A stretch of DNA of 64,000 bases. Source: a beta proteobacterium MWH-UniP1. GTDB taxonomy: Bacteria; Pseudomonadota; Gammaproteobacteria; Burkholderiales; Burkholderiaceae_A. The notes under the pieces were generated by a model. The model was not told the DNA's origin. It was given only the letters and a program-made list of their open reading frames with translations, and did not search any database. Within the stretch, counting starts at the first letter, position 1; each line of letters starts with the position of its first letter. This document shows, one piece after another, positions 1 through 64,000 of this stretch. The position numbers and the translations under genes are program-made. The stretch is from positions 1,737,401 to 1,801,400 of the forward strand of contig CP143625.1 in assembly GCA_036362785.1 (NCBI GenBank). Reading direction: 5' to 3'.

Positions 1-2
1 AT

Positions 3-1625
3 CGAGCCACCACAGCAACGGCAAGGCTCCTAAGGACCTCGGGAGATCGCGGCATTTTACTCGTTGCGATTCTTACCTCGGCGTATGCGCTTTATCTCTA
101 TGGCGTGGACGTCTACAAGCCAAATACGCCCAAGCCATCTCATGACACTATCTTAAAAGCAAGATTCTCTAGCCCAGTACCTTCTGCCAATATTGTTATT
201 CTGGATGTCGACGAACGATCAATCGCCAATATGGCAGATCAATATGGGCGATGGCCATGGCGCAGAGATGTCTTGGCTGACGGTCTTCAAAAACTTTCGG
301 AATACGGCACAAAAGGGATTCTATTTAACGTCCTTCTGTCAGAGCCTGACAAACAAAATCCAGCTGCCGATCGGCTAATGAATGTCGCTGCCGACACAGT
401 TAAAACGAGTGCTTATCCAGTTATCCGACTAGCACAGCAAAACGATGGCCTCAGCCAATTAAAAGTCAGCAGTCTTCCGGGGACTATTGTCGAGCCGAAA
501 GCAGAAGATAACACCATCGCAGTCATCGTCCCCCTTTTCCCTGGAATGCACGAACGACTCGGCATCGCTAATCAGCAACCAGATAGTGATGGAATCGTCC
601 GTAGGTATCCTTTTTATTGGGCCGAACCCGGTTTTAAATTGCCCTCAATTGTTGCCACTACATTGTTTGTCTCTGATTTGTCACCCAGCAAAGATTTGCC
701 AGATAGCTTTTCTTTAAACTGGCGTAACAAAAAGGGAACGTATCAACGCATATCCTTCAGCGACCTATTTTTAGATCAATTATCCGAGCAAGACAAAAAA
801 TCGCTAAAGAACGCTTTAGTTGTTGTGGGTGTATCTGCCCCCGGGATTGGGCAGACAAAACCGACTGGAGTAAAAGCAACTACAGACGACAGTGAAATCA
901 TTGCAACAGCCATTGATGATGCACTTCATGATACTCACCTACGAATCACGCCCGCTTGGGTATTGTTAGTCTTGAATTTAGTATCTATCTGGTCGCTTTA
1001 TTTGGTGTTCTCCGTCAAGACTGCCAAGAATCCACCGCTAAATAAAATTTTTGTCGTACTGCAGACCGCACTTGGCGGGCTAACTATGCTATCTGCAAGC
1101 TATACAAGTTATCTTGTTGACCTTACTGATAGCATGAAATTTGCCCTTGGAGTTTTTGCTGCGATAAAACTTGCTCAATCTCTTGATGATCGTTGGTCGC
1201 GCGGACGCAAAGGGTATCGTCGCCTAAGGTCTGGCTTAGCTGGACAGACAATTTTAATTATTAGTTACTTTGATAACTCCATAGTCGATGCAAATGAATC
1301 TGAGCTTCAGCGAGAGATTGAGAAAATCGTCGGTGTCGATCGTGTAGTCCGCATTGATGATTTATTTAGTGGCGAGAGTTTCGTTAAAAATTTTCTTTCT
1401 GGTTGTCACGGCCTCGTCATTTGTGTGTCCTCCATTCCTTTGAAATTGCAGGTAATCCAGACAATAAAAAGCTTCAAGATTGACCCCGTTAGCGTGCGCG
1501 AGTGCCCCATGACACACACATGGGATCTTGAAGACAAGAACTTCGCCAAAGCTATCAGTCCGGCTCTCTTGGCTAATATAGGCGGCCTGCTTGGTCCGGC
1601 CGACGGCAAACCCGTAAATTTATAG
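3..1625 (+). CDS. CHASE2-domain membrane protein, 5' end outside window
   Basis: The frame is open to the left window edge without a stop, so the gene starts upstream; the internal GTG at 105 is probably not the true start because the codons before it encode a hydrophobic segment (GILLVAILTSAYALYLY) that fits the N-terminal membrane anchor of CHASE2 proteins. A CHASE2-type extracytoplasmic sensor region follows (NIVILDVDERSI, then WPWRRD and GILFNVLL), then about three C-terminal transmembrane helices (WVLLVLNLVSIWSLYLVF; IFVVLQTALGGLTML; MKFALGVFAAIKLA). CHASE2 proteins usually carry a kinase, cyclase or GGDEF effector; here only about 130 residues of unrecognised, possibly alpha/beta sequence follow. 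Base composition is more A+T-rich than in the genes to the right. Family assignment is moderately sure; ligand and output are unknown. Confidence 0.7.
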   Translation, partial: RATTATARLLRTSGDRGILLVAILTSAYALYLYGVDVYKPNTPKPSHDTILKARFSSPVPSANIVILDVDERSIANMADQYGRWPWRRDVLADGLQKLSEYGTKGILFNVLLSEPDKQNPAADRLMNVAADTVKTSAYPVIRLAQQNDGLSQLKVSSLPGTIVEPKAEDNTIAVIVPLFPGMHERLGIANQQPDSDGIVRRYPFYWAEPGFKLPSIVATTLFVSDLSPSKDLPDSFSLNWRNKKGTYQRISFSDLFLDQLSEQDKKSLKNALVVVGVSAPGIGQTKPTGVKATTDDSEIIATAIDDALHDTHLRITPAWVLLVLNLVSIWSLYLVFSVKTAKNPPLNKIFVVLQTALGGLTMLSASYTSYLVDLTDSMKFALGVFAAIKLAQSLDDRWSRGRKGYRRLRSGLAGQTILIISYFDNSIVDANESELQREIEKIVGVDRVVRIDDLFSGESFVKNFLSGCHGLVICVSSIPLKLQVIQTIKSFKIDPVSVRECPMTHTWDLEDKNFAKAISPALLANIGGLLGPADGKPVNL

Positions 1626-1768
1626 AAATTCACTGCGCCTTTTTACAGTTACCATGGTTCTTCTATTTCTCTGGATTTACGAGAAGAAACTTCTCTACTT
1701 AAAAGTCGGTTTGCTGCTATCAACTTTGACTGGACTGATGTTTTCGTATTAAATTTCTGCACAACAAC

Positions 1769-1810
1769 CAAACTTTTTAAGTTTGGTCCTCGTCTACGGG
1801 ACCCTTTTTT
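1769..1810 (+). terminator. Possible intrinsic terminator after the CHASE2 gene
   Basis: Two adjacent inverted repeats occur between the CHASE2 gene and the lipoprotein gene: CAAACT/AGTTTG (1769-1774 with 1780-1785) and GGTCC/GGACC (1785-1789 with 1799-1803), the second followed by C and six T (1805-1810). The arrangement looks like a weak rho-independent terminator on the plus strand. The stems are short, so this is tentative. Confidence 0.35.
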
Positions 1811-1858
1811 GCTCTCAAATTTTATGACCCATTTTCCCCAGCACAAGTTTATTCATCG

Positions 1859-2764
1859 GTGAAAAGACTCTCTTTTATTCTCATCACGTTTGTCACAATT
1901 GCGCTTGCCGCATGCAAATCCGCACCAGAAAACTATGCGCACATACCGGGAATCAGTGGACTAGCTTCGCTTGGCCAAAATAATTTTTTGACGGTACACG
2001 ATACTAAATATGCCCCCACTGACCGACAAGGAATTTGGTTTGGTCTACTCTCTTATCCTGATGAGCATTTAAATAAGCGGTTTCTATGGTCACCGTTACA
2101 TGTGGATTGGGGGCATTTAGACCAACTTCCGAGCGATCTTGAATTCGCTATTAATATTCCAAACACTAACTTTATTCTCGTCGGAGAAAGCGGAAGTTCT
2201 GGCAGTAACCATAGCCGCCTTTTTGTTTTTCGAAATGTAGGACAGAACATCAAAGTCGAGACTATCGTCAATTGGCCATCGAAGGTCTTCAATATCGAGG
2301 GGGCCTCAGTATGCGAAGTAAATGGTGTTTATTGGTTCATCTTCGCAGAGCGATCAACCAAGAGAAACGAGATACAACTTGGGTATGCGCAACTTTCCAT
2401 AGACACTTTTGGTTTTTCAAAAGTTCAGTTTTTAGCAATCCCCTATCATGTAACACTAAAAAAAGGGCATCGCGCCGTATCTGATCTTATCTGCACCCCC
2501 TCGGGCTTGTTAATTGCCGCTTCTGCCGATGACCCCGGCAACGAGGCCGGCCCTTTTTATAGCCAACTTAGGGTGCTTGGTAAGTTCTTATGGACACCAA
2601 ATGGGCCCATAATCGACACGAGTTTTTCGCGCCACTTAGCGCAAATTGCTGGCTTTAAAATTGAGGCTTTGTCATTACTTCAGCACAAGTCTGAAACAAT
2701 ATTGCTGTTTGGCACCGATGACGAATCCTTTGGTGGCACGGTTCGGACGCTACTTCTTCAGTAG
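1859..2764 (+). CDS. Putative lipoprotein, possible beta-propeller, unknown function
   Basis: GTG start with a classical lipoprotein signal peptide: Lys/Arg start, hydrophobic core (FILITFVTIALAAC) and a lipobox LAAC with the Cys near residue 19. The mature part of about 280 residues has repeated beta-strand-like stretches such as GISGLASLGQNNFLTVHD and DLEFAINIPNTNFILVGESG. This is reminiscent of proteins that fold as beta-propellers (phytase-like or SdiA-regulated types), but I cannot place it in a family. It follows the CHASE2 gene in the same orientation after about 230 bp and shares its A+T-rich composition. The 3' end overlaps the convergent DUF1992 gene by 15 bp. Confidence 0.6.
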   Translation: MKRLSFILITFVTIALAACKSAPENYAHIPGISGLASLGQNNFLTVHDTKYAPTDRQGIWFGLLSYPDEHLNKRFLWSPLHVDWGHLDQLPSDLEFAINIPNTNFILVGESGSSGSNHSRLFVFRNVGQNIKVETIVNWPSKVFNIEGASVCEVNGVYWFIFAERSTKRNEIQLGYAQLSIDTFGFSKVQFLAIPYHVTLKKGHRAVSDLICTPSGLLIAASADDPGNEAGPFYSQLRVLGKFLWTPNGPIIDTSFSRHLAQIAGFKIEALSLLQHKSETILLFGTDDESFGGTVRTLLLQ

Positions 2765-3007
2765 GCTATTCGGTGACATCTTGTATTTCTGATATTGCAT
2801 GGCCTTCCATCGGGCCGCTAAGGGTGAAGGCTCAGGGCGACTTCCCGTGATCGCCCGCATCCGCCGAATCAGAAAACGAGACTCGGCGGAAATAGAAAAG
2901 TCATCGTCCACATGAATGGGCTGACCAAAGAGCGCCGGCTGATCGAGCTGCCCCTTCTGGATAGCCTCTTGAATCTTATTTTCCGCAATGACGTCGAAAA
3001 TACTCAT
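2750..3007 (-). CDS. DUF1992 (DnaJ-homologue C28-type) small protein
   Basis: An 85-residue protein beginning MSIFDVIAENKIQEAI, which matches the conserved opening of the DUF1992 / DnaJ-homologue subfamily C member 28 domain (an N-terminal helix ending in ENKI..A...G, then a conserved Leu/Gly/Pro-containing stretch). The ATG at 3005-3007 is chosen over a longer upstream frame because homology begins there. No J-domain HPD motif is present, so it is not a DnaJ co-chaperone in the strict sense. Role unknown. Its 3' end overlaps the lipoprotein gene by 15 bp, and it is divergent from the 2-hydroxyacid dehydrogenase across about 145 bp that would carry promoters for both. Confidence 0.75.
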   Translation of the reverse strand: MSIFDVIAENKIQEAIQKGQLDQPALFGQPIHVDDDFSISAESRFLIRRMRAITGSRPEPSPLAARWKAMQYQKYKMSPNSLLKK

Positions 3008-3151
3008 GGCTGAAGTGTAATGCGGCCCATACCAAACAGGTGCAAACAACACTACAGTACAGACCATTTCTAGTGAAAACCCCGCCGAAACCGGCCAAAT
3101 TCGCTGACCTGCCCCGCCTAGAATTACAGGTTAATTAAAGCGAATTAAGCC

Positions 3152-4090
3152 ATGAACCCACCCGTATTGCAGATTGCTCGCCTATCGGCCCCCAGCGAAG
3201 AAAAAATCAACGCGCGCTTAAAGGTCACGCTACTGGCCAACCAGGCCCAGCCCGATGATTTCTTAAAATCCCGTGGCCACGAATTCCAGGCTTTAATTAC
3301 CACGGCCCCCGTTGGCGCCTCTGCCGAACTCATGGCGAAGCTACCAAACCTAAAAGTCGTAGCTTGCCGAGGCATTGGTGTGGAAAAAGTCGATCTGGAC
3401 TACACCAGAGCCCATGGCATTGCCGTGTCTTGCACGCCGGATGTGCTCACCGACTGCGTGGCTGATCTGGCCCTTGGTTTGATGATTGATACGGCACGGG
3501 GCATGAGTGCATCAGACCGTTACGTGCGTGCGGGCCGCTGGCCCAACGGAAATTTCCCCCTGTCGACCAAAGTCAGCGGAAAGAAACTGGGCATTCTTGG
3601 GCTTGGGAAAATTGGCAAGGCCATTGCAAAACGCGCCAAGGCGTTCGATATGGAGATTCGTTATCACAACCGCCAGCCTGTTACGGATTGCCAGTATGGC
3701 TATGTGTCGTCCATGGTGGAACTTGCAAGGTGGGCCGATTTTTTCATGATCGCTGTTGATGGCGGGCCACAGACTCGTAATTTGGTCACCAAAGAAGTGC
3801 TCACTGCACTTGGCCCAAAGGGGTTTATCTTTAATATCTCGCGCGGCACGGTGATCGATGAAACCGCACTGATCGAAGCCCTTCAGAACAAAACAATTGC
3901 GGGCGCGGGTCTTGATGTCTTCGTAAATGAACCGAATATCAATCCAGCCTTTTTATCCATGGACAACGTGGTGCTTATTCCCCATACCGGCAGTGGCACC
4001 GTGGAGACACGCAGCGCCATGGAGGGCCTGATTCTGGAAAATATTGAATCATTTTTTAGCACTGGCAAATTGGTCACACCAGTGCTGTAA
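3152..4090 (+). CDS. D-isomer-specific 2-hydroxyacid dehydrogenase (glyoxylate/hydroxypyruvate reductase type)
   Basis: A 312-residue NAD(P)-dependent 2-hydroxyacid dehydrogenase, the usual length for this family. Visible elements: an N-terminal substrate-binding half with the conserved CRGIGVEKVD turn, the Rossmann glycine motif LGLGKIG followed by the HNR stretch that binds the coenzyme adenosine ribose or phosphate, and the catalytic Arg (NISRGTVIDE), Glu (DVFVNEP) and His (PHTGSGT). It would interconvert a 2-keto acid and the corresponding D-2-hydroxy acid in the cytoplasm. The next gene (SDR family) starts 23 bp downstream behind a good AGGAG site, so the two are probably cotranscribed. 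The exact substrate cannot be read from sequence. Confidence 0.88.
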   Translation: MNPPVLQIARLSAPSEEKINARLKVTLLANQAQPDDFLKSRGHEFQALITTAPVGASAELMAKLPNLKVVACRGIGVEKVDLDYTRAHGIAVSCTPDVLTDCVADLALGLMIDTARGMSASDRYVRAGRWPNGNFPLSTKVSGKKLGILGLGKIGKAIAKRAKAFDMEIRYHNRQPVTDCQYGYVSSMVELARWADFFMIAVDGGPQTRNLVTKEVLTALGPKGFIFNISRGTVIDETALIEALQNKTIAGAGLDVFVNEPNINPAFLSMDNVVLIPHTGSGTVETRSAMEGLILENIESFFSTGKLVTPVL

Positions 4091-4113
4091 ATCAAACCCC
4101 AAAGGAGACTGCA

Positions 4114-4902
4114 ATGGATTTAGGCTTAAAAGGAAAACGTGCCCTGGTGTTTGGCGCAGGCGCTGGTCTTGGCAAGGCAGTGGCCATGTCGCTGGCCGCT
4201 GAGGGCGCCATTGTGGTGGCTGCGGGCCGCACAATGGAAAAGCTTGACAACACCGTTAAAGAAATCAGCGCTGCCGGTGGTCAGGCCCATGCGCTTGCCT
4301 GGGATGTGAAGCAAGTGGATGCCATCACCGCCAACATAGAAGCCGCCAAGAAATTGCTCGGTGGCCCTGTTCAAATTCTTTTCAATAACGGTGGCGGGCC
4401 ACCCCCCACGCCCGCCCACGGCCAGCCCGTTCAGGCCTGGCACGATCAGTTCTCCGCCATGGTGATTCCTGTAATTGCCATTACCGATGCCGTGCTGCCC
4501 GATATGCAGGCCGCCGGCTGGGGCCGCATTCTGACCAATGCCTCTTCCGGCGTGATCACACCGATCTCGGGTCTGGCCATGTCGAATTCGCTGCGCGGCT
4601 CTTTGGTGGGCTGGTCCAAAACATTGGCGGGTGAGGTTGCAAAGTCCGGCATTACGGTGAACATGGTGCTGCCCGGCCGCATTGCCACCGACCGGCTAAA
4701 GTTTCTGGATGAAGCCCGCGCCAAGCGCGAGAACACCACCTTGGAAGATGTGGAGCGTCGGCTAAAAGGCGCGATTCCCATGGGACGCTATGGCGAAATG
4801 CGTGAATACGGCGACGCAGTGGCCTTTTTGGCCTCTGAGCGGGCCAGCTACATCACGGGCTCGATGTTCCGCGTAGATGGCGGACAGATTCCGTCGATTT
4901 AA
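4114..4902 (+). CDS. SDR-family oxidoreductase with non-canonical active site
   Basis: A 262-residue short-chain dehydrogenase/reductase fold: glycine-rich nucleotide motif at residues 14-20 (GAGAGLG), NN(G)GG at 91-95 followed by PPP, catalytic-position Ser at 144/145, and a C-terminal ITGSMFRVDGG typical of FabG-like proteins. The classical YxxxK is missing: the aligned stretch is SNSLR (157-161), placing Ser at the Tyr position and Arg at the Lys position. From memory, a FabG-like subgroup with such changes exists. AAAGGAGACTGC precedes the ATG. It follows the 2-hydroxyacid dehydrogenase and ends 13 bp from the convergent livM. Fold certain, reaction unknown. Confidence 0.88.
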   Translation: MDLGLKGKRALVFGAGAGLGKAVAMSLAAEGAIVVAAGRTMEKLDNTVKEISAAGGQAHALAWDVKQVDAITANIEAAKKLLGGPVQILFNNGGGPPPTPAHGQPVQAWHDQFSAMVIPVIAITDAVLPDMQAAGWGRILTNASSGVITPISGLAMSNSLRGSLVGWSKTLAGEVAKSGITVNMVLPGRIATDRLKFLDEARAKRENTTLEDVERRLKGAIPMGRYGEMREYGDAVAFLASERASYITGSMFRVDGGQIPSI

Positions 4903-4915
4903 TCTTAGCGACTAT

Positions 4916-5887
4916 CTATGAGCCAGTCGGGGTATACGGATTACGCGGTTGTTTGGCTTCTCTGCGGCGCTCCAAAAACGCCAGCCACTCCCCCACCACA
5001 CCGCGACGAAACGCCAACACACAGATCACGAAAATCGCACCCAGCACAATCGTGCTGAAAGATCCAATTCCAGCAAGATAGTTTTGTAATCCAATCACCA
5101 CGCCTGCGCCCACAATCGGCCCCAAGATGGTGCCAATACCGCCCAGGATGGTCATCAGCACCACTTCGCCCGACATGTGCCAATGCACATCGGTAAGCGT
5201 GGCCAGCTGAAACACCAGCGACTTCACCGAGCCGGCCATGCCGGCAAGGGTGGCCGAGATCACGAACGCGACCAGCTTGAATTGGTTCACGTTATAGCCC
5301 AAAGAAATGGCGCGGGGTTCGTTTTCACGAATCGACTTCAACACCTGGCCAAAGGGGGAATGAATCGTGCGCTGAATCACAACAAACCCAAACAAGAACA
5401 CTGCCAAAACGAAGTAGTAGATGGCAATATCACCCGACAGATCGATCAGGCCAAATAACTTTCCACGCGGCACGCCCTGAATGCCGTCTTCGCCGCCTGT
5501 GAACTTCATCTGTAGCGCCAAAAAGAAAATCAGCTGCGATAAGGCCAGTGTGATCATGGCGAAGTAAATGCCCTGGCGGCGAATGGCCAGGCTACCAAAC
5601 AAATAGCCTGTGATTGCTGCATACGTCATTCCCAGCAGCACAGCAACCTCTGGCGTAAGGCCCCACGCTTTCGATGCGTGGGCGGTAATGTAAGCCGCAC
5701 CGCCAAAAAATGCCGCGTGCCCAAATGACAGCAACCCCGTGTAACCCAACAACAAATTAAACGAGCAGGCAAACAAGGCAAAGCACAGCAGCTTCATCAT
5801 AAAAACGATATAGATGAAGTCTTGGAAAGGAATTAGCAGCAACAGCAGGACCAAAATTCCGTAGAGCACTTTAGCGTTTGTATTCAT
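4916..5887 (-). CDS. livM: LivM-type ABC transporter permease
   Basis: A 323-residue polytopic membrane protein of the LivM type, the second permease of branched-chain amino acid (HAAT) transporters. It shows the family stretches NLLLGYTGLLSFGHAAFFG near the N terminus and TILGGIGTILGPIVGA near the C terminus, with many hydrophobic helices. It is last in the minus-strand cluster livG-livF-binding protein-livH-livM and starts 8 bp after livH ends, implying cotranslation. HAAT systems also carry urea, amides, short carboxylates and aromatic acids, so branched-chain specificity should not be assumed. Confidence 0.9.
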   Translation of the reverse strand: MNTNAKVLYGILVLLLLLIPFQDFIYIVFMMKLLCFALFACSFNLLLGYTGLLSFGHAAFFGGAAYITAHASKAWGLTPEVAVLLGMTYAAITGYLFGSLAIRRQGIYFAMITLALSQLIFFLALQMKFTGGEDGIQGVPRGKLFGLIDLSGDIAIYYFVLAVFLFGFVVIQRTIHSPFGQVLKSIRENEPRAISLGYNVNQFKLVAFVISATLAGMAGSVKSLVFQLATLTDVHWHMSGEVVLMTILGGIGTILGPIVGAGVVIGLQNYLAGIGSFSTIVLGAIFVICVLAFRRGVVGEWLAFLERRREAKQPRNPYTPTGS

Positions 5888-5895
5888 GGCAGCGC

Positions 5896-6816
5896 TTATT
5901 TTTCCTTACCAAACAGGCCTGCCGGGCGAATCAGCAAGATGATGGCCATGATCACGAAAATTACGACACTCGATGCCTCGGGGTAAAACACTTTGGTGAG
6001 ACCTTCCAGCAGCCCAAGGCTAAGACCCGTGACAATCGACCCGAAAATCGACCCCATGCCCCCGATCACCACCACAGCGAACACCACAATAATTAAGTTA
6101 GACCCCATCACTGGGTTCACCTGAAAAACCGGCGCCGCTAACACACCAGCGAAAGCCGCCAAGGCCACACCAAAGCCATACGTCAGGGTGATCATCAAGG
6201 GGACATTGATCCCCAGTGCCTGTAACAGCTTCGGGTTTTCAGTGCCAGCACGCAGGTAGTTGCCAAGCTTGGTCCGCTCAATCACGTACCAAGTTACAAA
6301 ACACACGACAAGCGACGCTGCAATGACCCACATCCGATATTTCGGTAAAAAGAGTTCCAGGCTCTCGATGCGAAAGCCACCCTGCAGAGCTTCTGGCACC
6401 GTGTAACTCTCGCCCGAGATGCCGTACCAGTGGCGAAACATGCCCTCAATGACCAGGGCCAGGCCAAAGGTCAGCAGTAGCCCATACAAATGGTCCATGT
6501 GATACAGCCGCCGCAGCATCAGCCGCTCCACCACAATGCCGATGGCACCAACAATCAAAGGGGCGGCCACCAGGGCCACCCAATAGTTCACGCTGAACTC
6601 TGGGTCGCCGATCCAGTTGCCGATTTGGGTCAACCCAATCCAGGCGACAAAGGCGCCCATCATGTACTGCGCACCGTGCGTGAAGTTAATCACGTTCAAC
6701 AGGCCGAAGATAATCGCCAATCCCAAACTTAAGATGGCGTAAAAAGACCCGTTGATAAGCCCCACCAGGAGCTGAGCCACCAGCGCCTGTGGGGTGATTG
6801 AAAGCATCTCAAACAT
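5896..6816 (-). CDS. livH: LivH-type ABC transporter permease
   Basis: A 306-residue permease of the LivH type. Evidence: the N-terminal LLVGLINGSFYAILSLGLAIIFG, then NFTHGAQYM, the loop ERTKLGNYLRAGTEN, and GGMGSIFGSIVTGLSLGLLEGL near the end. It pairs with livM 8 bp downstream to make the transmembrane channel, and the periplasmic binding protein gene lies 35 bp upstream. Length and helix pattern are normal for the family. Confidence 0.9.
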   Translation of the reverse strand: MFEMLSITPQALVAQLLVGLINGSFYAILSLGLAIIFGLLNVINFTHGAQYMMGAFVAWIGLTQIGNWIGDPEFSVNYWVALVAAPLIVGAIGIVVERLMLRRLYHMDHLYGLLLTFGLALVIEGMFRHWYGISGESYTVPEALQGGFRIESLELFLPKYRMWVIAASLVVCFVTWYVIERTKLGNYLRAGTENPKLLQALGINVPLMITLTYGFGVALAAFAGVLAAPVFQVNPVMGSNLIIVVFAVVVIGGMGSIFGSIVTGLSLGLLEGLTKVFYPEASSVVIFVIMAIILLIRPAGLFGKEK

Positions 6817-6851
6817 GATGAACCGTTACGCAGTGCATGAGTGGGCAGTGA

Positions 6852-8060
6852 TTACTTCACCAGCTTGCAGGACTTGTCCAGCGGTGCCGATGCTTCAGCG
6901 GCTGGAATGGTCGCTACGACCTTGTAGTAATCCCAAGGGCCTTTGGATTCCGATGGTTTTTTAACTTCAAACACATAGAAATCATGGCTGAACTTACCGT
7001 TGACCTGGATGTTGCCCTTGAACAAGCCATCATCAATTGGCGTGGACTTCAGCTTGGCCATCACCGTCGCTGTGTCGTCGGTTTTAGTGGCTTCAATCGC
7101 CTTTAAGTAGTTCATCACCGAGGAATACACGCCCGCATGGACCATGGTGGGCATGCGCTTATGCTGCTCAAAAAAGCGCTTGGACCATGCGCGGGTTTTG
7201 TCGTTTAAGTCCCAGTAGAAAGACTCGGCAACGCTCAGGCCCTGGGCCGACTTCAAACCAAGCGAGTGAACGTCGGTAATAAAGGTGAGCAAGGGAACAA
7301 TGGTCTGCTTTTGGTTAATGCCAAACTCTGCCGCCTGCTTCACTGAGTTGATCGTGTCTTGGCCAGCATTGGCCAGGCCAATCACCTGGGCACCAGAGGA
7401 CTGGGCCTTTAACAAGAATGATGAAAAGTCGCTGCCGGGGAAGGGATGGCGCACGCTGCCCAGCACCTTGCCGCCATTGGCCGTTACGATGGCAGAAGTG
7501 TCGCGCTCCAGGTTGTGGCCAAACGCATAGTCTGCGGTCACAAAGAACCAGGTCTTTTTGCCTGACTTCACCACCGCTTCGCGGGCCTTGCCCAGGTTGT
7601 ACGTGTCATAGACCCAATGCACGTTGTTGGCCGTGCACTTGGAACGGGTGATATCCAGAGAAGCAGCGCCTGAGTTCAGAGTGATCTTGTTTTTCTGCTC
7701 GGCGATTTCCATGGCGGCAAGGCCTGCGCTTGTGGTCACCAAGTCGACAATCACGTCGACTTTTTCTTTGTCAAACCACTCGCGGGCTTTATTGGCCGTG
7801 ATGTCAGCCTTGTTTTGGTGGTCCGCAGAGATGACCTCGATCTTTTTGCCCAGAATCATGCGGTTTTTGGCAAAGTCGTTGACCGCCATTTCAGCGGCAA
7901 TGACCGAGCCCTTGCCCGCCAAGTCGGAATAGGTGCCCGACATGTCGGTCAGCACGCCAATTTTTACGACATCGTCGCTAATTTTCTGGGCAGCAACGCC
8001 GCCAGCAGCAGCGGCCATAAACAATGCGGCAACCGCCTTGGACATCATGTTTTGTCTCAT
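6852..8060 (-). CDS. ABC transporter substrate-binding protein (LivJ/LivK type)
   Basis: A 402-residue periplasmic binding protein with a Sec signal peptide (MMSKAVAALFMAAAAGGVAA, cleavage near AQ) and the type-1 periplasmic binding fold: VKIGVLTDMSGTYSDLAG at the start of the mature protein, then GSDFSSFLLKAQSSGAQVIGLAN and FVTADYAFGHNLERD. Binding proteins with the SGTYSDLAG opening often bind carboxylates or aromatic acids rather than leucine. The ATG at 8060 is preceded by AAAGGAAGAGGAAG. The 82 bp between livF and this gene are A+T-rich and may hold an extra promoter to raise expression of the binding protein. Confidence 0.9.
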   Translation of the reverse strand: MRQNMMSKAVAALFMAAAAGGVAAQKISDDVVKIGVLTDMSGTYSDLAGKGSVIAAEMAVNDFAKNRMILGKKIEVISADHQNKADITANKAREWFDKEKVDVIVDLVTTSAGLAAMEIAEQKNKITLNSGAASLDITRSKCTANNVHWVYDTYNLGKAREAVVKSGKKTWFFVTADYAFGHNLERDTSAIVTANGGKVLGSVRHPFPGSDFSSFLLKAQSSGAQVIGLANAGQDTINSVKQAAEFGINQKQTIVPLLTFITDVHSLGLKSAQGLSVAESFYWDLNDKTRAWSKRFFEQHKRMPTMVHAGVYSSVMNYLKAIEATKTDDTATVMAKLKSTPIDDGLFKGNIQVNGKFSHDFYVFEVKKPSESKGPWDYYKVVATIPAAEASAPLDKSCKLVK

Positions 8061-8142
8061 CTTCCTCTTCCTTTGATTTAAAAATACAGCTTATAAGAAC
8101 AACTCAATTACTACTCATTACTTTCAAACCACTTTGAAACGC

Positions 8143-8841
8143 TTACACACCAAGGTACTCGTTGAGCATCTCGCTGTTGGCGGCCAATTCATCTTTTTTC
8201 ACCACTTTCACGACTTGGCCACGCTCCACCACGTAATGACGATCTGCCAGTGGTGCGGCAAAGCGGAAGTTTTGTTCCACCAACACAATGGTGAAACCTT
8301 TGTCACGCAATGCCGTTACGATCTGACCAAGCCTTTGAACAATCACCGGAGCCAAGCCCTCGGTGATTTCATCGAGCAATAAAATCTTGGCGCCTGTGCG
8401 CAAAATACGGGCAATCGCCAGCATTTGTTGTTCCCCACCCGAGAGCCGGCCACCTGGGCTGTTACGGCGCTCTTTTAGGTTGGGAAACATGTCGTAGATT
8501 TCGTCAATACTCATTCCCCCGGCTGCAACGACAGGGGGAAGCAGCAGATTTTGTTCGCAAGTCAGGCTGGTGAAAATGCCACGCTCTTCAGGGCAGTAAC
8601 CAATGCCCAACCGGGCAATGTTGTGGGGCTGCATGCTGATCGTGTCGATGCCGTTGACCTTGATGGTGCCGGTGCGACGCCCCACCAACCCGCAAATGGA
8701 TCGCAAGGTGGAGGTTCTTCCCGCGCCATTACGGCCCAGTAGCGTGACCACTTCGCCATGGGCGACTTCCAGACTCATGCCGTGCAGCACGTGGGATTCG
8801 CCGTACCAGGCATGCAGGCTATGGATTTGCAGAGCGTCCAT
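8143..8841 (-). CDS. livF: LivF-type ABC transporter ATPase with Arg in the Walker A motif
   Basis: A 232-residue ABC ATPase of the LivF type. ABC signature LSGGEQQMLAIARIL and Walker B KILLLDEITEGLAP are intact. The Walker A motif reads GRNGAGRTS, with Arg (residue 42, AGA codon at 8716-8718) in place of the invariant Lys. I recall Arg at this place in some LivF homologues of Burkholderiales, so this may be a lineage variant rather than an error. The start lies 3 bp after the livG stop. It would act as a heterodimer with LivG, whose Walker A is normal. Confidence 0.9.
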   Translation of the reverse strand: MDALQIHSLHAWYGESHVLHGMSLEVAHGEVVTLLGRNGAGRTSTLRSICGLVGRRTGTIKVNGIDTISMQPHNIARLGIGYCPEERGIFTSLTCEQNLLLPPVVAAGGMSIDEIYDMFPNLKERRNSPGGRLSGGEQQMLAIARILRTGAKILLLDEITEGLAPVIVQRLGQIVTALRDKGFTIVLVEQNFRFAAPLADRHYVVERGQVVKVVKKDELAANSEMLNEYLGV

Positions 8842-8844
8842 CGG

Positions 8845-9621
8845 TCAATGCCCCGCCGGCGAGGTCAGCTCGGTGTGTGCGGAACCCATATAGGCTTCCA
8901 TCACATTCGGGTTAACCGAGACCTCAGCGTAAGTGCCGCTAGCAATCACCGCCCCGCGCTGAAGCACCGTGATGGTGTCGGCAATGGTTGAGACGACCTT
9001 CATGTTGTGTTCCACCATCAGCACTGTGCGGCCAACCGAGACTTTTTTGATCAACGATGTAATACGCCCCACGTCTTCATGGCCCATGCCCTGGGTGGGT
9101 TCGTCTAGCAGCATTAAGTCGGGGTTCATGCCAAGCGTGGTTGCAATTTCAAGTGCACGCTTTCGGCCATAGGGCAGACTGACTGCCGTTTTATTTGCAA
9201 AATCGGCAAGGCCCACTTGATCGAGATAATTCATGGCTTCGTCGTTTAGAACATTTAGGCTTCGCTCGCTCTTCCAAAAATGCATGGATGTTGCCAGCCG
9301 GCGCTGCAGCCCCACCCGCACGTTTTCCAGAACGGTTAAATGAGGAAACACCGACGAAATCTGGAAAGAGCGAACCATGCCGATCAGCGCAATATCAGCA
9401 GGGCTTTTTTGGGTGATGTCTTGGCCCTTAAAGGTGATCTTGCCCCGTGTGGGCGAGATAAATTTTGTCAGCAGGTTAAAGCAGGTGGTCTTGCCGGCGC
9501 CGTTGGGGCCAATCAATGCATGAATGGTTCCCGCGCGCACCTTGAGATCGACATTGTTGACCGCAGTAAAGCCCATGAACTCCTTGGTGAGTCCTTCGGT
9601 AGTAAGAATGTAGTCCGACAT
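8845..9621 (-). CDS. livG: LivG-type ABC transporter ATPase
   Basis: A 258-residue ABC ATPase with Walker A GPNGAGKTT, the LivG-typical long insert after ENVRVGLQ, a LPYGRKRALEIATTL signature region and Walker B LMLLDEPTQGMG. The signature is the degenerate LPYG form often seen in LivG proteins. It ends 3 bp before livF starts and lies about 40 bp downstream of the acyl-CoA dehydrogenase gene, so the acyl-CoA genes and the transporter look like one transcription unit. Confidence 0.9.
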   Translation of the reverse strand: MSDYILTTEGLTKEFMGFTAVNNVDLKVRAGTIHALIGPNGAGKTTCFNLLTKFISPTRGKITFKGQDITQKSPADIALIGMVRSFQISSVFPHLTVLENVRVGLQRRLATSMHFWKSERSLNVLNDEAMNYLDQVGLADFANKTAVSLPYGRKRALEIATTLGMNPDLMLLDEPTQGMGHEDVGRITSLIKKVSVGRTVLMVEHNMKVVSTIADTITVLQRGAVIASGTYAEVSVNPNVMEAYMGSAHTELTSPAGH

Positions 9622-9662
9622 TTGAGCGAATAATTCAGAGATCTGGGCGGGAAGTATTGGAT

Positions 9663-11465
9663 TTAATTGGGCAACAGATCCATGAGCCCGTCTGCCATGG
9701 CCGGGACTAATTCTTCGCCCAGCCGAACCGACTGCGACAGGCCAGAAACACCGGGCAATATGTGATGGAAATAAAACACTGCAACCCCAATCTTCATCAA
9801 ATAGAACAAATCGGAAGAATTATCTCGATGTTTTTGGGCGGCGAGTATTGCGGATTTCCCCAGTAACCAGGCGCCGCAAATGTTACCGAAACATTTCAGT
9901 AGGGGGCCCGCGCCCGACAAAGCAGCCGCGGGATTCTTGGGATAAACATCCAGCACCCACTCCACCGAGCGATCCAGTGTCAACGCAGCAACGCCCAGTG
10001 TCGCGCCCATGGTTTTGAAACGCATATCTGCTGAACCTTGCATTTGCTTGGCCAACGCATTGATTTCTGCAATCAGACGACGGGCCTCTTGGCCACCATC
10101 GCGCACAATTTTTCTGCCCAGCAAATCGTTGGCCTGAATTCCCGTGGTGCCCTCGTAGATGGGGGTGATCCGTGCATCGCGAAAATGTTGGGCGGCGCCG
10201 GTTTCTTCGACATAGCCCATGCCACCGTGCACCTGAATTCCAAGTGAGGCGATTTCAACCGAGATCTCGGTGGAGCAGCCCTTCACAATTGGAATCAGAA
10301 AATCAGCCCGCGCCTGAGCAAGCGCCCGGGCTGATGGGTCAGGGTGGGCCCGTGCACGGTCTAGTTCCGCAGCGGCCAAATAGGCCAACGCCCGCATGGC
10401 CTGCGTCTGCGAACGCATCATCATGAGCATTCTGGACACATCGGGGTGATACGCAATCGGCAGGCTGCCCGACTTTCCGGGAATTTTCCCCTGCACGCGC
10501 TGTATCGCATAGGCGGCCGCCTGCTGATAGGCCCGCTCTGAAATGGCCACGCCCTCGAGTCCCACAGCAAGCCGAGCGTTATTCATCATGGTGAACATAT
10601 ATTCCAGCCCGCGGTTTGGCTGCCCAACCAAATAGCCAACCGCACCACTCGTTTCACCAAAGGACATGACCGCAGTTGGGCTGCCATGAATGCCCAGCTT
10701 GTGTTCAATCGAGATGCACTTCACATCATTGCGCGCGCCAATGCCGCCGGCACTGCCTAACAAAAACTTCGGCACAATAAAAAGGGAGATGCCTTTAACG
10801 CCAGCGGGTGCATCCGGCAGGCGGGCCAAGACCAAGTGAATAATGTTCTCGGTAAGGTCGTGTTCACCAAAGGTGATAAAAATCTTGGTGCCAGTAATGC
10901 GATACGTTCCATCGGTGTGGGGCACTGCCTTGGTGGCCACAACCGACAAATCCGAACCCGCATTGGGTTCGGTTAAGTTCATGGTGCCGGCCCACTTACC
11001 CGAAATCAAATTGGGAAGATAGGTTGCCTTTTGTTCGTCTGAGCCGTGATGCTCAATGGCTTCAATAGCGCCTGCCGTTAACATGGGGCACAGGCCAAAG
11101 GCCATATTGGCCGAATGCCACATCTCGTTCACGGCAGTGGCCACCACCGTGGGCATGCCCTGGCCGCCGTGTTCCGGATTGCAGCCCAGCCCCAGCCATC
11201 CCGCTTCCACGAACTGGGCATAGGCCTGCTGAAAACCGTCTGGCGTTTTCACTGTATCGCCAGAGAGCGTGCAGCCCTGTTGGTCCCCGGTCCAGTTCAA
11301 CGGCGCCAGCACACCGCCAGCAAATTTGGCGGCCTCTTCCAGAATCGCCCCAACCAATTCGTCAGTCGCTTCCTCGTAGCCAGGCAGAGCCACAATCTCT
11401 GACATGGGCACGAGCTCATTTAATACAAACTGCATGTCCCGAACGGGAGCGATGTAGTCAGCCAT
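9663..11465 (-). CDS. Acyl-CoA dehydrogenase, long DmdC-like class
   Basis: A 600-residue FAD-dependent acyl-CoA dehydrogenase. Besides the usual core (TEPNAGSDLSVVATKA for FAD/substrate binding, GGMGYVEETGAAQHFRDARI and PIYEGTTGIQANDL near the catalytic Glu), it has the additional N- and C-terminal domains of the roughly 600-residue class that includes methylmercaptopropionyl-CoA dehydrogenase DmdC. It would introduce a 2,3 double bond into an acyl-CoA made by the synthetase encoded immediately upstream (29 bp gap). Many paralogues of this class have no role in DMSP degradation, so the substrate stays open. Confidence 0.88.
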   Translation of the reverse strand: MADYIAPVRDMQFVLNELVPMSEIVALPGYEEATDELVGAILEEAAKFAGGVLAPLNWTGDQQGCTLSGDTVKTPDGFQQAYAQFVEAGWLGLGCNPEHGGQGMPTVVATAVNEMWHSANMAFGLCPMLTAGAIEAIEHHGSDEQKATYLPNLISGKWAGTMNLTEPNAGSDLSVVATKAVPHTDGTYRITGTKIFITFGEHDLTENIIHLVLARLPDAPAGVKGISLFIVPKFLLGSAGGIGARNDVKCISIEHKLGIHGSPTAVMSFGETSGAVGYLVGQPNRGLEYMFTMMNNARLAVGLEGVAISERAYQQAAAYAIQRVQGKIPGKSGSLPIAYHPDVSRMLMMMRSQTQAMRALAYLAAAELDRARAHPDPSARALAQARADFLIPIVKGCSTEISVEIASLGIQVHGGMGYVEETGAAQHFRDARITPIYEGTTGIQANDLLGRKIVRDGGQEARRLIAEINALAKQMQGSADMRFKTMGATLGVAALTLDRSVEWVLDVYPKNPAAALSGAGPLLKCFGNICGAWLLGKSAILAAQKHRDNSSDLFYLMKIGVAVFYFHHILPGVSGLSQSVRLGEELVPAMADGLMDLLPN

Positions 11466-11494
11466 TTTTTCTAAACCCCTGAATAATCAATTGA

Positions 11495-13147
11495 CTAGAC
11501 GTCAATAGCAGACGATGAACCAGCTTTTTTACGAAGCTCGAACTTTTGGATTTTTCCTGTGGATGTCTTGGGTAGATCACCAAAGACCACGGCCCGTGGC
11601 ACCTTAAAGCCGGCAAGATGTTGTTTGCAGTGGGCAATGATGTCTTCTGGGGTAACGTTTGCGCCGGGTTTGACTTCAACAAAAGCGCATGGTGTCTCCC
11701 CCCATTTGGGGTCTGGCTTTGCCACTACCGCAACAGCAAGCACCGCAGGATGCCGGTACAACACATCTTCAAGCTCAATGCTGGAGATGTTTTCGCCACC
11801 AGAAATAATGATGTCTTTGCTGCGGTCTTTAATCTTCACATAGCCATCGGGGTGCATCACGGCAAGATCGCCCGAGTGGAACCAGCCACCAGCAAACGCC
11901 TCGGCGGTGGCACCCGGGTTTTTCAAGTACCCCTTCATGGCGATGTTGCCGCGAAACATGATCTCGCCGATGGTTTCTCCGTCGGCGGGGACTGGCTGCA
12001 TGGTTTCAGGGTTAATTACATTAATGGCGTGCTGCAGGTGATAACGCACACCCTGCCGGGCATTGAGACGGGCCTGCTCGCCAAGATCTTGGTTAGACCA
12101 ATCGTCATGCTTGACACAGACCGCTGCAGGCCCATAGGTCTCGGTTAAACCGTAGACATGCGTGATATCAAACCCCATTTTCACCATGCCTTCGATCATT
12201 GCGGCTGGCGGCGCGGCACCGGCCACCATTGCGTTGACCTTGTGATCAATGCCCTGTTTCATGGCATCGGGGGCATTGATCAGCATGCCATGCACAATCG
12301 GTGCGCCACAGTAGTGGGTGACTTTGTGCGTGCGAATGGCATCAAAAATATTCTGCGCATCAATCTTGCGCAAACAGACATTGACACCGGCGCGTGCGGC
12401 AATGGTCCATGGAAAACACCAGCCATTGCAATGAAACATGGGCAGCACCCACAAATACACCGGATGGCGCGGCATGTCCCATTCCAAAATATTGGATATG
12501 GCATTGGTGTAAGCACCGCGATGGGAATAGACCACGCCCTTGGGGTTACCGGTGGTGCCCGATGTGTAATTTAGGCAGATGGAATCCCACTCGTCTGGCG
12601 GCAGACTCCAGGCAAACTCTGGGTCCCCGGTCTTAATCAGGTCTTCGTATTCTGTTGTGCCAAGCGATTCACCGGGTCCAACATATAACGGATCCGTGAC
12701 ATCAATCACGGTTGGCATGGGCTTGCCAGTCTGCGCATGACTGGCCAGGGCCGCTTTCATCACCGGTGAAAACTCACGGTCCACAATCACGACCTTGGCC
12801 TGGCTGTGGTCCAACATAAAGGCAATGGCCGATGGATCTAGCCTGGTGTTCAGCGAGCAGAGCACGGCACCCAGCATGGGCACGCCAAAATGACACTCCA
12901 CCATGGGTGGCGTGTTGGGCAGCATGACCGCAACCGTGTCGAACCGTTGGACACCAAGCTTGGCCAGGGCCGAAGCCAGCTGCCGGCAACGGGCGTAGGT
13001 TTCGCCCCAGGTACGCTGCAGCGCACCATGAACCACTGCTGTTTTGTAAGGGTAAATCTGCGCCGTTCGTTCAATAAAGCTTAGTGGCGACTGCGCAACA
13101 AAGTTGGCTGGATTTTTATCCAAGCCTTGTTCGTAAATACTGACCAC
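11495..13147 (-). CDS. Acyl-CoA synthetase (AMP-forming, medium-chain / DmdB-like)
   Basis: A 550-residue ANL-superfamily ligase with the AMP-binding P-loop YTSGTTGNPKGVVYS (194-208), the TETYG motif, a GEIMFRGNIAMKGY stretch and the C-terminal catalytic Lys in TSTGKIQKFELR. It activates a carboxylic acid to its CoA thioester using ATP. The GTG start at 13145-13147 is supported by a GGGAGGAG site. It heads the minus-strand cluster synthetase - dehydrogenase - livGF - binding protein - livHM, which suggests that the ABC transporter imports the acid this enzyme activates. Confidence 0.88.
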   Translation of the reverse strand: MVSIYEQGLDKNPANFVAQSPLSFIERTAQIYPYKTAVVHGALQRTWGETYARCRQLASALAKLGVQRFDTVAVMLPNTPPMVECHFGVPMLGAVLCSLNTRLDPSAIAFMLDHSQAKVVIVDREFSPVMKAALASHAQTGKPMPTVIDVTDPLYVGPGESLGTTEYEDLIKTGDPEFAWSLPPDEWDSICLNYTSGTTGNPKGVVYSHRGAYTNAISNILEWDMPRHPVYLWVLPMFHCNGWCFPWTIAARAGVNVCLRKIDAQNIFDAIRTHKVTHYCGAPIVHGMLINAPDAMKQGIDHKVNAMVAGAAPPAAMIEGMVKMGFDITHVYGLTETYGPAAVCVKHDDWSNQDLGEQARLNARQGVRYHLQHAINVINPETMQPVPADGETIGEIMFRGNIAMKGYLKNPGATAEAFAGGWFHSGDLAVMHPDGYVKIKDRSKDIIISGGENISSIELEDVLYRHPAVLAVAVVAKPDPKWGETPCAFVEVKPGANVTPEDIIAHCKQHLAGFKVPRAVVFGDLPKTSTGKIQKFELRKKAGSSSAIDV

Positions 13148-13181
13148 GTGCTCCTCCCTGTTGAGCGCCTTTTTATCTTGG

Positions 13182-13199
13182 AACGGTTTTGTTACCGTT
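13182..13199. promoter_or_regulatory. Candidate operator upstream of the acyl-CoA synthetase operon
   Basis: A perfect dyad, AACGGT-TTTGTT-ACCGTT, lies about 35-52 bp upstream of the synthetase GTG, in the only sizeable gap before the whole acyl-CoA/Liv cluster. The size and symmetry suit a dimeric repressor (TetR or similar). No regulator gene lies nearby, so the binder is unknown. Confidence 0.35.
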
Positions 13200-13248
13200 T
13201 TGTTGTAAATCTTACTCTAGTCTCATACAAGATATTTTTCAGCTGGTG

Positions 13249-13707
13249 TTAGCGGCCCGCTTTCAGCGAATCACGTATCTCACGCAGCAGCGCAATGTCT
13301 TCCGGGGTTGGGGGCGGCTCTGCGGGCGCGGCTGCGGCCTCGTCAGCCTTTTCACTCTCGGCCAGTGCTTTCAGGCGGTTGATTTGTTTCACCATCATGA
13401 AAATGATGAAGGCCAGAATGACAAAGTTAAACGCGACCGTTAGAAAACTGCCATAAGCAATCACGGGCACACCTGCCGCCTTTACTGCATCCAGTGTTTT
13501 CGGAATGTTGTCCGGCACGCTGCCAAGCGCAATGAAGTACTGCGAAAAATCGAGCTTGCCAAAGGCCAGGCCCACAATCGGCATGATCAGATCGCGCACC
13601 ACCGAATCCACGATCTTTCCAAATGCTGCGCCCACAATGACACCCACGGCAAGATCAATCACATTGCCGCGGACTGCAAATTCACGGAACTCTTTTAAGA
13701 CGCTCAT
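13249..13707 (-). CDS. mscL: Large-conductance mechanosensitive channel MscL
   Basis: A 152-residue MscL. The start ATG at 13705-13707 is chosen because [10 protein letters not shown] is the canonical opening and GGAG lies nine bases upstream; the reading frame upstream has only a TTG. First transmembrane helix ([21 protein letters not shown]), a periplasmic loop ([21 protein letters not shown]), second helix ([19 protein letters not shown]) and a C-terminal helical bundle ([16 protein letters not shown]) are all visible. It opens under membrane tension on hypo-osmotic shock. An Ala/Pro-rich linker lengthens the C terminus slightly. Confidence 0.95.
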
Positions 13708-13810
13708 GGTTTGGTTCTCCAAATGTATGGTTGCGTTTGAAATTTAGACTCTATCAGCCATACCCTGCTTTTTCACCCCAGCAATTACGCCAACAACAAT
13801 CGATCAGAAC

Positions 13811-13824
13811 TTGACCTAGATCAG
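13811..13824. promoter_or_regulatory. FNR/ANR-like box upstream of the SQR-like gene
   Basis: TTGAC-CTAG-ATCAG differs from the FNR consensus TTGAT-N4-ATCAA at two positions, and the wider GACCT/AGGTC arms are palindromic. It lies about 90 bp upstream of the flavoprotein start, with a TAGAAT -10-like hexamer at 13857-13862. Oxygen-responsive control would fit a sulfide-oxidising enzyme, but this is a pattern match only. Confidence 0.3.
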
Positions 13825-13909
13825 GTCTTGGTAATCGCTTTATGCGGCTAGGCGCATAGAATAAATCTCGGGTTCAAAACAAAGAAACAAAGTACTTGGG
13901 AGAGTCAGC

Positions 13910-15238
13910 ATGCTTAAACACAGCAGCCAACTATCGGCCAACCGTCGTCGCTTTCTCGCCGGCATGGCGGCACTGCCCATTGCGGGGGCCGTCACCACCA
14001 CACCAAACTCTGCCAAAGCCGCTATCAAAACCGGTGCACGCATTGTGATTGTTGGGGCCGGTGCAGCTGGCCTAACGGCTGCCGCCCGACTCTCTAGCCA
14101 GCTAGATGGCGCCACGATCATTTTGATCGATGGCCGCAAGGAACACCATTACCAGCCTGGCTACACACTGATTGCGGCAGGCATCAAGCCCCGCAATTAC
14201 AGTGTCTCCAACACTGCGGATTACATCCCCAAAAATACCCAATGGATTTCTGAGCGGGCCCGCGAGATCGATCCCGACGCCAAAAAAGTTGTCACCGAAT
14301 CTGGCCAGACGGTGGCCTATGATTTTCTGATTTTGTCGTCTGGGCTTGAGCTGAACTACGGCGCAATCGAGGGCATGGACACCAGTCTGATTGGCCAAAA
14401 CGGGCTGGGCAGTGTCTATAACGGGCCCGATGGCGCGCTGGCCACATGGCTGGCCATGTCTGAGTTTTCCAAAAAAGGTGGTGTGGGTCTTTTTGGTCGG
14501 CCCCTTGGCGAAATGAAGTGCGCTGGTGCCCCACTGAAATACACCTTTATTACCGATGATCGCCTGCGCCGGGAAAACCAACGCGGCAAGGCCGAGTTGA
14601 TTTACATGGCACAAAACACCACCTTGTTTGGTGTGCCCATCGTGTCAGAAAAGGTGCGCATGCTGTTTGTGAATCGTGGCGTGAAGGTGAACTACGACCA
14701 TGTGCTCACCGCGATTAATCCCAGCAAGCGAATTGCCACTTACCAGACACCCAAAGGCAAAGTGGAACAGGGCTATGACTTTATCAATGTGGTGCCGCCC
14801 ATGCGGGCACCAGAAGTCATTCGCAAAAGCCCCCTGCCGTGGACGGATGGCCCCAATGCGGCAGATGGTTGGGTAGAAGCCGATAAGGCCACGCTGCGCC
14901 ACCTGCGTTACCCCGAAGTGTTTGCCGTGGGCGATGTGGCGGGTGTGCCCAAAGGCAAAACTGCTGCCAGCGTGAAATGGCAGGTGCCCGTTGCCACCGA
15001 CCACTTAATTGCGGATATCACCGGCAAGGCATCGACATCGAAATACGACGGCTACACCTCTTGCCCGCTGATCACGCGGCTAGGCCGGGCCATGCTGATT
15101 GAATTCGATTATCACAACAACCTGATTGAGTCCTTCCCCGGCATTGTTGCGCCACTGGAAGAACTCTGGGTGAGCTGGGTCATGAAGACCATGGCGTTAA
15201 AGCCCACTTACATCAGCATGCTGCGCGGCCGCGCCTAA
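13910..15238 (+). CDS. Tat-exported FAD oxidoreductase, sulfide:quinone oxidoreductase-like
   Basis: A 442-residue flavoprotein with a twin-arginine signal (NRRRFLAGMAALPIAGAV), an N-terminal FAD-binding GAGAAGLTAA, and the SQR-type stretch EHHYQPGYTLIAAG. Two cysteines lie where SQR enzymes have their redox pair: Cys204 (EMKCAGAPLKY) and Cys385 (SCPLITRLGRAML); AVGDVAGVP is the second FAD motif. The enzyme probably oxidises sulfide or a related sulfur compound and passes electrons to quinone at the membrane. Cys in the third position of classical SQRs is not seen, so this may be a less studied SQR subtype or a flavocytochrome-like relative. GGGAGA precedes the ATG. Confidence 0.8.
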   Translation: MLKHSSQLSANRRRFLAGMAALPIAGAVTTTPNSAKAAIKTGARIVIVGAGAAGLTAAARLSSQLDGATIILIDGRKEHHYQPGYTLIAAGIKPRNYSVSNTADYIPKNTQWISERAREIDPDAKKVVTESGQTVAYDFLILSSGLELNYGAIEGMDTSLIGQNGLGSVYNGPDGALATWLAMSEFSKKGGVGLFGRPLGEMKCAGAPLKYTFITDDRLRRENQRGKAELIYMAQNTTLFGVPIVSEKVRMLFVNRGVKVNYDHVLTAINPSKRIATYQTPKGKVEQGYDFINVVPPMRAPEVIRKSPLPWTDGPNAADGWVEADKATLRHLRYPEVFAVGDVAGVPKGKTAASVKWQVPVATDHLIADITGKASTSKYDGYTSCPLITRLGRAMLIEFDYHNNLIESFPGIVAPLEELWVSWVMKTMALKPTYISMLRGRA

Positions 15239-15255
15239 CCGGAAAGGACAGACCA

Positions 15256-15609
15256 ATGAAAGAACTCGACATCATGGTGCTGGTTGCCGTCTTCCAAGAG
15301 ATGCTCGGCATTTGGTTGTGGGTCATGTTAGCGGTTGCCATTGCAGGTATTGTGGGGTTTGTTCGCGTGCTCAAGCGCGAATCCGGCATTAATGCCAAGC
15401 GGCTGGTGAAGTCAGAAGTGCTGGGGGTGTTCGGCGGATTTTTGGCACTCGTCATCATGGCCAAGGTGTCGTCGTCTGGCTTTACCGATGCCGGCGGCCC
15501 AGCTGACTGGTTCCTGATCTTCGGTGTCTATGGCGTGGGTTTAATCGCCACCACGATCTTGGCGTACGCCGTGTTGGGGCACAGGCACATGCCCAAACAG
15601 CCAAACTGA
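15256..15609 (+). CDS. Small membrane protein paired with the SQR-like enzyme
   Basis: A 117-residue protein with three hydrophobic helices (GIWLWVMLAVAIAGIVGFV; GVFGGFLALVIMAKV; WFLIFGVYGVGLIATTILAYAVL). It starts 17 bp after the flavoprotein with a GGAAAGGA ribosome site, so it is very likely cotranslated and may anchor or serve the exported enzyme. It may belong to a DUF family seen next to SQR genes (possibly DUF5368), but I cannot confirm that. Confidence 0.7.
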   Translation: MKELDIMVLVAVFQEMLGIWLWVMLAVAIAGIVGFVRVLKRESGINAKRLVKSEVLGVFGGFLALVIMAKVSSSGFTDAGGPADWFLIFGVYGVGLIATTILAYAVLGHRHMPKQPN

Positions 15610-15622
15610 ATCAGTGATCTGA

Positions 15623-18235
15623 TCAGTACTGCTTGGCTACCGCCTGCCGTGCTGCCGTGGCAATCCAGTGGGCGCTGATACGGAATTCATCGCGAAGGCT
15701 CGCCCGGGTATCACTCTTGCCAAAACCATCGGTGCCCAGCGTTTGATATGGTGCGCCCACATAGGCGCGAATCATCTCCGGTAGCGCACGCACATAATCT
15801 GACACGGCAATGACTGGCGCCGCACTTGATTGCAGCATCTGCGTGACCCAGGGCGTTGTTACGGTATCACCCTGCAGTATTGCTTGCTCACATCGCATGC
15901 CATCTCGGGCCAGCTCGCTGTAACTGGTCACACTCCAGACCTGAGCCCGGATACCGTGCTCACGCTCAAGCTGCTCTGCGGCCGACAAGGCCTCGGCCAA
16001 GATCGCCCCAGACCCAAGCAGCCGAACATCAGGGTTTTCTGCTTGCCGCACGCAGTGCATGCCACGCAAAATGCCTTCCCGCGCGCCATTGGGCATGCTG
16101 GGCTGCGCCTGGTTTTCGTTGGTTACAGTGATGTAATAAAAAACATCATCGTGCTGCTGACCCATGCGGTGCATGCCGTCATCAATAATTGTGGCAAGTT
16201 CATAGGCATAGGCGGGATCGTAAGAAATACAGTTCGGCACAGTTGATGCCATTAACAAGCTGCTGCCGTCTTGGTGCTGCAAGCCTTCCCCAGCCAAAGT
16301 CGTGCGGCCAGAAGTTGCCCCAATCAAAAAGCCCCTGGCCCGCTGATCGGCTGCGGCCCAAATTAAATCGCCCACCCGCTGAAAGCCGAACATGGAGTAG
16401 TAGATGTAAAAGGGCATCATGGGGAGCCCATGCACGGAGTAACTGGTAGCGGCTGCCGTCCACGATGCCAATGCGCCGGCTTCCGAAATGCCCTCTTCCA
16501 GAATCTGGCCGTCTTTGGCCTCGCGGTAATACAGAATTGAGCCAATGTCTTCGGGCTCGTACAACTGCCCCTGCGCCGAATAAATACCCACTTGTTTAAA
16601 CAGATTGGCCATGCCAAATGTTCGGGCCTCGTCGGCAACAATCGGCACCACATGTTTGCCGAAATCCGGTGCCTTTAAAAGATTGCCCAGCATGCGCACC
16701 ATGGCCATGGTGGTGGACATTTCTTTTCCGTCAGCCTGCAGGGCAAACTGGGCATGAGATTCCATGGATGGCACGGGAAGTTGGCCAGGCGCATGCGGCC
16801 GACGCGGCATAAAACCACCCAAAGCCGCGCGCCGCGCTAAGAGATGCTGCATCTCGGGGCTTGATGCCTCTGGCTTATAAAACGACAGTGACGCTACCTG
16901 CGCATCGGTGAGTGGCAGATGGAAACGATTACGGAATTCAAGAAGATCTTCTTGGTCGATCTTTTTCTGCTGATGCGTGGTCATACGGCCTTGGCCGGCT
17001 TTGCCCATGCCAAAGCCTTTTTTGGTCTGGGCCAACACCACCGTGGGGCGGCCCTGGTGCTGCGAAGCCGCCAGATACGCCGCATAGATCTTGCGCATGT
17101 CATGTCCGCCACGCTTTAAGCGGTCAATCTGTTCATCAGTGAGCGATGCGCCAATGGCCTGAAGTGTCGGGTTCTGGCCAAAGAATTTCTCGCGATTAAA
17201 GGCGCCATCATTGGCGGCAAAGGTCTGCAACTGCCCATCTGGGGTGTTGGTGAGCGCCCGTATCAATTCCCCCGACTGATCGCGTGCCAAAAGCGGATCC
17301 CAGTCCGATCCCCAGAGCAATTTGATGACATTCCAGCCCGCGCCCTCGAACAAGGTCTCCAGCTCATCCACAATGTGGCCATTGCCGCGAACCGGGCCGT
17401 CTAAACGCTGCAGGTTGCAATTGATCACAAAGATCAAGTTGTCGAGCTTTTCACGCGCGGCCAGCGACAAGGCTGCGAGTGATTCGGGCTCATCCATCTC
17501 GCCATCACCAAAAATGCCCCAGACTTTTCTGGGCTGCTGTGCAAGCAGACCACGGTGTTCCAAGTAACGCATGAATCGCGCCTGATAGATGGCAGATATG
17601 GGCCCCAGCCCCATGGAGCCCGTGGGGAACTGCCAGAAATCCGGCATCAGCCACGGGTGCGGATACGACGACAACCCCTGTATCCCCTGGCGTTTGGCCT
17701 GAATTTCGCGGCGATAGAACTCCAGGTTTTGCTCGCTGAGTTCACCCTCTAAAAAAGCCCGCGCATACACACCCGGCGCTGAGTGCGGCTGAAAGAAGAC
17801 CACGTCACCAGCAGACTGCGCATTGGGTGCATGGAAAAAATGATTAAAGCCCACCTCAAACAAATCGGCGGCCGATGCATAGCTAGCAATATGGCCACCG
17901 AGTTCTGTCGACAATTGATTGGCCCGCATGACCATGGCCAGGGCATTCCAACGCATGATGCCTGCGATGCGCTCTTCGATCTGCAGCGCAGTGGCGCCAC
18001 CGGGGTATGGCGGCTCTTGATCGGGGGCAATGGTGTTGATGTAAGGCGTATTGCGCGGCCGCTGCCAATTCACACCCAGGGACTTCGCGGTTTTATAGAC
18101 CTCGCTGATTAAAAATGCGGCACGCTCTGGCCCCGCATTGGCAATGACCGATGCCAATGCATCGCGCCACTCTTGGGTCTCCGTCTGATCGGGGTCCAGC
18201 ATCTGGGCGATGAACCCCTGGTTCGACATGTCCAT
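15623..18235 (-). CDS. aceE: Pyruvate dehydrogenase E1-type (homodimeric, AceE family), orphan
   Basis: An 870-residue homodimeric 2-oxoacid dehydrogenase E1. The thiamine-diphosphate motif starts at GDGEMDEPES (from about residue 243) and ends with VINCNLQRLDGPVRGNG; DGAFNREKFF and VPIVADEARTFGM are also typical. The ATG at 18233-18235 follows GGGAG at a proper distance; the frame extends further upstream but without homology. It decarboxylates a 2-oxoacid and passes the acyl group to a lipoyl E2. No E2 or E3 gene lies in the window. The divergent Lrp/AsnC regulator recalls the Pseudomonas mdeR-mdeB arrangement, where the E1 homologue acts on 2-oxobutyrate, so a substrate other than pyruvate is possible. 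Confidence 0.9.
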   Translation of the reverse strand: MDMSNQGFIAQMLDPDQTETQEWRDALASVIANAGPERAAFLISEVYKTAKSLGVNWQRPRNTPYINTIAPDQEPPYPGGATALQIEERIAGIMRWNALAMVMRANQLSTELGGHIASYASAADLFEVGFNHFFHAPNAQSAGDVVFFQPHSAPGVYARAFLEGELSEQNLEFYRREIQAKRQGIQGLSSYPHPWLMPDFWQFPTGSMGLGPISAIYQARFMRYLEHRGLLAQQPRKVWGIFGDGEMDEPESLAALSLAAREKLDNLIFVINCNLQRLDGPVRGNGHIVDELETLFEGAGWNVIKLLWGSDWDPLLARDQSGELIRALTNTPDGQLQTFAANDGAFNREKFFGQNPTLQAIGASLTDEQIDRLKRGGHDMRKIYAAYLAASQHQGRPTVVLAQTKKGFGMGKAGQGRMTTHQQKKIDQEDLLEFRNRFHLPLTDAQVASLSFYKPEASSPEMQHLLARRAALGGFMPRRPHAPGQLPVPSMESHAQFALQADGKEMSTTMAMVRMLGNLLKAPDFGKHVVPIVADEARTFGMANLFKQVGIYSAQGQLYEPEDIGSILYYREAKDGQILEEGISEAGALASWTAAATSYSVHGLPMMPFYIYYSMFGFQRVGDLIWAAADQRARGFLIGATSGRTTLAGEGLQHQDGSSLLMASTVPNCISYDPAYAYELATIIDDGMHRMGQQHDDVFYYITVTNENQAQPSMPNGAREGILRGMHCVRQAENPDVRLLGSGAILAEALSAAEQLEREHGIRAQVWSVTSYSELARDGMRCEQAILQGDTVTTPWVTQMLQSSAAPVIAVSDYVRALPEMIRAYVGAPYQTLGTDGFGKSDTRASLRDEFRISAHWIATAARQAVAKQY

Positions 18236-18255
18236 GTTTTGCTCCCACGCAATGC

Positions 18256-18276
18256 CAGCCCCGGTCGCCGGGGCTG
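18256..18276 (-). promoter_or_regulatory. Perfect 9-bp hairpin in the aceE leader
   Basis: CAGCCCCGG-TCG-CCGGGGCTG is a perfect inverted repeat with a 3-base loop, ending about 20 bp before the aceE ATG and just upstream of its ribosome site. In the transcript it forms a very stable hairpin that could attenuate, protect the 5' end or sit as an operator. Confidence 0.55.
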
Positions 18277-18277
18277 C

Positions 18278-18297
18278 TGTTGTTTGAATAAACAACA
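18278..18297. promoter_or_regulatory. 20-bp palindrome, candidate Lrp/AsnC operator
   Basis: TGTTGTTT-GAAT-AAACAACA is a perfect 8-bp dyad one base away from the G+C hairpin, in the divergent region between aceE and the Lrp-type regulator gene. An A+T-rich, symmetric site of this size fits Lrp/AsnC operators. Autoregulation and control of aceE is the natural hypothesis. Confidence 0.5.
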
Positions 18298-18394
18298 CGA
18301 TATGGGAACTCGGCCAGCAGTTGATGCCAAAAAACCTTTAATTTCTGTTTTTTAAAGCATAAAATGCCGAACAAATACTTTTAAATCGAATCTT

Positions 18395-18871
18395 ATGTCT
18401 ATAGAACTGGATCTCACAGATTTAAAAATTCTGCGCTGGCTGCAAACCGATGCCAGCATGACCAATGTGGAGCTGGCCGAAAAAATCAATCTCTCGCCAT
18501 CGCCCACCCTGGCCCGCGTGAAGCGGCTGCAGTCCGAAGGGGTTATTTCTAAGGTGGTTGCCCTGGCTGATCCACGGGCCCTGGGGCTCAAGGTCAATGT
18601 GTTTGTGCGCGTATCGCTTGAGAAACAGGAATCAGGAGTGTTGGAAAAATTCGAGCGGGCCGTCAGCAAATTCGACGAGGTCATGGAGGTCTATCTGATG
18701 ACGGGCGACGAAGACTATCTGCTGCGGATTGTGGTTCCGGATATTCAGGCCTTGGAGCGATTTATTCTGGAGCATCTCACCAAGATTCCAGGCATCAAGA
18801 ACATCAAGTCCAGTTTCGCTTTGAAACAGGTGAAATACAAAACCGCACTGCCGATCAGAACGTCGGCTTAA
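18395..18871 (+). CDS. Lrp/AsnC family transcriptional regulator
   Basis: A 158-residue feast/famine regulator: winged helix at the N terminus (DLKILRWLQTDASMTNVELAEKINLSPSPTLARVKRLQ) followed by the RAM effector-binding/oligomerisation domain (VMEVYLMTGDEDYLLRIVVPD, IPGIKNIKSSFALKQVKY). It usually senses an amino acid. It is divergent from the orphan aceE-type gene with about 160 bp between them holding two palindromes, so it most likely controls that gene. Confidence 0.92.
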   Translation: MSIELDLTDLKILRWLQTDASMTNVELAEKINLSPSPTLARVKRLQSEGVISKVVALADPRALGLKVNVFVRVSLEKQESGVLEKFERAVSKFDEVMEVYLMTGDEDYLLRIVVPDIQALERFILEHLTKIPGIKNIKSSFALKQVKYKTALPIRTSA

Positions 18872-19228
18872 AAAAGAAGACTGGGGGGAGTGCCTACAGT
18901 CCACCTGGGCGGCATTCCTGAACCGGAGGTCCAGGTGGGCTAGATCAGGCCGGCTCTGGGGTCAACTGCTAAGAATCGACACACGCCTGACGGCCAATTT
19001 TCATGCCCTTGCTCGAAAGCATTGGTCCAAAGAACTAGACCCAAGCAGACTGCAGACAAATTAATTCTAAACCTTAGTTGATGGTTTGTAATGTGGATTT
19101 TTTGGGAACTCAAGCCCTTAGACAAAATCTGAATTCTTTGGCCAACCTCGGGGTATTCTTTCAGCCATGGAAAAAGCGATCTACATCCACCAAACCCATC
19201 ATTCCCCAAGCAGTGTCGCGCGAGCGCC
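18872..19228 (+). other. 357-bp intergenic region before the Mrp operon
   Basis: No recognisable gene is present. The left part holds an inverted repeat, CCACCTGG (18901-18908) with CCAGGTGG (18931-18938), extendable by three pairs with one G-T, and lacking a T-run. The right part is A+T-richer and should carry the promoter of the mrp operon. A 52-codon frame from 19081 runs 11 bp into mrpA but has no ribosome site. Confidence 0.5.
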
Positions 19229-22120
19229 ATGACGCTTAGCGGCCTACTTCTTGCCCCTTTCCTTGGCAGTGTTATTGCTGCCTTTTTGCCCGCCAATGCA
19301 CGCAACCGCGAGGCATGGCTTGCTGGCGCGATTGCGCTCTTTGGCCTGATCACCGTAGTCTCGCTCTACACACCCGGCCAGATAATCTACGAAAGAATTT
19401 CTTGGGTGCCCGCGCTGGGCCTGGAGTTCACGCTCCGCATGGACGGCCTGGCCTGGGTCTTTGCCATGCTGGTGCTGGGCATTGGCCTGCTGGTCGTGCT
19501 GTATGCCCGCTACTACATGTCATCAGAAGATCCCGTGCCCCGGTTCTTTTCGTTTTTGCTTGCGTTTATGGGGGCCATGCTGGGCGTGGTGCTCTCGGGC
19601 AATCTGATTCAACTGGTGATTTTTTGGGAATTGACCAGCCTGACCTCTTTTTTACTGATTGCTTATTGGCATCACCGTGCGGATGCGCGCCGGGGTGCCC
19701 GTATGGCCTTCACGGTCACCGCAACCGGCGGGCTATGCCTGCTGGCTGGCGTACTTATTCTTGGCCACATTGTTGGCAGCTACGACTTGGACAAGGTACT
19801 GGCGTCCAAAGCCCTAATTCAATCGCACGAGCTGTATCTGCCTGCTTTGATCCTGATCGCACTTGGCGCCTTAACCAAAAGCGCACAGTTTCCGTTTCAC
19901 TTCTGGCTGCCGCATGCAATGGCTGCACCAACACCAGTCTCTGCATACCTGCACTCGGCCACAATGGTGAAAGCAGGCGTTTTTCTGCTCATGCGCCTGT
20001 GGCCCGCATTGGCAGGCACCGAGGCATGGACTTGGATTGTGGCTGGTACCGGCACGGCTACCCTGTTAATAGGGGCGTTCGCTGCGATCTTTCAGCGTGA
20101 CATGAAGGGCTTATTAGCCTATTCCACAATTAGCCATCTGGGACTCATCACCACACTGCTTGGTATTGGCACGCCGCTTGCCATGGTGGCCGCTATCTTT
20201 CATACCCTTAATCACGCCACTTTTAAGGCATCGCTCTTTATGGCGGTGGGCATCATTGATCACGAGACTGGCACGCGGGATATGCGGGTATTGCGTGGAC
20301 TCTTTAAAAAAATGCCGTACACCGCAACGCTTGCGATTGTGGCAAGTGGCGCCATGGCCGGAGTGCCACTGCTCAATGGCTTTCTCTCGAAAGAGATGTT
20401 TTTTGCCGAGACCCTGCACGTAGGCGGTACGACCAACTGGTGGATGTCATACGCGGCGCTTGCGGTTGGAATTTTTGGTGTGATCTATGCGCTTCGCTTT
20501 ATCGCGGTATTTTTTGGGCGGCCCGCAAAACCACTAGAAAAAGAGCCACACGAGCCGCCGCGCTGGATGCGACTGCCAGTTGAACTCTTAGTCGTAGCAT
20601 GTCTAGTGGTGGGTATCGTCCCGAGCATAAGTATTGGGCCAATTCTGCACGAGGCTGTGATATCGGTACTGGGCACTGATGCACCAAGCTACAGTCTTGC
20701 CATCTGGCATGGCTTTAATCTGCCATTGCTCATGAGTGTGCTGGCCTTGATGATCGGCGCCTTAGGCTACGTGGTGCTGCGGCGTCAATTCAACTTAGAT
20801 TGCCGTGAGGGCACACCAGTTTTGAGTCGCCTAAGTGGTGCCCAGGCCTATGAAAGCACCATGCTGGCCCTGGGCCGACTGGCCAATTTTTTACTCCATC
20901 ACTTGGGCACAGAGCGCCTGCAGCCGCAGATGCTCGCCATGATCGCAGCATTGCTTGTGGTTCCCATGCTACTGGTCGGTCTGCCCACGGGCTGGTTAGT
21001 GCCACCCCCAAATGCCATTGATCCGTTTTTCGCAATGCTCTGGATAGTGGGGGGCATCTGTGCGATCGCCACCGCATGGCAAGCCAAATACCACCGACTT
21101 GCCGCACTCGCGCTTATCGGCGGTGCGGGCGTTGCCACATCGATCACTTTTCTTTGGCTCTCAGCGCCGGATCTTGCGTTGACGCAGTTGATGGTTGAGA
21201 CGGTCACCACCATTTTGATTCTGCTTGGCCTGCGTTGGCTGCCCCCAAGGCTGGATCGCTCGGATATGAAACCACCTGCCAGTTGGCGTACCCGGTTGCG
21301 CCGCAGCCGAGACATGCTGCTGGCCGTTGGCGGGGGGCTGGCCATTGCCGTGGTCAGCTACGCTGTCATGGTGCGGCCCATGCCCGAGAGCATTGCCAAT
21401 TTCTTTTTGGAAAAAGCACTGCCCGAGGGCGGTGGCACCAACGCAGTCAATGTGCTGCTGGTGGATTTCCGCGGCTTTGATACGCTGGGCGAAATTACCG
21501 TGATTGGCATCGTGGCGCTCACGGTCTATGCCCTGCTGCGTCGTTTCCGACCCGCACCAGAGAGCATCACGATTGCCGCCCAGGCGCCCAATCCGTTTGA
21601 TGCGGCAACCCGACAGACCCCGGATCAACAGGCCAACAGTGGCTACCTGCTCGTGCCCGGAATTTATGTGCGCCTGCTGTTGCCCTTCATGACCATGGCT
21701 GCGGTCTACTTCTTTCTGCGCGGCCATAACCTGCCCGGTGGCGGATTTGTCGCGGGCCTGATCTTCTCAGTGGCCATCATCGTGCAATACATGCTGGCAG
21801 GCACCCATTGGGTCGAGACCCATCTGCATTTGCGGCCCCACCGATGGTTAAGCTATGGCCTGGTGATTGCGTGCGCAACGGGGCTTGGCGCATGGGCCTT
21901 TGGGTATCCATTTCTGACCAGTCACACGGCACACCTGAATCTGCCGCTGATTGGTGAACTGCATATACCAAGCGCTTTTATGTTTGATCTGGGTGTCTTC
22001 ATCACTGTGGTGGGCTGCACCATGCTGATACTGGTTGCTTTGGGCCACCAGTCGATTCGTAGCCACCGCCCGCAAGAGCGCACAGATCGTCTTTCGGGGG
22101 CCAACTCATGGAAGCCGTGA
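19229..22120 (+). CDS. mrpA: Mrp-type Na+(K+)/H+ antiporter subunit A fused to subunit B
   Basis: A 963-residue MrpA (MnhA/PhaA) protein. The N-terminal half is NuoL/ND5-like (RYYMSSEDPVPRFFSFLLAFMGAML; ELTSLTSFLLIAYWHH; KSAQFPFHFWLPHAMAAPTPVSAYLHSATMVKAG). After the MrpA-specific C-terminal helices the MrpB domain follows (SGYLLVPGIYVRLLLPF, FLRGHNLPGGGFVAGL), so A and B are one polypeptide, as in PhaAB-type operons. It forms the core of the multisubunit antiporter that exports Na+ or K+ at the expense of the proton gradient. The start at 19229 lacks a clear Shine-Dalgarno. The gene overlaps mrpC by 13 bp. Confidence 0.95.
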   Translation: MTLSGLLLAPFLGSVIAAFLPANARNREAWLAGAIALFGLITVVSLYTPGQIIYERISWVPALGLEFTLRMDGLAWVFAMLVLGIGLLVVLYARYYMSSEDPVPRFFSFLLAFMGAMLGVVLSGNLIQLVIFWELTSLTSFLLIAYWHHRADARRGARMAFTVTATGGLCLLAGVLILGHIVGSYDLDKVLASKALIQSHELYLPALILIALGALTKSAQFPFHFWLPHAMAAPTPVSAYLHSATMVKAGVFLLMRLWPALAGTEAWTWIVAGTGTATLLIGAFAAIFQRDMKGLLAYSTISHLGLITTLLGIGTPLAMVAAIFHTLNHATFKASLFMAVGIIDHETGTRDMRVLRGLFKKMPYTATLAIVASGAMAGVPLLNGFLSKEMFFAETLHVGGTTNWWMSYAALAVGIFGVIYALRFIAVFFGRPAKPLEKEPHEPPRWMRLPVELLVVACLVVGIVPSISIGPILHEAVISVLGTDAPSYSLAIWHGFNLPLLMSVLALMIGALGYVVLRRQFNLDCREGTPVLSRLSGAQAYESTMLALGRLANFLLHHLGTERLQPQMLAMIAALLVVPMLLVGLPTGWLVPPPNAIDPFFAMLWIVGGICAIATAWQAKYHRLAALALIGGAGVATSITFLWLSAPDLALTQLMVETVTTILILLGLRWLPPRLDRSDMKPPASWRTRLRRSRDMLLAVGGGLAIAVVSYAVMVRPMPESIANFFLEKALPEGGGTNAVNVLLVDFRGFDTLGEITVIGIVALTVYALLRRFRPAPESITIAAQAPNPFDAATRQTPDQQANSGYLLVPGIYVRLLLPFMTMAAVYFFLRGHNLPGGGFVAGLIFSVAIIVQYMLAGTHWVETHLHLRPHRWLSYGLVIACATGLGAWAFGYPFLTSHTAHLNLPLIGELHIPSAFMFDLGVFITVVGCTMLILVALGHQSIRSHRPQERTDRLSGANSWKP

Positions 22121-22452
22121 TCTCGATTGCCATTGGTGTGCTGTTTGGCTCTGGCATTTGGCTGATTCTGCGGCCGCGGACATTCCAGATCATTACCGGT
22201 CTGATGCTGATGTCGTATGCCGTGAACCTGTTCATCTTTGTGATGGGCCGGGTCTGGATTGACAAGGCCCCGTTAACGCTAAAACCGGGCCTGCCCGTGC
22301 TTGGTGATTACGCCGATCCTTTGTCACAGGCCCTGGTGTTGACTGCGATTGTGATTGGCTTTGCCACAACAGCGCTCTATCTGGTGATCATGATTGGTGC
22401 GCGGGGGTTAACTGGCACGGACCATGTGGACGGCAAGGAGCCTGACGCATGA
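22108..22452 (+). CDS. mrpC: Mrp antiporter subunit C
   Basis: A 114-residue NuoK-like subunit with three helices (LFGSGIWLILRPRTFQIITGLMLMSYAVNLFIF; DPLSQALVLTAIVIGFATTALYLVI). The ALVLTAIVIGFATTA segment is highly characteristic of MrpC/MnhC. It starts inside the end of mrpA and overlaps mrpD by the ATGA at 22449, so translation is coupled on both sides. Confidence 0.95.
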   Translation: MEAVISIAIGVLFGSGIWLILRPRTFQIITGLMLMSYAVNLFIFVMGRVWIDKAPLTLKPGLPVLGDYADPLSQALVLTAIVIGFATTALYLVIMIGARGLTGTDHVDGKEPDA

Positions 22453-24059
22453 GCGGACTTGCCTGGGCCCAGCATTTAATTCTGCTGCCGATAGTGCTGC
22501 CGCTTCTTGCAGGTGCGCTGCTGATTACCGTGAACGAGGCACGGCATGGCCTGAAATTTGCAGTCAATCTGGGCTGCAACATGCTGTTGCTTGTCTTCGC
22601 CGTGGCGCTCTTTTGGAAAACGGACCTCGAACTATGGCCCGGCCCGATGGGCGTGTATTTGGCGGCCAACTGGATTGCGCCATTCGGCATTGCGTTGGTG
22701 GCCGACCGACTTGCGGCCCTGATGCTGGTGCTCACGGCAGTCTTGTCGATTTGTGTGCTCATTTTTTCGTATCGGGGCTGGGGCCGCATTGGGGTGCATT
22801 TCCACTCACTGTTTCTCTTCATGCTCATGGGGATTAATGGCGCATTTTTAACCAATGACTTATTTAATCTCTTTGTGTTTTTTGAAGTCATGCTGGCGTC
22901 TTCTTATGGCCTGGTGCTGCACGGCTATAACGTCACACGGATTCGGGCAAGCCTGCAGTACATCGCGATTAATTTGTTGGCTTCTCTTTTATTTCTAATC
23001 GGCATTGCCCTGATCTATGCCAGCACCGGCACACTCAATATGTCGGACCTTGGGCCACGGGTTGCAGCGATTGGTGCCGCTGATCTTCCGCTACTGCAAA
23101 CCGGTGCGTTGATTTTGGCGCTGGCATTTCTAACCAAGGGCGCGGCGTGGCCTTTGGGCTTTTGGCTACCCACCACCTATTACGCAGCATCGCCACCGGT
23201 TGCGGCCATGATGGTGCTGATGACCAAGGTTGGCATTTACGCGATTGTGCGGGTCTGGTCTTTGGCTTTTGGCCATGGGCCGCTAGATGGGTTCTCACTT
23301 GATGCGCTGTTTTGGGTGGGTCTGATCACGCTGGTATTCGGAAGCATTGGCATGCTGGCCAGCGAGCAGGCCGGAAAAATGGCAGGCTACGCCGCCATTA
23401 TTTCTTCGGGCACCTTGATGGCTGTGGTTGGAACCAACCAGACCACACTCTTAACCGCGGGGCTTTATTACCTGGTGGGTTCGACTCTGGCCACTGCTGC
23501 GTTTTTGCTGCTTGCCGGATTGATTGAACGGATTCGCACACCGGGTTCTGCACTGCTGGCACTCAGTATGGAAGCCTTTGCCATTGAAGAAAAACCCGAA
23601 GAGCCAGTGGGGGTTGGTATCCCAACGGCGCTTGCTTTTCTTGGGCTTGGTTTTGCGGCCTGCACGCTTGTGATGACTGGTCTACCACCGCTATCTGGTT
23701 TTATTGCAAAGTTCAGCCTGTTTCACACCCTGCTTGAAGCAGAGCCAGCCGTTGCCCATGAGGCTTGGCTTTTTATCGGTTTAATTCTGGTCTCAGGTCT
23801 GACTGGCATTATTGCCATGATGCGGTTTGGTGTGCGCACCTTTTGGGCATCCGGCAGTATTCAGGCGCCAAGCCTGCACCTGAGCGAAGTGGCCCCAGTC
23901 AGTGCGCTGATTGCGATCTGCATCGGCATGACCATCTTTGCGGGCCCGCTTTTTGGCTACCTAGACCGCGTTAGTCATGATCTGGCCCTGCCCGCAAATT
24001 ATGTGGAACGCGTTCTATCCACCCCGGCTGTACCAGGGCCGGCAGGAGTAAAGCCATGA
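22449..24059 (+). CDS. mrpD: Mrp antiporter subunit D
   Basis: A 536-residue NuoN/NuoM-like subunit. Visible: LVADRLAALMLVLTAVLS, LTNDLFNLFVFFEVMLASSY, and KGAAWPLGFWLPTTYYAASPPVAA, the conserved Lys-bearing helix of the antiporter family. The C terminus has several extra helices. It is coupled to mrpC and mrpE through 4-bp ATGA overlaps. Confidence 0.95.
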   Translation: MSGLAWAQHLILLPIVLPLLAGALLITVNEARHGLKFAVNLGCNMLLLVFAVALFWKTDLELWPGPMGVYLAANWIAPFGIALVADRLAALMLVLTAVLSICVLIFSYRGWGRIGVHFHSLFLFMLMGINGAFLTNDLFNLFVFFEVMLASSYGLVLHGYNVTRIRASLQYIAINLLASLLFLIGIALIYASTGTLNMSDLGPRVAAIGAADLPLLQTGALILALAFLTKGAAWPLGFWLPTTYYAASPPVAAMMVLMTKVGIYAIVRVWSLAFGHGPLDGFSLDALFWVGLITLVFGSIGMLASEQAGKMAGYAAIISSGTLMAVVGTNQTTLLTAGLYYLVGSTLATAAFLLLAGLIERIRTPGSALLALSMEAFAIEEKPEEPVGVGIPTALAFLGLGFAACTLVMTGLPPLSGFIAKFSLFHTLLEAEPAVAHEAWLFIGLILVSGLTGIIAMMRFGVRTFWASGSIQAPSLHLSEVAPVSALIAICIGMTIFAGPLFGYLDRVSHDLALPANYVERVLSTPAVPGPAGVKP

Positions 24060-24559
24060 GGCGTGTGATTCCTTCACCCCTGCTATCTCTGACGCTGCTT
24101 ATCACATGGCTGTTGCTCAGCCAAAGCACTGAGGCCGCCCACCTGTTGCTTGGCGGATTGCTGGCGATCGTTATTCCGCTACTGGTTCGCCCCCTTCAGC
24201 CCCATGGCTATGCGCGTATTCGCAGGCCCTGGTTGCTGATCAAGCTGCTCTTAAAGGCTGGTGTTGAGATAGCGCGTTCGTGTTTTAACGTTACTCAAAT
24301 TATTTTATTGGCCAAACCCGCCGGCCTGAACTCGCAGTTTATTCGTGTGCCACTAGATATGAAAAGCCCGCACGGCCTGGCCCTGCTGGCTGGCATTATC
24401 AACATGACTCCGGGCACCGTCTGGGTGGAAATTCTTCCTGACACCCATGAGTTGGTCTTGCACGTGTTTGATCTACACGATACCCAGTGGTGGATTGACA
24501 CCATCAAGCGCGACTACGAGCAACCGTTAATGGAAATTTTCGAGGACTCAGCGCCATGA
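24056..24559 (+). CDS. mrpE: Mrp antiporter subunit E
   Basis: A 167-residue MrpE. Two or three N-terminal helices (LLSLTLLITWLLLSQS; HLLLGGLLAIVIPLLV) are followed by the conserved LLAGIINMTPGTVWVEIL and a soluble HVFDLHDTQWW tail, all typical of the family. Overlaps mrpD and mrpF by 4 bp each. Together with F and G it completes the antiporter complex. Confidence 0.93.
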   Translation: MRRVIPSPLLSLTLLITWLLLSQSTEAAHLLLGGLLAIVIPLLVRPLQPHGYARIRRPWLLIKLLLKAGVEIARSCFNVTQIILLAKPAGLNSQFIRVPLDMKSPHGLALLAGIINMTPGTVWVEILPDTHELVLHVFDLHDTQWWIDTIKRDYEQPLMEIFEDSAP

Positions 24560-24834
24560 ACCAGCTATTACCACTTGCCTTAAATTTCGCAATGGCTTGT
24601 GTTGCAATTGGCGCACTTTTTTGCGCCGTGCGGTTGGTGATTGGGCCGTCGGCCCAAGATCGGGTGCTGGCACTCGACACACTATGGATGTGTTGCATGC
24701 TCATCTGCCTGCTGCTCGGGGTGCGCTTTGGCAGCATGGTTTATTTTGAGGTGGCGCTATTGATCGCTCTGCTGGGCTTTGTATCAACCATTGCGATCGC
24801 CAAATTTCTGATGCGTGGGGAGATTATTGAATGA
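24556..24834 (+). CDS. mrpF: Mrp antiporter subunit F
   Basis: A 92-residue, three-helix MrpF with the conserved RLVIGPSAQDRVLALDTL between helices one and two and ALLGFVSTIAIAKFLMRG at the end. Start codon overlaps the mrpE stop (ATGA). Confidence 0.93.
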   Translation: MNQLLPLALNFAMACVAIGALFCAVRLVIGPSAQDRVLALDTLWMCCMLICLLLGVRFGSMVYFEVALLIALLGFVSTIAIAKFLMRGEIIE

Positions 24835-24867
24835 ATCTAGATCGTGTAGTGATGACTGGAAATTGCG

Positions 24868-25248
24868 ATGACTAACTTGGAACAGCTACCTTTGTGGGCC
24901 AGCTTACCAACTGCCATCTTGTTGGTTCTTGGTGGATTGGTCGCCCTGGTCGGCTGCCTGGGCTTGTTGCGGCTGCCACACTTTTATCAACGCGTGCACG
25001 GGCCTGCCATCACGATCACGCTTGGCGCGGGCTGCATTCTTCTTGCGTCAATGGTTTTATTTTCCACCCTAGAAACCCGGCCAGTGGTGCATGAGCTGCT
25101 GATTGCCATGTTTGTGCTGATGACGGCCCCGGTGGTGTCGATGCTGATTATGCGTGCGGCCGTGCACCGGGAGCTGCGCAGACCGCGGCCAGAACAGCCA
25201 GGTGAGGAAAGCGCTTGGAATGCGTATGACCACATTCCCAGGCAGTAA
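24868..25248 (+). CDS. mrpG: Mrp antiporter subunit G
   Basis: A 126-residue MrpG with GCLGLLRLPHFYQRVHGPAI in the first loop, diagnostic for the family, and ETRPVVHELLIAMFVLMTAPVVSMLI in the last helices. It lies 33 bp after mrpF, the only real gap inside the operon. The polar C terminus (ERPRPEQPGEES-like, ending in DHIPRQ) is cytoplasmic. Confidence 0.92.
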   Translation: MTNLEQLPLWASLPTAILLVLGGLVALVGCLGLLRLPHFYQRVHGPAITITLGAGCILLASMVLFSTLETRPVVHELLIAMFVLMTAPVVSMLIMRAAVHRELRRPRPEQPGEESAWNAYDHIPRQ

Positions 25249-25307
25249 AATTGAGTTACTAGTACTTATTTGGCGGTGTGGCACACAGAATTTCGGCAGA
25301 CAAAAAC

Positions 25308-25976
25308 ATGACAATCACCATCAAAATTGACTTCGTATCCGATATCGCCTGCCCCTGGTGTGCAGTGGGCCTGGGCAATTTAAATAAAGCCATGGCGTCT
25401 ATGGGCGATCGGGCTAAATTCGAACTGCACTTTCGGCCCTTTGAGCTGAATCCACAGATGCCCAAGGGCGGCCAAGAGGTGATCGAACACCTGACCGAAA
25501 AATACGGCATCAGTGAAGCGCAAGTCCAAGAAAACCAGGCGCAGATCCGCGCTAAGGCAAAAGAGGCTGGCTTTGATTTTCACCCACAGGGCCGAAAACG
25601 GGTATACAACACCTTTGATTGCCATCGGCTACTCTTTTGGGCCGCGAATGAACTTGGTCTTGCGCAGCAGGCCCTGCTCAAAGTTGAATTACTCAAGACT
25701 TACTTCTGCCTAGCCGTCGACTTAGACGATGAGCAGAACTTATTGGATGCGGTGATTCGGGCCGGGCTGGATCCGCTACGGGCGCATCAGGTTTTGGCAA
25801 ACAATGAGTTCGCTCAGGAAGTACGCCAAGAAGAGCAACGCTACACTAGCTTAGGGATTCACTCCGTGCCGTCGATCATCTTGAATGATCAGTATCTGGT
25901 TCAAGGGGCCCAACCGCCTGAGTCATTCGTGAGTGCGTTTGAGCAGCTTATCGAGCACACAAGCCCAGAAAAATAG
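25308..25976 (+). CDS. DsbA-family (FrnE-like) thiol oxidoreductase, cytoplasmic
   Basis: A thioredoxin-fold protein of 222 residues with the active-site motif CPWC (residues 15-18) and the FrnE/2-hydroxychromene-isomerase-like features FELHFRPFELNPQMP and GIHSVPSIILNDQYLVQGAQ (cis-Pro loop). No signal peptide is present, so it is cytoplasmic. The ATG at 25308 is preferred over a GTG at 25278 because the family starts with a short strand directly before CPWC; neither has a strong ribosome site. It lies about 60 bp after mrpG. Substrate unknown. Confidence 0.85.
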   Translation: MTITIKIDFVSDIACPWCAVGLGNLNKAMASMGDRAKFELHFRPFELNPQMPKGGQEVIEHLTEKYGISEAQVQENQAQIRAKAKEAGFDFHPQGRKRVYNTFDCHRLLFWAANELGLAQQALLKVELLKTYFCLAVDLDDEQNLLDAVIRAGLDPLRAHQVLANNEFAQEVRQEEQRYTSLGIHSVPSIILNDQYLVQGAQPPESFVSAFEQLIEHTSPEK

Positions 25977-26117
25977 CAAGCAAAGCCTGCGCCAATCCAG
26001 GCGCAAGTTCTATCGATTCCTGGCCGCGCCACTTTTTGCAAGAATTGCGTGGCCATTTGTCATGCAAAAGCTAATGGCGTTGACAAACATCACGGACAAG
26101 GCGGGGCACCATCTTTA

Positions 26118-26155
26118 AAATTTTGAGCGTTGTAATAGCTATTTACTCAAAATTT
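26118..26155. promoter_or_regulatory. A+T-rich 10-bp inverted repeat upstream of the DASS transporter
   Basis: AAATTTTGAG (26118-26127) and CTCAAAATTT (26146-26155) form a perfect 10-bp dyad with an 18-base centre, ending 22 bp before the DASS transporter ATG. It may be an operator or a leader hairpin; no T-run follows that would make it a terminator. Confidence 0.4.
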
Positions 26156-26177
26156 AAAACTTTGGAGTACTCGTGTC

Positions 26178-27650
26178 ATGGACAACTCCCCCTCGCTTAA
26201 GCTTGTGCCATCAGCAATCGCTATTGGTATCGGTCTTTTAATCTGGTTCGGTATTCCCGTTCCGGAAAATGTCACCCCCGAAGCATGGCATCTGCTGGCT
26301 TTATTTATTGGCACCATCGCAGCCATTATTGGCAAAGCCATGCCAATCGGTGCGCTGTCAATTATCGCCATAGCACTGGTGGCCATTACAGGTGTCACAC
26401 GGCCCGGTAAGCCCGATGGCGCCATTGCCGACGCACTTAGCGGTTTTGCCAACCCGCTGATCTGGCTCATTGCAATCGCAGTGATGATTGCGGTGGCCCT
26501 GACCAAGACCGGCCTGGGCAAGCGCATTGGTTACTACTTTATTTCTCTTTTTGGCAAGAAAACACTGGGTGTGGCCTATGGCCTGGTGGTGTCCGAGCTG
26601 GTGATTGCACCGGTCACGCCAAGCAATACCGCCCGAGGCGGCGCCATTATTCACCCCATCATGCGGTCGATTGCAAACGCCTTTAATTCCACCCCGGAAC
26701 TTGGCACCTCAAAAAAGATTGCGCGTTACCTGGCACTTGTGAACTACAACACCAACCCGATTACATCGGCAATGTTCATTACAGCAACGGCCCCTAATCC
26801 GCTGGTGGTTGATTTGATTGCCAAGGCCACGGACTCAAGCATCAAAATCACTTGGGGCCAATGGGCGTTGGCAGCGCTGGTACCCGGTCTGGTCATGCTC
26901 TTGGTCATGCCGCTGGTGCTGTATTTCCTGTTTCCACCAGAAATTAAAAATACGCCGAATGCCAAAGAGTTGGCCGACAGTGAGCTGGCCAAATTAGGCC
27001 CGATCAAGAACAACGAAAAGATCACGCTTGGCGTTTTGGGTCTGATGCTTCTGATGTGGGCCAGCGTACCGGCATTCTTGTTTGGTCCGGCGTTCGAAAT
27101 TAACGCCACCACCACCGCCTGGATTGGTCTATCGCTGCTCTTGGTCACAGGAGTGCTTGAGTGGGACGACCTTTTAAAAGCCAAGAGCGCTTGGGACACA
27201 CTGGTCTGGTTCGCTGCCTTGGTCATGATGGCAACTTTCCTGGGCAAGCTGGGCTTGATCAGTTGGTTTTCAACCTCGATTCAGACCAGCATCGGCTATC
27301 TGGGTCTAGACTGGGTGAGTGGCACGGCAATCTTGGTGGCGGTCTACTTCTACGCCCACTATTTCTTTGCCAGCACAACAGCACACATCACGGCCATGTT
27401 TGCGGCCTTCTTTACCGCAGGCGTAGCGCTTGGGGCACCCCCCATGCTGCTGGCCCTAGTGCTGGCTTTTTCATCTTCCTTAATGATGTCGCTCACCCAT
27501 TACGCAACCGGCACTGCGCCCATCATTTTCGGATCGAACTACGCAAGCCTAAACGAGTGGTGGGGCGCTGGCTTCGTCATGAGCGTGATAAACCTACTAA
27601 TTCTTATCGTGGTGGGCGGGGCCTGGTGGTCTGTGCTGGGCTATCTGTAA
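26178..27650 (+). CDS. DASS-family anion:Na+ symporter (dicarboxylate/2-oxoglutarate/malate type)
   Basis: A 490-residue polytopic protein of the divalent anion:sodium symporter (SLC13) family. N-terminal FGIPVPENVTPEAWHLLALFIGTIAAII is typical of the plastid-type 2-oxoglutarate/malate translocator branch; the SNT motif (PVTPSNTARGGAI) that coordinates sodium and substrate is present, as is the second repeat (STTAHITAMFAAF, THYATGTAPIIFGSNY). It would import C4/C5 dicarboxylates. The ATG is preceded by TTGGAGT. It stands alone. Confidence 0.9.
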   Translation: MDNSPSLKLVPSAIAIGIGLLIWFGIPVPENVTPEAWHLLALFIGTIAAIIGKAMPIGALSIIAIALVAITGVTRPGKPDGAIADALSGFANPLIWLIAIAVMIAVALTKTGLGKRIGYYFISLFGKKTLGVAYGLVVSELVIAPVTPSNTARGGAIIHPIMRSIANAFNSTPELGTSKKIARYLALVNYNTNPITSAMFITATAPNPLVVDLIAKATDSSIKITWGQWALAALVPGLVMLLVMPLVLYFLFPPEIKNTPNAKELADSELAKLGPIKNNEKITLGVLGLMLLMWASVPAFLFGPAFEINATTTAWIGLSLLLVTGVLEWDDLLKAKSAWDTLVWFAALVMMATFLGKLGLISWFSTSIQTSIGYLGLDWVSGTAILVAVYFYAHYFFASTTAHITAMFAAFFTAGVALGAPPMLLALVLAFSSSLMMSLTHYATGTAPIIFGSNYASLNEWWGAGFVMSVINLLILIVVGGAWWSVLGYL

Positions 27651-27761
27651 ACAAGACTCAGCGGAAGTAATGTCGGCAGGCAGTCACGGGCAATTGTTGC
27701 TCGGGCAGCCTGCCAGCCAGATTTACGCAGACAAGTTTGGCGCGTATATTGACGCCTGCTT

Positions 27762-28526
27762 ATGACTAAAACCACTTCTTACCCATCCCCAGACGAAGCC
27801 GCTATCAGTTGGCTCAACAGGCTCTTGGGCTTTTTGGCTGAGACCTGCAACGTGCCATCAGCACTCATCATGCGCGTGAGCGCCGATGAGATTGAAGTGC
27901 TCTCCTCTGCGAACACTCCCGCAACGCCCTATCAAGTCGGCGATAAAGAGCATTTAAATTGTGGCCTATATTGTGAGCATGTAATGGCACACAACGCGCC
28001 ACTCTTGGTACCCGACGCCACCGTGGATCCCGAGTGGCGCGACAATCCAGATATCCGCCTGGGAATGATCTCTTACCTGGGTTTCCCGCTGACATGGCCA
28101 GATGGAAACATCTACGGCACGATCTGCATCCTGGACTCGAAAAAGAATGCCTACTCCCCGCGGATTCAGGGCATTGTTGAGCTATTCAAAAATATTGTGG
28201 AAAACTATTTGGCTCTCATGTTTGAGACCCAGCGGGCCAAAGATGCCCTGGAATCGCTCCAGTCCAACCGAGAAGAACTGACTCAGGCAATTTTGCTGGC
28301 CGTGGAGGCCAAAGCCAACAATTCAAAAGTGATCAAAAAGACCTCGGACGATTTATCCGATACGGTTGACGACTTGATTCATCTTCTTGAGTCACCGGCT
28401 TGGCAAAAACTTGTTGCACAAAGTGCCAATGATGAGGACCTGCAATCACAGCTGCTACAAACGATTAGTAAGGTAAGCGCCTTATCCAGAAAATTAGCGC
28501 GCTCTCAAACCAACTCCAAGGACTAA
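27762..28526 (+). CDS. GAF-domain protein with C-terminal helical region
   Basis: A 254-residue soluble protein. Residues about 15-150 form a GAF domain (AETCNVPSALIMRVS, GLYCEHVMAHNAPLLVPDA, ISYLGFPLTWPDGNIYGTICILD), close to those of sensor kinases and diguanylate cyclases. The rest is helical, with heptad-like stretches (AKDALESLQSNREELTQAI; SKVSALSRKLARS), but no kinase, GGDEF, EAL or output domain follows. It is probably a free-standing sensor. It ends 9 bp from the convergent LuxR-type gene. Confidence 0.8.
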   Translation: MTKTTSYPSPDEAAISWLNRLLGFLAETCNVPSALIMRVSADEIEVLSSANTPATPYQVGDKEHLNCGLYCEHVMAHNAPLLVPDATVDPEWRDNPDIRLGMISYLGFPLTWPDGNIYGTICILDSKKNAYSPRIQGIVELFKNIVENYLALMFETQRAKDALESLQSNREELTQAILLAVEAKANNSKVIKKTSDDLSDTVDDLIHLLESPAWQKLVAQSANDEDLQSQLLQTISKVSALSRKLARSQTNSKD

Positions 28527-28535
28527 GCGTAAGCT

Positions 28536-29258
28536 TTAGCCACTTAAAAATTTTGAGCATCGGTGATAAAAGTTGATCAACTGAGCAATATTGTCGAGCT
28601 CTAACTTTCGCATCAGATTCGCCCGGTGCATTTTTACCGTGGGGATAGACAGGCCCAGATCGCTACCAATTTCTTGATTTTTCCGGCCTTTCGATATCAG
28701 CAATAAAACCTCCCGCTCCCTTGACGTGAGGGTGGCGTAAGAAGCCCTTAGTACTTCTATTTCGGCCTGGTTGTCTGCTGTGGGAGATGCCCGCCCTTGA
28801 CTCAGACACGATCGCACGGCCGCCACAAGCTCGTTTGCGTCAAACGGATGGGGAAAGAAGCTGGCAGCGCCATTTTTCCAGGCGTGAATGACGGACTCAA
28901 CACTTGCCTGGTAACTATAAAAAATGACCTGTAAATTGGGCTCAAGCTTGCGAACCTGAACTTGCGCGTCTAACCCACTGATGCCCAGCTGGTGCTCATT
29001 CAGTACAACGCAGCGGCAGCACCCCAGGTGAGTGGGATAGCGCATCAGGTGGATAAGCATTTGCTCAGACGTATTAAATGGCTTGACGAAAAAACCGGTC
29101 TGCGCAAATACGCCCTGCAAATAGGCCCGATTCTCTTCATCTGGCTCGACAAGAAAAATCTCTACGGTTTTCACAAAATCAAAAGAAATCTCTGCAGTCG
29201 AAGTGGACGAGATGGACCCGCGGTGTTTGCACCTATCCCAAAGGATAGGTTTTGCCAT
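28536..29258 (-). CDS. LuxR/FixJ-type regulator with degenerate receiver domain
   Basis: A 240-residue protein with an N-terminal REC-like fold and a C-terminal LuxR helix-turn-helix (LTSREREVLLLISKGRKNQEIG...IPTVKMHRANLMRKL). Key receiver residues are altered: the phospho-acceptor Asp is replaced by Asn87 (VVLNEHQLGISGLD), the conserved Lys before Pro-Phe is His137 (FFPHPF), and the acidic N-terminal pair reads EPD. It should therefore not be phosphorylated in the usual way. Receiver homology begins at about residue 30, so translation may start at GTG 29172-29174 (212 residues); a perfect inverted repeat lies in the putative extension. No histidine kinase is nearby. Confidence 0.85.
   Translation of the reverse strand: MAKPILWDRCKHRGSISSTSTAEISFDFVKTVEIFLVEPDEENRAYLQGVFAQTGFFVKPFNTSEQMLIHLMRYPTHLGCCRCVVLNEHQLGISGLDAQVQVRKLEPNLQVIFYSYQASVESVIHAWKNGAASFFPHPFDANELVAAVRSCLSQGRASPTADNQAEIEVLRASYATLTSREREVLLLISKGRKNQEIGSDLGLSIPTVKMHRANLMRKLELDNIAQLINFYHRCSKFLSG
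29231..29250. promoter_or_regulatory. 8-bp inverted repeat ahead of the LuxR-type gene
   Basis: ACCTATCC-CAAA-GGATAGGT is a perfect dyad inside the N-terminal extension of the regulator frame. If translation starts at 29174 it would be an upstream operator or leader hairpin, possibly for autoregulation. Confidence 0.35.
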
Positions 29259-29385
29259 ACCAAATGCTAGCTGTAACAGGCAGTAACTCTGCCTAAGATG
29301 ATTACTATCGTAACACTATAGGCAAAAGAGACAGTCGCACGCATGTGAACGGCACGGCAAGTCGGCTGCGTTTCTCGCTAAACAA

Positions 29386-29589
29386 ATGAATCTAAATCCG
29401 AGTTCTAGGTGGTTGTTTGTCCGTGAGCGCGTAGTCGAACTAGCGTTTTTCGGATTGGTGCTGGGTGGTATCACTTACCTGATTACACAGGGGGTGTTTT
29501 TCATGGCGGCCTTTGTCATTAGTGCCGTTTACTTTCTGATCTTTATTGGAATTTGGGTGCGAAGGCTCAGGCGACTGTCTGCCACCTGA
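29386..29589 (+). CDS. Small two-helix membrane protein, unknown
   Basis: A 67-residue frame coding for two hydrophobic segments (VVELAFFGLVLGGITYLITQG; FFMAAFVISAVYFLIFIGIWV) and a basic C terminus (RRLRRLSAT). The membrane-protein pattern and positive-inside tail argue for a real gene, although no clear ribosome site precedes the ATG. Family unknown. Confidence 0.5.
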   Translation: MNLNPSSRWLFVRERVVELAFFGLVLGGITYLITQGVFFMAAFVISAVYFLIFIGIWVRRLRRLSAT

Positions 29590-29622
29590 GTCTCTGGCTA
29601 TGCAATAGCCACTGGATGTAAT

Positions 29623-29699
29623 TGGTAGGGCGTGCTGGACTCGAACCAGCGACCAAAGGATTATGAGTCCTCTGCTCTAACCAACTGAGCTAACGCCCC
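29623..29699 (-). tRNA. tRNA with CAU anticodon, probably tRNA-Ile2
   Basis: A 77-base cloverleaf with encoded CCA. Acceptor GGGGCGT/ACGCCCT (first pair G-U), D-arm GCTC...GAGC, anticodon stem GAGGA/TCCTT with loop CTCATAA (anticodon CAT), variable TGGTC, T-arm GCTGG-TTCGAGT-CCAGC, A73 then CCA. CTTTGGTCGCTGGTTC.AGTCCAGC closely resembles bacterial tRNA-Ile2, whose C34 is converted to lysidine, more than elongator tRNA-Met. It lies directly downstream of the rpoD terminator on the same strand. Confidence 0.9.
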
Positions 29700-29744
29700 C
29701 CCGAGACTTCTTTTTGCCCCGGCCTTTGCGATCCGAGTCATGTG

Positions 29745-29770
29745 AAAAGGCCTGGTTCCCCAGGCCTTTT
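29745..29770 (-). terminator. rpoD terminator hairpin
   Basis: A perfect 11-bp stem, AAAAGGCCTGG-TTCC-CCAGGCCTTTT, lies three bases after the rpoD stop codon. With flanking A and T runs it reads as a terminator; only four T follow on the minus strand, so some readthrough into the tRNA is possible. Confidence 0.75.
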
Positions 29771-29772
29771 GT

Positions 29773-32475
29773 TTACAGCGTATCTAAGAAACTCTTCAGC
29801 TTGTCGCTGCGGCTGGGGTGCCGCAACTTACGCAGGGCTTTCGCCTCGATCTGACGTATTCGCTCACGCGTGACATCAAACTGCTTACCCACTTCTTCCA
29901 GGGTGTGGTCGGTGGCCATTTCAACACCAAAACGCATACGCAGGACTTTGGCTTCACGTGGCGTGAGCGAATCCAACACCTCTTTCACCACGTCGCGCAT
30001 GGAATCTTGCAGTGCTGCTTCCATGGGGGCTACCGTATTGGTATCTTCGATGAAATCGCCAAGATGGGAGTCATCATCGTCGCCAATCGGCGTTTCCATG
30101 GAAATAGGCTCTTTGGCAATCTTCAGAATCTTTCGAATCTTGTCTTCGGGCATTTCCATCTTAACCGCCAAGGTTGCAGGATCGGGCTCTTTGCCAGTCT
30201 CTTGCAAGATCTGGCGCGAGATGCGATTCATCTTGTTGATGGTCTCGATCATGTGCACCGGAATACGGATGGTGCGGGCCTGGTCAGCAATCGAGCGGGT
30301 AATCGCCTGGCGAATCCACCAGGTGGCATAGGTTGAAAACTTGTAGCCACGGCGATATTCAAACTTATCCACGGCCTTCATCAGGCCGATATTGCCTTCC
30401 TGAATCAGATCGAGAAACTGCAGACCGCGGTTGGTGTATTTCTTGGCAATCGAAATCACCAGCCGCAGGTTGGCTTCGGTCATCTCTTTTTTAGCAGCGC
30501 GTGCTTTGCGCTCACCCGCCACCATCTGCTTGTGAATCTCACGCAGATCGTTTAACGGCAAAATAACTTTCTTTTGCAGATCAATAAGCTTTTGCTGCTC
30601 TTCCTGTAAAGCCGGCAGGTTCCGCTGCAACAGCTGTGCCGAAGCGCCTGCGGAAGTAACTTTCTTTACAAAGAGATCAAGATTGGTCTCATTGCCCGGA
30701 AATTCTTTGATGAACCATTCCTGGGTAAGACCCACTTTATCCACGGCGATAGAACGAATCTTGCGCTCGATCTTGCGGACCTCTTCGGTCTGAGCGCGCA
30801 GCGTGTCAGCAAGCCGCTCCACCATTTTCGCAGTGAAGCGAATGCTCATGAACTCGTTGCTAATGGTCTGCTGAGCCTTGTCGTAAGCGGCTGACTTATA
30901 GCCGCCCTCGCTTTCAACCGTTTTCAAAAGTTTGTCATACGCCTTTTGAATCACCTCAAACTTTTCAAGGGCGGCAGTCTTGCGCTCTTCCAGGCGTGCG
31001 GTGTTGGCTGCGGCAGCAGCGGCACCATCGTCGTCTGGCTCTTCGGTGGCTTCAATGGCCGCAAACTCTGCTTCGGTGGAAGACAGCAAATCTTCTTCGG
31101 GTGCGTTTGGATCCACAATGCCGTCAACCACTTCGTTGATTGGCATTGTGCCTTCGCGGATCTTGTTGGCCGAATCCAGAACTTCCGCAATGGTCACCGG
31201 GCAGGCAGAAATTGCCATCACGATGTCACGCAGACCCTCTTCGATCTTTTTGGCGATCACAATCTCGCCTTCGCGCGTGAGCAACTCGACGGTGCCCATC
31301 TCGCGCATGTACATACGCACTGGGTCTGTGGTGCGGCCAAACTCGGAATCGACGGTCTGTAGCGCTGCCTCAGCCTGCTCTTCTGCGTCATCATCGTCAG
31401 AAGCAGGCGCATTGCTGGTGAGCAGCAAGGTTTCCGTGTCTGGCGCTTGCTCATAGACAGAGATGCCCATGTCGCTAAAGGTGGCAACGATTGTTTCGAT
31501 CTGCTCAGCATCCACAACGCTCTCGGGCAGATGGTCGTTGATTTCCGAATAAGTCAGATAGCCACGCTCTTTACCGAGTTTAAACAGAGTCTTGAGCTTG
31601 GCCTTGCGGGCTTCTAGCTCTTCAGGCGTGACAGCACCACCGGCTGGTAAGAACTCTTTTAAAACACGATCACGGGCCCGACGGGCAGAGCCTTTTTTCG
31701 GTGGAGGTGGCGGCTCCATGACATCGGCAGCATCGACATCGTCGATCACCGTGTCATCAAGACCGCTGGCTTCTGCCTCGAGCTGCTCTGGCGATTTTTT
31801 CGGTGGGCGACCAGGCTTGCCCTTGGGTTTGACAACCTTGGGTTCCGGCGCGGGTTTGGGTTCCGCTGTTTTTTTTGCGGCAACTTTTTTGTCTTCCGCT
31901 TTTTCGGTTTTCTTGGCGGCTTCTTTTTTGAGCGCTACTTTTTCTTCTGGCTTTTTGGTATCGGGTTTTTTTGCTTCCGCTTTTTTTACATCAGCAGTCT
32001 TGGCTGCCGGTTTGGCCGCAGGCTTTACGGCAGGTTTCGCTGCTGGTTTGGCCGCGGGTTTTGCTGTTGGTTTTGCTGCTGGCTTAGCGCTGGCTTTGGC
32101 AGCGGGTTTCGCCGCAGGTGTTTTAGCCGGAGTCTTTGCCGATGTTTTTGCAGCAGGTTTGGCTGCTGGCTTTTTCGCAGGGGCTACCTTAGCGGCTGGT
32201 TTTGCAGCAGGCTTTTTCGCTTTGTCTGCGGCTTTTGCGGCAGGCTTTGCTACAGGCTTTGCCGAAGTTTTTGAAGCAGGCTTGGCCGCGGGCTTGGCAG
32301 CTTTTGCGGCAGGTTTTGCTGCGGGCTTTTTCTTTGGCGCAGCCGCTTTGACTGCAGCTTTCTTGGCCGCAGGTTTTACGGCGGGCTTAGCAGGCTTTAC
32401 GGCCGACTTTGCCGATGCCTTGGCCACGGGTTTTGCGGGTGCTTTTTTTGCGGGTGCTTTTTTAGCTTTGCTCAC
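29773..32475 (-). CDS. rpoD: RNA polymerase primary sigma factor RpoD with long basic N-terminal tail
   Basis: A sigma-70 of about 900 residues. The catalytic core is typical: region 1.1 ([20 protein letters not shown]), the non-conserved insert, region 2 ([32 protein letters not shown]), region 3, and region 4 ([42 protein letters not shown]). Before it stand about 205 residues of Lys/Ala/Pro repeats (KPAAKPAAK), then an AT-hook-like KPGRPPKK (around residues 220-227), then an acidic stretch. Start chosen as GTG 32473-32475, behind AAGGAT; only TTG exists further upstream. Last gene of rpsU-yqeY-dnaG-rpoD. Confidence 0.95.
31850..32475 (-). repeat. Low-complexity Lys/Ala/Pro coding repeat in rpoD
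   Basis: About 620 bp encode imperfect tandem KPAA/AKPA units, resembling histone H1-like C-terminal tails of proteobacteria. The DNA is internally repetitive and so prone to length change between strains. It also produces a long spurious frame on the opposite strand. Confidence 0.8.
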
Positions 32476-32558
32476 GGGGCAGGGATCCTTCGGTGGCAAG
32501 AACGGAACCCTTAATTTTACCAGATTTAACCCTATTAAATCAAAGCGTTAGCAGATTT

Positions 32559-34403
32559 TTACCCTGCTGGTGCCGCCCCAGATTCCGAGGGGTGACGCAG
32601 GGCCTTAATCTGGGCCCGTAACTGCTGTAATTCCTGCAAAGCCCCAGGGGTGGTGGCAGCCGCTACGGCCAGTCGGGCGGCCTCTTCCTCGAGCATGCGG
32701 ATCTTGAGCCGTGAGATGGCCAACAGCAACTCCTCCCGCAGCTGGGCGGGCTGGGTCTCCATCAGGTCGTCTAAGGCTGGATCGGGCTTGGAGAGTTTTA
32801 AGAAATATCGCACCGTATCCGAGCCCCGCTCCCTGCCCTCGGCCAGGGCGGCCTCGTGCAGCACGGCAAAGTTCGTCCCAGGATTGGCAGACGTTTTTTC
32901 CTGAATCCAGCCCAACAGATCTGCCTGGGATTCGTCTAAAAACCCAGTTAATTCTGGGTCGATATCCACTGACCAGCCGGGCTGACGGACCAGAATCTGC
33001 AGCACCCGTTCGGCCAGGGGGCGGATCACAGGCCGGGGCAGACGAATCGGCGGAGGCGTGTTTTTATTCCAGGGTTTTTTAAATCGGCCGGACTGATCGA
33101 ACGATTTGGCGGGGGCCTGAGTCTGCACCGGCACGGCACTGGCTGGTTCAGCAACATCAAACTGCCGATTCACCCCGCGCAGAATTTGATCCCGCAAGGC
33201 ATTGGCGGCCATCAGTTTGATCAATCGTTGGGCCTCGGATGCAGCGGCAGCACGGCCCTCGGCAAACTCAAGTTGTTGGCCTTGACTGGCCACTTCAATC
33301 AGCCATGCCGATAAAGGCTTGGCCTTTGCCACCCACTCTTTTAACGCATCAGCGCCATACTCACGCACAAAGCTATCGGGGTCGTGTTCTTGCGGTAAAA
33401 ACGCAAAGTCGATGCGATTTTTTTCCGATGCAAACGGCATGGCCGTTTCTAATGCGCGCGCCGCGGCACGACGGCCCGCCGCATCACCATCGAACATGAA
33501 GACCACGTGATCGCTTAAGCGCAACAGCTGTTGCAGATGCTGTGGTGTTGTTGCAGTACCCAGCGTGGCCACGGCATGGCCAAGGCCGTGTTGCGCCAGG
33601 GCCACCACATCCATATAGCCTTCGACCACCCAGACCTGCTTGGCATCGCGAATATGGGGCCGCGCCTCAAAAACGCCATAGAGTTCGTAGCCCTTGGAAA
33701 AGACCGGGGTCTCCGGTGAGTTCAGGTACTTTGGCTCGTCGTTGCCCAATGTTCTTGCGCCAAAGCCCAACACCTCGCCACGGCCACTCAGAATGGGAAA
33801 CATGATGCGGTCACGGAAACGGTCGTAACGTTTTCCGCCGTCGCCCTCGATCACCAAGCCCGCATCCACCAAGTCTTTGCTTTGGTAATCACCAAAGACC
33901 GATTGCAGTGGCTGCCAGCCCTCGGGTGCGTAGCCCAGGTGATATTTCGCGGCGATCTCACCTGACAAACCGCGGCGCTTTAAATACTCAATGGCCTGCG
34001 GCGAATCCTTTAATCGGCGCGCATAAAACTTTGCCGCCTCCAGTAATGCATCACGCAATCTCGCCCGAAAGTCGGTTTCTTTTTTCTTCGCAACGGGATC
34101 AACATCGGGCGCCTGCTTGGGCACTTCCAATCCCACACGGCGGGCCAGATCCTCAACGGCCTGCGGAAATGGCAGGCCAAGATGTTCGATTAAAAAACCA
34201 AGGGCGGTGCCGTGGGCGCCACAGCCAAAGCAGTGATAGAACTGCTTAGATGGGCTTACCGAAAACGATGGAGACTTTTCGGTATGAAAGGGGCACAGGC
34301 CGGAATAATTCGCGCCGGTGCGCTTGAGTTGAACGTATTGACCGACCACTTCTACGACATCAACACGTCGTAGTAGATCGTCAATAAATTGCTGGGGAAT
34401 CAT
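32559..34403 (-). CDS. dnaG: DNA primase
   Basis: A 614-residue DnaG. The N-terminal CHC2 zinc finger has Cys37, His40, Cys58 and Cys61 (CPFH...CFGC). The TOPRIM core shows VVEGYMDVVALAQHG and MFDGDAAGRRAA. The C-terminal helicase-binding part ends in helices rich in Leu and Glu. It synthesises RNA primers at the replication fork. It is 25 bp from yqeY upstream and 83 bp from rpoD downstream in the macromolecular synthesis operon. Confidence 0.97.
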   Translation of the reverse strand: MIPQQFIDDLLRRVDVVEVVGQYVQLKRTGANYSGLCPFHTEKSPSFSVSPSKQFYHCFGCGAHGTALGFLIEHLGLPFPQAVEDLARRVGLEVPKQAPDVDPVAKKKETDFRARLRDALLEAAKFYARRLKDSPQAIEYLKRRGLSGEIAAKYHLGYAPEGWQPLQSVFGDYQSKDLVDAGLVIEGDGGKRYDRFRDRIMFPILSGRGEVLGFGARTLGNDEPKYLNSPETPVFSKGYELYGVFEARPHIRDAKQVWVVEGYMDVVALAQHGLGHAVATLGTATTPQHLQQLLRLSDHVVFMFDGDAAGRRAAARALETAMPFASEKNRIDFAFLPQEHDPDSFVREYGADALKEWVAKAKPLSAWLIEVASQGQQLEFAEGRAAAASEAQRLIKLMAANALRDQILRGVNRQFDVAEPASAVPVQTQAPAKSFDQSGRFKKPWNKNTPPPIRLPRPVIRPLAERVLQILVRQPGWSVDIDPELTGFLDESQADLLGWIQEKTSANPGTNFAVLHEAALAEGRERGSDTVRYFLKLSKPDPALDDLMETQPAQLREELLLAISRLKIRMLEEEAARLAVAAATTPGALQELQQLRAQIKALRHPSESGAAPAG

Positions 34404-34428
34404 GGCCTTAGTGTAGGGCCACTGGTTT

Positions 34429-34875
34429 TTATTTTGCGAGCCTGGACTTCAGAATCTGCGAGACTAGGCCCATATCGGCCTTGCCAGCCAACTGAGGCTT
34501 AATCACCGCCATGACTTTGCCCATATCCTGCGGGCCAGCAGCACCAACCTGGGCGATGGCAGCCTGAATGGCAGCGGTCACTTCGGCTTCTGACAACTGG
34601 GCCGGCATGTAGGCGGTAAGAATCGCGAGTTCAGCCTGCTCGATATCCACCAGATCTTGACGGCCACCCGCCTGAAACTGGGCGATCGAGTCTTTGCGCT
34701 GCTTGATCATTTTCTCAAGCACGGCCAACACGGCGGCATCGTTTAATTCAACGCGCTCGTCGACTTCTTTTTGCTTGATTGCCGCTGTGACCAGACGCAG
34801 GGTCGACAGACGACCCGACTCTTTGGCCCGCATGGCGGACTTGATGTCTTCTTGGAGTTGTTCTTTGATGGACAT
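34429..34875 (-). CDS. GatB/YqeY domain protein
   Basis: A 148-residue YqeY-family protein, starting MSIKEQLQEDIKSAMRAKESGRLSTLRLV at ATG 34873-34875; homology begins there, so the longer upstream frame is not used. The AYMPAQLSEAEV and MGKVMAVIKPQLAGKADM stretches are family hallmarks and resemble the tail of GatB, which binds tRNA. It sits between rpsU and dnaG, the usual place for yqeY in many bacteria. Function unproven. Confidence 0.92.
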   Translation of the reverse strand: MSIKEQLQEDIKSAMRAKESGRLSTLRLVTAAIKQKEVDERVELNDAAVLAVLEKMIKQRKDSIAQFQAGGRQDLVDIEQAELAILTAYMPAQLSEAEVTAAIQAAIAQVGAAGPQDMGKVMAVIKPQLAGKADMGLVSQILKSRLAK

Positions 34876-34959
34876 CGCTTGCTGCTTGGCGCCCCGGGAG
34901 AACCCAGTCATGGCGCCTGAAGGATGAACAGTAAGTTGAGCGAGAACGCTAGGTAAAGA

Positions 34960-35172
34960 TTAGTACTTGCGCTTGGGCAGCATCATGCTGCGAACACGCT
35001 TATAGTGGCGCTTCACAGCGGCCGCTTTTTTACGCTTGCGCTCAGCAGTGGGCTTTTCATAGAACTCGCGTGCGCGCAGCTCAGTCAGCAGACCAATCTT
35101 TTCAATGGTGCGCTTGAAACGGCGAAGGGCGGCCTCGAAGGGCTCGTTTTCTTTGAGTCGAACAACAGGCAT
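34960..35172 (-). CDS. rpsU: 30S ribosomal protein bS21
   Basis: A 70-residue bS21, [21 protein letters not shown] to a basic KRHYKRVRS tail, exactly the family length. ATG at 35170-35172 behind CAGGACACCTAC. First gene of the macromolecular synthesis operon. The frame is open further upstream but without homology. Confidence 0.97.
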
Positions 35173-35212
35173 GTAGGTGTCCTGGCAATAATATGTTGGT
35201 AGGGAACCCGTA

Positions 35213-35241
35213 AGTATCGTGGAGATAAGGATTTCTGGCAA
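35213..35241 (-). promoter_or_regulatory. Candidate sigma-70 promoter for rpsU-yqeY-dnaG-rpoD
   Basis: On the minus strand TTGCCA (35241-35236) and GATACT (35218-35213) are separated by 17 bp, a good sigma-70 match (5/6 and 4/6). Transcription would start near 35206, giving a leader of about 33 bases. The -35 abuts the tsaD start codon on the other strand. Confidence 0.45.
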
Positions 35242-36360
35242 GTGAAGGACCCCCAAATTCCGGCAACAACCAGTGGTCAGGGCCCGGCCGAGCCGGCCCA
35301 GGTCTTGATTCTGGGTATTGAGACGTCCTGCGACGAGACGGGCGTGGCCTTGGTTCGGGCCCACCGGAGCGGCAGGCGGGGCGAGATCCTGGCCCAGGCC
35401 CTGCACAGCCAGGTGGCGCTTCATGCCGCCTATGGCGGTGTGGTGCCCGAGTTAGCGTCACGCGACCACATTGTTCGACTATCGCCCCTGACCGAGCGGG
35501 TCATGGCGGATGCCGGTGTGGGCTGGACTGAAATCGATGCAATTGCTTACACACAAGGTCCCGGTCTGGCTGGCGCCCTGTTGGTGGGGGCCAGCACGGC
35601 CCAGGGGATCGCCGCCGCCACAGGCAGGCCGACCATGGGGATTCACCACCTGGAGGGCCACCTGCTTTCTCCGCTTTTGGATGACCGGGCCAGCGGCCTG
35701 GACTTCCCATTTCTGGCCCTGTTGGTCAGTGGCGGCCACACCCAGATCATGCAGGTCGACGGTATAGGCAAGTACACACTTCTTGGCGAAACCATAGATG
35801 ACGCGGCCGGCGAAGCCTTTGACAAAAGCGCGCAGTTGCTTGGCTTTGGTTACCCGGGCGGGCCAGAGATTGGCAAGTGGGCCATGAAGGGTGACCCCAA
35901 AAGGTTTGATCTGCCTCGGCCCCTGCTCAAACGGCCCACCCTGGACTTCAGTTTTGCGGGCTTAAAAACGGCTGTGCTGACCCAAGTCCAGAAACTGCAA
36001 AAGGCCGGGGAATTAAACGATCAGTCCCGGGCCGACATGGCCGCCGCCGTTCAATCAGCCATTGTCGATGTGCTGATGGCCAAGTGCCGCAAGGCGATTC
36101 TGGATACCGGCATCCGGCAGCTGGTGATCGCGGGGGGCGTGGGGGCCAACGCAGAACTCCGCCAGCAATTAACTGGGCTAGAGAAAACCGATGGGGTACG
36201 GGTCTGTTTTCCGGCGCCCAGTCTGTGCACCGATAACGGCGTGATGATCGCCTGGGCAGCAGGGCTGAGAATTCTGGCCGGGGCCGCCACCACGCAGGCA
36301 GCCGGCACATTTCAGGTACTGCCCCGCTGGCCACTGGCCCAAGAAAATAAGGCCGCCTAG
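35242..36360 (+). CDS. tsaD: tRNA threonylcarbamoyladenosine transferase TsaD
   Basis: A 372-residue TsaD (Kae1/Gcp). Hallmarks: [16 protein letters not shown], the metal-binding [32 protein letters not shown] and [10 protein letters not shown]. With TsaE (encoded at 40.1 kb here), TsaB and TsaC it makes t6A37 on ANN-decoding tRNAs. GTG start at 35242, which adds about 20 residues before the conserved ILGIETS; an AAGGA lies 12 bases upstream. Convergent with plsY, overlapping by 4 bp. Confidence 0.96.
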
Positions 36361-36980
36361 GATTTTTTCTTAAAAGACTTTTCCTGGCCCGACAGCAGCT
36401 GAGCAATATTTTTCTTGTGGCGAATCACCAACAAGACGGCAATGCCCAGCACCGACCAAAACGTGACGTCTAGCCCATGACGCCACAAGGTAATTAGAGG
36501 TGCTGCCGTTGCTGCAGTTAAGGCCGCCAGCGACGAAATGCCACTTACCTTGGCCATAAACAGCCAAAGCACCCCCACCATTGCGCCCAGCACAGGGTCA
36601 AAGGCAAGCAATACACCAAAGGCCGTGGCCACACCTTTGCCGCCCTGGAAACGAAAATAAACAGGAAACAAATGGCCAAGAAACACACTAAAGCCCGCCA
36701 CTGCCGTGGCCGCCAAGTGCCAATCCGCAGGCAACAGCAATTCGGCAAATGCTTTGGCCGTTAAGACCATGACCAGGCCCTTGGCCGCATCCCCCAGTAG
36801 CGTTAACGCGGCGGCGACTTTGTCGCCACTGCGAAGCACATTGGTGGCACCTGGATTGTGTGAGCCATAGGTACGCGGATCATCGATGCCACGCAGGCGG
36901 CTCACCACAATGGCAAAAGAAATTGAGCCCACCAGATAAGACAGCAGGCCAATTAGAAAAATAATGAACTCAAATGACAT
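36357..36980 (-). CDS. plsY: Acyl-phosphate:glycerol-3-phosphate acyltransferase PlsY
   Basis: A 207-residue integral membrane acyltransferase: [17 protein letters not shown] at the N terminus, [15 protein letters not shown] (first conserved motif), and [17 protein letters not shown] (second motif). It transfers the acyl chain of acyl-phosphate to glycerol-3-phosphate in the first step of phospholipid synthesis. The C-terminal KSFKKKS is a short basic tail. Starts 9 bp after xerD on the same strand. Confidence 0.95.
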
Positions 36981-36989
36981 ACCGGGATT

Positions 36990-37973
36990 CTATGCCCGCG
37001 GGTGGTGTTTCGCATGAATCGCCTTCAGGCGATCATTGGCCACATGGGTGTAGACCTGGGTTGTTGAAATATCTGCATGGCCCAACAACATCTGCACAGC
37101 ACGCAGATCGGCCCCATGGTTCAACAGATGTGTTGCAAAGGCATGCCGCAGCGTGTGCGGGGATACCGACATCTGGATGCCCGCTTTGATCGCGTAGTCT
37201 TTAATGATTTTCCAAAAACGCTGGCGACTCATGGCATGGCCGCGATCCGTGACAAATAAATCGTCAGCACTTCTTCCCGATAACAACAGGGGCCTGGACT
37301 CGCGCATGTATCGCGTAAGCCAGACCATGGCCTCTTCACCAATCGGCACAATGCGTTCTTTGTCGCCCTTGCCGATCACACGAACAATGCCGTCGGAGTG
37401 CGAGACATCAATGCTTTTCAGCACAATCAGCTCCGAGACACGCAGGCCTGCGGCATACATCATTTCCAGCATGGCCCGATCACGCAAACCCAGCGCAGAA
37501 CCTGTGTCAGGGGCGTTGAGCAAGTCTTCCACTTGCGACTCAATCGGTGCCTTTGGAAAACGGGCAGGCCGCTTGGCGCTTTTCAATAACAGGCAGGGAT
37601 CGTCATCACGCAGGCCTTGCAGCATGAGCCAGCCGTAATAGCGGCGCATGGAAGAAAGCCTGCGATTGGCCGTGCTGGAGCGAATGGCCGCAAAGCGCTC
37701 AGAAAAATAACGGCTAATCTGCTCCCGAGATGCTGTGGGCAGCGCTGTCTGGTTGTGGTCCCTGAGCCAGATCGCCAGGTCTCGCAGGTCTTGCCGATAG
37801 GCGGACAGTGTGTTTTTTGATAGACCGTCTTCTAGCCACAGACCATCACAGAACCGGTCAATCTCAGCGGCATCTGCGGGGTCAAGAATTGGTGGGGGTG
37901 CGTCCTGGCCATGCCGATCAAATTCAGGCGATTTGCCAGCAACGTTAGACTGAGGGCTTTTCTGAGCGGCCAT
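36990..37973 (-). CDS. xerD: Site-specific tyrosine recombinase XerD
   Basis: A tyrosine recombinase of about 327 residues: N-terminal SAM-like core-binding domain (LSKNTLSAYRQDLRDLAIWL) and a catalytic domain with Arg (AAGLRVSELIVL), Lys hairpin (VIGKGDKER), HTLRHAFATHLLNHG, LLGHADISTTQVYTHV with the nucleophilic Tyr. Used in chromosome dimer resolution at dif together with XerC. ATG 37971-37973 is taken as start; it shares CATG with the start of the divergent AEC gene. Upstream starts in the same frame (38009 ATG, 38039 GTG) would overlap that gene. XerD rather than XerC is judged by overall pattern only. Confidence 0.9.
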   Translation of the reverse strand: MAAQKSPQSNVAGKSPEFDRHGQDAPPPILDPADAAEIDRFCDGLWLEDGLSKNTLSAYRQDLRDLAIWLRDHNQTALPTASREQISRYFSERFAAIRSSTANRRLSSMRRYYGWLMLQGLRDDDPCLLLKSAKRPARFPKAPIESQVEDLLNAPDTGSALGLRDRAMLEMMYAAGLRVSELIVLKSIDVSHSDGIVRVIGKGDKERIVPIGEEAMVWLTRYMRESRPLLLSGRSADDLFVTDRGHAMSRQRFWKIIKDYAIKAGIQMSVSPHTLRHAFATHLLNHGADLRAVQMLLGHADISTTQVYTHVANDRLKAIHAKHHPRA

Positions 37974-38883
37974 GAACGGATTTTCACTTCTTTTCCCAGA
38001 CTTCGCCATGATTGTGGCGGGGCTGCTCATGGCCCGCACCCACTGGCTTGGCCGAAGCTTCTGGGATGGCTGCGAGCGACTGATCTACTTTGTGCTCTTT
38101 CCTGCTCTGCTCTTTGCTGCCCTGACCCGAACCAATTTTGCAGCTGGCCAGACGGCGATCATGGTGCAAATCGCTGCACTGGCCACATTGATGGCCACCG
38201 CACTCGCTGTTCTAACGCGCTGGATTCCTGGCATCAGCCGCATGGACTGGGCATCGGGAATTCAATGCGCTTTTCGATTCAATAGCTATGTCGCCTTTGC
38301 ATTGGCCGCGCGCGCGGCCGGCAGTGAGGGCTTGGCCTTGATCGCCCTGCTGGTGGGCGTGGTGGTGCCACTGGTCAATGTCTTGGCGGTGTCCTTTCTG
38401 GCCAATACCTTTCACCCCATTAAGCTCTTCAAAGAGCTGTCACGCAATCCGTTGCTAATTGCCACACTGTCCGGAATTCTCGCCAATCTGGTTGGATTTA
38501 AACCGCCCGATTTGATTTACGGCGTTTTAGATCGGGCGAGTTCTGCTTCCATTGCCCTGGGATTGATGTGTGTGGGGGCGGGCCTAAGTTTTAAGGGCTT
38601 TCGCGATACGGCAACACGTTGGTATGCCACCGCTATTACCGCGATTAAGCTCATTGCGCTGCCTGCCATCACCTGGGGGCTATGTGTCTGGTGGGGACTG
38701 GAGGGTGTACAGCGGGACATGGCCATTTTATTTGCCACCATGCCATGCGCCAGTAGTGCTTACATTCTTGCAGTCCGCATGGGTGGCAATGGCCCGCTGA
38801 CCGCTGGCCTGATTTCTGTGTCGACCATTGCTTCCATGGCGACCATCACGGTCTGGTTCGCTGTCTTACCGAGCCTGGGCTAA
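37972..38883 (+). CDS. AEC-family (auxin efflux carrier-like) transporter
   Basis: A 303-residue membrane protein with about ten helices and the AEC signatures ERLIYFVLFPALLF, the cross-over PLVNVLAVSFLA, and AILFATMPCASSAYILAVRMGG near the end. AEC proteins move organic anions such as malate or malonate. Its ATG overlaps the xerD start codon (CATG), so no intergenic promoter space exists. The 3' end overlaps the convergent queG by 18 bp. Confidence 0.88.
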   Translation: MNGFSLLFPDFAMIVAGLLMARTHWLGRSFWDGCERLIYFVLFPALLFAALTRTNFAAGQTAIMVQIAALATLMATALAVLTRWIPGISRMDWASGIQCAFRFNSYVAFALAARAAGSEGLALIALLVGVVVPLVNVLAVSFLANTFHPIKLFKELSRNPLLIATLSGILANLVGFKPPDLIYGVLDRASSASIALGLMCVGAGLSFKGFRDTATRWYATAITAIKLIALPAITWGLCVWWGLEGVQRDMAILFATMPCASSAYILAVRMGGNGPLTAGLISVSTIASMATITVWFAVLPSLG

Positions 38884-40056
38884 TGCCCATTGCACGTGTT
38901 CGCGCACAATCGCAGCGGGATGGTTTACGCGCGCTGAAAGTGCCTGAATCAATTCCTGCCTGAGCGGCTCCGGGCAATTCGGCTTGGCCAGGCTATTGCC
39001 CATGGCCACCGCAAGATTGCGCAGCCACTGCACATGGCCTATTCGCAAAATGGCACTGCCCTGATGCCGCGCACGGAACTCTTCTTCCGACCAGCCAAAG
39101 AGCTCAATCAGCTGCGCCTGATTCAATCCGTTGCGGACATCAAAATCAGAAAGCGTGGCCACCTGTGCAAACTGATTCCATGGACAGACCTGCTGACAGT
39201 CGTCACACCCATACACACGATTGCCAATCAATGGCCGCAGCGCCAGTGGAATGGAAGACTTCAATTCAATCGTTAAATAAGAAATGCATCGGCGGGCGTC
39301 CAACTGATAGGGCCCCACAAAGGCCTGGGTGGGGCAGGCCTGCAGGCAGGCCGTGCAAGTACCGCAATGGCCATCAGGTGACTCGGTCTGCTCCGCCGGG
39401 TAAGAGACCTCATTAAGCGGCATATCGGTGAGCAAGACCCCCAGAAAAAACATCGAGCCCTGCTCACGGTTGAGTAAGAGTGTGTGTTTGCCGCGCCAGC
39501 CCAGACCGCAGCGGCGGGCCAGCTCGACTTCGAGCACCGGGGCCGAATCCACACAGGCACGAAACTGATAGGCAGCAGCCCCGGTGTTTGCAGGGCCGCT
39601 ACTTGATTCCGTGTTGAACTGGTGCGCCTGATGACTCGCCGATTGCAATTCATCGGCCAGCCGAACCAGTCGCTGACGCAACACCTTGTGATAGTCGCGG
39701 CCATGGGCATAGACCGACACCACTGCGGCCGATGGGTCGGCAAGCCGTTCCTGGTGCAGATCGCGCCAGCGCGGCTGAGAGGCTTTTGGCAAATAGTCCA
39801 TGGTGACCACCACCGCGCGTAAGGTCGTTGCTGTCGTAGCCAGCAATTGGGCGGGCTGCTCACGGATGGGCGCATGCTCAGATAGATAGCCCATCTCCCC
39901 TGCAAAACCTTTGGCAAGCCAACTGCGGTACTGCGCCATGGCCGCCTTCAGGAACTGGGGTGCCTGATCCTGGTCTGCATCTAAGTTCACAATACCAACC
40001 CGACCAAAGCCCAGAGACTTGGCAATTAGAATGAGGTGATTCGCATCAAACGGCAT
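38866..40056 (-). CDS. queG: Epoxyqueuosine reductase QueG
   Basis: A 396-residue cobalamin-dependent reductase for the last step of queuosine synthesis in tRNA. Start at ATG 40054-40056 (MPFDANHLILIAKSLGFGRVGIVN); upstream sequence in frame lacks homology. FeS ligands: CGTCTACLQACPTQAF and CDDCQQVCPWN, two 4Fe-4S clusters. DYLPKA and CGLGWRGKHTLLLN are also typical. The start shares CATG with tsaE on the other strand. In E. coli queG also heads the tsaE-amiB-mutL-miaA region. Confidence 0.95.
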   Translation of the reverse strand: MPFDANHLILIAKSLGFGRVGIVNLDADQDQAPQFLKAAMAQYRSWLAKGFAGEMGYLSEHAPIREQPAQLLATTATTLRAVVVTMDYLPKASQPRWRDLHQERLADPSAAVVSVYAHGRDYHKVLRQRLVRLADELQSASHQAHQFNTESSSGPANTGAAAYQFRACVDSAPVLEVELARRCGLGWRGKHTLLLNREQGSMFFLGVLLTDMPLNEVSYPAEQTESPDGHCGTCTACLQACPTQAFVGPYQLDARRCISYLTIELKSSIPLALRPLIGNRVYGCDDCQQVCPWNQFAQVATLSDFDVRNGLNQAQLIELFGWSEEEFRARHQGSAILRIGHVQWLRNLAVAMGNSLAKPNCPEPLRQELIQALSARVNHPAAIVREHVQWALAQAR

Positions 40057-40618
40057 GCGCAAAAGTATGAGCCAAAACCATAAGCCCCTGCTGCAAGAAG
40101 ATTTTCCTTCGGTCGACGAGGACCAGGCAGCAGCCATTGCGCGGACCACTGCCGAGCTGGTCCGCCAAACCATCGCTGCACAGCCGGCGGTCAATTCAGG
40201 CTTTCGGATTCTGCTACATGGGGGACTGGGCGCGGGCAAGACCACTTGGACACGTCATTTTCTGCAGGCCCTTGGGGTGACCGGCCGCATCAAAAGCCCA
40301 AGCTTTAGCGTGGTGGAAACCTATGCACTTGATGGCCTGCAGGCGCACCACCTGGATTTTTATCGCCAATCCAACCCACAAGACTGGCAGGGGGGCGGAT
40401 TACGCGACCTAATTACCGAACGCGCTATCGCCATCATTGAGTGGCCTGAACACGCAGCGGGCCTGCCACCCGCCGACATCGACATCTGGATTGATTGGGC
40501 AGACCAAGAACAGGCCTGTGGCCCAAGGCATTACAAAATGGCCTTGTATCAAAGGCCAGATGGGTTTGATATGGCGCCCTTTTTGCACAACTGGCAAACC
40601 AAGACGAAGTTGCGATAA
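40055..40618 (+). CDS. tsaE: tRNA t6A synthesis ATPase TsaE
   Basis: A P-loop ATPase of 187 residues from ATG 40055, or 183 from ATG 40067. Walker A is GGLGAGKTTW, switch region IKSPSFSVVETY, and HHLDFYR plus IIEWPEHA follow as expected. It stimulates TsaD turnover in t6A synthesis. First in tsaE-amiC-mutL-miaA on the plus strand. Confidence 0.94.
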   Translation: MRKSMSQNHKPLLQEDFPSVDEDQAAAIARTTAELVRQTIAAQPAVNSGFRILLHGGLGAGKTTWTRHFLQALGVTGRIKSPSFSVVETYALDGLQAHHLDFYRQSNPQDWQGGGLRDLITERAIAIIEWPEHAAGLPPADIDIWIDWADQEQACGPRHYKMALYQRPDGFDMAPFLHNWQTKTKLR

Positions 40619-40630
40619 ACACAGAACCGT

Positions 40631-41962
40631 ATGCCTCGCCACTCACCCCACACCCCCCAGGCAAAACAAGGTCATCGTGCCGCGGATACGCAAGTGCGCA
40701 GCCCGAAACGACGCACCGTATTGCTGACCGCGGGTGCCACACTGCTGCTTGGGGTACGAAGCGGCCCGGCAAACGCCGCACAGATTGTGGCGGTTCGCGC
40801 ATGGCCCGCAAAAGACTACACACGGGTCACGATCGAACACAACGAAGAGGGGCTAAAGTATTCCACGCAGATTCTGCAAAACCCATTGCGTTTTGTTGTG
40901 GATCTTGAAGACACCGTGTTAAGCGATCGGCTCAAAGAGTTGGCCGCCAAGATCGCTGACAACGACCCCTTTATTCAGACCGTTCGCGTGGGCCAATACC
41001 AGCCACGGGTGGTACGCCTGGTCTTTGCCCTAAAGCAAGAGATCAATCCGCAGGTCTTTAGCCTGCCTGCGGTGGCCCAATACCAACACCGCCTGGTGCT
41101 GGACTTTTACCCCACCACCACAGAAGACCCACTGCTGACTTTCTTGGCCACCTATGAAAAAGAGCGGGCACTGCCGCCATCGGTTGCACGCGCACCCGAG
41201 ATGTCAGACCCACAGGCACCGGCTGCTGGCCCTGATCGCAAGCCCGTGGTCAGCCGCCTGGTGACGATTGCATTAGATGCTGGTCATGGCGGTGAAGACC
41301 CCGGCGCCATTGGTAAACGTGGCACCTATGAAAAAGATGTGGTGCTGGCGATCGCGCGTCGATTAAAGCGGCTGATTGACCAAGAACCCAATATGCGGGC
41401 CTATCTGACGCGAGATGGCGATTACTTTGTGCCACTGCATGTTCGAGTACAAAAAGCACGGCGCGTGCAGGCCGATTTGTTTGTGTCGATTCATGCCGAT
41501 GCCTGGATATCACCCACTGCCCGGGGCTCTTCGGTTTATGCGCTCTCCGAAAAAGGCGCTTCGAGTAGCGCAGCCCGCTGGATGGCCAATAAGGAAAACA
41601 GTGCGGATTTGATTGGCGGTGTGAATATTCGGCATCAAGACCGTGCGGTTGCAGAAGTCTTGCTCGACATGTCGACCACTGCCCAGATCAAAGATTCGCT
41701 GCAGTTGGGCCAAGCCGTGTTGCAAGAGATTGGCGGGATTAACCGACTGCACAAGACCCGTGTCGAGCAGGCAGGCTTTGCGGTGTTGCGGGCACCGGAT
41801 ATTCCATCGATCTTGGTGGAGACCGCGTTTATCAGCAATCCAGAAGAAGAAGCCCGGCTAAGAGACGACGATTATCAACACCAGATGGGCGCTGCCCTGG
41901 TGGCAGGCATCAAGCGTTACTTCAGGGCCAATCCGCCGCTAGCCAAATCCCGCATGATGTAA
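40631..41962 (+). CDS. amiC: N-acetylmuramoyl-L-alanine amidase, AmiC type with AMIN domain
   Basis: A 443-residue periplasmic amidase. A likely Tat signal (SPKRRTVLLTAGATLLLG, ending ANA-A) is followed by an AMIN domain (VRAWPAKDYTRVTIEHNE), a linker, and an Amidase_3 domain with Zn ligands in LDAGHGGEDPGAIG, YEKD and SIHADAW, and the catalytic Glu in LVETAFISNPEEE. It splits septal peptidoglycan during daughter cell separation; AmiC of E. coli is also Tat-exported. Translation would start 12 bp after tsaE. Confidence 0.94.
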   Translation: MPRHSPHTPQAKQGHRAADTQVRSPKRRTVLLTAGATLLLGVRSGPANAAQIVAVRAWPAKDYTRVTIEHNEEGLKYSTQILQNPLRFVVDLEDTVLSDRLKELAAKIADNDPFIQTVRVGQYQPRVVRLVFALKQEINPQVFSLPAVAQYQHRLVLDFYPTTTEDPLLTFLATYEKERALPPSVARAPEMSDPQAPAAGPDRKPVVSRLVTIALDAGHGGEDPGAIGKRGTYEKDVVLAIARRLKRLIDQEPNMRAYLTRDGDYFVPLHVRVQKARRVQADLFVSIHADAWISPTARGSSVYALSEKGASSSAARWMANKENSADLIGGVNIRHQDRAVAEVLLDMSTTAQIKDSLQLGQAVLQEIGGINRLHKTRVEQAGFAVLRAPDIPSILVETAFISNPEEEARLRDDDYQHQMGAALVAGIKRYFRANPPLAKSRMM

Positions 41963-41977
41963 TCTGGCGCCCTTGCC

Positions 41978-43765
41978 ATGACCATACGCCTACTTCCCGA
42001 CGCACTGATTAGCCAAATCGCCGCAGGCGAGGTGGTCGAGCGGCCTGCCTCCGTGGTCAAAGAACTGCTAGAAAACGCAGTCGACGCCCAATCCCAATCC
42101 ATTCAAGTCGAACTTGAAGAAGGTGGTATCCGCGCCATTCGTATTCGAGACGACGGCCATGGCATTGCCGCAGATGAGTTGCCACTTGCGGTGCAGCGCC
42201 ATGCCACCAGCAAGATTGCCTCGCTGCAGGATCTCTCTCGGGTCATGACCCATGGTTTTCGTGGTGAAGCCTTGGCGGCCATTGGTTCGGTATCGCGCAT
42301 GTCCGTGACCAGCAAAACGGCGCAGGCTCCACATGCCACGCGCATTGATAATCATGGCGGCCAGTGGGCCAGCTCGCCAGCTGCTGGTCCACAAGGCACC
42401 CACATTGAAGTGGCCGGGCTATTTGATCAGGTGCCGGCACGCAAACGGTTTCTTAAGTCTGCCGCGACTGAACTGAATCACTGCAAAGACGCCTTTACCC
42501 GTATCGCCCTGATTCGGCCAGAAATCTATTGGCTACTGTCTCATCAGGGCCGTGCCATTGCTCGTTATCCGGCGGGCTCTGCAAGCAGCAGAATCGCCCA
42601 ATGTTTAGATGCCAACGAATCTGAACTGCGCATTATTGATACGCCTGCGGGGCCGATGCGTATCCGGGCCTGGCTGGTACCGCCGACCCAATCGCGGTCG
42701 CGGGCCGATGATCAATATTTTTATGTCAATGGCCGTGCCGTGCGTGACCGTGTCTTACTGCACGCTGTGCGCAGCGGCTACCAAGATGTCTTACATGGTG
42801 ATCGGCAGCCCGCATTTGTCTTGGCACTCGATATTGACCCCGAACTCGTGGATGTGAATGTCCACCCCGCAAAAAGCGAGGTTCGTTTTCGCGAAAGCCA
42901 GGCGGTGCATCAGGCCGTCCATCGTGCTGTGCGCGATGCCTTGGGTACCACCATGGTGGCACGGCCTGGTAGCGCAACACCCGACACCACTGGTGCCTCT
43001 GCATTTTCAAGATCGTCTTTCCAAGACCGGGCAGCATCCACGGCGTCAATCTTTGGCGCCGCGAATTTCAGTCACCAAGGTGATTCTGCCGGTGCGACTG
43101 CAGCAGCATTTCGTTTCTTTGGCCAGAACATACGGGCCTCAGAGCAAGCGCCCGCTGCAGCTGAACCCAGCCACGAGATGCCACTTGGTTTTGCCCTGGC
43201 ACAACTCCACGGCATTTACATCTTGGCCCAAAATCACCTGGGGCTCGTGCTGGTCGATATGCATGCGGCCCATGAGCGTATCGTTTACGAGGCCTTCAAA
43301 CGCCAGTTTGAATCCAGTGATCAAGTCATTGCCAGCCAATCTCTGTTGGCTCCCCTGGCGCTGCATGCCAGCCCACTGGAGATGGAAACAATTTCCCAGC
43401 ATCGCACGGTGCTGACCAAACTGGGCTTTGATATCGATGCCCTTGGCGATCGACAGTTCGCTGTTCGCGCCGTGCCAGCAGTATTGGCCCAAGGGGATCT
43501 CACCACGCTGGTCCGTGACACCTTGGCCGATCTTGCCGAACATGGCGCAGCGCTGGGGGTAGAAGCCCAGCGTAACGAGTTGCTGGCCAGCATGGCCTGC
43601 CATGCGGCTGTGCGGGCCAATCGCAGCCTGACCATTCCAGAAATGAATGCCCTGCTGCGAGAGATGGAGCGGACCGACCGAGCCGACCAATGCAATCATG
43701 GCCGGCCCACCTGGCTACAGCTCTCTATTGCCGATTTAGACAAACTCTTTTTGCGCGGCCAATAA
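41978..43765 (+). CDS. mutL: DNA mismatch repair protein MutL, with endonuclease motif
   Basis: A 595-residue MutL. GHKL ATPase: ELLENAVDAQS, IRDDGHGI, HATSKI, HGFRGEALAAIGS. C-terminal domain: VLVDMHAAHERIVYE, the DxHAxxExxxxE metal-binding motif of MutL proteins with latent nicking activity, found in bacteria without MutH. A variable Ser/Ala-rich linker joins the two domains. It is followed after 1 bp by miaA. Confidence 0.96.
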   Translation: MTIRLLPDALISQIAAGEVVERPASVVKELLENAVDAQSQSIQVELEEGGIRAIRIRDDGHGIAADELPLAVQRHATSKIASLQDLSRVMTHGFRGEALAAIGSVSRMSVTSKTAQAPHATRIDNHGGQWASSPAAGPQGTHIEVAGLFDQVPARKRFLKSAATELNHCKDAFTRIALIRPEIYWLLSHQGRAIARYPAGSASSRIAQCLDANESELRIIDTPAGPMRIRAWLVPPTQSRSRADDQYFYVNGRAVRDRVLLHAVRSGYQDVLHGDRQPAFVLALDIDPELVDVNVHPAKSEVRFRESQAVHQAVHRAVRDALGTTMVARPGSATPDTTGASAFSRSSFQDRAASTASIFGAANFSHQGDSAGATAAAFRFFGQNIRASEQAPAAAEPSHEMPLGFALAQLHGIYILAQNHLGLVLVDMHAAHERIVYEAFKRQFESSDQVIASQSLLAPLALHASPLEMETISQHRTVLTKLGFDIDALGDRQFAVRAVPAVLAQGDLTTLVRDTLADLAEHGAALGVEAQRNELLASMACHAAVRANRSLTIPEMNALLREMERTDRADQCNHGRPTWLQLSIADLDKLFLRGQ

Positions 43766-43766
43766 C

Positions 43767-44708
43767 GTGCTCTGCATTCTTGGGCCCACGGCCAGCGGAA
43801 AATCAGCTCTGGCCATGGCGCTAGCCAGCGATCATTCACGCGTTGAACTCATCAGCATGGATTCGGCCCTGGTCTATAGGGGCATGGATATTGGCACTGC
43901 AAAGCCCACGGCCGCAGAACAACAACAGGTGCGGCATCATCTGATCGACATCATTGAACCCACCGAGTCGTATTCCGCAGCAAGGTTCGTGCATGATGCC
44001 ACCCAGGCGGCGATCGAGATTCGATCACGCGGCAATATCCCTGTGGTGGTGGGCGGCACCATGCTGTATTACAAGGCCTATGTAGAGGGCCTGGATGATC
44101 TGCCCAGCGCACCGCTTGCGATCCGCGAAGCGATTGCGCAAGAGGCCGAACAAATCGGCTGGCCGGCACTTCACCTTCAACTATCCACGATCGATCCAAA
44201 TACGGCACAGCGATTACAACCCAACGACGCGCAACGTATTTCACGGGCGTTAGAGCTCTATCGTTTTACTGGCCGGCCCATGTCTACATTAATTGCTGAG
44301 AGCCAGCCACGACAGACCCAGAACAACACCGATCGGGAGCCACTGGCTGTGGTGGCACTGATGCCCGAGGACCGAAGCCTGCTGCACCGTCGCATCGAAT
44401 CGCGTTTTCATGCCATGTTGGCTGCGGGGTTTGTCGATGAAGTGCAGCGCTTAAGAGCCCGCGGCGATCTCATGCTTCAGATGCCCAGCATGCGCTGCGT
44501 GGGCTACCGGCAGGCCTGGGAATATTTAGACGGGCAGATGAACGTGGATGAATTTGTAGCCGCGGGAATTGCCGCCACGCGGCAGTTGGCCAAGCGGCAG
44601 ATTACTTGGCTGCGCAGCTTTCAAGACATTCAGAAGATTGATCCGTTTGATTCGGCCAATGGCGGCATGGATGCTGCCTTGGCTGCATGCCGAGCACGCC
44701 TAAACTAA
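43767..44708 (+). CDS. miaA: tRNA dimethylallyltransferase MiaA
   Basis: A 313-residue MiaA: P-loop LGPTASGKSALA, the conserved SMDSALVYRGMDIGTAKP, GGTMLYYKAYVEGL, RISRALELYRFTGRP and a C-terminal KRQITWLR. It isopentenylates A37 of UNN-reading tRNAs. GTG start one base after the mutL stop, so probably translationally coupled. In E. coli hfq follows; here a convergent PIN gene overlaps the end by 4 bp. Confidence 0.95.
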   Translation: MLCILGPTASGKSALAMALASDHSRVELISMDSALVYRGMDIGTAKPTAAEQQQVRHHLIDIIEPTESYSAARFVHDATQAAIEIRSRGNIPVVVGGTMLYYKAYVEGLDDLPSAPLAIREAIAQEAEQIGWPALHLQLSTIDPNTAQRLQPNDAQRISRALELYRFTGRPMSTLIAESQPRQTQNNTDREPLAVVALMPEDRSLLHRRIESRFHAMLAAGFVDEVQRLRARGDLMLQMPSMRCVGYRQAWEYLDGQMNVDEFVAAGIAATRQLAKRQITWLRSFQDIQKIDPFDSANGGMDAALAACRARLN

Positions 44709-45106
44709 AATCGAGCTGCAATCACAACCGACTCTTTCGCGGCACGCTTGCGAAACTTCAACACCTGCAAGTCTTTCGACAACAAAAGGCTTGGCCGCAG
44801 GGTATAGGCCAAATCTAAAAAGATCTGATCATCACGGTCTTTGCACTTCCAGGGGGATGCCGCAATGTCGCTGTCAGGCAGCAAACGGGAATGCGCCTGC
44901 CACTTTGCCAAAATCTCATCACGTTGCTGGGTGCTCAGTTTAAATTTCTCACGCGCGATCACATCGGCAAATTCATTCAATGTCTTGGAAGATCGAACCG
45001 CATTGAATTCCCCTGAAAAAAGCGCCTCTCGCAGAGGCGCTGTCGCAGGGTCTTGAAAGACAAAAATATCCAGCAGAATATTGGTGTCAATGATCACGGG
45101 GCCCAT
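44705..45106 (-). CDS. PIN-domain protein (putative ribonuclease toxin family)
   Basis: A 133-residue PIN-domain protein starting MGPVIIDTNILLDIFVFQ at ATG 45104-45106. Acidic residues of the nuclease site are in place (IDTN; TLNEFADVI; CKDRDDQIFLDLA). It fits the family of 'putative toxin-antitoxin component, PIN' proteins. No antitoxin frame lies next to it: purM is 54 bp upstream on the same strand. It may be a housekeeping relative rather than a toxin. Confidence 0.82.
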   Translation of the reverse strand: MGPVIIDTNILLDIFVFQDPATAPLREALFSGEFNAVRSSKTLNEFADVIAREKFKLSTQQRDEILAKWQAHSRLLPDSDIAASPWKCKDRDDQIFLDLAYTLRPSLLLSKDLQVLKFRKRAAKESVVIAARF

Positions 45107-45160
45107 TAGCACTTGCCCCGCCTGAACAACACGCTGCGCCAACCCAACAGGGGCTGCGGC

Positions 45161-46252
45161 TTAATCCACCACAATCGTCTGGGCCTCGTCGCCCACACGC
45201 GCGCGAATCTCGCCAATGCGATAGACCAGCTCACCCTGCTGGGTCAGATGGGCCGCCACGGCTTCGGCCTGCTTGGCATCCACCACCACCACCATGCCAA
45301 TGCCGCAGTTAAAGACACGATGCATCTCGTCTTCTGGCACCTGGCCCTGGGCTTGAACCCAGCGCATCAGTGGCGGCAGAGTCCAGGCGTTTTTATGCAG
45401 CACTGCAGTGAGTTGCTCGGGCAGAACACGGGGCACATTGCCCACCAAGCCGCCGCCCGTGATGTGGGCCATGGCCTTGATGGCATCACGGTGGGCTGAG
45501 AGCGCCGAGAGCATGGGTTTCACATAAAGCCTGGTCGGCGCAATCACCAGATCCGCAAGCGACTTGGTCTCACCGGGAATGGTGACCCCAGAAAGGGATG
45601 ACGGCGTGATCTCGCCACAGGCACGCTCTAAGACCTTGCGCACCAGGGAATAGCCATTGCTATGAAACCCGCTCGAGGCCAGACCCAAAAGCACATCGCC
45701 CGCAGCAACACGGCTGCCATCCAGAATTTGCGAACGCTCAACCGCCCCCACTGCAAAGCCGGCCAAATCGTATTCACCTGCCGGGTACATGCCGGGCATT
45801 TCTGCCGTTTCACCACCAATTAAGGCGCAGCCCGATAGTTCACAACCCTTGGCAATGCCGCCCACCACGGCAGCGGCCGTGTCCACCGAGAGCTGGCCGC
45901 AGGCAAAGTAATCCAAGAAGAACAGGGGCTCAGCACCCTGCACCAGAATGTCATTCACGCTCATGGCCACCAGATCAATGCCCACTGTGTCGTGGCGATC
46001 CAGGGCAAACGCCAATTTCAGCTTGGTTCCCACGCCATCGGTGCCTGACACCAAGACGGGGTCTTTGTATTTTTTGGGGACCTCGAACAGGGCGCCGAAC
46101 CCACCAATCCCCCCCAGCACTTCGGGCCGCATGGTCCGTTTGGCCAGGGGCTTGATACGATCGACCAGGGCGTCACCGGCGTCGATGTCCACCCCCGCAT
46201 CACGATAAGTCATGGGTGTGGTGTTGGCTGTTGCCGGCTTTTTTTCGCTCAT
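45161..46252 (-). CDS. purM: Phosphoribosylformylglycinamidine cyclo-ligase PurM
   Basis: A 363-residue AIR synthetase (purine pathway). [69 protein letters not shown] and [17 protein letters not shown] are family landmarks. ATG 46250-46252 is chosen as it has AGGAAG about ten bases upstream; the frame is open further 5' without homology. Divergent from hda. Confidence 0.95.
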
Positions 46253-46320
46253 GTCGGGGTTTCTTCCTAAAATCGACATTTTATTGAAGTTAACGCGCCT
46301 TTTGCGGCGGCAGGAGCCAG

Positions 46321-47049
46321 ATGCAGTTACCCCTTCACCTGATCGACCCACCAGAACCCAAGCTTGAGGATGGGGTGACAGGACGCAATTCGGCAGCGCT
46401 CGCCGCACTTGGCCAGATTCTAAAGACCCCCGGCTTTTCAACCCTGTATCTATGGGGGGCCCCAGGAAGCGGTAAAAGCTTCTGGCTCAGGGCCTGGAAG
46501 GCCGCCCTGGGCGGCCAGGCCAGCCTGATCAACTGCGATGCCAGCGCCGCACTTTCAGGCGGTGCGGGCGCAGGCCAATTGCTCGCCCAGGCGCTTGAAC
46601 AGATCGAGGAACCCGGTTCGCCAAGAATCTGGCTACTGGACAATGTTGATCGGGCCGACCGAGCCACAGCCGAGGGACTGTTTCGACTTTACAATGCAGG
46701 CCGAGAGCTTGGCCATTGCCTGGTGGCGACCGCCGATCGGCCGCCACTGCGGCTGGAACTGCGGGACGACTTAAGAACCCGGCTGGGCCAAGGCCTGATA
46801 TTTGAATTGCATGAATTAGACGACGAAGAAAAACGAAATGCCCTGCGCGAGCGGGCTGAGCAACTGGCGCTGCCACTGTCTGAGGACTTACTAAATTACC
46901 TGATGACCCGCCTGCCCCGAGACCTGGGGCTTTTGATCCGAGTGCTGGATGGTTTAAACGACTACGCCTTGTCGCAAAAACGGCCAGCCACCATCCCCTT
47001 ATTGAAAGATTTACTGGATTTGCCAGATGCAACAACTCGCCCTGTTTGA
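46321..47049 (+). CDS. hda: DnaA regulatory inactivator Hda
   Basis: A 242-residue DnaA-like AAA+ protein without the DnaA DNA-binding domain, hence Hda. It opens [11 protein letters not shown], where Q-L-P-L is the beta-clamp-binding motif, then Walker [14 protein letters not shown], Walker [12 protein letters not shown] and an arginine-rich sensor region. With the sliding clamp it promotes ATP hydrolysis by DnaA after initiation. AGGAG precedes the ATG. The 3' end overlaps the HAD gene by 23 bp. Confidence 0.9.
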
Positions 47050-47719
47050 TCTCGACAATACGCTTTTGCCAATCGACAGCGATGTATCCTGGGCACAATT
47101 TTTGGTGGACCTGAAAGTTGTCAATGCCGACTGGTATTCCAAGCGCAATGACTACTTCTACGTGCAGTATTGCGCCGGCACGCTCGACATTTATGAATTC
47201 TTAGACTTTCAGCTTGCGCCACTGGCCCAGCACCCACGGGCGCAACTGCTTGCCTGGCGTGAACAGTTCATTAAAGACGTGATTCGTCCACACCTGCATC
47301 CCAAAGCCAAGGCCTTGGTCGAGGAGCACCAACGCAGCGGTGCGCTCTGCGCCATTGTGACGGCGACCAATTCATTTATCACCGGGCCGATTGCCCGCGA
47401 GTTCGGCGTGGAACACTTGATCGCCACCGAGGTGGAGATTTCCCCCGATGGCAACTTCACTGGCAAGCCCCACGGATTGCCCAGCTTTCGCGAAGGAAAG
47501 ATCACCCGGGTTGAGCAGTGGCTGGCCCAACAGGGACTGGGGCTTGACGATTTTTCTGATTCTTTTTTCTACAGTGACTCATTGAATGATCTGCCCCTGC
47601 TTTCGCGGGTGAAAACGCCCATTGCCGTCAACCCCGATGAGCGGCTTCGCCACCATGCACAGGCGCAAGGCTGGCAGGTGCTGGACTTATTTGATCGGAC
47701 GCAGAGCACCGACGACTAA
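47027..47719 (+). CDS. HAD-IB family phosphatase (SerB-like)
   Basis: A 230-residue HAD hydrolase of subfamily IB: motif [11 protein letters not shown] (nucleophile Asp8, Asp10), motif II IVTATNSFI, motif IV FYSDSLNDLPLL. Proteins of this type lie between hda and pcnB in many Burkholderiales. It starts inside the end of hda (23-bp overlap), so translation is coupled. A small phosphorylated metabolite is the likely substrate. Confidence 0.88.
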   Translation: MQQLALFDLDNTLLPIDSDVSWAQFLVDLKVVNADWYSKRNDYFYVQYCAGTLDIYEFLDFQLAPLAQHPRAQLLAWREQFIKDVIRPHLHPKAKALVEEHQRSGALCAIVTATNSFITGPIAREFGVEHLIATEVEISPDGNFTGKPHGLPSFREGKITRVEQWLAQQGLGLDDFSDSFFYSDSLNDLPLLSRVKTPIAVNPDERLRHHAQAQGWQVLDLFDRTQSTDD

Positions 47720-47724
47720 GGCCC

Positions 47725-49149
47725 ATGATCAAAAAACTATTTAAGCGGATTGTTGACCTCGCCCCCAAAAAGCTATCCACCCGGGCCTCGCGGCGCGCCG
47801 TTGAGAAAACACTGCACGAACCCGAGATTTTCAAAGCGTCAAAAATCGGCATCGACCGAAAGCTCGCCTCGAACGCCGCCCTGCGAACTGTGGAAGACCT
47901 GCAAAAGGCCGGCTTTCGTGCCTTTATTGTGGGTGGTGCGGTTCGTGATCTGCTGCTTGGCATCCGGCCCAAAGACTTTGATGTGGCCACCGATGCCGAG
48001 CCCGAACAAGTGCAGCGGGTATTTCGGCGGGCCCGCATTATTGGCCGGCGGTTTCGCCTGGTCCATGTGATGTTTGGCCCAGAGACCATCGAGGTGTCCA
48101 CCTTTCGTGCGCTTCAGTCTGATGACATCGACGTAGACGAGCATGGCCGAGTGCTGCGAGACAACGTGTTTGGTGAGCAGCACGAAGACGCCACGCGGCG
48201 CGATTTCACGGTTAACGCCCTGTATTACGACCCAGTCAGCGACAAAGTGCTGGACTATCACCACGGAGTGAAAGACTTAAAAGCGAAAGTCTTGCGCATG
48301 ATTGGCAACCCTGATCATCGCTACCGGGAAGACCCAGTCCGCATGCTGCGTGCCATCCGGCTGTCAGCAAAGCTGGGGCTCACCATTGATCCAGCCACCC
48401 GCAAACCCATCAAAGCGCTGGCTGACCTGATCAAAAATGTGCCCAATGCCCGTTTGTTTGATGAAATGCTCAAGCTCTTGCAGTCGGGCAATGCCTACGA
48501 GGGCCTGCATCAGCTTCGCAATGAGGGCCTGCATCACGGCTGTCTGCCACTGCTTGATCTCGTCTTTGATGCGCAGGCCCCAGAGTCAGAAAAATTTGTC
48601 ACGTTGGCGCTGAAAGCCACGGACGCACGTATCCATGACCGCAAGCCAATATCGCCCGGATTTTTATTTGCGGCGCTGCTGTGGAACCTGGTGCGTGAAC
48701 GCTGGCAGAAACGCCATGCGGCAGGCGAGCATCTGATCCCTGCACTGAATGCGGCAATAGATGAAGTGACTGAACAACAGTTGGATGCACTGGCCATTCA
48801 GCGGCGCTATGTCTCGGACATGCGCGATATCTGGTTGATGCAGCCACGGTTTGAAAAGCGCCAAGGGGCAACAGCGGCTCGCCTGGTCGAACACATTCGT
48901 TTTCGTGCGGGCTACGATTTTTTACTCCTGCGCGCAGAATCTGGTCAGATCGATTCGGCACTGGCCGACTGGTGGACGGACTATATTGCGGCTGATGCCG
49001 CAGGCCGCGCCGCCTTGATCAGTCAGGCGGCTGCCGAGCGCTCGGCGAATAAATCCGGATCAACGGGAAGTGGCGGCACTGGCGCAAAGCGGCGCAGACG
49101 TCGGCGCAAACCCACGGCCAGCGAGCCGGCGTCGAATACGGACCAATAA
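47725..49149 (+). CDS. pcnB: Poly(A) polymerase I
   Basis: A 474-residue class II nucleotidyltransferase. Catalytic GGAVRDLLLGIRPKDFDVATDA holds the two Asp residues; RRFRLVHV, RRDFTVNALYYD and HRYREDPVRMLRAIRLSAKLGL follow. An Arg/Lys-rich tail (RRRRRRKP) ends the protein. It adds 3' A tails that promote RNA decay. Distinguished from tRNA CCA-adding enzymes by context, N-terminal extension and basic C terminus. Starts 5 bp after the HAD gene. Confidence 0.93.
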   Translation: MIKKLFKRIVDLAPKKLSTRASRRAVEKTLHEPEIFKASKIGIDRKLASNAALRTVEDLQKAGFRAFIVGGAVRDLLLGIRPKDFDVATDAEPEQVQRVFRRARIIGRRFRLVHVMFGPETIEVSTFRALQSDDIDVDEHGRVLRDNVFGEQHEDATRRDFTVNALYYDPVSDKVLDYHHGVKDLKAKVLRMIGNPDHRYREDPVRMLRAIRLSAKLGLTIDPATRKPIKALADLIKNVPNARLFDEMLKLLQSGNAYEGLHQLRNEGLHHGCLPLLDLVFDAQAPESEKFVTLALKATDARIHDRKPISPGFLFAALLWNLVRERWQKRHAAGEHLIPALNAAIDEVTEQQLDALAIQRRYVSDMRDIWLMQPRFEKRQGATAARLVEHIRFRAGYDFLLLRAESGQIDSALADWWTDYIAADAAGRAALISQAAAERSANKSGSTGSGGTGAKRRRRRRKPTASEPASNTDQ

Positions 49150-49185
49150 GCACCCGCACACCTTTCGGGTGACAAGAGTCCCATC

Positions 49186-49686
49186 ATGATCGAAACGGCC
49201 TATATTGGGCTTGGAGGCAATCTCTCAGATCCATTTTCAGCCATTGCCCAGGCGCTCGATGTCTTGCGTCAATCCCCCGGCATTGTTGGTGTGCGGTCAT
49301 CGGCCTGTTATCGCACCACTCCAGTCCAATCCAGTGGGCCAGATTTCTGTAATGCCGTTGCCGAAATCAACACGAATCTGACGGCGGCCGAGATCTTGAC
49401 CTTGTTGCTGTCGATTGAGCAGCAGTTTGGGCGTGCACGCTCGGTTCGCAATGCCCCAAGAACCTTGGACCTGGACTTGATTGCCTATGGTCACCAGCGA
49501 CAGACGGACCCGTTTGTCACCATTCCCCACCCCAGGGCGCATGAGCGGGCCTTTGTGCTGGTTCCGCTATGCGAACTCAATCCCAATGTGCTGCTGGGGC
49601 CGCCCGAGCATCCGGCACTCATGCCTGCCGCCCATTGGAAGGCCTTGTTGACAGCGTCTCAGCTTGGGGAAGTCCGGCCCTGGTGA
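49186..49686 (+). CDS. folK: HPPK, 2-amino-4-hydroxy-6-hydroxymethyldihydropteridine pyrophosphokinase
   Basis: A 166-residue FolK: AYIGLGGNLSDP, CYRTTPV, VRNAPRTLDLDLIAYG (metal-binding DLD) and TIPHPRAHERAFVLVPLCEL. It pyrophosphorylates the pterin precursor of folate. Lies 36 bp after pcnB and 16 bp before the deoxynucleoside kinase. Confidence 0.95.
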   Translation: MIETAYIGLGGNLSDPFSAIAQALDVLRQSPGIVGVRSSACYRTTPVQSSGPDFCNAVAEINTNLTAAEILTLLLSIEQQFGRARSVRNAPRTLDLDLIAYGHQRQTDPFVTIPHPRAHERAFVLVPLCELNPNVLLGPPEHPALMPAAHWKALLTASQLGEVRPW

Positions 49687-49702
49687 TGCGACAATAGTCG
49701 CC

Positions 49703-50383
49703 ATGAGCACGATTCCCGCACGCCCAACGGCGCGCCCCCCCTGGGCAGACCGCTTCCGATCCATTGTGATCGAGGGGCCAATTGGCGTGGGCAAGAGCAG
49801 CCTGGCCATTAAATTTTCTGAGCGATTCGGCTACGCGCCTCTGCTCGAGACCCCTGCCGAGAATCCGTTTTTAGCGAAGTTTTATCGCGACAGCAGCCGC
49901 TACGCACTGGCCACCCAATTGTTTTTTCTGTTTCAGCGGGTCGACCAGCTGCGCGACATTACCCAGCGAGATCTGTTTGCCGAGCATGTGGTGAGCGACT
50001 TCATGATGGAAAAAGACCAGCTTTTCGCGGGTCTGACCCTATCCGATGAGGAACTCGCGCTCTATCGAAAAATATACGAAGTGCAGCAGCCGCAGGCCCC
50101 ACAGCCCGATCTGGTGATTGTGCTGCAGGCCACGGCCGACGCCCTGATTGACCGAATTCGTCAACGTGGCATTGCCATGGAGCAGAACATGTCAGAAGAC
50201 TACCTGCGCCACTTGGCCGACGCCTATACCAATTTCTTTCATCACTACGATGCGGCGCCTGTGTTGATCGTGAACACCGAGCAGCTCAACCCCATTGATC
50301 GGGAAGAAGACTTTCAAGCCCTGGTACAACAGATTGCCAATTTCAAGGGGCGCCGCAGTTACTTCAACGCCCTGCATAACTAA
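49703..50383 (+). CDS. Deoxynucleoside kinase (dAdo/dGuo kinase family)
   Basis: A 226-residue P-loop kinase: VIEGPIGVGKSSLA, ETPAENPFLAKFY, QLFFLFQRVDQL, RDLFAEHVVSDFMMEKDQLFA (ERS-like region) and RIRQRGIAMEQNMSEDYLRHL (lid). The start is ATG 49703; an upstream in-frame start would overlap folK. Salvages deoxynucleosides. The kinase between folK and panC is a common Burkholderiales arrangement. Confidence 0.88.
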   Translation: MSTIPARPTARPPWADRFRSIVIEGPIGVGKSSLAIKFSERFGYAPLLETPAENPFLAKFYRDSSRYALATQLFFLFQRVDQLRDITQRDLFAEHVVSDFMMEKDQLFAGLTLSDEELALYRKIYEVQQPQAPQPDLVIVLQATADALIDRIRQRGIAMEQNMSEDYLRHLADAYTNFFHHYDAAPVLIVNTEQLNPIDREEDFQALVQQIANFKGRRSYFNALHN

Positions 50384-51256
<873 letters not shown>

Positions 51257-51304
51257 AACAAGGGATCCTTGAGGTCTAAATTTCTGAATCAGAAGGTGCC
51301 AATG

Positions 51305-51337
51305 AAAAAAGCCTGCGACGAACATCGCAGGCTTTTT
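51305..51337. terminator. Bidirectional terminator between panC and terC operons
   Basis: AAAAAA followed by GCCTGCGA (51311-51318), loop CGAACA, TCGCAGGC (51325-51332) and TTTTT. The perfect 8-bp G+C-rich stem with A-run on one side and T-run on the other works on both strands, ending panC on plus and terC plus the microprotein on minus. Confidence 0.9.
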
Positions 51338-51381
51338 AATTTATGCAATTTCAGTTCGGAAATCGCATGACCCGAATCAAC

Positions 51382-51474
51382 TTATCGGATCACGAGTGCC
51401 ACCACTAGGGCGATCAAAAATATGATCGCCATGGTTTTTAAAATGGTACGGTTGTTTTTCTCGGGTGGGTTCAT
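51382..51474 (-). CDS. 30-residue membrane microprotein coupled to terC
   Basis: A 31-codon frame. Its ATG (51472-51474) overlaps the terC stop as ATGA, so it should be translated by the same ribosomes. The product begins MNPPEKNNRTILKT and ends MAIIFLIALVVALVIR: a short polar, positively charged N terminus and one transmembrane helix ending in Arg, then TAA. A bidirectional terminator follows about 45 bp downstream, so the frame lies wholly inside the transcript. I do not know a family name. Coding is inferred from the coupling and the coherent helix, not from homology. Confidence 0.6.
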   Translation of the reverse strand: MNPPEKNNRTILKTMAIIFLIALVVALVIR

Positions 51475-52160
51475 GCGGCCGTCCTTTGCTGCTGACGCCA
51501 GGTCAGCAGCTTACCAACAGCAATGACGAACACCACGCCAATCCACGCCAGGGTGTGGGTGGGGATACTCACAGTGGTCGTCCAGAGGTCTTTCAAGCCC
51601 GGGTCGTTTTGAATCATTTCACCGGCCAGGTAGCCCAATAAACCACCGCCCAGAACCACAATCCAAGAGAAGCGATTCATCAAGGACAAGACAATCTTCG
51701 ATCCCCAAACGACCAGGGGGATCGAGAGCGCCAGACCAAAGACCAACAGGAACATGCTGCCCTTGGCCGCACCGGCCACGGCAATCACGTTGTCCAGCGA
51801 CATAGCAAAGTCGGCAATCACGATGGTTTTGATTGCCGCCAAGAGCTTGTCTTTGCCCTCGATCTCGTGGCCGTCGTCTTCGGCCTGCGGCATGACGAGT
51901 TTCACGCCGATCCAGACCAATAAGAGCCCACCAAATGTTTTGAGATAAGGAATTTCAAGGAGTTGCACCGCGAACGCCGTGAGGACCACCCGCAAAAGAA
52001 TCGCGGCGGTGACCCCCCAGAAAATGCCCAATCGGCGCTGCTTGGCGGGCAGGTTACGGCAGGCCAACGCAATCACGATGGCGTTATCGCCTGAGAGCAG
52101 CAAGTCGATCCAGACGATCTGCAGCAAGGCGATCCAAAACGCGGTGCTTCCGAAATCCAT
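51471..52160 (-). CDS. TerC-family integral membrane protein
   Basis: A 229-residue TerC/Alx family protein with seven or more helices and the conserved acidic helices LLSGDNAIVIALACRNLP and DFAMSLDNVIAVAGAA. These are thought to export manganese or help metal loading in exported proteins. The loop MPQAEDDGHEIEGKDK between the two halves is cytoplasmic. The gene ends in an ATGA overlap with a 30-residue membrane microprotein. Confidence 0.9.
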   Translation of the reverse strand: MDFGSTAFWIALLQIVWIDLLLSGDNAIVIALACRNLPAKQRRLGIFWGVTAAILLRVVLTAFAVQLLEIPYLKTFGGLLLVWIGVKLVMPQAEDDGHEIEGKDKLLAAIKTIVIADFAMSLDNVIAVAGAAKGSMFLLVFGLALSIPLVVWGSKIVLSLMNRFSWIVVLGGGLLGYLAGEMIQNDPGLKDLWTTTVSIPTHTLAWIGVVFVIAVGKLLTWRQQQRTAA

Positions 52161-52251
52161 TCGTGTTTCCTTAAAAAATTAGGGGGACAGTTTGATCTGA
52201 AACGGCTTTCACCGACTTCGGATGCTGCCCCCCACTATTATGCCGTTGGCA

Positions 52252-53133
52252 TTACATGACTGACTTGAGTAATTTCCCCATCTCCGAGGGGTTCTTGGTG
52301 GTCTTGATGCCACAGGCTTCCATGATTTCCAGTTTCGCTTGTGCCGTATCAGCACCACCAGAAATCAATGCACCGGCGTGGCCCATGCGTTTGCCCGGGG
52401 GAGCGGTCACACCCGCGATAAAGCCAACGATGGGCTTTTTCATATGGTCTTTGGCCCACATCGCAGCGTTGACTTCATCGGGGCCGCCGATTTCGCCAAT
52501 CATGATGACGGCATCGGTCTCGGGGTCGTCGTTAAAGAGTTTCAAGACATCGATGTGCTTTAGACCGTTGATCGGATCCCCGCCAATACCAACAGCAGAA
52601 GACTGACCCAGGCCCATCTCGGTGACCTGCCCAACGGCTTCGTAAGTCAACGTGCCAGAACGCGACACGATGCCGATACGGCCCTTGCGGTGGATGTGGC
52701 CCGGCATGATGCCGATCTTGATTTCTTCGGGTGTGATCAGGCCGGGGCAGTTTGGCCCGAGCAAGAGCGTGCGCTTATTGGCCGCTTTCATCTTGTTGCG
52801 CACGACCATCATGTCGCGCACAGGGATGCCCTCGGTAATACAAATGACCAAGTCCAGGTCTGCCTCTACGGCTTCCCAGATGGCATCAGCTGCGCCTGCG
52901 GGCGGCACATAAATGACAGAAACCGTGGCGCCCGTTGCACTCTTGGCATCTTTGACTGATGCGTAGATGGGAATGCCCTCGAAGTCTTCGCCTGCTTTTT
53001 TGGGGTTCACGCCAGCAACAAAACAGTTCTTGCCGTTGGCATAGTCACGGCACATGCGGGTGTGAAACTGGCCGGTCTTACCGGTGATGCCCTGGGTGAT
53101 GACCTTGGTATCTTTATTGATCAGAATTGACAT
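52252..53133 (-). CDS. sucD: Succinyl-CoA synthetase alpha subunit
   Basis: A 293-residue SucD: SILINKDTKVITQGITGKTGQFH, YVPPAGAADAIWEAVEADLDLVICITEGIPV, GPNCPGLITP and the phospho-His loop RMGHAGALISGG. With SucC it converts succinyl-CoA to succinate with substrate-level phosphorylation in the TCA cycle. Lies 14 bp after sucC. A small TGCC/GGCA hairpin follows the stop. Confidence 0.97.
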   Translation of the reverse strand: MSILINKDTKVITQGITGKTGQFHTRMCRDYANGKNCFVAGVNPKKAGEDFEGIPIYASVKDAKSATGATVSVIYVPPAGAADAIWEAVEADLDLVICITEGIPVRDMMVVRNKMKAANKRTLLLGPNCPGLITPEEIKIGIMPGHIHRKGRIGIVSRSGTLTYEAVGQVTEMGLGQSSAVGIGGDPINGLKHIDVLKLFNDDPETDAVIMIGEIGGPDEVNAAMWAKDHMKKPIVGFIAGVTAPPGKRMGHAGALISGGADTAQAKLEIMEACGIKTTKNPSEMGKLLKSVM

Positions 53134-53147
53134 GTGGTTCTCCGGCC

Positions 53148-54314
53148 TTAGGCTTTTTTCGCGGCATCAACAACTTTTTTCGCTGCATCTGCCATGGTGT
53201 CCGCGGTGATAATCGGCAGGCCCGAATCCGCAAGAATCTGTTTACCTTGATCTTCATTGGTACCCTTCATGCGCACCACCAGAGGAACCTTCAGGCCAAC
53301 CGCACGCGATGCGGCGACCACGCCCTCGGCAATGACATCACAACGCATGATGCCGCCAAAGATGTTGACCAGAATGGCCTTCACATTGGGGTTGCCCAGC
53401 ATGATCTTGAAGGCTTCGGTCACTTTTTCAGTAGTGGCACCACCGCCGACATCCAAGAAGTTGGCTGGTTCACCGCCAAACAATTTGATGGTGTCCATCG
53501 TGGCCATGGCCAGACCAGCGCCATTGACTAAGCAGCCGATGTTGCCATCGAGCTGGATATAGGCCAGATCGAATTTCGATGCTTCGATCTCGGCGGGATC
53601 TTCCTCGTCAAGGTCACGCATTTCGGTGATCTCGGGGTGACGATAGAGCGCGTTGGAATCAAAGTTCCACTTGGCATCCAGGGCGATCACTTTACCGTCG
53701 CCAGTCAAAATAAGAGGGTTGATCTCGGCCAGTGATGCGTCGGTATCCCAGAAGGCCTGATACAGACCCTGCAAGACTTTGCGGGCCTGGGGCACGGATG
53801 CAGCGGGAACGCCAATCTTGTTCGCCAACTCATCGGCCTGGGCATCCGTCAAACCAGTTGCGGGGTCAACGAATACTTTGTGGATTTTTTCAGGGTGGGT
53901 TGCGGCGACTTCTTCAATGTCCATACCGCCTTCGCTTGAGCCCATGACGCAGACGCGTTGTGTGACTCGGTCGGTCACAACAGCAACATAGAGTTCTTTT
54001 TTGATGTCAGCGCCGTCTTCAATCAGCAAACGACGGACTTTTTGTCCGGCGGGACCGGTCTGATGGGTGACCAGCTGCATGCCGAGGATGCTGGATGCAT
54101 AGGTTTTTACATCGGCCATGGATTTCGCCACCTTCACGCCACCGCCTTTGCCGCGACCACCGGCATGAATCTGAGCCTTGACGACCCAGACCGGACCGCC
54201 CAGCTTTTCAGCTGCAGCGAGTGCTTCGTCAACAGAAAAACAGGCAATGCCGTTGGGTACGGGAACCCCGTAGCGGCGCAGAATTTCTTTGCCCTGATAC
54301 TCGTGTATTTTCAT
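53148..54314 (-). CDS. sucC: Succinyl-CoA synthetase beta subunit
   Basis: A 388-residue ATP-grasp subunit: [63 protein letters not shown] and [15 protein letters not shown]. Standard length. A GGGGG stretch lies 8 bases before the ATG. Followed at once by sucD. The pair sits beside recX and recA rather than with sucAB, usual in Burkholderiales. Confidence 0.97.
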
Positions 54315-54395
54315 TTTTTAGCCCCCTGAATAACCGGTCCAGTTTATCACGCGAAGCCAGGCCAGCCGGGTGCCGGGGCGGCCCCCTGGGCTTTA

Positions 54396-54800
54396 CTAAC
54401 GGCCCTGCAGCTCGCGCATTAGCCTGCCAATGGCAGCGCTGGAAAAGCCCCGCTGCATGAGAAAACGTTGCTGTCGGAGAGCCTCTTGCGCACTGGTTGG
54501 CGCAAGACCAAATTTCTTCTCCCAGACTTGTTTAAGACGATCGGCCTCTGTGTCTTGCAGCTGATGCAAGACCGATTCCAAAACGGCGTCGGAGACACCC
54601 TTTTGCTGCAATTCGTAGCGCACTTTTGCGGCGCCGAACCGGGACCCCCGAACACGGGCGACCGACTCAGCAAACCGGCGATCAGACAGGAGATTTTCGG
54701 ACTGAAGTTGATCTAAAACCGCAGCAAGTTGATCAGGCCCCTGCGCGAGCGGTGCCAGTTTGCGCTCAAGTTCCTGGCGGGAGTACTCCCTGCGAGCCAA
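54396..54800 (-). CDS. recX: Regulatory protein RecX, start codon uncertain
   Basis: A RecX of about 134 residues or slightly more: ARREYSRQELERKLAPL, NLLSDRRFAESVARVRGSRFGAAKVRYELQQKGV, QRFLMQRGFSSAAIGRLM. It binds RecA filaments and limits their activity. Homology seems to begin before the TTG at 54798-54800 (SLRARAIAALARREYS), but the frame from there to the stop near 54865 holds no ATG, GTG or TTG, only CTG codons. So either TTG is used and the first helix is shortened, or a CTG start is used. Directly downstream of recA. Confidence 0.88.
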   Translation of the reverse strand: MARREYSRQELERKLAPLAQGPDQLAAVLDQLQSENLLSDRRFAESVARVRGSRFGAAKVRYELQQKGVSDAVLESVLHQLQDTEADRLKQVWEKKFGLAPTSAQEALRQQRFLMQRGFSSAAIGRLMRELQGR

Positions 54801-54900
54801 GGCCGCGATGGCCCTGGCCCGCAGAGACTGAGAAGAAAGCGGTTCAGAAGAATTCAGAGGCGATCAAACCAGGAATGAATAGTTGAGGTGGCGTGACGCG

Positions 54901-55959
54901 TTAATCCTGATCTGCGGGCGCGTTAACGACCGCAGCAGTCTGCCGAGCAGCAACACCAAACTTCTCACGTAGTTTGTTTTCAATCTCGATGGCCATGTCG
55001 GGGTTCTGACGTAAAAACTCGCGGGCGTTGTCTTTACCCTGGCCAATTCGTTCGCCGTTGTAGCTGTACCAAGCACCCGACTTTTCAACGATGTCCGCAT
55101 CTGAGCCGAGATCGAGAATTTCACCCTCGCGAGAGATGCCTTCACCATAAAGAATATCGAAAGAGGCGGCTTTAAACGGGGGCGCAACCTTGTTCTTGAC
55201 GACTTTGACCTTGGTTTCAGAGCCGATGACTTCTTCGCCTTTTTTGATCGAACCGACACGACGAATATCTAAGCGAACGGAAGAGTAAAACTTCAGCGCG
55301 TTACCACCAGTGGTGGTTTCAGGGTTGCCAAACATCACGCCGATTTTCATGCGGATCTGGTTAATGAAGATGACGGTGGTGTTGGTGCGGTTGATGGTGC
55401 CGGTGAGTTTGCGCAGGGCCTGGGACATCAGGCGGGCCTGCAGGCCTGGCAGCGAGTCACCCATTTCGCCTTCGATTTCAGCACGCGGCGTGAGTGCGGC
55501 TACGGAGTCCACCACGATCAGATCCACCGAACCCGAGCGGACCAGGGCATCCACGATTTCCAATGCCTGCTCACCAGTGTCGGGCTGGGAGATTAAAAGT
55601 TCGCTGAGATTGACACCGAGTTTTTGGGCGTATTGGGTGTCTAGGGCATGCTCTGCATCGACGAAGGCGCAGGTGCCGCCGAGCTTTTGCATTTCGGCAA
55701 TGACCTGAAGGGTGAGCGTGGTCTTGCCCGATGATTCCGGACCATAAATTTCAACCACACGGCCGCGTGGCAGCCCCCCAACCCCAAGGGCAAGATCTAG
55801 GCCCAGGGAACCGGTTGAGACCACCTGAATATCGGGGGCGACTTCGTTTTCGCCCATGCGCATGATGGAGCCTTTGCCGAACTGCTTTTCAATTTGGGCC
55901 AGCGCGGCCTGCAGGGCTTTGGCCTTTTCGGCACGGGTCTTGTCTTGTTTGTCTTGCAT
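54901..55959 (-). CDS. recA: Recombinase RecA
   Basis: A 352-residue Rec[12 protein letters not shown], Walker [32 protein letters not shown], loop L1/L2 ([33 protein letters not shown]) and an acidic C terminus. Central to homologous recombination and the SOS response. Its promoter carries a near-consensus LexA box between the -35 and -10. recX follows. Confidence 0.98.
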
Positions 55960-55987
55960 GGTGGTTCCTTTGAATGGGGCTGGCGAA

Positions 55988-56016
55988 ATATTACTGTATA
56001 AAAAAACAGGTTACAA
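55988..56016 (-). promoter_or_regulatory. recA promoter with LexA (SOS) box
   Basis: CTGT-N8-ACAG (55994-56009, CTGTATAAAAAAACAG) matches the proteobacterial LexA consensus. On the minus strand TTGTAA (56016-56011) and TAATAT (55993-55988) flank it at exactly 17 bp, so the operator fills the promoter spacer. The recA ATG is about 30 bp downstream. Confidence 0.85.
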
Positions 56017-56084
56017 GCTTTGTTGAAATTCTAAGAAACCCGACCACCACCCGCCAATCGGGCAAACGCCCTAGATGGCTTGGT

Positions 56085-56618
56085 CTAGCGGCGGCAGGCC
56101 CGCGCGAACATCCCCGCCATGGCCCAGGCAGCCGCCTGCCGCTGGATCTGGGCTCGGTCGCCCCGAAACTGTTGGACCTGGGTATCGGTCCCCGCCGGCC
56201 CGGACCAGCCAAACCAGACCAGCCCCACGGGTTTGTCTGGCCGACCACCCTGAGGGCCAGCAATACCCGTGACAGAGAGACTGTAATGGGGGCCACGGTG
56301 GCCAAGGGGCAGTTCAGTGTGACGCTGCCGAATCCCATCGGCCATCTGGCGGGCGATCGGTTCACTGACAGCACCATATTCTTCAAGAGCGTGACCACTC
56401 ACACCAAGTAAGCCCTCTTTTGCCGCATTGGCGTAACTCACCACTGCCCCATCAAACCAATGACTCGACCCCCCAATCGCCGTGACCCAGTGACTCACCA
56501 GCCCCCCAGTGCAAGATTCAGCGGCCATGAGGCGGCCGCGATGGCGGCGCAACGCAAAGCCAAGGCTCAGCCCCAACAGCAGCGTAAAGCGGTCCGAGAT
56601 CTCTGTGGGGTTTGCCAT
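56085..56618 (-). CDS. pncC: Nicotinamide-nucleotide amidohydrolase PncC (CinA C-terminal type)
   Basis: A 177-residue CinA-C domain protein: AAESCTGGLVSHWVTAIGGSS, FDGAVVSYANAAKEGLLGV, GAVSEPIARQMADG and SVTGIAGPQGGRPDKPVGLVWFG. It deamidates NMN in pyridine nucleotide recycling. Stand-alone, without the CinA N-terminal domain. ATG 56616-56618 is 13 bp after the pgpA stop; the longer frame would lie inside pgpA. Confidence 0.92.
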   Translation of the reverse strand: MANPTEISDRFTLLLGLSLGFALRRHRGRLMAAESCTGGLVSHWVTAIGGSSHWFDGAVVSYANAAKEGLLGVSGHALEEYGAVSEPIARQMADGIRQRHTELPLGHRGPHYSLSVTGIAGPQGGRPDKPVGLVWFGWSGPAGTDTQVQQFRGDRAQIQRQAAAWAMAGMFARACRR

Positions 56619-56631
56619 AGGCGGTTTATGG

Positions 56632-57189
56632 TTAGAGCCAGGCCTGGGCCAGATGAATGAGTCGCAGCAAGATGGCGCAGACCAGCAAGGTGTACGCAGC
56701 AGCAACCAAATCATCAAGCATCACGCCCCAACCGTCTTTGCTTAAGCGATCAATCGTGCGAATGGGTGCGGGCTTCACAATGTCAAAAAAGCGAAACAGT
56801 ACAAAACCGCAACCCTGAATCAGCCACTCGGGCAGGCTACCCATGGCATGAAACCCGGCCGGATCCGTGGCTTTGGGCAGCACCCAGAGCACCAGCCAAA
56901 AGGCAATGATCTCGTCCCAGACCATGGAAGATGAATCCACCTGCCCCAGGGCTCGGCCAGTAAACGTGCAGGCTTTTGCGCCGAGCACCAAACCAAAAAA
57001 TAAGACCGTGGCCCAGGCGAAATCCGTCATGAACGGGTCGATCATGAGAAAGACCACCCAAGCCCACAGCGTTGCGATCGTGCCAGGCGCAAATGGAAAA
57101 AGCCCACTGCCAAAACCAAACGACACCAAATGCATGGGGTGCCGCAGGAACAATCCGGCGGGAGTATTAGAAGTGTGTGAATCCACCAT
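56632..57189 (-). CDS. pgpA: Phosphatidylglycerophosphatase A
   Basis: A PgpA of about 185 residues with GSGLFPFAPGTIATLWAW, VWDEIIAFWLVL, FRFFDIVKPAPIRTIDRLSKDGWGVMLDDLVAA; the DDxVA end is diagnostic. Makes phosphatidylglycerol from its phosphate. ATG 57187-57189 is chosen, overlapping thiL by 23 bp; ATG 57204 is an alternative. Confidence 0.93.
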   Translation of the reverse strand: MVDSHTSNTPAGLFLRHPMHLVSFGFGSGLFPFAPGTIATLWAWVVFLMIDPFMTDFAWATVLFFGLVLGAKACTFTGRALGQVDSSSMVWDEIIAFWLVLWVLPKATDPAGFHAMGSLPEWLIQGCGFVLFRFFDIVKPAPIRTIDRLSKDGWGVMLDDLVAAAYTLLVCAILLRLIHLAQAWL

Positions 57190-58192
57190 CGCGCAATCTT
57201 GCATCAAGTGCTGCGGGAATTGGCCTACCCTCAGAGGTAAACCACTCAATCATTGGCACATCCGCCGCGGCCACAGTGCCAATTTTGGTGAGCGTGAGAT
57301 TGAGCGAGGCACCGATGGCGGCCACCAGACCTGCCCGTTCACTCGGCGCAGCAAACAACAATTCATATTCATCGCCACCGGTCACTGCACGAATTTGCGC
57401 GTCTTCTGTGCTGATTCTCCCAGACGATATGGCCGCAGATAACAGCGGCCCAAGAGGAAGCGCCTGCCACTGCATCTTGGCAGCAAAGGCAGAGCCCGCA
57501 CCACTTCGCATAGAGGAAGACTTCAACAAGTGCAGCACTTCTGACTGCAGGCCATCCGAGATATCAATTGCAGCATGGGCAATGCCGAGTAAGGCGCGGC
57601 CCAGCGCCAAACGCGGCTGCGGCCAATTTAATTTTGGGTCGGCAATTCTTTGATTGACGGCATACGCCGCATCGCCAAGACTTCCTGACACCCAAAGCTC
57701 ATCTCCGACTTGTAGGCCATCGCGACGTAAGGCCTGCCCAACAGGAACCGCCCCCATGACGGTAACCGAAAACACCTGTGGCGCATCCGGTGCTGTTTTA
57801 GTGGTGTCACCCCCCACCAACGGACACTGGGCATCACGTGCCAAGGCCAGCATCCCCTCTAAAAACGCGGTCAACCACGGCACGTCAATTGTGCGCAGGC
57901 CCGCCGCCAGCGTAAAGGCGACTGGCCGTGCGCCCATGGCGGCGAGATCAGAGAGATTGACGGCCAATGCCTTGTGGCCCAAGGCACGCGGATCAACTTC
58001 TGGAAAATAATGTCGGCCCTCGATCAGCATGTCGGTCGACACCGCGAACTGCTCATCAGTAGCCAAGGGCGGAATTAATGCGGCGTCGTCGCCAATACCA
58101 AGGGCCAGGGGGTCGTCATGAAATGACTGGCCGCGAGCGGCCTGGGCACGAATCAGTTGATCAATAAACTCAAACTCGCCAAGGCTAGCCAT
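57167..58192 (-). CDS. thiL: Thiamine-monophosphate kinase
   Basis: A ThiL of 341 residues starting [15 protein letters not shown] (58190-58192). GIGDDAALI, VSTDMLIEGRHYF, KALAVNLSDLAAMGARP, CPLVGGDTTK and AIDISDGLQSEV are landmarks. It phosphorylates thiamine phosphate to the active cofactor. It overlaps the nusB end by 8 bp and pgpA by 23 bp, all co-oriented. Confidence 0.95.
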   Translation of the reverse strand: MASLGEFEFIDQLIRAQAARGQSFHDDPLALGIGDDAALIPPLATDEQFAVSTDMLIEGRHYFPEVDPRALGHKALAVNLSDLAAMGARPVAFTLAAGLRTIDVPWLTAFLEGMLALARDAQCPLVGGDTTKTAPDAPQVFSVTVMGAVPVGQALRRDGLQVGDELWVSGSLGDAAYAVNQRIADPKLNWPQPRLALGRALLGIAHAAIDISDGLQSEVLHLLKSSSMRSGAGSAFAAKMQWQALPLGPLLSAAISSGRISTEDAQIRAVTGGDEYELLFAAPSERAGLVAAIGASLNLTLTKIGTVAAADVPMIEWFTSEGRPIPAALDARLRDGGFTHF

Positions 58193-58634
58193 GCGGACGC
58201 AGCTGTGCGGCAAGTTTGTCGAGCACGCCATTGATGTATTTGTGGCCATCGGTACCACCAAACGATTTGCCAAGCTCAATGGCCTCGTTGATGATCACGC
58301 GGTAAGGCACTTCCGGCGAATATAAAAATTCGAAGGTCGCCAACAACAAAATTGCATGTTCGACTGGCGACAACTCCTGGACAGGCCGGTCACATTGGGC
58401 CGAAAACCGTTCGCGCAACAATGCATGCTCGCGAATGGCGCCGTGCAGTAGCCGATCAAAATATTCCTGATCACAACGGCCATAGCTCTCTTGCTCACGC
58501 AAAAACGCATCAATCGCACCCGCATCTTCGGCAGAGGCCAGCCACTGGTACAGGCCCTGTACTGCTAGGCTGCGGGATGCACGGCGAGAACCCCGGGCAA
58601 GCCGGTCCACACGGCCGGAAGCAGAATTAGTCAT
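58185..58634 (-). CDS. nusB: Transcription antitermination factor NusB
   Basis: A 149-residue helical Nus[36 protein letters not shown] and [34 protein letters not shown]. With NusE it binds boxA in rRNA leaders. ATG 58632-58634 (or GTG two codons before); it overlaps ribH by 8 bp. The ribH-nusB-thiL order is widespread. Confidence 0.95.
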
Positions 58635-59103
58635 CTTCACCGCTCAGTTGATCATCAATCGCAAACAATAAATTGGCCATCTCCACGGCCACCTGCGCAC
58701 AATCCCGGCCCTTGTCAGCAGCGCGCACCATGGCCTGCTCATCGTTTTCGACGGTTAACACGCCGTTGGCCACCGGAATGTGAAACTCCAAGGCCACCCG
58801 TGAAATACCAGCGGCCGATTCATTGGACACCACTTCAAAGTGATAAGTCTCGCCACGAATCACTGCGCCCAAGGCAATCAAGGCATCAAATTGGCCGGTC
58901 TCCGCAAGCTGCGCCAGTGTCAATGGAATTTCAAGAGCACCCGGTACCGTTGTGATCAGAATGTCGCTCTGATCCACGCCAAGCGCTATTAACTCGGCAA
59001 CGCAGGCCTGGCGCTGCGCGGAACCCACCTGCTCGTTAAAACGCGCCTGAACAATACCAACCCGCAGGCCTTCGCCTTCGAGATCTACTTTGAGTTCATT
59101 CAT
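58627..59103 (-). CDS. ribH: 6,7-dimethyl-8-ribityllumazine synthase
   Basis: A 158-residue Rib[54 protein letters not shown] and [15 protein letters not shown]. Condenses the ArP and DHBP precursors in riboflavin synthesis. Overlaps ribBA by 8 bp and nusB by 8 bp. Confidence 0.96.
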
Positions 59104-60214
59104 GTGTTTCTCCCCCGCGAAAACCGGTAACTTCTAAACCAAAGCCCGTCATGCTGGGCATCTTTCTGGGCTGCGACAGCAAAAGCATTTTGCCCACACC
59201 AAGATCCCGAAGGATGGCGGCACCCAAACCGTAGTTGCGCAATTGATTGCTGGCTGCCCCCGTGCCCCACGATGTTGGCGCAGACTGATTTAACTTGGCA
59301 AATAATAATTCTGATGGGGGCGCGCAATTCAGCAAGACAATTACACCCTCACCGTGTTGATCGACCTCTTGCAGTGCGGCCGCAAAACTCCAGCTGTGGG
59401 TGGTGGCCTGAGTTTCAATCGCATCAATCACGGTAAAGGGTTCATGGACCCGAACCAGCGTTTCACGGTCTGGCTGGGGCTTGCCTTTGACCAGAGCCAG
59501 GTGGGGCTGTTGGCCAGCGCGATCCCGATAAACCACCATTTCGAAGCAGCCAAAAGCAGTCTCCACTTGCCGCTCGGTCACCCGCGTGACCAGACTCTCG
59601 TTGGCACTGCGGTATTTGATCAGGTCGGCGATGGTGCCGATCTTTAATCCATGGCTCTGCGCGAACGCCACCAAGTCGGGCAGTCGCGCCATAGAGCCGT
59701 CATCTTTCAGAATTTCGCAAATCACCGCGGCAGGTTCGTGGCCCGCAAGCTGCGCCAAATCGCAGCCCGCCTCGGTGTGGCCGGCCCGCGCCAACACGCC
59801 GCCAGGCTGCGCCTTTAAGGGAAAGATATGACCGGGCTGCACCAAATCAGCAGGCTTGGCCGCAGGTGCCACTGCAGCAGCAATGGTCGTGGCCCGGTCA
59901 GCTGCACTAATGCCGGTGGTCACGCCGCTTGCGGCCTCGATCGACACGGTGAAGGCCGTGCCATGAGACGAGCGATTGTCATTGACCATGAGCTGTAGAT
60001 TCAGCTGCTGACAGCGTGACTCGGTAAGCGTGAGACAGATCAAACCACGGCCATGCTTGGCCATGAAATTAATCGCATCGGGCGTCACGCACGATGCAGA
60101 CATGACCAGGTCCCCTTCGTTTTCACGATCTTCATCGTCAACGAGCACCACCATGCGGCCTGCACGAATCTCGGCGATTAAGTCAGCAGTCTCAGACAAA
60201 TAACGTTGCGGCAT
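59096..60214 (-). CDS. ribBA: DHBP synthase with degenerate GTP cyclohydrolase II domain (RibBX-like)
   Basis: A 372-residue two-domain protein. The N-terminal RibB half is intact: [47 protein letters not shown]. The RibA half (from about residue 205) keeps the fold and order but lacks the zinc-binding Cys: where GTP cyclohydrolase II has VRVHxxCLTGD...RCDCG, this has [17 protein letters not shown] (257 on). Degenerate RibBA of this kind (RibBX) supply only DHBP, so a separate ribA is expected elsewhere. Starts 3 bp after ribE; no FMN riboswitch is seen. Confidence 0.92.
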
Positions 60215-60217
60215 AAA

Positions 60218-60868
60218 TTAGTGTGATGATTGAATGCGTTGAAGGATGCGTTCGACTTGCTTGGCCAGCTGATCGACCTCGACATTTAAGCGATCCCCCG
60301 GCTGACGCAGGTGTAATGTGGTGGACTGCCAAGTATGCGGTATGAGATTTATCGAAATGAGCGTGCCATCGGCCTGATCGACCACCGAGTTCACGGTCAA
60401 GCTCACGCCATCTAAAGCGATGGACCCTTTAGAAGAGACATAAGCCGATAAATAATTTGGCAGCAGCACATTGAGTTGCCAGGACTCGCCATGCGACACC
60501 ACAGAGTCAATCACGGCTGTGCCATCCACATGGCCACTCACCATGTGGCCACCGAATCGATCGCTGGCCCGCATGGCTTTTTCTAAATTCACGGGGCCGG
60601 GCTGATCCAAGCGAACCGTGCGCGCCAGACTTTCTTTTGAGACATCAACTTCAAATGATGACGCATTCATGGCCACCACCGTCATGCAGGCCCCATTGAT
60701 CGCGATGGAATCGCCAATCGCTACATCATCACTGGGCAGTCCGCCAAACGCCACTGACAGCCGCAGTCCGGTGCGATCGCCTGCCGGCGCATCAGGCGAC
60801 ACCCAGGACACCTGAATGGGCCGAACGGATTGGATTTGGCCAAGGGCCTGAACAATTCCGGTAAACAT
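60218..60868 (-). CDS. ribE: Riboflavin synthase alpha chain
   Basis: A 216-residue protein of two lumazine-binding repeats: MFTGIVQALGQI...GDSIAINGACMTVV and HMVSGHVDGTAVI...GSIALDGVSLTVN. It dismutates lumazine to riboflavin. Between ribD (15 bp) and ribBA (3 bp). Confidence 0.96.
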   Translation of the reverse strand: MFTGIVQALGQIQSVRPIQVSWVSPDAPAGDRTGLRLSVAFGGLPSDDVAIGDSIAINGACMTVVAMNASSFEVDVSKESLARTVRLDQPGPVNLEKAMRASDRFGGHMVSGHVDGTAVIDSVVSHGESWQLNVLLPNYLSAYVSSKGSIALDGVSLTVNSVVDQADGTLISINLIPHTWQSTTLHLRQPGDRLNVEVDQLAKQVERILQRIQSSH

Positions 60869-60883
60869 AATGGCAGTCTAGCC

Positions 60884-61999
60884 TTAGCGCTCAGTTTTCA
60901 CTAACCGCAGGCGCACCGCATCGCCAATCAGCGCCTGGTCTTTCCACCGCCAGCGGGGTGCATCGGCAACAGATGCCCAGGGGCCAATGCCGGCAGCAAT
61001 CGGCCGGCCCTCTCCAAGAAACACCGGCGCAAGGTAGACCAACCACTCGTCAATCAAATCATGCCGCATCATGGCGCCGGTTAACTGAGCACCACCTTCG
61101 ACATGGATCTCATTACAGCCGCGACTGGCGAGGTGCTTCATCAGGGCAGGCAAATCAATCTTGCCCTGCGGCGACTCAAGCGGCAGGTGGATGACTTCCA
61201 CACCATGGTCACGCAGCATGGCGGCCTTATCGGAATAAGCAGCGGCCGATAAGTCGACCCCCACTGCGAGCAGGCTATTGCCCCCGGCCAGCACAGCCGC
61301 CTGGGTATCAATTTCAAACCGCGTGTCGACAATGACCCGAAGCGGCTGCCGTGGGGTGTCCACGGCGCGGACCGTCATCTGGGGGTTGTCTTTGCGAACC
61401 GTGCCAATGCCGGTGAGCACCGCACAGGCGCGGGCGCGCCAGGCGTGGCCATCGTCTCGTGCCGTTTTATCTGTGATCCACTGGCTCGTGCCATCTGGCA
61501 AGGCCGTGCGGCCATCAATGGATGCAGCTGATTTAGCCCGCACCCAAGGCATGCCGGTGGTCATGCGCTTAATAAAGCCAGGGTTTAAATCAGCCGCCTG
61601 CTCAGCCAGCAGCCCACAACGCACATCCATGCCGCGATTACGCAAGGCGGCAAGCCCGGTGCCTGACACCTGGGGGTTTGGATCTTCCATGGCTGCCACC
61701 ACCCGAGTCACGCCGGCATCAAGCAAGGCCTGGGCACAAGGCGGTGTTTTCCCAAAATGACTGCAAGGCTCTAACGTGACATAGGCTGTGGCACCAACGG
61801 CGCGATGTGCCCCTGCGGCTGCGATCGCCACCACCTCTGCGTGGGGGCTGCCTGCACGTTCATGCCAGCCCTCGCCCACAATCTGATCGTCTTTCACCAA
61901 GACGCAGCCCACGCGGGGATTGGGCGTGGTGGTGTTCATGCCACGGGCTGCTAAGGCCAGCGCATGTTGCATGAAGAATTCGTCTTGGGGGGTGAACAT
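60884..61999 (-). CDS. ribD: Bifunctional pyrimidine deaminase/reductase RibD
   Basis: A 371-residue RibD. Deaminase domain: MQHALALAARG, SPHAEVVAI, PCSHFGKTPPCAQALL (zinc). Reductase domain: WVRAKSAASIDGRTALPDG, GIGTVRKDNPQMTVR and EIHVEGGAQLTGAM. It carries out the second and third steps of the flavin pathway. Starts 3 bp after nrdR. Confidence 0.95.
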   Translation of the reverse strand: MFTPQDEFFMQHALALAARGMNTTTPNPRVGCVLVKDDQIVGEGWHERAGSPHAEVVAIAAAGAHRAVGATAYVTLEPCSHFGKTPPCAQALLDAGVTRVVAAMEDPNPQVSGTGLAALRNRGMDVRCGLLAEQAADLNPGFIKRMTTGMPWVRAKSAASIDGRTALPDGTSQWITDKTARDDGHAWRARACAVLTGIGTVRKDNPQMTVRAVDTPRQPLRVIVDTRFEIDTQAAVLAGGNSLLAVGVDLSAAAYSDKAAMLRDHGVEVIHLPLESPQGKIDLPALMKHLASRGCNEIHVEGGAQLTGAMMRHDLIDEWLVYLAPVFLGEGRPIAAGIGPWASVADAPRWRWKDQALIGDAVRLRLVKTER

Positions 62000-62002
62000 G
62001 AC

Positions 62003-62506
62003 TTATTTTTTGCTGGCCTTGCTCGCGCGGCCTTTGCCGTTTGACCGGCCGTTTGATTTTGTGCTGACCTCGGCGACCAGGTCCTGAAATTCGGCCACGT
62101 CTTGAAAGCTGCGATACACCGATGCAAAACGAATGTAGGCAACCTTGTCGAGTTTTTTAAGTTCGTGCATCACCAATTCGCCAATGCGCTGTGATGCCAC
62201 CTCGCGCTCACCACTGGCAGCCAACTGCTCTTCCACGCGGCGAACAGCACCATCCACAATCTCGGCCGATACCGGCCGTTTGCGCAGGGCCAATAAAAAA
62301 CTGGCACGAAGCTTTTTCTCATCAAATTCCAGCCGTGCGCCGTTCTTCTTCACAACATAGGGCAGCGACAACTCAATGCGCTCAACGGTTTTAAACCGGC
62401 GGCTACAGGCCAGGCAACGACGGCGACGGCGAATCTCAACGCCATCTTCGGACACCCGGGTCTCCGTGACCTGAGTGTCTTCCGATCCGCAGGCAGGGCA
62501 TCTCAT
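62003..62506 (-). CDS. nrdR: Transcriptional repressor NrdR
   Basis: A 167-residue NrdR: zinc ribbon [15 protein letters not shown]...CLACSRRF, then the ATP-cone [29 protein letters not shown] and [17 protein letters not shown]. It represses ribonucleotide reductase genes in response to nucleotides. The last 20 residues are a Ser/Lys/Gly-rich basic tail not usual in the family. Sits 44 bp downstream of glyA. Confidence 0.96.
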
Positions 62507-62550
62507 GATGGCGTTGAATTTAAGGTAATAAAGAGCGTTCCGGCAGAGGC

Positions 62551-63795
62551 TTAACGATAGACCGGAAAGCGCGCCGTTAAGGCTTCCACCTGGCCACGCA
62601 CTCGGGCAATCACAGCAGCATCTTCAGGTGCTTCGAGCACATCGGCAATCAGATTGCCGACCAGCGTCATTTCCTGCGGGCCAAAACCACGGGTGGTACA
62701 GGCGGGTGTGCCCAGGCGAATACCGCTGGTCACCATGGCTTTTTCTGGGTCGTTGGGAATGGCGTTTTTGTTGACCGTGATGTGGGCCTGGCCCAAAGCC
62801 GCTTCGGCAGCCTTGCCGGTAATGGATTTGGCGCGAAGATCGACCAGCATGACGTGACTTTCCGTGCGACCAGAAACAATACGCAGTCCGCGGGCCACCA
62901 GGGCCTGAGACAAGGCCTGGGCGTTGTCCAAAATTTTCTGCGAATAGACTTTGAATTCAGGCTTTAATGCCTCGCCGAAGGCCACTGCTTTTGCAGCGAT
63001 CACATGCATGAGTGGGCCACCCTGCAATCCAGGGAACACCGCGCTGTTGATTGCCTTTTCGTGCTCGGCCTTCATCAAGATGATGCCGCCACGTGGGCCA
63101 CGCAGACTCTTGTGGGTGGTGGAGGTCACCACATCGGCATGCGGCACCGGATTGGGATACACACCACCGGCAATCAGGCCAGAGTAATGGGCCATGTCCA
63201 CCATGAAGATGGCGCCAATTTCCTTGGCGACTTTGGCAAAGCGGGCCCAATCTGTCTTTAAGGCATACGCCGATGCACCAGCGATGAGTAGCTTGGGCTT
63301 GTGCTCGCGGGCGAGCGCCTCCATGCGGTCATAATCAATCTCTTCCTTGGCGTTTAAACCATAGGGCACCACGTTAAACCACTTGCCCGACATATTGAGC
63401 GGCATGCCATGCGTTAGGTGGCCACCTTCGGCCAGCGATAAGCCCATGATGGTGTCGCCAGGTTTTAAAAACGCAAGAAACACCGCCTGGTTGGCCTGCG
63501 CGCCAGAGTGTGGCTGCACATTGGCGCAATCGGCACCGTAGAGTTTTTTCAATCGATCAATGGCCAACTGCTCGACGACATCGACATGTTCACAGCCGCC
63601 GTAATAGCGCTTGCCAGGATAGCCTTCGGCGTATTTGTTGGTGAGCTGCGAACCCTGGGCCGCCATCACCGCTGGGCTTGCGTAGTTTTCCGAGGCAATC
63701 AATTCAATGTGGGCTTCCTGGCGCGCATTTTCAGCGGCAATCGCAGCAGCGACATCGGGGTCGACTTGGGTAAGTGAGACTTGGCGATCAAACAT
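62551..63795 (-). CDS. glyA: Serine hydroxymethyltransferase
   Basis: A 414-residue PLP enzyme: [49 protein letters not shown]-like region, PLP Lys in [14 protein letters not shown] and [14 protein letters not shown]. Converts serine and THF to glycine and methylene-THF. ATG 63793-63795 follows AGGAATTCTT. It overlaps the end of the upstream gene by 8 bp. Confidence 0.97.
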
Positions 63796-64000
63796 AAGAA
63801 TTCCTATTGGCAGATGGAGAAGCAGGTTGAGATTGGGTATCGGCGGGCGAACGCGCTGCCAGTGATTCATTGGAACGATACTGACTCACGGATAGCACGC
63901 ACCACTGGAACCAGAGCACACCGAAGATGAGATGCGCCACCAGCAGATGTACGGGCTGGGCGATTGCCGGAAAGCCCAAGTGATTCAGGGCACCACCCAG
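63788..64000 (-). CDS. C terminus of a membrane protein, possibly heme A synthase (CtaA/COX15)
   Basis: The frame is open to the right window edge, so only the last 70 residues are seen: a helix with a central His ([25 protein letters not shown]) followed by a polar Ser/Ala/Pro tail. The Pro-x-x-x-Gln-x-x-His helix resembles the last helix of COX15/CtaA heme A synthases, where the His binds heme. That identification is tentative. The stop codon overlaps the glyA start region by 8 bp. Confidence 0.45.

Follow-up and report, generated by a model that had tools for sequence, protein, structure and literature searches.

A probable shared control region between an orphan 2-oxoacid dehydrogenase E1 gene and a divergent Lrp-type regulator gene, with operators distinct from its perfect palindromes

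The 159-bp gap between the start of an E1 gene (18235, minus strand) and that of a divergent regulator gene, lrp (18395, plus strand), probably serves as a control region for both: the regulator, of the Lrp type and local in action, and its likely target, an orphan 2-oxoacid dehydrogenase E1. The circuit is probably real, but of an ordinary kind. Within the window, by which we mean the whole 64-kb stretch of DNA that was analysed, the initial annotation had singled out two perfect palindromes in the aceE leader as an operator for the Lrp-type regulator, possibly combined with an RNA hairpin. Candidate operators of the expected type could indeed be located by phylogenetic footprinting, at other sequences within the same gap (Table 1).

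Table 1. Features of the E1-lrp locus (window coordinates)
Feature	Position	Strand	Basis or description
E1 component of 2-oxoacid dehydrogenase (homodimeric, aceE-like; TIGR03186 class)	15623..18235	-	profile and structure matches
Shine-Dalgarno GGGAG of E1	18242..18246	-	sequence; E1 ATG at 18235
G+C hairpin CAGCCCCGG-TCG-CCGGGGCTG	18256..18276	-	9-bp stem, 3-nt loop
A+T inverted repeat TGTTGTTT-GAAT-AAACAACA	18278..18297		8-bp arms, 4-nt spacer
E1 -10 hexamer TATCGT (inferred)	18297..18302	-	conserved TANNNT position
Second, weaker operator GCCAGCAGTTGATGCCAAA	18313..18331		centre 40 bp from main operator
Main operator TAAAGCATAAAATGCCGAA	18353..18371		centre 33 bp upstream of lrp ATG
Lrp/AsnC-family regulator, 158 aa	18395..18871	+	PF01037 and HTH_AsnC matches

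The E1 protein matches E. coli PDH E1 structures over its full length and reaches 1468 bits against TIGR03186 ('AKGDH_not_PDH'; curated cut-off 1408), which places it in this class, while the housekeeping AceE of the same genome, with which it shares 53% identity, remains under that cut-off at 1305 bits. The name that the database gives to the class, alpha-ketoglutarate dehydrogenase, is unproven for the E1 described here. No E2 or E3 gene adjoins the E1 gene in the window, and the second E1 gene of the genome sits elsewhere together with E2 and E3, in a separate aceE-aceF-lpd cluster, so that the earlier description of this E1 as an orphan was right. The divergent regulator belongs to the Lrp/AsnC family: PF13404, PF13412 and PF01037 all score over their cut-offs, corresponding to an N-terminal AsnC-type helix-turn-helix and a C-terminal Lrp/AsnC ligand-binding domain. 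Against the NCBIfam model PRK11169, the equivalog of the global Lrp of E. coli, the protein scores 124.5 bits, under the cut-off of 233. On the far side of the E1 gene, and convergent with it, lies a gene for a sulfide:quinone-reductase-like flavoprotein (13910-15238), whose leader resembles a twin-arginine signal and whose match to the type III SQR selenoprotein model stays well under the cut-off.

In close relatives, a divergent E1 gene is found directly beside the regulator gene in 77 of 80 loci, whereas the other neighbours vary from locus to locus. That the Lrp and E1 genes stay paired while their surroundings differ is one point in favour of a control circuit in the gap between them. Such pairs are apparently widespread in beta- and some other proteobacteria and little-studied. 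Within the genus of the window their distribution is patchy, the pair being present in one of six other genomes, some of them incomplete. In Pseudomonas taiwanensis (L090, 1763-3085) an E2-like gene follows an E1 gene of the same class, which means that orphan status is not universal among such E1 genes.

The footprinting set comprised the E1-lrp gaps of 82 non-redundant orthologous loci. The element conserved among them is a 19-bp palindromic Lrp-type site with the consensus TTCAGCATNNNATGCTGAA, less perfect than the flagged palindromes. Scored leave-one-out against dinucleotide shuffles, it was significant (p <= 0.05) in 80 of the 82 regions, with a mean score of 18.3 versus 0.2; leave-one-out scoring is the only guard on these figures, as the sequences scored were those that had first brought the motif to notice, and the orthologues share descent, so that the counts are not independent. 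The operator centre mostly precedes the lrp start by 33, 36 or 41 bp, additional copies precede it by about 2-11 bp and 73-82 bp, and inter-site distances cluster at 30-31 and 40-41 bp across the orthologues, indicating helix-phased multiple sites of the kind expected for the Lrp/AsnC family. In many distant relatives (L083-L099), a third operator lies over the lrp start codon itself, which suggests tight autoregulation.

Under a model from which the window had been left out, the main operator scored 23.4 and ranked first in the 64 kb, the next match reaching 14.5; its core GCATAAAATGC is invariant in seven orthologues. The second operator is a moderate match only (11.1, rank 4 in the 64 kb with the same model) and falls in a conserved block of the operator-anchored alignment. 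The runner-up in the window, at 22468-22486, close to where a gene for a cation antiporter subunit begins, is probably coincidental. Elsewhere in the genome, operator-like sites were sought with a short, restricted pattern; those inspected scored at most 16.6 and for the most part fell within long reading frames, as one would expect if the regulator acts locally.

The two flagged inverted repeats do exist at their described place in the aceE leader, separated by one base, although the A+T element, presented as a 20-bp palindrome, is an inverted repeat of 8-4-8 architecture whose GAAT centre is not self-complementary. Perfect stems with a minimum length of 8 bp and loops of 3-8 nt number 16 across the 64-kb window, where shuffles led us to expect 5.3; with the minimum set at 9 bp, the count is seven versus 1.1 expected. 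As stems of 8 bp or longer are thus about three times commoner than in shuffles, the flagged stems stand above chance without being unique: each is moderately rare and their side-by-side pair unusual, yet stems of such length are unexceptional in the window. Their sequence is present as a single copy in the genome, giving no sign of a repeated element. Among the other stems of the window are a perfect inverted repeat in the early E1 coding sequence (18135-18160; 9-bp arms GCATTGGCA/TGCCAATGC, 8-nt loop) and two long perfect stems of 13 and 11 bp with A-/T-rich ends (51306-51337 and 29745-29770), which resemble bidirectional terminators.

Conservation separates these palindromes from the operators. 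Neither was found in the only genus relative that carries the locus, and this relative is without about 37 bp of leader, G+C hairpin included. Among orthologues, 8 of 81 and 5 of 81 match the two palindromes better than 95% of shuffles do, which is about the 5% expected by chance, whereas in the same like-for-like test the window's main operator attains 56 of 81 and its second operator 28 of 81. Given these chance-level matches and the genus relative, we rejected the palindromes as conserved operators; as far as comparison of sequences can tell, both are outside the conserved control machinery. Of the original proposal, Lrp-type operator control has thus found support in the footprinting, while the identification of the palindromes as the operator has not. 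Phylogenetic footprinting had itself been suggested at that stage, with lack of conservation in orthologous regions named as the refuting outcome for the palindromes, and this is the outcome obtained. Stem lengths across the leaders of all orthologues are close to those of shuffles; in three distant Burkholderiales (L097, L098 and L103) the E1 leader does contain a perfect G+C-rich stem, 7-8 bp long and different in sequence.

When the orthologues are aligned on the main operator, 76 of 77 carry an E1-strand TANNNT at 60-61 bp from its centre, with about one expected. We infer that this block is the -10 element of E1, which would put the transcription start near 18290 and yield a leader of about 55 nt in the window versus 18 nt in the genus relative. 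Counted from this start, the centre of the second operator would fall near -32 and that of the main operator near -72. A -35 element of the E1 promoter was not recognisable, and a sigma-70 scan of the intergenic region gave no full promoter at the scan threshold. This geometry, with no evident -35 element, suggests that the regulator may activate E1 rather than repress it.

The inferred start also bears on the palindromes. The A+T repeat would span about -7 to +13, its outermost base coinciding with the invariant T of the -10 element; as the start would lie inside the repeat, the repeat would not be wholly transcribed and could form no hairpin in the leader. Of the two palindromes, the G+C hairpin alone may be part of the transcript, as a leader insert that is lineage-specific among the genomes examined, and the Shine-Dalgarno sequence would be about 65% unpaired in a transcript starting near 18290. 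The idea that the palindromes exert control as RNA hairpins accordingly found no support, in view of the probable position of the one and, among these genomes, of the lineage-confined occurrence of the other.

A modest function of the G+C hairpin, as a terminator-like or mRNA-stabilising stem of the E1 leader with neutral or minor effect, is nevertheless a realistic if tentative possibility, and one compatible with control by the Lrp-type regulator. About 14 nt would separate the stem from the 5' end of the mRNA, and it was scanned as terminator-like on the plus strand, where antisense transcripts coming out of E1 could be terminated by it; however, its T tail is interrupted, terminator-like matches number one against 0.5 expected in shuffles, and the hairpin is not conserved among orthologues. 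We regard it as unlikely that the insert of about 37 nt, with its strong G+C stem-loop, adds lineage-specific control at the RNA level (stability or translation) atop the conserved Lrp-type control.

It is still less likely, to the point of being improbable, that the A+T palindrome is itself a lineage-specific operator, be it of the Lrp-type regulator or of another protein. Its good inverted repeat straddles the inferred E1 start, where a repressor could act, but it is unlike the conserved operator, finds no matches beyond chance in the genus relative or the other orthologues, and has in its outer base the conserved -10 T, which explains that base otherwise. Least probable of all is a structured E1 leader in which two hairpins and a closing helix hide the ribosome site for riboswitch-like or translational control: a 75-nt leader does fold as a three-way junction with a nearly fully paired ribosome site (-36.8 kcal/mol, z -5.8) and ranks first in degree of structure among 82, but this fold is common to no orthologue and requires transcription to begin upstream of about 18312. 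The conserved -10 element points instead to a start near 18290; a transcript beginning there would lack one hairpin as well as the closing helix, and its ribosome site would be free. With longer flanks the closing helix is not significant, 261 of 500 shuffles folding as well, and with this loss and the conflict with the -10 element we rejected the three-way-junction switch. An Rfam scan gave weak sub-threshold matches over the leader and none at gathering score, the sole match of that rank in the window being a tRNA elsewhere.

The Lrp-type control circuit could then operate as follows. Regulator dimers would bind the 19-bp TTCAGCATNNNATGCTGAA sites, located by conservation, about three or four DNA turns apart on one face of the helix. 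The main operator would cover the likely lrp promoter and so allow autoregulation, while the second would occupy the place of the E1 -35 element, from where the regulator might activate E1 on sensing an amino acid or the corresponding 2-oxoacid, much as MdeR responds to methionine. The A+T palindrome would be the DNA surrounding the E1 transcription start, and the G+C palindrome a private stem-loop of the leader with a minor role at most, for example in mRNA stability. For a pair of Lrp-type regulator and E1 this amounts to an operator model that can be put to the test, since sequence, spacing and promoter position are all specified, and that would help to assign both the ligand of the regulator and the substrate of the E1 class; it also illustrates that the operator of a promoter is not necessarily its most perfect palindrome.

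The operator resembles that of E. coli Lrp, as its consensus core CAGCATNNNATGCTG fits the consensus yAGhAwATTwTdCTr (PMC5554404), and the two regulators share the Lrp/AsnC fold and phased clusters of sites; E. coli Lrp, however, is a global regulator, whereas the one described here appears local. Site clusters on the same face of the helix are typical of the family, with reported spacings of two or three helical turns (PMC2995911). The 40-41 bp seen here would equal four. By sequence, the closest solved structure is the Lrp/AsnC protein 2p5v/2p6s/2p6t, presumably the regulator of Neisseria meningitidis, which has the same domain layout at moderate similarity only and for which we know of no control of an E1 gene.

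Closer parallels in gene arrangement come from Pseudomonas putida, in which Inoue et al. reportedly described MdeR with the mde operon in 1997. This operon includes mdeB, a homologue of pyruvate dehydrogenase E1, so that there, too, a local Lrp-family regulator is divergent from the genes it controls, an E1 homologue among them; the comparison is one of arrangement, not of MdeR sequence. In P. putida, regulator and E1 are separated by the methionine gamma-lyase gene mdeA, whereas the E1 gene here is directly divergent from the regulator gene and stands alone. No methionine gamma-lyase gene was found beside E1 or lrp, the one strong Cys/Met PLP-enzyme match of the genome being about 310 kb away, and we therefore do not file the locus as an mde operon. 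BkdR of P. putida, also of the Lrp family, is divergent from a 2-oxoacid dehydrogenase operon, but the products of bkd make up an entire branched-chain complex, in which E1 has two subunits, whereas the E1 here is a single aceE-type chain without E2 or E3. A literature search for E1-Lrp pairs brought up nothing usable beyond these two, both of which are Lrp-family regulators divergent from their own targets (PMC8707732). MdeR with its mde operon is the nearest described arrangement to the locus presented here, and BkdR is a second parallel.

Follow-up and report, generated by a model that had tools for sequence, protein, structure and literature searches.

A conserved single-helix microprotein gene at the sucCD locus of a Burkholderiales family and its possible role in a membrane complex

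Small membrane proteins such as CydX and KdpF are encoded in operons with larger proteins, and their helices pack against partners in their complexes. Both are named as small membrane proteins, together with CcoQ and CcoS, in a published article (PMC10903887). Here we describe a gene of comparable size in a 64,000-nt stretch from MWH-UniP1 (hereafter the window), whose genome, G000, is one contig of 2,049,113 bases. G000 is one of 26 genomes that we compared from a single Burkholderiales family, labeled f1, within which g3 is a genus; compared genomes and loci carry G and L numbers, respectively. The product, which we call the microprotein, may easily be missed by gene finders and is conserved across this one family of aquatic Burkholderiales.

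The microprotein gene (51382..51474, minus strand) consists of 30 codons and a stop and encodes MNPPEKNNRTILKTMAIIFLIALVVALVIR. Its ATG (51474-51472) and the TGA of terC (51473-51471) share the tetranucleotide ATGA (51471..51474, minus strand), which can be read directly in the sequence, and its own stop, TAA, lies at 51384-51382. An AAAGGA resembling a Shine-Dalgarno sequence (51482..51487, minus strand) lies 7 nt 5' of the ATG, within the 3' end of terC; among the 24 sequences upstream of microprotein copies such motifs are not clear in all, and examples are AAAGGAGG in G012 and AAAGGAG in G007. The genes further upstream, all on the minus strand, are terC itself (51471..52160, 229 aa, Pfam PF03741 at E 3.2e-48), sucD for the alpha subunit of succinyl-CoA ligase (52252..53133, 293 aa, CoA_binding at E 4.1e-24 and Ligase_CoA at E 5.1e-23) and sucC for its beta subunit (53148..54314, 388 aa, ATP-grasp_2 at E 6.6e-79 and Ligase_CoA at E 1.6e-34). 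The convergent neighbor is panC, encoding pantoate-beta-alanine ligase (50396..51256, plus strand, PF02569 at E 4.3e-97).

On the 3' side of the microprotein gene, reading of the sequence and folding identified a hairpin terminator with a U-run (51305..51338, minus strand); for the 91-nt stretch that contains it, the folding energy is -33.2 kcal/mol (z -4.8). It is not among the terminators listed by a simple scan, probably because the A/T pairs flanking the U-run were counted as stem. The U-run is present on both strands, which would suit the two convergent operons. A preliminary description of this DNA had given the 30-codon frame, its coordinates, the overlap with terC and the terminator that follows, all of them exactly. 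We also observed an inverted repeat of eight pairs with a T-run at 51409-51430, inside the microprotein gene, which scores as a plus-strand terminator and has the orientation for transcription arriving from panC. An Rfam search of 50000-54500 gave three matches, all below gathering scores, of which two lie on the terminator hairpin and one within panC.

In the window, such an arrangement is rare. Among 60 mechanically called ORFs of at least 100 aa, a single one is followed, within -10 to +60 nt, by an ORF of 18-45 aa with a 15-residue stretch above 2.5 on the Kyte-Doolittle scale, and this one is terC with the microprotein. A homologue of 22-39 residues is found in 24 of the 25 f1 genomes with a readable sucD locus, the window copy included; G025 (75% complete), where the sucD match is absent, was left out of this count. 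Seven distinct genomes carry a frame of 29-34 residues with the same helix downstream of terC. A profile built from these seven copies (A1) was searched against whole genomes and recovered nine further f1 copies (E 7e-12 to 0.004) and two more at E 0.011 and 0.017, both at the same locus; since A1 holds terC-linked copies alone, the nine are not circular evidence. Another six copies, directly 3' of sucD, come from g3 (32 residues in G020 and 22-24 in the others). Weak A1 matches at other loci were discarded for G014 and G008, as was a second match in G010; the genuine copies of the first two genomes lie after sucD. We found no second confident copy in any f1 genome. The single loss among readable loci is G019, where sucD runs into panC.

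An alignment of the 24 copies (A2) separates a polar N-terminal tail, residues 1-11 in the window copy, from a core of the form L12-x-x-M15-(14 residues)-R30. L12 and R30 are present in all 24 copies and M15 in 23, and no indel interrupts the stretch from L12 to R30 in any of them, whereas the part before L12 varies from 2 to 18 residues. In six of the eight g3 copies the tail is reduced to 2-3 residues; thus it is the helix, not the tail, that is kept. Purifying selection was estimated by pN/pS for 20 of the 24 copies, placed in five groups of related genomes and aligned without gaps from the conserved arginine: 36 of the 37 within-group pairs have pN below pS. The pairs are not independent, and in several of them synonymous sites are saturated; the one exception, G008/G018, depends on a single synonymous change. 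Differences summed over the same kind of non-independent pairs amount to 356, 161 and 561 at codon positions 1, 2 and 3. By profile search, alignment and pN/pS, the microprotein is therefore conserved and selected as a protein.

These results answer the two questions that the preliminary description had left to comparison, namely whether frame and helix recur after terC orthologues and whether substitution rates speak for a protein. Frame and helix are kept in seven genomes, so that a complete lack of conservation after terC in related genomes, which would have counted against the gene, is not what is seen, and the pN/pS values agree. We consider it almost certain that 51382-51474 is a genuine gene, and, as far as sequence comparison can tell, its conservation in related genomes takes away the remaining doubt on the reality of the frame.

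The gene order around the 24 copies points away from terC and toward sucD. The gene directly upstream is sucD in 17 cases and terC in seven (terC1, the terC between sucD and the microprotein). In four genomes a second terC lies directly downstream, and G002 has terC on both sides; in all, terC is found on either side of 10 copies and is not adjacent to the other 14, so the microprotein does not occur only or mainly with terC. In every case the microprotein begins between -4 and +57 nt from the stop of the preceding same-strand gene. A 4-nt overlap with the preceding gene is seen in seven of the 24, two with terC and five with sucD, and one overlapping copy starts with GTG. On the other side, the next of four genes sought is a convergent panC in 18 genomes, a same-strand panC in two and the second terC in four. 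The microprotein keeps the strand of sucD where panC has flipped (G007, G011) or where the second terC intervenes (four genomes), and thus its strand relation to sucD is constant and that to panC is not.

The preliminary description had proposed that the helix, translationally coupled to terC, regulates or stabilizes the TerC metal transporter. This would agree with the ATGA overlap in the window and in G001, with the position after terC1 in seven genomes, and with a position 12 nt before the second terC in G003, G004 and G006 and between the two in G002. As a shared feature, however, the ATGA coupling fails, being present in two of the seven terC-linked copies with gaps of 5-57 nt in the others. 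A Pfam search found no TerC-family gene in six of the 24 carriers (G009, G015, G017, G008, G012 and G018); since G009 is 97% complete and the other five 70-87%, some of these absences may be gaps. G019 presents the opposite case, having kept TerC genes elsewhere and lost the microprotein. Outside f1 the frame was not seen just 3' of terC: no such frame starts within -40 to +80 nt of the stop at more distant terC loci (39-61% identical). Within f1, two further terC genes at other loci (L008, L016) are not followed by one either. What stands of the earlier proposal is a real, selected, single-helix gene; the partnership with TerC as a general role is largely refuted, and we consider it very unlikely.

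A tree of sucD and panC from 25 genomes, unrooted and with long branches in g3, requires four changes for terC1 at this locus and one for the microprotein, and at least two of the four are forced by well supported branches. In some genomes outside f1 (for example, L065, L126, L137 and L152) terC also follows sucD, and it may thus be an older neighbor that was later lost, although the tree cannot tell gain from loss. On these arrangements, the microprotein is likely to be a member of the sucCD operon and not a companion of terC. The local operon can mislead in this respect: next to the window copy stands terC, whereas the neighbor that stays constant is sucD, a gene of the TCA cycle.

Some side observations may be recorded here. 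G000 has a second, distant TerC-family gene within a longer open frame (G000:C1:866822-867430). In G002 (L079 / L032, VERJ01000040.1), the microprotein is flanked by a tandem of distinct terC genes, one 87% and the other 47% identical to that of the window, and in G003, G004 and G006 only the second terC is kept at the locus. Locus L036 (CAMAZF010000002.1) has the f1 gene order and is titled Bordetella parapertussis, a title that looks wrong.

Outside f1 we found no homologue after sucD in 42 genomes from 36 other Burkholderiales families. This screen covered ORFs of 18-70 aa starting at most 1300 nt after the sucD stop; in it, the six g3 copies that its profile lacked reached E values between 1e-7 and 0.05, against 1.2 or more for all ORFs from outside f1. 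A profile of all 24 members, searched across the order (399 genomes), found f1 in 12 of the 13 genomes sampled at E 8.8e-8 or better, all of them members of the profile, and 29 matches outside f1 at E 6.8e-4 to 0.05. Of the latter, 18 sit in open frames of at least 100 aa, and one is what we take to be a HemY-like N terminus. Another order-wide profile search gave matches outside f1 only at E 2.5e-4 and above, and at 28 loci from both searches none of the matches outside f1 has sucC, sucD, terC or panC beside it. A copy may exist elsewhere in other families that is too short for detection.

Two further observations concern the surroundings of sucD. A hydrophobic ORF of 20 aa after sucD in G029, from another family, was rejected, being a terminator hairpin read as protein that is not kept in five other genomes of its genus; similar short hydrophobic ORFs lie near sucD in L144 and L162. 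Six g3 genomes (L168, L169, L171, L174, L175, L176) have a second sucD-like gene, about 50% identical, and no microprotein was seen after it, with L168 and L176 ending at or near the gene end. The frame after it in L169, L171, L174 and L175 presumably encodes a relative of malyl-CoA lyase, and this neighbor suggests that the second sucD-like gene is a malate-CoA ligase.

AlphaFold2, run on an alignment of 16 rows (A3, the window copy and 15 others), predicts a single helix spanning residues 6-29 with a mean pLDDT of 83.9. Together with lengths of 22-39 aa in the 24 copies and the helix kept in the homologues, this agrees with a protein of fewer than 50 residues with one transmembrane helix, and with the polar N terminus and single helix noted initially. 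Insertion in the membrane is suggested by hydrophobicity; with a hydrophobic core of no more than about 16 residues and charged residues at both ends, the topology is uncertain. No convincing match was found for the 24 members in Pfam (unrelated models only, with at most four members each and a best E of 0.0076) or NCBIfam (at most two members per model, best E 0.0044), and PDB sequences gave nothing below E 1.3. A literature search returned, among the matches listed, no paper on such a protein with sucD, succinyl-CoA synthetase, CydX or TerC.

Small size and a single helix are also what is expected of type I toxin peptides, and a peptide of this kind would damage the membrane. Toxin loci of this sort fit poorly with what we observed, namely no second confident copy in any f1 genome, near-universal retention at one housekeeping locus, a co-directional and tightly packed position behind sucD, and nothing above the Rfam gathering score at 50000-54500. 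We regard a toxin-like function as extremely improbable.

A possible origin is suggested by the same chromosomal position in other Burkholderiales, where the microprotein could be the shortened and repurposed N-terminal helix of a type IV pilin gene once present at the locus. Four of 128 loci scanned, in three genomes that all lie outside f1, have a pilin-like frame here: it follows sucD-terC in G055 (L026/L126) and Candidatus Glomeribacter (L065), and sucD in G028 (L123). The 22-residue core of the microprotein aligns in one register with pilin N-terminal helices in all 18 cores tested, with z of 1.1 to 3.0 against shuffles of the hydrophobic part of the core, the cores not being independent (of the 24 copies, five from g3 are too short and one contains an X). 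Of 100 matched hydrophobic windows, a small and uniform control set, no more than 4% reach such a score. In a separate comparison, however, the five short g3 copies fall near or below the control mean, four of them allowing only one register, and almost all the other scanned loci are without a pilin. The type IV pilin motif has a glycine and a glutamate, and both are absent from the microprotein. Its place gave no match to PF07963 (N_methyl) at E 1 or below in the 26 f1 genomes, and this model is equally absent from the Pfam scan of the 24 members. The likeness thus lies in a pilin-like gene at the same place in three genomes and in a similar hydrophobic register; unlike a pilin, the microprotein has neither a PF07963 match nor a globular part, and its core ends in an invariant arginine. 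Descent from a pilin, judged from sequence, is only suggestive, a speculative idea that we hold to be very doubtful.

We tentatively favor the view that the microprotein is a one-helix accessory subunit of a membrane complex, encoded in the sucCD operon, although this explanation as a whole falls somewhat short of probable. It would be the last cistron of a co-transcribed sucC-sucD(-terC) operon in f1 and would be translated from there. The product most likely inserts in the inner membrane with its N terminus inside, as positive charges precede the helix; an invariant arginine at the far end of the helix makes this orientation uncertain. There it may act through its helix, whose L..M..R pattern would pack against an integral membrane partner as in CydX or KdpF, as a small accessory or stabilizing subunit of an integral membrane complex that is needed while succinyl-CoA synthetase is made. 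The accessory role of the helix, taken by itself, is plausible to about the same tentative degree. With only 2-3 residues before L12 in most g3 copies, a tail-tether gripping soluble SucCD is argued against.

Expression together with SucCD would suggest a role in succinate metabolism or in respiration. Succinate dehydrogenase uses the product of SucCD, and it would be the first candidate partner; this particular choice is a guess, and an unlikely one. The idea that a protein made with succinyl-CoA synthetase, as an added one-helix subunit in these small-genome aquatic bacteria, links the production of succinate to the membrane enzyme that oxidizes it, and that it is possibly pilin-born, is likewise improbable. 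Since SucCD itself is soluble, a connection to a partner in the membrane is inferred. For mitochondria, a Krebs metabolon possibly including complex II has been proposed (PMC10238741), and nothing here shows a bacterial equivalent.

The tight, mostly sucD-adjacent gene order of the 24 copies and its independence from terC speak for a sucCD-linked accessory subunit, while G019, which lives without the microprotein, speaks against it. The neighborhood itself has to be read with care. The sucC-sucD-panC(-kinase) block is conserved across f1, and the position of the microprotein may therefore reflect vertical inheritance and not function. In that case it could be a small membrane protein in its own right that has nothing to do with SucCD or TerC and serves, for example, in membrane stress or as a transporter or oxidase subunit. 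Synteny alone is weak evidence in such a conserved block, and the microprotein persists where terC stands between it and sucD, as might be expected of a position that is inherited and not functional. On the other hand, the gene overlaps the sucD stop in five genomes and in none of the 24 starts more than 57 nt from its upstream neighbor, which speaks for expression together with sucCD(terC). We consider a free-standing function rather unlikely, and return to the accessory subunit as the favored role. Should the helix serve succinate dehydrogenase or a different complex of respiration, the junction of the TCA cycle and respiration would gain a component.

Comparison showed in this case that a short frame that might be taken for noise is a gene, and it is kept in small genomes, down to 22 residues. 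Its homologues form a defined and testable set, one of them in a cultured coastal isolate, LSUCC0115, which falls in the MWH-UniPo clade (PMC6952679).

Among described families, the SGM_5486 family transporter-associated protein (NF040912) resembles the microprotein through a weak match in two of the 24 members (best E 0.0044), and differs in that the other 22, that of the window included, have no match at E 1 or below; we attribute the weak score to short hydrophobic helices, which readily give such scores. Closer in kind are CydX, KdpF, CcoQ and CcoS. Sequence similarity to them was not found in Pfam, NCBIfam or PDB, and the enzyme encoded with the microprotein is a soluble one of the TCA cycle, in some genomes joined by terC. 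In size and in its one hydrophobic helix the microprotein is like them, and like CydX and KdpF it is encoded with larger proteins in what is probably one operon. We regard it as a new family within a known class, that of small one-helix membrane proteins encoded in operons.
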